A stretch of DNA of 12,293 bases from Bacillota bacterium (lineage in GTDB: Bacteria; Bacillota_E; Sulfobacillia; Sulfobacillales; Sulfobacillaceae). Position 1 is the first letter of the stretch; every line of letters begins with the position of its first letter. The stretch covers positions 1 to 12,293 of the forward strand of contig JAKADW010000021.1 in the NCBI GenBank assembly GCA_021820165.1, given 5' to 3'. Shown in pieces: positions 1-12,293 of the stretch. The translations under genes were made by a program, and so were the position numbers. Under the pieces are notes generated by a model. It was not told the origin of the DNA, ran no database searches, and saw nothing but the letters and a program-made list of their open reading frames with translations.

Positions 1-1
1 T

Positions 2-271
2 GTGCGCAAGCACTATATTTTTGCGCAAGCGGACTCCTTGGCGTTGGCGGTGGTTGACGGGGATGTGGTGTTGACAGGCCTTGTCAACGCGAAATATAAG
101 CAGCCCGTCATTGCCGGGGAGCAGATTTGGGCGACGGCCGAGGTGATTCGCCATTTAGGGCCCCGCTGGGTGGTGTTGGTGGTCAGTACCGTACGCGACG
201 TGCCGGTATTTCGCGCCAAATTTGTGGTGGTGGCGTTGGACCGTGACAGTAAAGGGGGACCCGTGCTTTGA
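2..271 (+). CDS. fapR: FapR C-terminal (hotdog, malonyl-CoA-sensing) domain, 5' truncated by window edge
   Basis: This is the 3' end of a gene whose start lies outside the window, so the GTG at position 2 is probably an internal codon. About 89 residues are visible. They match the C-terminal half of FapR, the Gram-positive repressor of fatty-acid and phospholipid synthesis genes: the AQADSLALAVVD, VLTG and KYKQPVIAGE segments, then a hotdog-fold beta-sheet ending in FRAKFVVVAL. In known FapR proteins (about 190 residues) this domain binds malonyl-CoA, which releases the repressor from DNA. The N-terminal helix-turn-helix is missing only because of the window edge. The stop codon overlaps the plsX start by 4 bases (TTGA), as expected for the first gene of a fapR-plsX-fab operon. 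The FapR operator would lie upstream of the window. Confidence 0.88.
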   Translation: MRKHYIFAQADSLALAVVDGDVVLTGLVNAKYKQPVIAGEQIWATAEVIRHLGPRWVVLVVSTVRDVPVFRAKFVVVALDRDSKGGPVL

Positions 272-1275
272 GAATTGCGGTAGACGCCATGGGAGGGGAC
301 TTAGCTCCTTCTGCGGCCGTGTGCGGTGCCCGGGCGGCCGTGGAACAGGAGCGGGAGTTAACGGTGGTTTTGGTGGGGGATCGGAAGGCATTGGATGCTG
401 AGCTCTCGTCGATGATTGCCCACCCGGGGATTGAGTGGGTTCAGGCCGACGACATCATCGAGACCGCGGAAGCTCCAGTGCAGGCTGTGCGCCAAAAGGC
501 TGGGTCGTCCTTGGTGAAAACGATTCGCCTGGTGAAAAATAATGACGCCGACGCGGCCATTTCGGCGGGCAACACGGGTGCCCTGATGGCGGCTGGCCTC
601 TTTGTCCTCGGGCGTATGCGCGGCATCGAGCGGCCCGCCTTGACGGCGATTTTACCCGCGCTTCATGGCTGGGGCGTCTTGATGCTAGACGTCGGTGCCA
701 ATCTCGACCCGAGACCCCATCAGTTGTATCAGTATGGGGTCATGGGCTCCATCTATTGCCGAGAGGTCTATGGCATAGACCGGCCGCGGGTGGCGCTCTT
801 GAATGTGGGGGTTGAGGAAGAGAAGGGCCCGGCCGTGATCCGCGAAGCTCACCAGCTTTTGAAGGCCGATCGGATGTTGAACTTCATGGGAAATCTGGAA
901 CCGCGGGAATTGTTGCAAGGACAGGCGGATGTGGTGGTCACGGAAGGATTTGCTGGCAATGTGGCCTTGAAGGCCATTGAAGGCGCAGCCCGCGACATTT
1001 TCCGGGAAGTTAAGCGGGCTCTTTTGGGCGGCGTTCGCCAGAAGATGGGGGCGCTTTTGGTGAAAGACGGTTTTCAAGCATTAGCCCGACGCTGGGATTA
1101 TCAGGAGACCGGCGGGGCACCGCTTTTGGGATTAAACCAGATTGTCTATAAGTGCCATGGCGCCAGCGATCCGAGGGCCTTTCAGCGAACCATTCTAACG
1201 GCCTTCGAGTATTGCCGGAGAGACTCACAATCGCGCATTCAGGAACGCATCACGGAAGGGGCCGAGGCGAAATGA
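268..1275 (+). CDS. plsX: Phosphate acyltransferase PlsX
   Basis: PlsX converts acyl-ACP and phosphate to acyl-phosphate, the donor used by PlsY to make lysophosphatidic acid. It is a peripheral membrane enzyme. The 335-residue product has the normal family length. It shows DAMGGD at residues 6-11, SAGNTGALMA at 99-108, a central NVGVEEEKG segment, TEGFAGNVALK and a C-terminal GGAPLLGLNQIVYKCHGAS block, all PlsX hallmarks. The start is TTG, overlapping the fapR stop; AAAGGGGGA at 251-259 lies 8 bases upstream, and the protein then begins MRIAVDAMGGD as usual. The stop overlaps the fabH start (ATGA). It is expected to be FapR-controlled with its neighbours. Confidence 0.97.
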   Translation: MRIAVDAMGGDLAPSAAVCGARAAVEQERELTVVLVGDRKALDAELSSMIAHPGIEWVQADDIIETAEAPVQAVRQKAGSSLVKTIRLVKNNDADAAISAGNTGALMAAGLFVLGRMRGIERPALTAILPALHGWGVLMLDVGANLDPRPHQLYQYGVMGSIYCREVYGIDRPRVALLNVGVEEEKGPAVIREAHQLLKADRMLNFMGNLEPRELLQGQADVVVTEGFAGNVALKAIEGAARDIFREVKRALLGGVRQKMGALLVKDGFQALARRWDYQETGGAPLLGLNQIVYKCHGASDPRAFQRTILTAFEYCRRDSQSRIQERITEGAEAK

Positions 1276-2267
1276 CTCAGGCAATTATCACCGGACTAGG
1301 CACGTATGTGCCTGAACGGATTCTCTCCAATCGTGATTTGGAGCGCATGGTGGATACCAACGACGAGTGGATTGTGTCAAGGACGGGCATTCGAGAGCGC
1401 CGGTTAGCACGAAACGATGAGGCCACATCGGACATGGCCCTGCACGCCGTTGAGCGTGCATTGGACGATGCGGGTGTCACGGCGGACCAGATAGACTTTA
1501 TCATGATGGCCACCAATACGCCGGACACGGTGTTTCCGTCGACGGCGGCCCGTTTGCAGGCAAAACTGACGGAGAAGCCCATCCCCGGCGTTGACGTGCA
1601 AGCGGGCTGCACCGGCTGGATTTATTCGTTGGGCATGGCGTCGGCCATGATTCAATCAGGTCTCTACCAGCGCATCTTGGTGGTGGCCGCCGACAAGTTA
1701 TCCAGTATTACCGATTACGAGGATCGCTCGACGGCGGTGTTGTTCGGGGATGGTGCCGGTGCTGTGGTGCTGGAGGCAAGGGAGCATTCCCCCTACGGCA
1801 TTCTAGCCACCTACCTCAATGCCAACGGGAGCGGTGCTGATTTGCTGGCACTACCCGCCGGTGGATCCCGGTCGCCCGCATCCCAGGAAACCGTGGGTGC
1901 CCGTCTGCACTTTCTTAAAATGAGCGGTAACGACGTGTTTCGGTTCGCCGTCAAGGCCATGCCTGATGCGGTGGAACAAGGCCTTCGGCGGGCCGGACTC
2001 TCCATCGCCGACATGGATTTGTTGGTGCCGCACCAAGCCAACCAGCGTATCATTGAGGCGGCCATGCGCCAGTTTGATCTGCCCTCTTCTAAGGTGGTGC
2101 AAAATATTGAGCGCTACGGCAACACCTCGGTCGCCTCGATTCCCTTGGCGCTTGACGAGGTGCGCCAAGAGGGGCGGCTGGAACACGGGTCAGTGGCCGT
2201 GTTGGCGGCCTTTGGCGCGGGTCTCACCTGGGGTTCAGTGGTTCTGCGCTGGGGCGGACGCCGATGA
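1272..2267 (+). CDS. fabH: Beta-ketoacyl-ACP synthase III FabH
   Basis: FabH starts fatty-acid synthesis by condensing a short acyl-CoA with malonyl-ACP. The ATG at 1272 is chosen although the frame is open upstream to 1152: it overlaps the plsX stop by 4 bases and gives a standard N-terminus (MTQAIITGLGTYVPE) and the usual length of 331 residues. The Cys-His-Asn triad is present: Cys113 in GCTGW, His254 in PHQANQRI and Asn284 in RYGNTS. The WIVSRTGIRERR segment near residues 33-44 and the C-terminal GAGLTWGS are typical. In many Bacillota FabH accepts branched starters, which is family knowledge and cannot be read here. The stop overlaps the next gene by 4 bases. Confidence 0.97.
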   Translation: MTQAIITGLGTYVPERILSNRDLERMVDTNDEWIVSRTGIRERRLARNDEATSDMALHAVERALDDAGVTADQIDFIMMATNTPDTVFPSTAARLQAKLTEKPIPGVDVQAGCTGWIYSLGMASAMIQSGLYQRILVVAADKLSSITDYEDRSTAVLFGDGAGAVVLEAREHSPYGILATYLNANGSGADLLALPAGGSRSPASQETVGARLHFLKMSGNDVFRFAVKAMPDAVEQGLRRAGLSIADMDLLVPHQANQRIIEAAMRQFDLPSSKVVQNIERYGNTSVASIPLALDEVRQEGRLEHGSVAVLAAFGAGLTWGSVVLRWGGRR

Positions 2268-3160
2268 CGGTCGCGATTGTCACTGACTCTACGGCCGACC
2301 TCAACCCGGATTGGCTCCGCGATCACGGAGTACGTACAGTGCCGCTGATGGTGGAGGTGGGGGGTGAAAGCTACCGGGATCGCATTGATCTCTCGGCTGA
2401 GGACTTTTTGACGGAGCTCCCCCGCTTGCGGGTCTTGCCGCATACGGCCGCCCCGTCGCCCGGCGCATTTGCTGAGGCGTACCAGGAGGCCCTGTCGTCA
2501 GGGGCGGAGGCGGTTTGCTCAATTCATTTGGCCGGCGGACTTTCCAGTACCGTACATTCAGCGGAAATGGGAGCGCGGATGGTTGACGGCGAGGTGGCGG
2601 TCATCGATGGGGAGTCTGCGAGTTTGGGCACGGGGCTCTTAGTGTGGTGGGCGGTGCGCCGATCCCAATCCGGGGCAAGCCTGGCCGACCTCAAAGCCGA
2701 GTTGACAGCGCTGAAAAATCGACTGTTTGCCTACGCAGCCCCGGTGACGCTGGAATATCTCGCGCGAGGGGGCCGCATTGGACAAGCGGCGCGGCTGGTG
2801 GGCACCATTTTGGACATGAAACCTATCCTATTATTGGAGCACGGGCGTTTTCTCCCCGCGAAAAAAGTCCGGGGCGAACGGCAGATTGCTCCGGGAATGC
2901 TCGGGTTGACTCTCGAACGGGTGCCCCCGCGGACTCCGGTATTGGCAGCACTCGGACATTCAGGGGAGGTGGAGCGTCATCAAGGGCTAATCGACAGCAT
3001 CAACCAGCAATACCGTGTGGTGGGCTGGCTGGACGGGGTCATTGGACCGGCTATTTCGACCCACGTCGGGCCAGGGGCCTTTGGCCTTATCCTGTTGCCC
3101 CTGACCGAGAAGGAGGTGGCTCTTTTTCAAAGGGAGCCAAAGGAGGAGAATCATGAGTGA
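2264..3160 (+). CDS. DegV/FakB-family fatty-acid-binding protein
   Basis: This 298-residue protein belongs to the DegV family: VTDSTADL at residues 6-13, a PHTAAPSPGAF loop (the usual ligand-site PT/SxxPS region), HLAGGLSST (the LSSGLSGT-like second ligand loop), LEYLARGGRIG, and DMKPILLLEHG. Family members bind one fatty acid in a buried pocket. The best studied, FakB, presents it to the kinase FakA, which makes acyl-phosphate for PlsX/PlsY. No fakA-like gene is in the window. Its place between fabH and fabD, overlapping fabH by 4 bases and fabD by 8, ties it to FASII and PlsX and supports a lipid role. The exact ligand is unknown and a paralogue-specific role is possible. The ATG start is preceded by GGGGCGGA at 2251-2258. 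Confidence 0.9.
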   Translation: MTVAIVTDSTADLNPDWLRDHGVRTVPLMVEVGGESYRDRIDLSAEDFLTELPRLRVLPHTAAPSPGAFAEAYQEALSSGAEAVCSIHLAGGLSSTVHSAEMGARMVDGEVAVIDGESASLGTGLLVWWAVRRSQSGASLADLKAELTALKNRLFAYAAPVTLEYLARGGRIGQAARLVGTILDMKPILLLEHGRFLPAKKVRGERQIAPGMLGLTLERVPPRTPVLAALGHSGEVERHQGLIDSINQQYRVVGWLDGVIGPAISTHVGPGAFGLILLPLTEKEVALFQREPKEENHE

Positions 3161-4085
3161 ATGGGCGTTAATGTTTCCGGGCCAAGGGTCCCAGTTTGTG
3201 GGCATGGGAAAGGCGTTGGCAGACGTATACCCCATTGCCCAAGACACATTTAGAGAGGCCGATGAGGCTCTCTCCTATGTTCTCTCCGATCGGATCTTTC
3301 AAGGGCCGGAAGAGGTTTTGCAAGATACCGAGGTGCAGCAGCCAGCCATTTTGACGGTGAGCGTGGCGACCTGGCGGGTGCTGCACGAGATGAGGCCAAA
3401 TTTTGTTCCAAAAGCCGCTTTTGGACTCTCCTTAGGCGAATATTCGGCCTATGTGGCGTCAGGGATGATTGCCTTCGCCGATGCGGTGCGGGTGACCCGC
3501 ACGCGGGGTCGGGCCATGCAAACGGCCGTGCCCAAAGGGGAAGGAGGAATGGCGGCCGTTTTGGGACTCGGGCGGGATCAAGTGGAAGCGATTTGTCGGG
3601 AGGCAAGCCACCGCGGCCCCGTTGATCCGGCGAACTTTAATGCCCCTGGGCAGATTGTTATTTCGGGCAAGATTCCGGGGCTGGAGTTGGCCGAAGAGCT
3701 CATTCGCGAAGCGGGTGGGCGGGCCGTGAGACTTTCGGTGAGTGCGCCCTTTCATTCCCGTCTCCTAGAGCCTGCCGGGGAGGTCGTGAAAGCCGCCTTG
3801 GCGGAGGTGGAGCTCAAGCGAGCCGGATTTCCGGTCATTGCCAACGTGGACGCGGAATATTGCCAAGAGGCGGAGGATGCCTTGCCGCGATTGGTGGCCC
3901 AGGTTTCTCGCCCCGTGCTCTTCGAGTCGTCGGTGCGTCGGGCCCTTATGGACGGCGTCGCCGGCTTTTTGGAATTGGGCCCCGGGCGTAGCCTGGCGAG
4001 TTTGGTAAAAAAGATTGATCGCAAGGCCCAAACCGTTTCCGTACAAGACCCGGAGGGCTTGGCAAAAGCACTTGAACTGGTGTAG
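3153..4085 (+). CDS. fabD: Malonyl-CoA:ACP transacylase FabD
   Basis: FabD moves malonyl from CoA to ACP, supplying the extender unit for FabH and FabF. The 310-residue product has the usual length. It shows FPGQGSQ at residues 8-14, nucleophile Ser93 in GLSLGEYSA, Arg118 in the RTRGRAMQ segment and His201 in SAPFHSRL. The base before the nucleophile is Leu rather than the common His (GHSLGE), a variant I recall from some Firmicutes and do not regard as inactivating. A perfect AAGGAGG at 3140-3146 lies 6 bases before the ATG. The start overlaps the degV-like gene by 8 bases. Its last codons contain the -35 hexamer of a putative promoter for the downstream genes. Confidence 0.97.
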   Translation: MSEWALMFPGQGSQFVGMGKALADVYPIAQDTFREADEALSYVLSDRIFQGPEEVLQDTEVQQPAILTVSVATWRVLHEMRPNFVPKAAFGLSLGEYSAYVASGMIAFADAVRVTRTRGRAMQTAVPKGEGGMAAVLGLGRDQVEAICREASHRGPVDPANFNAPGQIVISGKIPGLELAEELIREAGGRAVRLSVSAPFHSRLLEPAGEVVKAALAEVELKRAGFPVIANVDAEYCQEAEDALPRLVAQVSRPVLFESSVRRALMDGVAGFLELGPGRSLASLVKKIDRKAQTVSVQDPEGLAKALELV

Positions 4086-4100
4086 GGCGGAGGCTATAAT
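4072..4100 (+). promoter_or_regulatory. Putative internal sigma-A promoter for fabG-acpP-fabF-rnc
   Basis: TTGAAC at 4072-4077 (4 of 6 matches to the -35 consensus) is followed after exactly 17 bases by a perfect TATAAT at 4095-4100. Transcription would start near 4107, giving a leader of about 55 bases before fabG. This is the only large gap (76 bases) in the first two thirds of an otherwise tightly packed operon. No FapR-like inverted repeat is evident around it, so these genes may have a FapR-independent supply of transcript. This is inferred from sequence only. Confidence 0.6.
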
Positions 4101-4161
4101 AGCAGACGAATTGCGGTTGGAGAGCCTCAGCCAAACCTGTCAAATCAAGGAAAGTAGGTTG

Positions 4162-4911
4162 ATGATGACGATTGCCTGGCGTGACAAGGTGGCATTAGTC
4201 ACCGGAGGCTCCCGTGGTATTGGACGCCACATTGCGCTAAAACTGGCCGAGTCTGGCATGAAGGTCGCCGTAAATTACCGCGGCAACCTTGAGAGAGCCC
4301 AGGAAACCGAGCAGCTCATCCGTGACATGGGTGCGGAGTGCCTCTTGATTCCCTCGGATGTCTCAGATATTCCCAAAGCCCAGTCCCTCATCGATACGGT
4401 GCTTAAGCAGTGGGGACGCCTTGATGTGTTGGTCAACAATGCCGGCATCGCAAAGGACACCTTGCTCCTGCGCATGAAAGATGAGGATTGGACCGACGTC
4501 ATTCAGACGGATCTTACCGGCGTTTTCGCTTGCACCCGCGCAGCCATTAAGCCCATGATGAAGCAGCGCTTTGGACGGATTGTCAATATCGCGTCCATTG
4601 CGGGAATTTTAGGCAATGCCGGGCAAGCTAATTACGCGGCCGCCAAGGCTGGCGTGATTGGGTTGACCCGTTCAGTGGCGCGTGAAATGGCATCAAGGAA
4701 CATTACGGCCAATGTGGTAGCGCCGGGGTTGATTGACACCGATCTAACCCAGCACATGTCTCAGGATGCGTATCAGGCCCTGATTAAGCAGGTGCCCTTG
4801 GGGCGGGCCGGTCGGCCTGAGGAAGTGGCCGAAGCGGTCTGGTATTTGGTTCAAGCCGATTATGTGACCGGACAAACGCTGGTCATTGACGGCGGACTCG
4901 TGATGGATTAG
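4162..4911 (+). CDS. fabG: 3-oxoacyl-ACP reductase FabG (SDR family)
   Basis: FabG performs the NADPH-dependent reduction of beta-ketoacyl-ACP, the first reductive step of each elongation cycle. The frame is open from 4015, but the ATG at 4162 is preferred: AAGGAAAG at 4147-4154 sits 7 bases upstream, the longer form would overlap fabD, and the resulting 249 residues match the family length. ATG 4165 is equally possible. The protein has the nucleotide-binding GGSRGIG at residues 15-21, NNAG at 92-95, and Ser145, Tyr158 and Lys162 of the catalytic site. It ends VIDGGLVMD like other FabG proteins. The position of the fourth tetrad residue, usually Asn in NLTGVF, is Asp117 (DLTGVF). The acpP gene follows after 37 bases. 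Confidence 0.95.
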
Positions 4912-4948
4912 GGATCCGGGAAAACACATATCAAGGGAGTGGGATAGC

Positions 4949-5191
4949 GTGGCCAGTAAAGAGCAGATTTTTGACAAGGTGAAAGAGATTATCGTCGATC
5001 AACTCGGTGTGGAAGAAGATGAAGTGACCCTCGAGGCCGCCTTCATTGACGATTTGGGAGCCGACAGTCTGGACATCGTGGAACTCATTATGGCGTTGGA
5101 AGAGGAATTCGGATTGGAAATTCCGGATGATGAGGCGGAAAAAATTTCGACCGTCAACGACGCCGTCGAGTACATTCGCGAAAATTCGTAA
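4949..5191 (+). CDS. acpP: Acyl carrier protein
   Basis: ACP carries growing acyl chains on a 4'-phosphopantetheine arm and feeds FabH, FabG, FabF and PlsX. The 80-residue, strongly acidic product has the standard four-helix layout, with the modification site Ser40 in the conserved GADSLD motif (residues 37-42) and the following [21 protein letters not shown] recognition helix region. The start is GTG, with AAGGGAG at 4933-4939 nine bases upstream. It sits between fabG and fabF as in many Bacillota. A short hairpin follows the stop codon. Confidence 0.97.
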
Positions 5192-5200
5192 GGACAGAGG

Positions 5201-5218
5201 AGGTCCCGTAGGGGACTT
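5201..5218 (+). other. Small hairpin in the acpP-fabF gap
   Basis: AGGTCCC (5201-5207) can pair with GGGACTT (5212-5218) around a GTAG loop, with one G-T pair. It lies 10 bases after the acpP stop and is followed by a short pyrimidine stretch (TCTTT). The GAGGAGGT at 5197-5204, a near-perfect anti-Shine-Dalgarno complement, overlaps its left arm but is 46 bases from the fabF ATG and serves no obvious start. The hairpin could be a weak attenuator or a 3' stabiliser for acpP mRNA. The function is inferred. Confidence 0.4.
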
Positions 5219-5250
5219 TCTTTGCTAGGAGAGGAGATCGGCGGATTTCC

Positions 5251-6483
5251 ATGGAACGCGTTGTTGTCACAGGGATGGGCGTGATTAGCCCGGTGGGATC
5301 GGGTCTCGATAACTTTTGGCACGGGATCACCTCCGGGGAAGGCGCCATCGACCTAGTGCAGGATTACGATCTATCCGAGTACCCCACCCGGATTGCAGCA
5401 CAAATCAAGGACTTCGATCCCGGACGCTATTTGGAGCGCAAAGAGTCTCGGCATATGGACCGCTTTGTACAACTTGCCATCGCCGCGGCCGAAGAAGCAT
5501 GGCAGGACGCAGGGATTCAAGATCAGTTCGATCCCGACCGTGTGGGGGTGGTGGTCGGTAACGGCATTGGCGGTATGCAAACGCTCACTGAGCAGCACCA
5601 AGTCCTGTTGGAGCGAGGGCCATCGCGTATTAATCCATTTTTCATCCCGAAAATGATCGGGAATATGGCCGGCGGACAATTAGCCATTCGCCTAAATTTG
5701 CGGGGGCCCAATGAAACCGTGGTGACGGCGTGCGCATCGTCCGGCAACGCCATTGGTTCGGGCATGCGTGCTATTCAGCACGGTGAGGCGGATGTCATGT
5801 TAGTGGGAGGAACGGAGGCCGCATTAATTCCTTTGGCCTTTGCAGGGTTCTGCTCGATGCGGGCCATGTCGACTCGCAACGACGATCCTAAGCGCGCAAG
5901 TCGCCCGTTTGACCGTGACCGTGATGGTTTCGTGATGGGTGAGGGTGCCGGTTTCTTGGTGCTGGAAAGTTTAAGTCACGCCGAGAAGCGTGGGGCCGCA
6001 AAGATTTACGCGGAAATGGCTGGATATGGCCGTTCCTCGGATGCTTACCACGTTGTGGAACCGCATCCCGAGGGAGAAGGTGCCAGCCATTCCATGGCGC
6101 GTGCGCTGAAGGATGCCGGCATGGAGCCGGACGCCATTGATTACATCAATGCTCATGGCACATCGACGCCTAAAGGCGACATCGCCGAAACTCTGGCCAT
6201 CAAACGAGTCTTCGGTGACCATGCCCATCGGTTGGCGGTGTCGAGCACCAAGTCCTCGACGGGACACCTTTTGGGCGCGGCGGGTGCCGTGGAGATGATT
6301 GCCTCCATTTTAGCCTTGAAGCATCAGGTGCTGCCACCGACGATTAACCTGGAAAACTCTGATCCCGACTGCGACCTCTATTACGTGCCCAATGTGCCGG
6401 AACCCCGACGCATCCGGGCTGTGATGTCCAACGCATTTGGGTTTGGCGGTCAAAACGCGAGCTTGGTCGCTCGGGAGCTATAA
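5251..6483 (+). CDS. fabF: Beta-ketoacyl-ACP synthase II FabF
   Basis: FabF is the elongating condensing enzyme, joining acyl-ACP and malonyl-ACP. The product is 410 residues, the normal length, starting MERVVVTGMGVISPVG. The active site is complete: Cys161 in TACASSGNAIG, His302 in NAHGTSTPKGD, Lys334 and His339 in SSTKSSTGHLLGAAG. The C-terminal SNAFGFGGQNASLV is typical. The start codon is the only ATG in frame after a TAG at 5209. The purine-rich AGGAGAGGAG at 5227-5236 ends 14 bases upstream, rather far, and GGCGGA at 5240-5245 is closer. It follows acpP by 59 bases and precedes rnc by 2. Confidence 0.97.
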   Translation: MERVVVTGMGVISPVGSGLDNFWHGITSGEGAIDLVQDYDLSEYPTRIAAQIKDFDPGRYLERKESRHMDRFVQLAIAAAEEAWQDAGIQDQFDPDRVGVVVGNGIGGMQTLTEQHQVLLERGPSRINPFFIPKMIGNMAGGQLAIRLNLRGPNETVVTACASSGNAIGSGMRAIQHGEADVMLVGGTEAALIPLAFAGFCSMRAMSTRNDDPKRASRPFDRDRDGFVMGEGAGFLVLESLSHAEKRGAAKIYAEMAGYGRSSDAYHVVEPHPEGEGASHSMARALKDAGMEPDAIDYINAHGTSTPKGDIAETLAIKRVFGDHAHRLAVSSTKSSTGHLLGAAGAVEMIASILALKHQVLPPTINLENSDPDCDLYYVPNVPEPRRIRAVMSNAFGFGGQNASLVAREL

Positions 6484-6485
6484 CC

Positions 6486-7208
6486 ATGGCCATGGGTTCG
6501 CTTTCCGATATCATTCATGATGCTGCCCTCTTGCGCCAGGCGCTTACTCATTCCTCATACGCGAACGAAGGGTTTCGTAAGGAGATTCATAACGAGCGAT
6601 TGGAATTTCTGGGGGATGCCGTCCTGCAGCTGGTGGTGACGGAATGGCTCTTTCAAAAAAACCCGACTTGGCACGAGGGGCAGTTGAGCCAGGCACGGGC
6701 GGCCATTGTCTGCGAAGCCACTTTGGCGGAAGCGGCAGGAAGTCTCCAAGTGGGACGCGAACTACGCTTGGGACGAGGCGAAGAACGAAGCGGTGGTCGC
6801 AAGAAGCCCTCGTTGTTGGCTGACGCCATGGAAGCGATTATTGGTGCCTGCTACTTGAGCGAGGGGTACGAGCGAGCTCGGGACTTTGTACTTCAGGTCA
6901 TGGATTTCGCTCTAAACTCGGTCGAAGGTCGGGATGCTGGGCGGGATCACAAAACGGCCTTGAATGATTGGCTACGGCGTCACGGCAAAGAGGCCAGTTA
7001 TCAGGTCGTGGCTTCCTACGGCCCCGATCATGCCAAGACCTTCGAGGTCGAGGTGCTGGTTAACGGCGAGCCGCAAGGGCGTGCGATTGGCCGCAGCAAA
7101 AAGGAAGCCGAGCAACAAGCGGCGCGTCAGTTGCTGAAGGAATTGACCATGATTCCCACGGAACCCTCTCGGGAGCCCGATGGGGCCCAGGGCATGAGTC
7201 CATCATAG
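6486..7208 (+). CDS. rnc: Ribonuclease III
   Basis: RNase III is a dimeric Mg-dependent nuclease that cuts double-stranded RNA and matures rRNA. The 240-residue product carries the signature NERLEFLGDAVL (catalytic Glu37, Glu40 and Asp44), the second acidic pair Asp113 and Glu116 in LADAMEAIIGA, and a C-terminal double-stranded RNA-binding domain at about residues 155-222 ending RSKKEAEQQAARQLLKEL. The ATG lies 2 bases after the fabF stop, with GGGAG at 6473-6477 inside fabF. Another ATG at 6492 would remove only two residues. rnc after acpP-fabF is common in Bacillota, but the smc gene that often follows is absent. Confidence 0.96.
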   Translation: MAMGSLSDIIHDAALLRQALTHSSYANEGFRKEIHNERLEFLGDAVLQLVVTEWLFQKNPTWHEGQLSQARAAIVCEATLAEAAGSLQVGRELRLGRGEERSGGRKKPSLLADAMEAIIGACYLSEGYERARDFVLQVMDFALNSVEGRDAGRDHKTALNDWLRRHGKEASYQVVASYGPDHAKTFEVEVLVNGEPQGRAIGRSKKEAEQQAARQLLKELTMIPTEPSREPDGAQGMSPS

Positions 7209-7236
7209 TCTTAGCTCTTATCTATCTTTCCATCCA

Positions 7237-7258
7237 AGCCGGTCCGCGAGGGCCGGCT
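7237..7258 (+). terminator. Hairpin after rnc, likely operon terminator
   Basis: AGCCGGTCC (7237-7245) pairs over 9 bp, with one T-G pair, with GGGCCGGCT (7250-7258) around a GCGA tetraloop of the stable GNRA type. It lies 28 bases after the rnc stop. The downstream run is only CATAGTTT, so it is a weak classical terminator. Its place at the end of the FASII-rnc operon supports the role. Confidence 0.65.
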
Positions 7259-7657
7259 CATAGTTTACATCGCGATAACGTGAGAGGGCAAGGACGGGGG
7301 CTTCCCTGCACGCGGCTCCTACCTGGCTTGAATGCCTGAGACGGATCCGCTGCGATATAGTTTGGTGAAAAAATCTCCGTTCTGGCCAAGGAGTGCCACC
7401 CTACGTTTCCTCGTAGAAAGATGGATGGAACCATCCGTCCGATTAAATTCCTTAGATGTGGTCGGGCGCAACGTTTTCCGCTATCCGGTGGACGAGAGGC
7501 GGCACCAGGAGGTCCTCACCGTCACGGACAATCCAGCTCGATAAGGAAGTCGTTCCTCCGTGTCGAATAGGAAGGGCTACCGAACAGAGACGGCATACGT
7601 GGCCCCGTGTTACGGTCCGATGGCATCGAACAATTCGTTCAGCAGTGGGAGGAATTA
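7259..7657. other. Gene-poor region, no supported gene
   Basis: I see no convincing gene in these 400 bases. Several short open frames exist on the plus strand, for example about 70 codons from 7332, but none has a ribosome binding site with sensible spacing, a recognisable motif or a family resemblance. Overlapping open frames in the same stretch are equally good. The most economical reading is a decayed or non-coding remnant between the FASII operon and the minus-strand cluster. A GGAGGA motif at its right end belongs to the broken frame that follows. Confidence 0.5.
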
Positions 7658-7960
7658 ATGAAAATGGATAATCCGACCTTGAAACGTCATCTTCTTAAGG
7701 AACTGATCCGGCACCACTAGGGCGCAACACCAGAAACACTTGTAGAGACAACTGCCGATGACCATCGAGGCAACATTATCGACTGGCTCAACTGGCTGAC
7801 AGTAACCGGCCACTTAAAGCGGAAAGGGGACATGTTGACGCCGGCAGATTTAAGTCGACTGCAAGCCTTGCATGACGTGGGAGAAGTACGCCGCGACTTG
7901 CCCGTCTCTTTTGCCGACCCACAGCTCCTAAACTTCTTCTATGAGGGACAGAACCGGTAA
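7658..7960 (+). pseudogene. Broken small gene of unknown function, one in-frame amber codon
   Basis: Starting at the ATG at 7658, with GGAGGA at 7648-7653 four bases upstream, one frame stays open to TAA at 7958 except for a single TAG at 7718-7720. The product would be 20 residues (MKMDNPTLKRHLLKELIRHH), the amber codon, then 79 residues beginning GATPETLVETTADD and ending NFFYEGQNR. The helix-rich first half followed by a basic TGHLKRKGD turn could be a winged-helix DNA-binding fold, but this is only a guess and I recognise no family. A single C-to-T change from CAG would restore the gene. Alternatives are a recent pseudogene, amber readthrough or a sequencing error. No ATG, GTG or TTG soon after the stop allows obvious restart. 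Confidence 0.5.
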
Positions 7961-8435
7961 GCGACCGCACCCGTCCTTCGACGGATGCCCCAATTAGTTG
8001 GGTGATATGGTCCTTCTGGCGCAAATGATTCGACCGGAGGCCGGTGCGCGCGTTTACAATGACAGCGGGCGATCTTGTCGTTACCCAAGACAGACGGCTG
8101 GCCTATGTGCGTCCGAGAACGGTCACGGCACTCATCATGTCCAAGGGGCAGATTCAGAGAAACAGGCCCGAGTCGGTCCGTGCATTTCACTGATATTGTT
8201 GCGGGTGCTACCGGTTCCGTCAAGGCGTTTCGCGATGACAACCTGTTCAGCGTTTAGCCATGATGGCAGAGACGTTATCAGGTCTCGCGGAACCAATGGC
8301 GATAAGTTCCATGATGATTTTGCCGTTCGCGACGGGGCGATTGGTCACCCCGGGGTTTAATTTTCGTGAGCGCGTGTCACCACCCTGTGACGGCTCAATG
8401 CTGCAGGGCCCAATGAGGGGACTGTGGGGCAATAG
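7961..8435. other. Gene-poor region with short gene fragments
   Basis: No complete gene is supported here. A 44-codon frame at 8059-8193 (plus strand, begins MTAGDLVVTQDRRLAYVRPR) reads like protein, and an overlapping frame before it (MVLLAQMIRPEAGARVY from 8007) looks like a continuation in another phase, which suggests a frameshifted remnant. Neither has a well-placed ribosome binding site: the nearest GGAGG (8035-8039) is about 20 bases from the ATG. A minus-strand frame through the same bases looks less protein-like. A small inverted repeat CCGTC-CTTC-GACGG lies at 7971-7984. I see no insertion sequence ends, tRNA or CRISPR repeats. Confidence 0.45.
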
Positions 8436-8464
8436 GAGAACGCCGGGAGTGTCCCGGCGTTCTC
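8436..8464. terminator. Perfect 13-bp hairpin after the PBP gene
   Basis: GAGAACGCCGGGA (8436-8448) and TCCCGGCGTTCTC (8452-8464) form a perfect 13-bp stem with a 3-base loop. It begins 10 bases beyond the stop codon of the minus-strand penicillin-binding protein gene, the usual place for an intrinsic terminator. The bases that follow on the minus strand (CTATTGCC) are not T-rich. On the plus strand GTTTAAT follows. It may act in either direction, closing the minus-strand operon and blocking leftover plus-strand transcription. Confidence 0.7.
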
Positions 8465-8474
8465 GTTTAATCGC

Positions 8475-11045
8475 CTAACCTTTCCCGCCTCCCGCACTAC
8501 TGCTGGACGACGACGATGACGACGAAGGTGTATTGGACGTCGAGGGCGGCGTGGTGCTGCTCGTGCTCGACGACGGGGGCGTTGTCGTTGAGCTTGAGGG
8601 CGTTGAAGAACTAGACGAACTAGACGAACTGGACGAACTGGACGAACTAGACGTGTTTGAGGACGACGGACTGCTATTTGGCGTGCACCGAGTGGTCGGC
8701 GGCCATTGAGACGCGTCCCAGGGCGTCGGCTCCGGAGCTTTCCAGTTGGGCGGGGGTACCAAGAAGACCTGCGTTATGGCAGGACCGCACCCTGGCTGCC
8801 AAAGCACCTTGGGATGGGCGGCCAACACCTTCAATTTAATATGGGTGTGGCCGGTAGTCGTCGGTTGCGTCCCATTGATGAACCAGGCGCCCTCAATCTC
8901 GTTCTTGGGCGTAAGGGCACTAGCCAGCTTGCCCGACGTGATAGAAATATTGGGCACGTAGGTCATGCCGCTCGGACGGGTGAAGTGCTTGACTGGAATG
9001 TTTTCCGCTTGGTTCACCTGTTGCATAATCTGCTTCCAAATCGGCCCTGCGGCCGTGGCACCATAGGCGAGCCCATTCGGGGTGCTCGGTTGGCGGTACT
9101 CCCCGGTTTTATTGCCTTCCCAAACGCCGACGACCATTTGCGGCTCATATCCCAGGAACCAGGCATCCCGTTCGCCGTTGTTGGTTCCTGATTTAGCACC
9201 CGCAGGCCTTCCGATGCCGAGTTGGACACCAGTTGCATAAGCGCCGGGGCCTATGCCTGGAATCTCCTTCGGATACAGCACTCGTTCCATCATTTTTTCC
9301 ATGATGTAGGCTACCTGTGGGCTAAAGATCGAAGTCCCCTGAGGTTTTTGCGAGTAGACCACAGAGCCGTTGGCGTCGACCACCTTGGATATCCAGATTT
9401 GCTTCATAAGGGTCCCCCCGTTGGGGAAAGCAGCATAAGCGCGGGTCATTTCCTGCACATTAACGCCACCCTGGGTAAATCCGCCAATGGCAATGCCCGC
9501 ACTCTGCGCGTCCACGGGCGGCAGGGTGGTAATGCCAAACTTTTGGGTAGCGAAGTTGTAGCCGGTCTGAAGGCCAATTTGCTCCAAAAGGTGGACCGAG
9601 GCATCATTGTCGGAGATGGCTAACGCATCGCGCAGGTCAATATAGCCACGATAGATGCCGTCGTCGTTCTTCGGCCACCATTGGCCATTGACTTTTTGGG
9701 TCGGCACATCATCGATCACCGACATCTGCGTATAACCATTCATGATGGCTTCCGTGTACTCCATCAGAGGCTTAATCGCCGAGCCGCTGGAACGAAGTGC
9801 CTGCTTGCTGGTCGCTAAGTCTTGGCCAAAGACGGTATTGTAGGTGCGGCCGCCAATGACAGCCCAGACGGCGCCCGTTTTCGGGTTTTCCACCATGGTC
9901 GCCGCCTGATAGACGGGGTTGGATCCGAAATTGTAATTCATCCATTTGTCCACGGCGTTTTGCGCGATGTTGTAGACTGTGGGATCCAACTCGGTGTGAA
10001 TCTTCAGCCCGCCATTATAGATTTCCTGCTGGGTAAAGCCCTTCTTCTCCAGTAGGTTAATCACGTGTTGGATGTACCACGGGTAGGGAAACGGCGAAGC
10101 CTCCCCGGTCGTGGTGATTTTTTGCGGTGAGAGATGCAAGGGCGCATCGTAATAGGTCTTGACCTGAGAGGGCTTGATGTACCCGTATTTGGCCATTGCC
10201 TGCAGGACCTCGAGTTGCCGGGTTTTGGCCGCCTTATAATTGGCGATCGGGTCGTAAAGGGAGGGCGCCTGTGGCAGACCCGCCAAGACCGCCGCTTGGG
10301 GGATGGTGAGTTGGCTCGGCTTTTCATTGAAATAGGCCTTGGAGGCCGTGGCAATACCGTAGGCGCCGTCTCCGAGATAGACTTGGTTCAAGTACATATC
10401 AAGGATCTGCTGCTTAGGGTAGCTCCGTGCCAGTTCCAGCCCCAAAATAATTTCCTGAATTTTGTACGTGATGGTGCGGTTGTCGTGCAAGTAGAGCATC
10501 TTGGCCAACTGCTCGGTAATCGTGGATGCCCCTTGCAATGACCCGCGGTGCAAAAGGTCAACATAAGCCGCGCGAAAAATAGACCGGAGGTCAAACCCGT
10601 CATTGTGCCAAAAGTTGTGGTCCTCGATGGCCACCAAGGCATTCTGCATGTTGGGAGAGACAGCTTTTAAGGGGACATCGATCCGGTTGGTAGAAAGGTG
10701 CAGGGTCGCCACCGGCTTGCCAAACCGGTCATAGATCACCGAGTCTTGCCCGGCCGTGCTCAGACTGACCAGATTGCCAACCGGAGGCATGCTATGGAGA
10801 GCCTTCAAGGTTTCCCAGCCCGCCCCAGCAATACCTAAAACGGCCACGGCCGCAATGGCAAGGCCTACAGCGCGCCCCCAACGGAACCGTCGGGGAGTTT
10901 CGCTCTTGGGCTCTTTGCTTCGGGATGCACGTTTTTGGCTGGACTCCTTCACTGGCGCCGTCGCCGACTGGGGCATTTTACGCCCGCAATGACGGCAAAA
11001 TTGGGAGCCGGCACTGTTGTCTTGACCACATCGTGGGCAACGCAA
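8475..11045 (-). CDS. Class A penicillin-binding protein with N-terminal zinc ribbon and serine-rich tail
   Basis: A bifunctional peptidoglycan synthase (856 residues): it polymerises lipid II and cross-links stem peptides on the outer face of the membrane. Order of parts: zinc ribbon with Cys3, Cys6, Cys17, Cys20; basic linker; one membrane helix at about 58-79; glycosyltransferase (GT51) domain with Glu141 in EDHNFWHNDGFD, STITEQLAK (usually STITQQ) and Glu198 before YLNQVYLG; transpeptidase domain with Ser422-x-x-Lys425, SDN at 478-480 and KSG at 618-620 (usually KTG); an extra region to about 787 holding Cys753 and Cys787, the only other cysteines; and a Ser/Thr/Pro tail from 788. The TTG start, 1 base after the upstream stop, is chosen because the in-frame stop just before it allows nothing longer than an ATT start and only this start keeps the cysteines. 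A start at Met24 would remove the ribbon. Confidence 0.95.
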   Translation of the reverse strand: MRCPRCGQDNSAGSQFCRHCGRKMPQSATAPVKESSQKRASRSKEPKSETPRRFRWGRAVGLAIAAVAVLGIAGAGWETLKALHSMPPVGNLVSLSTAGQDSVIYDRFGKPVATLHLSTNRIDVPLKAVSPNMQNALVAIEDHNFWHNDGFDLRSIFRAAYVDLLHRGSLQGASTITEQLAKMLYLHDNRTITYKIQEIILGLELARSYPKQQILDMYLNQVYLGDGAYGIATASKAYFNEKPSQLTIPQAAVLAGLPQAPSLYDPIANYKAAKTRQLEVLQAMAKYGYIKPSQVKTYYDAPLHLSPQKITTTGEASPFPYPWYIQHVINLLEKKGFTQQEIYNGGLKIHTELDPTVYNIAQNAVDKWMNYNFGSNPVYQAATMVENPKTGAVWAVIGGRTYNTVFGQDLATSKQALRSSGSAIKPLMEYTEAIMNGYTQMSVIDDVPTQKVNGQWWPKNDDGIYRGYIDLRDALAISDNDASVHLLEQIGLQTGYNFATQKFGITTLPPVDAQSAGIAIGGFTQGGVNVQEMTRAYAAFPNGGTLMKQIWISKVVDANGSVVYSQKPQGTSIFSPQVAYIMEKMMERVLYPKEIPGIGPGAYATGVQLGIGRPAGAKSGTNNGERDAWFLGYEPQMVVGVWEGNKTGEYRQPSTPNGLAYGATAAGPIWKQIMQQVNQAENIPVKHFTRPSGMTYVPNISITSGKLASALTPKNEIEGAWFINGTQPTTTGHTHIKLKVLAAHPKVLWQPGCGPAITQVFLVPPPNWKAPEPTPWDASQWPPTTRCTPNSSPSSSNTSSSSSSSSSSSSSSSSTPSSSTTTPPSSSTSSTTPPSTSNTPSSSSSSSSSSAGGGKG
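8608..8652 (-). repeat. Five 9-bp tandem repeats encoding the poly-serine tail
   Basis: On the plus strand the unit GAACTAGAC or GAACTGGAC occurs five times in direct succession (A, A, G, G, A at the variable base). Read on the minus strand each unit encodes three serines, mostly with the pattern TCY-AGT-TCG, and the block gives a run of 16 serines. A second, trinucleotide-like run (GAC/GAT/GAA) at 8506-8526 encodes the last serine block. Repeats in phase with the codons can change copy number without a frameshift, so the tail length may vary between strains. Confidence 0.85.
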
Positions 11046-11046
11046 G

Positions 11047-11553
11047 CTAATCCCTCATCTCCTCTGTCGAGCGGTCGGATGCATCATCAGACGCTATGCC
11101 AGATGGTGGCTCTTCAAGATCTTCTCGCGTCGTTTCAGGCGCCTGCGACGCCGATACCGTGAGAACCAAGCCAAACAAGATCCAGGCGAGCGCGGGCCGA
11201 ATGTCGCCGACTAAGCCCACGATGAACCCCACGGCAGCAAAGGCTAATCCCATGATCCAAAGTAGACGCTTTAGGCTTAAACGGGCCCATAGTTGGGAAT
11301 AATCGCGGGGCTCCCGCCCCTCCGAGTCGGCGTCGATGAACGGCTCATCCTCGCCCCCGTCATCTGCCCCAACCTCGGTGGGGGTTGGCCGCCGACGGCG
11401 AAAACGGCGAGGTTCCTCATCGATGGCGATAGGAGCGACCTCCGGTTCCGCCATAGGCACCTGCCGTTCGGAAACCTCCAGCAGGTTTTTACCGCAGTTC
11501 GGACAAAACACACTATCGACTGGGATGTTCTCTCCACAGCTGCGACAAAACAT
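11047..11553 (-). CDS. Zinc-ribbon membrane protein of unknown function
   Basis: I do not recognise a named family. The 168-residue product has an N-terminal zinc ribbon (Cys3, Cys6, Cys17, Cys20), then an acidic stretch, an Arg-rich patch (residues 49-55), a second acidic stretch, and two hydrophobic helices at about 96-116 and 119-136 joined by a short GDIRP turn, ending in an acidic tail. If the ribbon binds metal it must be cytoplasmic, and both termini would then be inside. GAGGAG at 11561-11566 lies 7 bases before the ATG. Its stop is 1 base before the start of the penicillin-binding protein gene, so the two are almost certainly co-transcribed and coupled. The shared cysteine layout suggests a joint cytoplasmic partner or signal, which is inference. 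Confidence 0.85.
   Translation of the reverse strand: MFCRSCGENIPVDSVFCPNCGKNLLEVSERQVPMAEPEVAPIAIDEEPRRFRRRRPTPTEVGADDGGEDEPFIDADSEGREPRDYSQLWARLSLKRLLWIMGLAFAAVGFIVGLVGDIRPALAWILFGLVLTVSASQAPETTREDLEEPPSGIASDDASDRSTEEMRD
11051..11064 (-). promoter_or_regulatory. Ribosome binding site supporting the TTG start of the PBP gene
   Basis: On the minus strand GAGGAG (11064-11059) and GAGGGA (11056-11051) lie inside the last codons of the upstream gene. The second ends 5 bases before the TTG at 11045. This supports initiation there, and so the presence of the N-terminal zinc ribbon in the penicillin-binding protein. Their position inside the upstream gene implies translational coupling. Confidence 0.65.
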
Positions 11554-11620
11554 GGTATCGCTCCTCTTCAGGGTTTAACCCTCGTGTGATCGTTATGACA
11601 TCATTCGCGCAAAACGACAG

Positions 11621-11640
11621 TAATTGCAGCTAATTGTAGC
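11621..11640. repeat. Tandem 10-bp repeat over the promoter, possible operator
   Basis: TAATTGCAGC (11621-11630) is followed directly by TAATTGTAGC (11631-11640), differing at one base. The second copy contains the -10 hexamer and the first would lie at the transcription start. TAATTGCAG recurs at 12264-12272 over the start of the neighbouring regulator gene. A regulator binding here would block the promoter. Operator function is inferred. Confidence 0.45.
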
Positions 11641-11641
11641 A
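11633..11641 (-). promoter_or_regulatory. Extended -10 promoter for the zinc-ribbon/PBP operon
   Basis: The minus strand reads TGC-TACAAT (11641-11633), an extended -10 element (TGn then TACAAT, 5 of 6 matches). No good -35 is seen at 17-18 bases upstream, which is acceptable for extended -10 promoters. Transcription would start near 11626, leaving a leader of about 73 bases before the ATG at 11553. The element lies inside one copy of a 10-bp repeat that may be an operator. Confidence 0.55.
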
Positions 11642-11712
11642 TAAACCCAGAAAGGTAGACCTGGCGTTAAATGGCGGTCATCCCAAGTTTATGCCGACTG
11701 GGCGACGAATAC

Positions 11713-12264
11713 TTAATAGTGACGGATTAACTGAAGGATTTGATACATGGGGATTGATTGGCTATCTTTCTGAAAAGTTACCGGGTCTACCATAATCTGA
11801 TGGGTACCGGATACCATGCGTAACCTAAGCTGCATACCGTCGGCCCCGTGGGCGACCAGCCAGGGGCTTTTAACATTGGGGTCGATGGCACTCAACACCA
11901 GCAAGTCTTGGGGAAGAATGGAAAGCATGGGTGGGCCGGAATAGCGCCAAATTAATTCGGCCGGGGCGCCGCTGGGAACGGCGAGGGTGTCGCCTTCAAA
12001 AAGCGGTTGGCCGTCCATGGTCCACTGGTCGGTGACGGGCAACCGACCATAGAGGCCTTTGGTTTCCTCCATTGTCTCCCGGGGAGGAAGATACTGCCCG
12101 TGCAGTACCGCCTTTTTAAAGGCATTGAGGCCACTATAATGGGACTTGTGCAACCAATAATAGACCGTCTTCTCTTCGGCATAGCCGAGACGCCTAGCAA
12201 TGCGGGCGGCCGTAATCAGAGGGTCTTCAAGAATGAGATTGGCAATTTGGTCGATAACCTGCAT
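11713..12264 (-). CDS. Helix-turn-helix protein with LexA/CI-like (S24) C-terminal domain lacking catalytic residues
   Basis: This 183-residue protein is probably a transcription regulator. Residues 16-42 (begins PLITAARIARRLG) look like a helix-turn-helix. Residues about 88-165 resemble the S24 fold of LexA and phage CI proteins: FEGDTLAVPSG, then ILPQDLLVLSA, then PWLVAHGADGMQLRLRM. At the place of the nucleophile motif (GDSM) the sequence is GPPM, and where the catalytic Lys is expected it has Arg or Leu, so self-cleavage is unlikely. The ATG at 12264 has AAGAAGGGCG about 13 bases upstream, a rather long spacing, and overlaps the inverted repeat at 12259-12272. It is read in the same direction as the zinc-ribbon operon, with a 159-base gap. 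Targets are unknown. The fold call is by eye. Confidence 0.6.
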   Translation of the reverse strand: MQVIDQIANLILEDPLITAARIARRLGYAEEKTVYYWLHKSHYSGLNAFKKAVLHGQYLPPRETMEETKGLYGRLPVTDQWTMDGQPLFEGDTLAVPSGAPAELIWRYSGPPMLSILPQDLLVLSAIDPNVKSPWLVAHGADGMQLRLRMVSGTHQIMVDPVTFQKDSQSIPMYQILQLIRHY

Positions 12265-12272
12265 AATTGCAG
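12259..12272. promoter_or_regulatory. Inverted repeat over the regulator start codon, possible autoregulatory site
   Basis: CTGCA (12259-12263) and TGCAG (12268-12272) form a perfect inverted repeat with spacer TAAT, covering the ATG of the helix-turn-helix gene (12262-12264). Its right half is the TAATTGCAG element also found in the promoter of the zinc-ribbon/PBP operon. This is a plausible binding site of the regulator itself. Only sequence similarity supports it. Confidence 0.4.
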
Positions 12273-12293
12273 ATTTCGCCCTTCTTAAGCCGG

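What the first reader, a model, noticed from the sequence alone, without database searches (positions are those of the whole stretch)
10984..11045. Cytoplasmic zinc ribbon fused to a class A penicillin-binding protein
The PBP begins with Cys3-x2-Cys6-x10-Cys17-x2-Cys20, a zinc-ribbon pattern, followed by a basic linker and the membrane helix. Class A PBPs normally have short cytoplasmic tails without such a domain. The ribbon would face the cytoplasm and could couple cell-wall synthesis to metal status, redox state or a cytoplasmic partner such as a division or elongation scaffold. Its existence depends on the TTG start, which is supported by the ribosome binding site and by the matching ribbon in the adjacent gene.
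Basis: partly seen in the sequence, partly recalled or inferred. Interest (0 to 1): 0.72.

Follow-up and report, generated by a model that had tools for sequence, protein, structure and literature searches.

The report
Zinc ribbon on cell-wall synthase
A cell-wall-building enzyme of a Sulfobacillus-like bacterium really does carry a small, probably zinc-binding domain on its inner end; most close relatives examined keep it, and it is probably a docking handle, though what it docks to is unknown.

Summary
The class A PBP (window 11045..8475, minus) starts at a TTG and opens with Cys3-x2-Cys6-x10-Cys17-x2-Cys20; Pfam PF13240 matches above its cut-off. The start is secure: 32 of 32 ribbon PBPs have an ATG, GTG or TTG exactly two codons before the first Cys, and a 33rd agrees. 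Arg18 and Gly21 are invariant in 32 aligned ribbons; the linker behind is hypervariable. Some database relatives that seem to lack the ribbon have it in frame upstream of the recorded start. It is a lineage trait: on the best PBP of 27 of 31 relatives, on 0 of 87 inspected best PBPs of wider relatives, and one side of one tree branch. S. harzensis has it on three class A PBPs. Most likely it is a structural, protein-docking ribbon, working like the GpsB-binding tails of other Firmicutes PBPs without sharing their motif (0 of 33). I found nothing for metal or redox sensing. The adjacent ribbon gene is not an obligatory partner: 10 of 28 parsed rows lack it. Zinc binding and partner remain untested.

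The parts
8475..11045 (-). Class A (bifunctional) penicillin-binding protein, 856 aa, TTG start
   Evidence: PF00912 2.1e-59, PF00905 1.7e-16; TIGR02074 PBP1A model just short of its cut-off
10974..11045 (-). N-terminal zinc ribbon, residues 1-24; presumed ligands Cys3, Cys6, Cys17, Cys20; Arg18 and Gly21 invariant in 32
   Evidence: model pLDDT about 90 for residues 1-20
10896..10973 (-). Hypervariable, probably disordered linker, residues 25-50
   Evidence: mean majority fraction 0.21 for residues 24-50; pLDDT under 50 for residues 28-54
10872..10892 (-). Membrane-proximal basic/aromatic motif RRFRWGR, residues 52-58
   Evidence: Arg52 and Arg58 each 28 of 30
10791..10880 (-). Membrane helix, modelled as residues 56-85; hydrophobic stretch residues 56-80
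10194..10718 (-). Glycosyltransferase (transglycosylase) domain, residues 110-284
9021..9902 (-). Transpeptidase domain, residues 382-675; Ser422/Lys425, Ser478/Asn480 and Lys618/Gly620/Thr621 invariant in 30
   Evidence: assignment of these residues as active-site motifs is recalled
8478..8666 (-). Low-complexity Ser/Thr/Pro-rich C-terminal tail, residues 794-856
11055..11063 (-). Shine-Dalgarno-like AGGAGATGA, inside the end of the upstream gene
11047..11553 (-). Upstream co-oriented gene, 168 aa: zinc ribbon, linker, hydrophobic region at residues 94-136 (two segments by eye); its stop is 1 nt from the PBP start
11482..11550 (-). Zinc ribbon of the upstream protein (residues 2-24)
   Evidence: PF13240 28.5 bits

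Best explanation
It is a genuine C4 zinc-ribbon domain that became fixed at the N-terminus of a class A PBP in the ancestor of Sulfobacillus-type bacteria and was kept when the PBP gene duplicated. Shown here: the sequence domain exists, its start codon and reading frame are conserved, it is under constraint, and it is tied to the membrane helix by a variable linker. Inferred: it folds around a structural Zn2+ in the cytoplasm and acts as a protein-docking module. It would use a PBP-specific face that includes Arg18 to place or switch the synthase through a cytoplasmic or membrane partner. In effect it would do what the short GpsB-binding tails do for other Firmicutes PBPs, with a folded domain instead of a linear motif. 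Where the small membrane ribbon protein is encoded just upstream, that protein is one candidate partner.
For: Domain and start. Without choosing for the ribbon, the best PBP match carried the full four-Cys pattern in 27 of 31 relatives. The ribbon is conserved (mean majority fraction 0.65 for residues 1-23) beside a variable linker (0.21 for residues 24-50), as expected of a domain on a tether (30 chosen ribbon proteins). Arg follows the third Cys in 32 of 32 aligned ribbons and in 39 of 41 ribbon proteins among the 120 listed; my patterns did not ask for it. It follows in 0 of 8 non-PBP ribbons fetched from four of these genomes (8 of the 9 such hits), and in none of the 18 adjacent-gene ribbons (FCPxCG). 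The modelled ribbon overlays Nup153/Nup358 fingers at 0.8-1.1 A over 25 residues; by their titles those entries are complexes with Ran-GDP. The PBP active-site residues are invariant in 30, so it sits on a probably working synthase. Precedent: GpsB binds cytoplasmic PBP mini-domains (PMC6335420, passages read).
Confidence: 0.5

Rival explanations
1. The ribbon is a generic N-terminal cap of membrane-anchored exported proteins in this lineage. It stabilises the nascent N-terminus, fixes the N-in topology or helps targeting, with no PBP-specific partner.
For: In S. harzensis the 7 PF13240 hits at E <= 0.001 are three class A PBPs, the adjacent gene, a trypsin-like protein (PF13365) and two proteins with no other Pfam domain at E <= 0.01. 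The last three each have one hydrophobic stretch after the ribbon (L145, L146, L147).
Against: The PBP ribbons carry their own invariant Arg18 and an NTG at exactly -2, while 0 of 6 non-PBP N-terminal ribbons have an NTG there. The fourth class A PBP of the same genome (L017) and the monofunctional enzyme (L020) have no ribbon.
Confidence: 0.3
2. Metal or redox sensor: loss of zinc or oxidation of the cysteines changes PBP activity, coupling wall synthesis to metal status or redox state.
For: Four presumed thiolate ligands on a cytoplasmic tail; the hosts are known from metal-rich acid habitats (recalled). No call supports sensing.
Against: C4 CxxC/CxxC ribbons of this kind usually hold zinc tightly and structurally (general knowledge). 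The four Cys are present on all three S. harzensis ribbon PBPs.
Confidence: 0.1
3. Dedicated pair (a special case of docking): the ribbon binds the ribbon or tail of the 168-aa membrane protein encoded 1 nt upstream, which acts as a MacP-like cofactor of the PBP.
For: A ribbon gene is immediately upstream in 18 of 28 parsed rows, window included (15 with a 1-nt gap; 31, 31 and 38 nt in L008, L033 and L038).
Against: 10 of the 28 parsed rows have a ribbon PBP and no ribbon gene upstream. 13 of 31 genomes have no homologue of it at E <= 0.001, 9 of them with a ribbon PBP. The paralogues L009, L010, L011 and L013 have none upstream.
Confidence: 0.2
4. Artefact: the true start is Met24 or later and the ribbon is not translated.
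For: Some database records start such proteins later (for example P0002, P0009, P0037).
Against: NTG at -2 in 32 of 32 and in L029; conserved Cys; no conserved later Met; the recorded start of P0002 falls inside the membrane helix.
Confidence: 0.02

Closest known systems
Class A PBPs of other Bacillota (B. subtilis PBP1, L. monocytogenes PBPA1)
   Same: Same enzyme layout: cytoplasmic N-terminus, one membrane helix, glycosyltransferase, transpeptidase.
   Different: The cytoplasmic mini-domains of these two bind GpsB through SRxxR(R/K) or TRxxYR motifs (PMC6335420, passages); these motifs occur in 0 of 33 ribbon PBP N-termini. 0 of 87 inspected best PBPs in the wider phylum draw carry a ribbon.
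Zinc-ribbon membrane proteins (S. aureus TcaA; B. subtilis YvbJ)
   Same: Ribbon at the N-terminus of a membrane protein (layout recalled). NCBIfam's TcaA model gives a far sub-threshold match to residues 2-45 (15.3 bits, cut-off 550); one homologue of the adjacent gene is named YvbJ by a source. PMC10611510 calls TcaA a zinc ribbon domain-containing protein (one passage).
   Different: Not cell-wall polymerases; the exported parts are unrelated (recalled).
RanBP2/NZF-type zinc fingers (Nup153, Nup358, Trabid, HOIL-1L)
   Same: CxxC-x3-N-x6-CxxC spacing, with Asn10 at 90% or more (motif of that family recalled); Nup153/Nup358 fingers overlay the model at about 1 A.
   Different: Statistics too weak for homology (best Foldseek E 0.68); no Trp before the first Cys (that feature recalled).
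MacP, activator of S. pneumoniae PBP2a
   Same: A small membrane protein (recalled) that activates a class A PBP (PMC10746261, search listing and start of abstract); a model for the adjacent gene only.
   Different: No zinc ribbon known to me (recalled); no sequence comparison was made.

Membership tests
Class A PBP | GT51 glycosyltransferase plus transpeptidase domain in one chain | tested here: met
   PF00912 200.4 bits, PF00905 60.7 bits, both over cut-off
Class A PBP | Active-site residues (SxxK, SxN, KTG-type; glycosyltransferase Glu) | tested here: met
   Ser422, Lys425, Ser478, Asn480, Lys618, Gly620, Thr621, Glu141 and Glu198 invariant in 30; motif assignment recalled
NCBIfam PBP1A subfamily (TIGR02074) | Score over the curated cut-off | tested here: not met
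   498.2 against 508.75 bits; therefore filed as class A PBP, not under this model
Zinc ribbon PF13240 | Match over the curated gathering score | tested here: met
   28.4 against 25 bits for the window protein. The paralogues L009 and L013 fall short (18.8 and 23.5) and L036 is at 25.0
Zinc ribbon PF13240 | Two CxxC knuckles kept across relatives | tested here: met
   27 of 31 relatives, not chosen for it; also invariant in A1 and A2, whose rows were chosen for the pattern
Zinc ribbon PF13240 | Binds zinc | not testable with these tools
   needs metal analysis
GpsB-binding PBP mini-domain | SRxxR(R/K), TRxxYR or (S/R)RS(R/G)(K/S)xR motif before the membrane helix | tested here: not met
   0 of 33 ribbon PBPs; motifs from PMC6335420
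GpsB-binding PBP mini-domain | A GpsB in the genome | tested here: inconclusive
   PF05103 over cut-off in 6 of 7 genomes, one strong match each and a second, weaker one in G022; open frames of 160-337 aa look more like DivIVA, but GpsB and DivIVA share this family (recalled)
RanBP2/NZF finger | Significant structural match | tested here: inconclusive

The most novel reading that the evidence does not exclude
A bacterial class has replaced the linear cytoplasmic docking tail of its main class A PBPs by a folded zinc ribbon. A ribbon-based cytoplasmic or membrane partner system, in some species including the co-encoded small ribbon protein, would then place or switch several cell-wall synthases at once.
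Probability: 0.25. Interest if true: 0.65.

Novelty: new variant of a known kind. Interest (0 to 1): 0.45.

Why it matters
Control of class A PBPs from the cytoplasm is known in a few Firmicutes through short peptide tails (PMC6335420, passages). A folded, conserved domain on three PBPs of one genome gives a clean handle (Cys-to-Ser, Arg18, domain deletion) for finding how this group controls wall synthesis. It also warns that recorded starts have cut the domain off in some database entries. Seven searches of an open-licence library that paired zinc ribbon or zinc terms with PBP terms listed no paper whose title or passages describe it. Subscription papers were not searched, and most listed papers were seen as titles only.

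Tried and rejected
Met24 or later start: rejected.

Adjacent ribbon gene as obligatory partner: rejected as a rule, kept as a candidate where it is present.

GpsB-type tail: motifs absent in 0 of 33 having them; the PF05103 matches found look like DivIVA.

Ribbon-only protein search: 2 hits among 19 candidates, because so short a domain hardly reaches significance in that database. Ribbon PBPs in other phyla were therefore not tested.

RNA families at gathering score and tRNAs: none in the window.

Labelling database proteins 'no ribbon' by their recorded start gave 9 changes on a tree of 50 of the 112 usable rows. I set that label aside, because three checked cases are truncated records: P0073, P0011 and P0037 agree, over the N-terminal residues shown, with loci L013, L029 and L036, and these have the ribbon in frame upstream.

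The first tree was useless: my filter kept only 27 ribbon rows. The second dropped 8 of 69 rows that my pattern could not parse, among them the four non-ribbon PBPs L012, L014, L015 and L017 of this group, and it warns of long branches meeting.

Correction: an earlier count gave 16 rows with a 1-nt gap; the recount is 15.

Full report
What is there. The window comes from a Sulfobacillus-like bacterium: the PBP is 88% identical to a protein of Sulfobacillus harzensis. The ORF at 11045..8475 (minus) is an 856-residue class A PBP. It scores just short of the NCBIfam PBP1A-family cut-off (498.2 against 508.75 bits), so I file it as class A only. Its first 24 residues hold Cys3-x2-Cys6-x10-Cys17-x2-Cys20 and match PF13240 above the curated cut-off (28.4 against 25 bits). 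A variable linker, an RRFRWGR stretch and a hydrophobic helix follow (residues 56-80 by hydropathy; 56-85 in the model), then glycosyltransferase and transpeptidase domains and a Ser/Thr-rich tail.

Is the start real? The upstream gene ends with TAG one base before the TTG. In the four orthologue loci L001-L004 the same place has TTG, GTG, GTG and TTG behind a GGAG-type site; these four recur in the larger set as L005, L006, L008 and L007. There, 32 of 32 distinct ribbon PBPs (window plus 31 loci, paralogues included, chosen for the ribbon) have an NTG exactly two codons before the first Cys; over codon offsets -12 to +12 the next most frequent is -5, with 5 of 32. L029, missed by that pattern, has GTG there too. 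Six non-PBP N-terminal ribbons from the same genomes show no such codon (0 of 6). Met24 is present in three of the 32 sequences. The S. harzensis record held by NCBI already includes the ribbon (P0001). Other records start downstream of it (for example P0002, P0009). For three of them (P0073, P0011, P0037) a matching locus (L013, L029, L036; compared by eye over the N-terminal residues shown) has an intact ribbon in frame upstream.

How conserved is it? The test not biased by choice is the search of 31 relatives with the whole PBP: 27 carry the full four-Cys pattern on their best match. In A1, 30 proteins chosen because they carry a ribbon, mean majority fraction is 0.65 for residues 1-23, 0.21 for residues 24-50, 0.46 for residues 56-80 and 0.76 for the glycosyltransferase. 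In A2 (window plus 31 loci chosen for the Cys pattern with spacing 10) Arg18 and Gly21 are invariant as well as the four Cys, and Gly7, Asn10 and Leu24 are at 90% or more; residue 1 there is the start codon, read as Met. L036 was left out of A2; its ribbon also reads CRxC. In the window and 12 relatives compared, the Cys codons are TGC or TGT; this too follows from the choice of rows, though the synonymous changes show that the frame has been read over time.

How widespread is it? Of the 31 relatives, three best matches lack the ribbon (L048-L050) and one genome (G029) was not inspected. S. thermotolerans (G002) also carries it. From an even draw of 149 genomes of the phylum I inspected the best PBP of 89 genomes other than G001: 29 fetched loci (L052-L080) and 60 fetched regions. 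One in each set could not be parsed (L075, L099), and none of the remaining 28 + 59 = 87 has two CxxC pairs 5 to 25 residues apart in the open frame before the enzyme domain. The other 59 genomes of the draw, and further PBPs of the 89, were not inspected. Other phyla were not searched. On a tree of 61 parsed rows the 31 ribbon PBPs form one side of one branch (SH-aLRT 100), with the caveats given under Tried and rejected. P0076-P0079 group inside the ribbon clade; P0076 has a degenerate ribbon and P0077-P0079 show none in the recorded protein, so there may be local losses. Their DNA was not seen.

Several PBPs per genome. S. harzensis has three ribbon class A PBPs (L005, L009, L013), one without (L017) and one monofunctional glycosyltransferase without (L020). 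L009 and L013 score below the PF13240 cut-off although the four Cys are present. In the same genome PF13240 gives 7 hits at E <= 0.001. Besides the three PBPs and the adjacent gene they lie on a trypsin-like protein (L146) and two proteins with no other Pfam domain (L145, L147), each with one hydrophobic stretch after the ribbon. In the other genomes scanned, L143 and L148 look the same, L142 shows no stretch over my threshold, and two small proteins (L141, L144) bear the ribbon at their C-terminus. So the layout is a habit of the lineage, which is the main argument for the 'generic cap' rival.

The adjacent gene. It encodes a 168-aa protein with its own PF13240 match and a hydrophobic region at residues 94-136, two segments by eye. 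A ribbon gene lies upstream of the ribbon PBP in 18 of 28 parsed rows, window included; the gap is 1 nt in 15 and 31, 31 and 38 nt in L008, L033 and L038. The other 10 parsed rows have none there, and L036 was not parsed in that script. A homologue is found in 18 of 31 genomes at E <= 0.001, in some through the ribbon alone. All 33 protein relatives found carry PF13240. It is a candidate partner, not an obligatory one.

Mechanism. Shown: a conserved start and frame, constraint on the Cys and Arg18, a variable tether, and intact active-site residues outside. Inferred: zinc binding, the cytoplasmic side, and docking to a partner. The closest functional parallel is GpsB, which binds cytoplasmic mini-domains of PBPs through SRxxR(R/K)-type motifs (PMC6335420, passages); those motifs occur in 0 of 33 ribbon PBPs. 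I give the docking reading 0.5, the generic-cap reading 0.3 and a sensor 0.1; the dedicated-pair reading (0.2) is a special case of docking and overlaps it.

Novelty. Database records already show the architecture (PF13240 with PF00912 and PF00905) under plain names. Seven paper searches pairing zinc ribbon or zinc terms with PBP terms found no description of it. Four of them returned nothing; two searches listed all 4 and all 8 of their papers, and one search listed 10 of 57. Of these I read passages of PMC12419801 and PMC7880944 and only titles and abstract starts of the rest. The other three searches were for TcaA, GpsB and MacP. It is a new variant of a known kind.

Noticed in passing
P0080-P0100: 14 of the 120 listed PBP relatives carry a precomputed PF13473 (Cupredoxin_1) domain alongside the PBP domains: an unexpected partner domain for a cell-wall synthase.
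   Followed up: no
window 7630-7960: Upstream of the PBP's 3' end, on the plus strand, lies a stretch that reads by eye as a short ORF interrupted by an in-frame TAG, perhaps a decayed gene. The stretch 7210-8474 was not tested for genes beyond the ORF list.
   Followed up: no
L146:632-1684: A trypsin-like protein (PF13365) of S. harzensis with the same ribbon, linker, hydrophobic segment layout.
   Followed up: partly
window 11713-12264: Minus-strand ORF of 183 aa with only weak Pfam matches (PF06056, PF01498, both below cut-off), upstream of the ribbon genes.
   Followed up: no
P0076: A PBP that groups inside the ribbon clade with a degenerate ribbon (fourth Cys missing), a possible case of loss.
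   Followed up: partly
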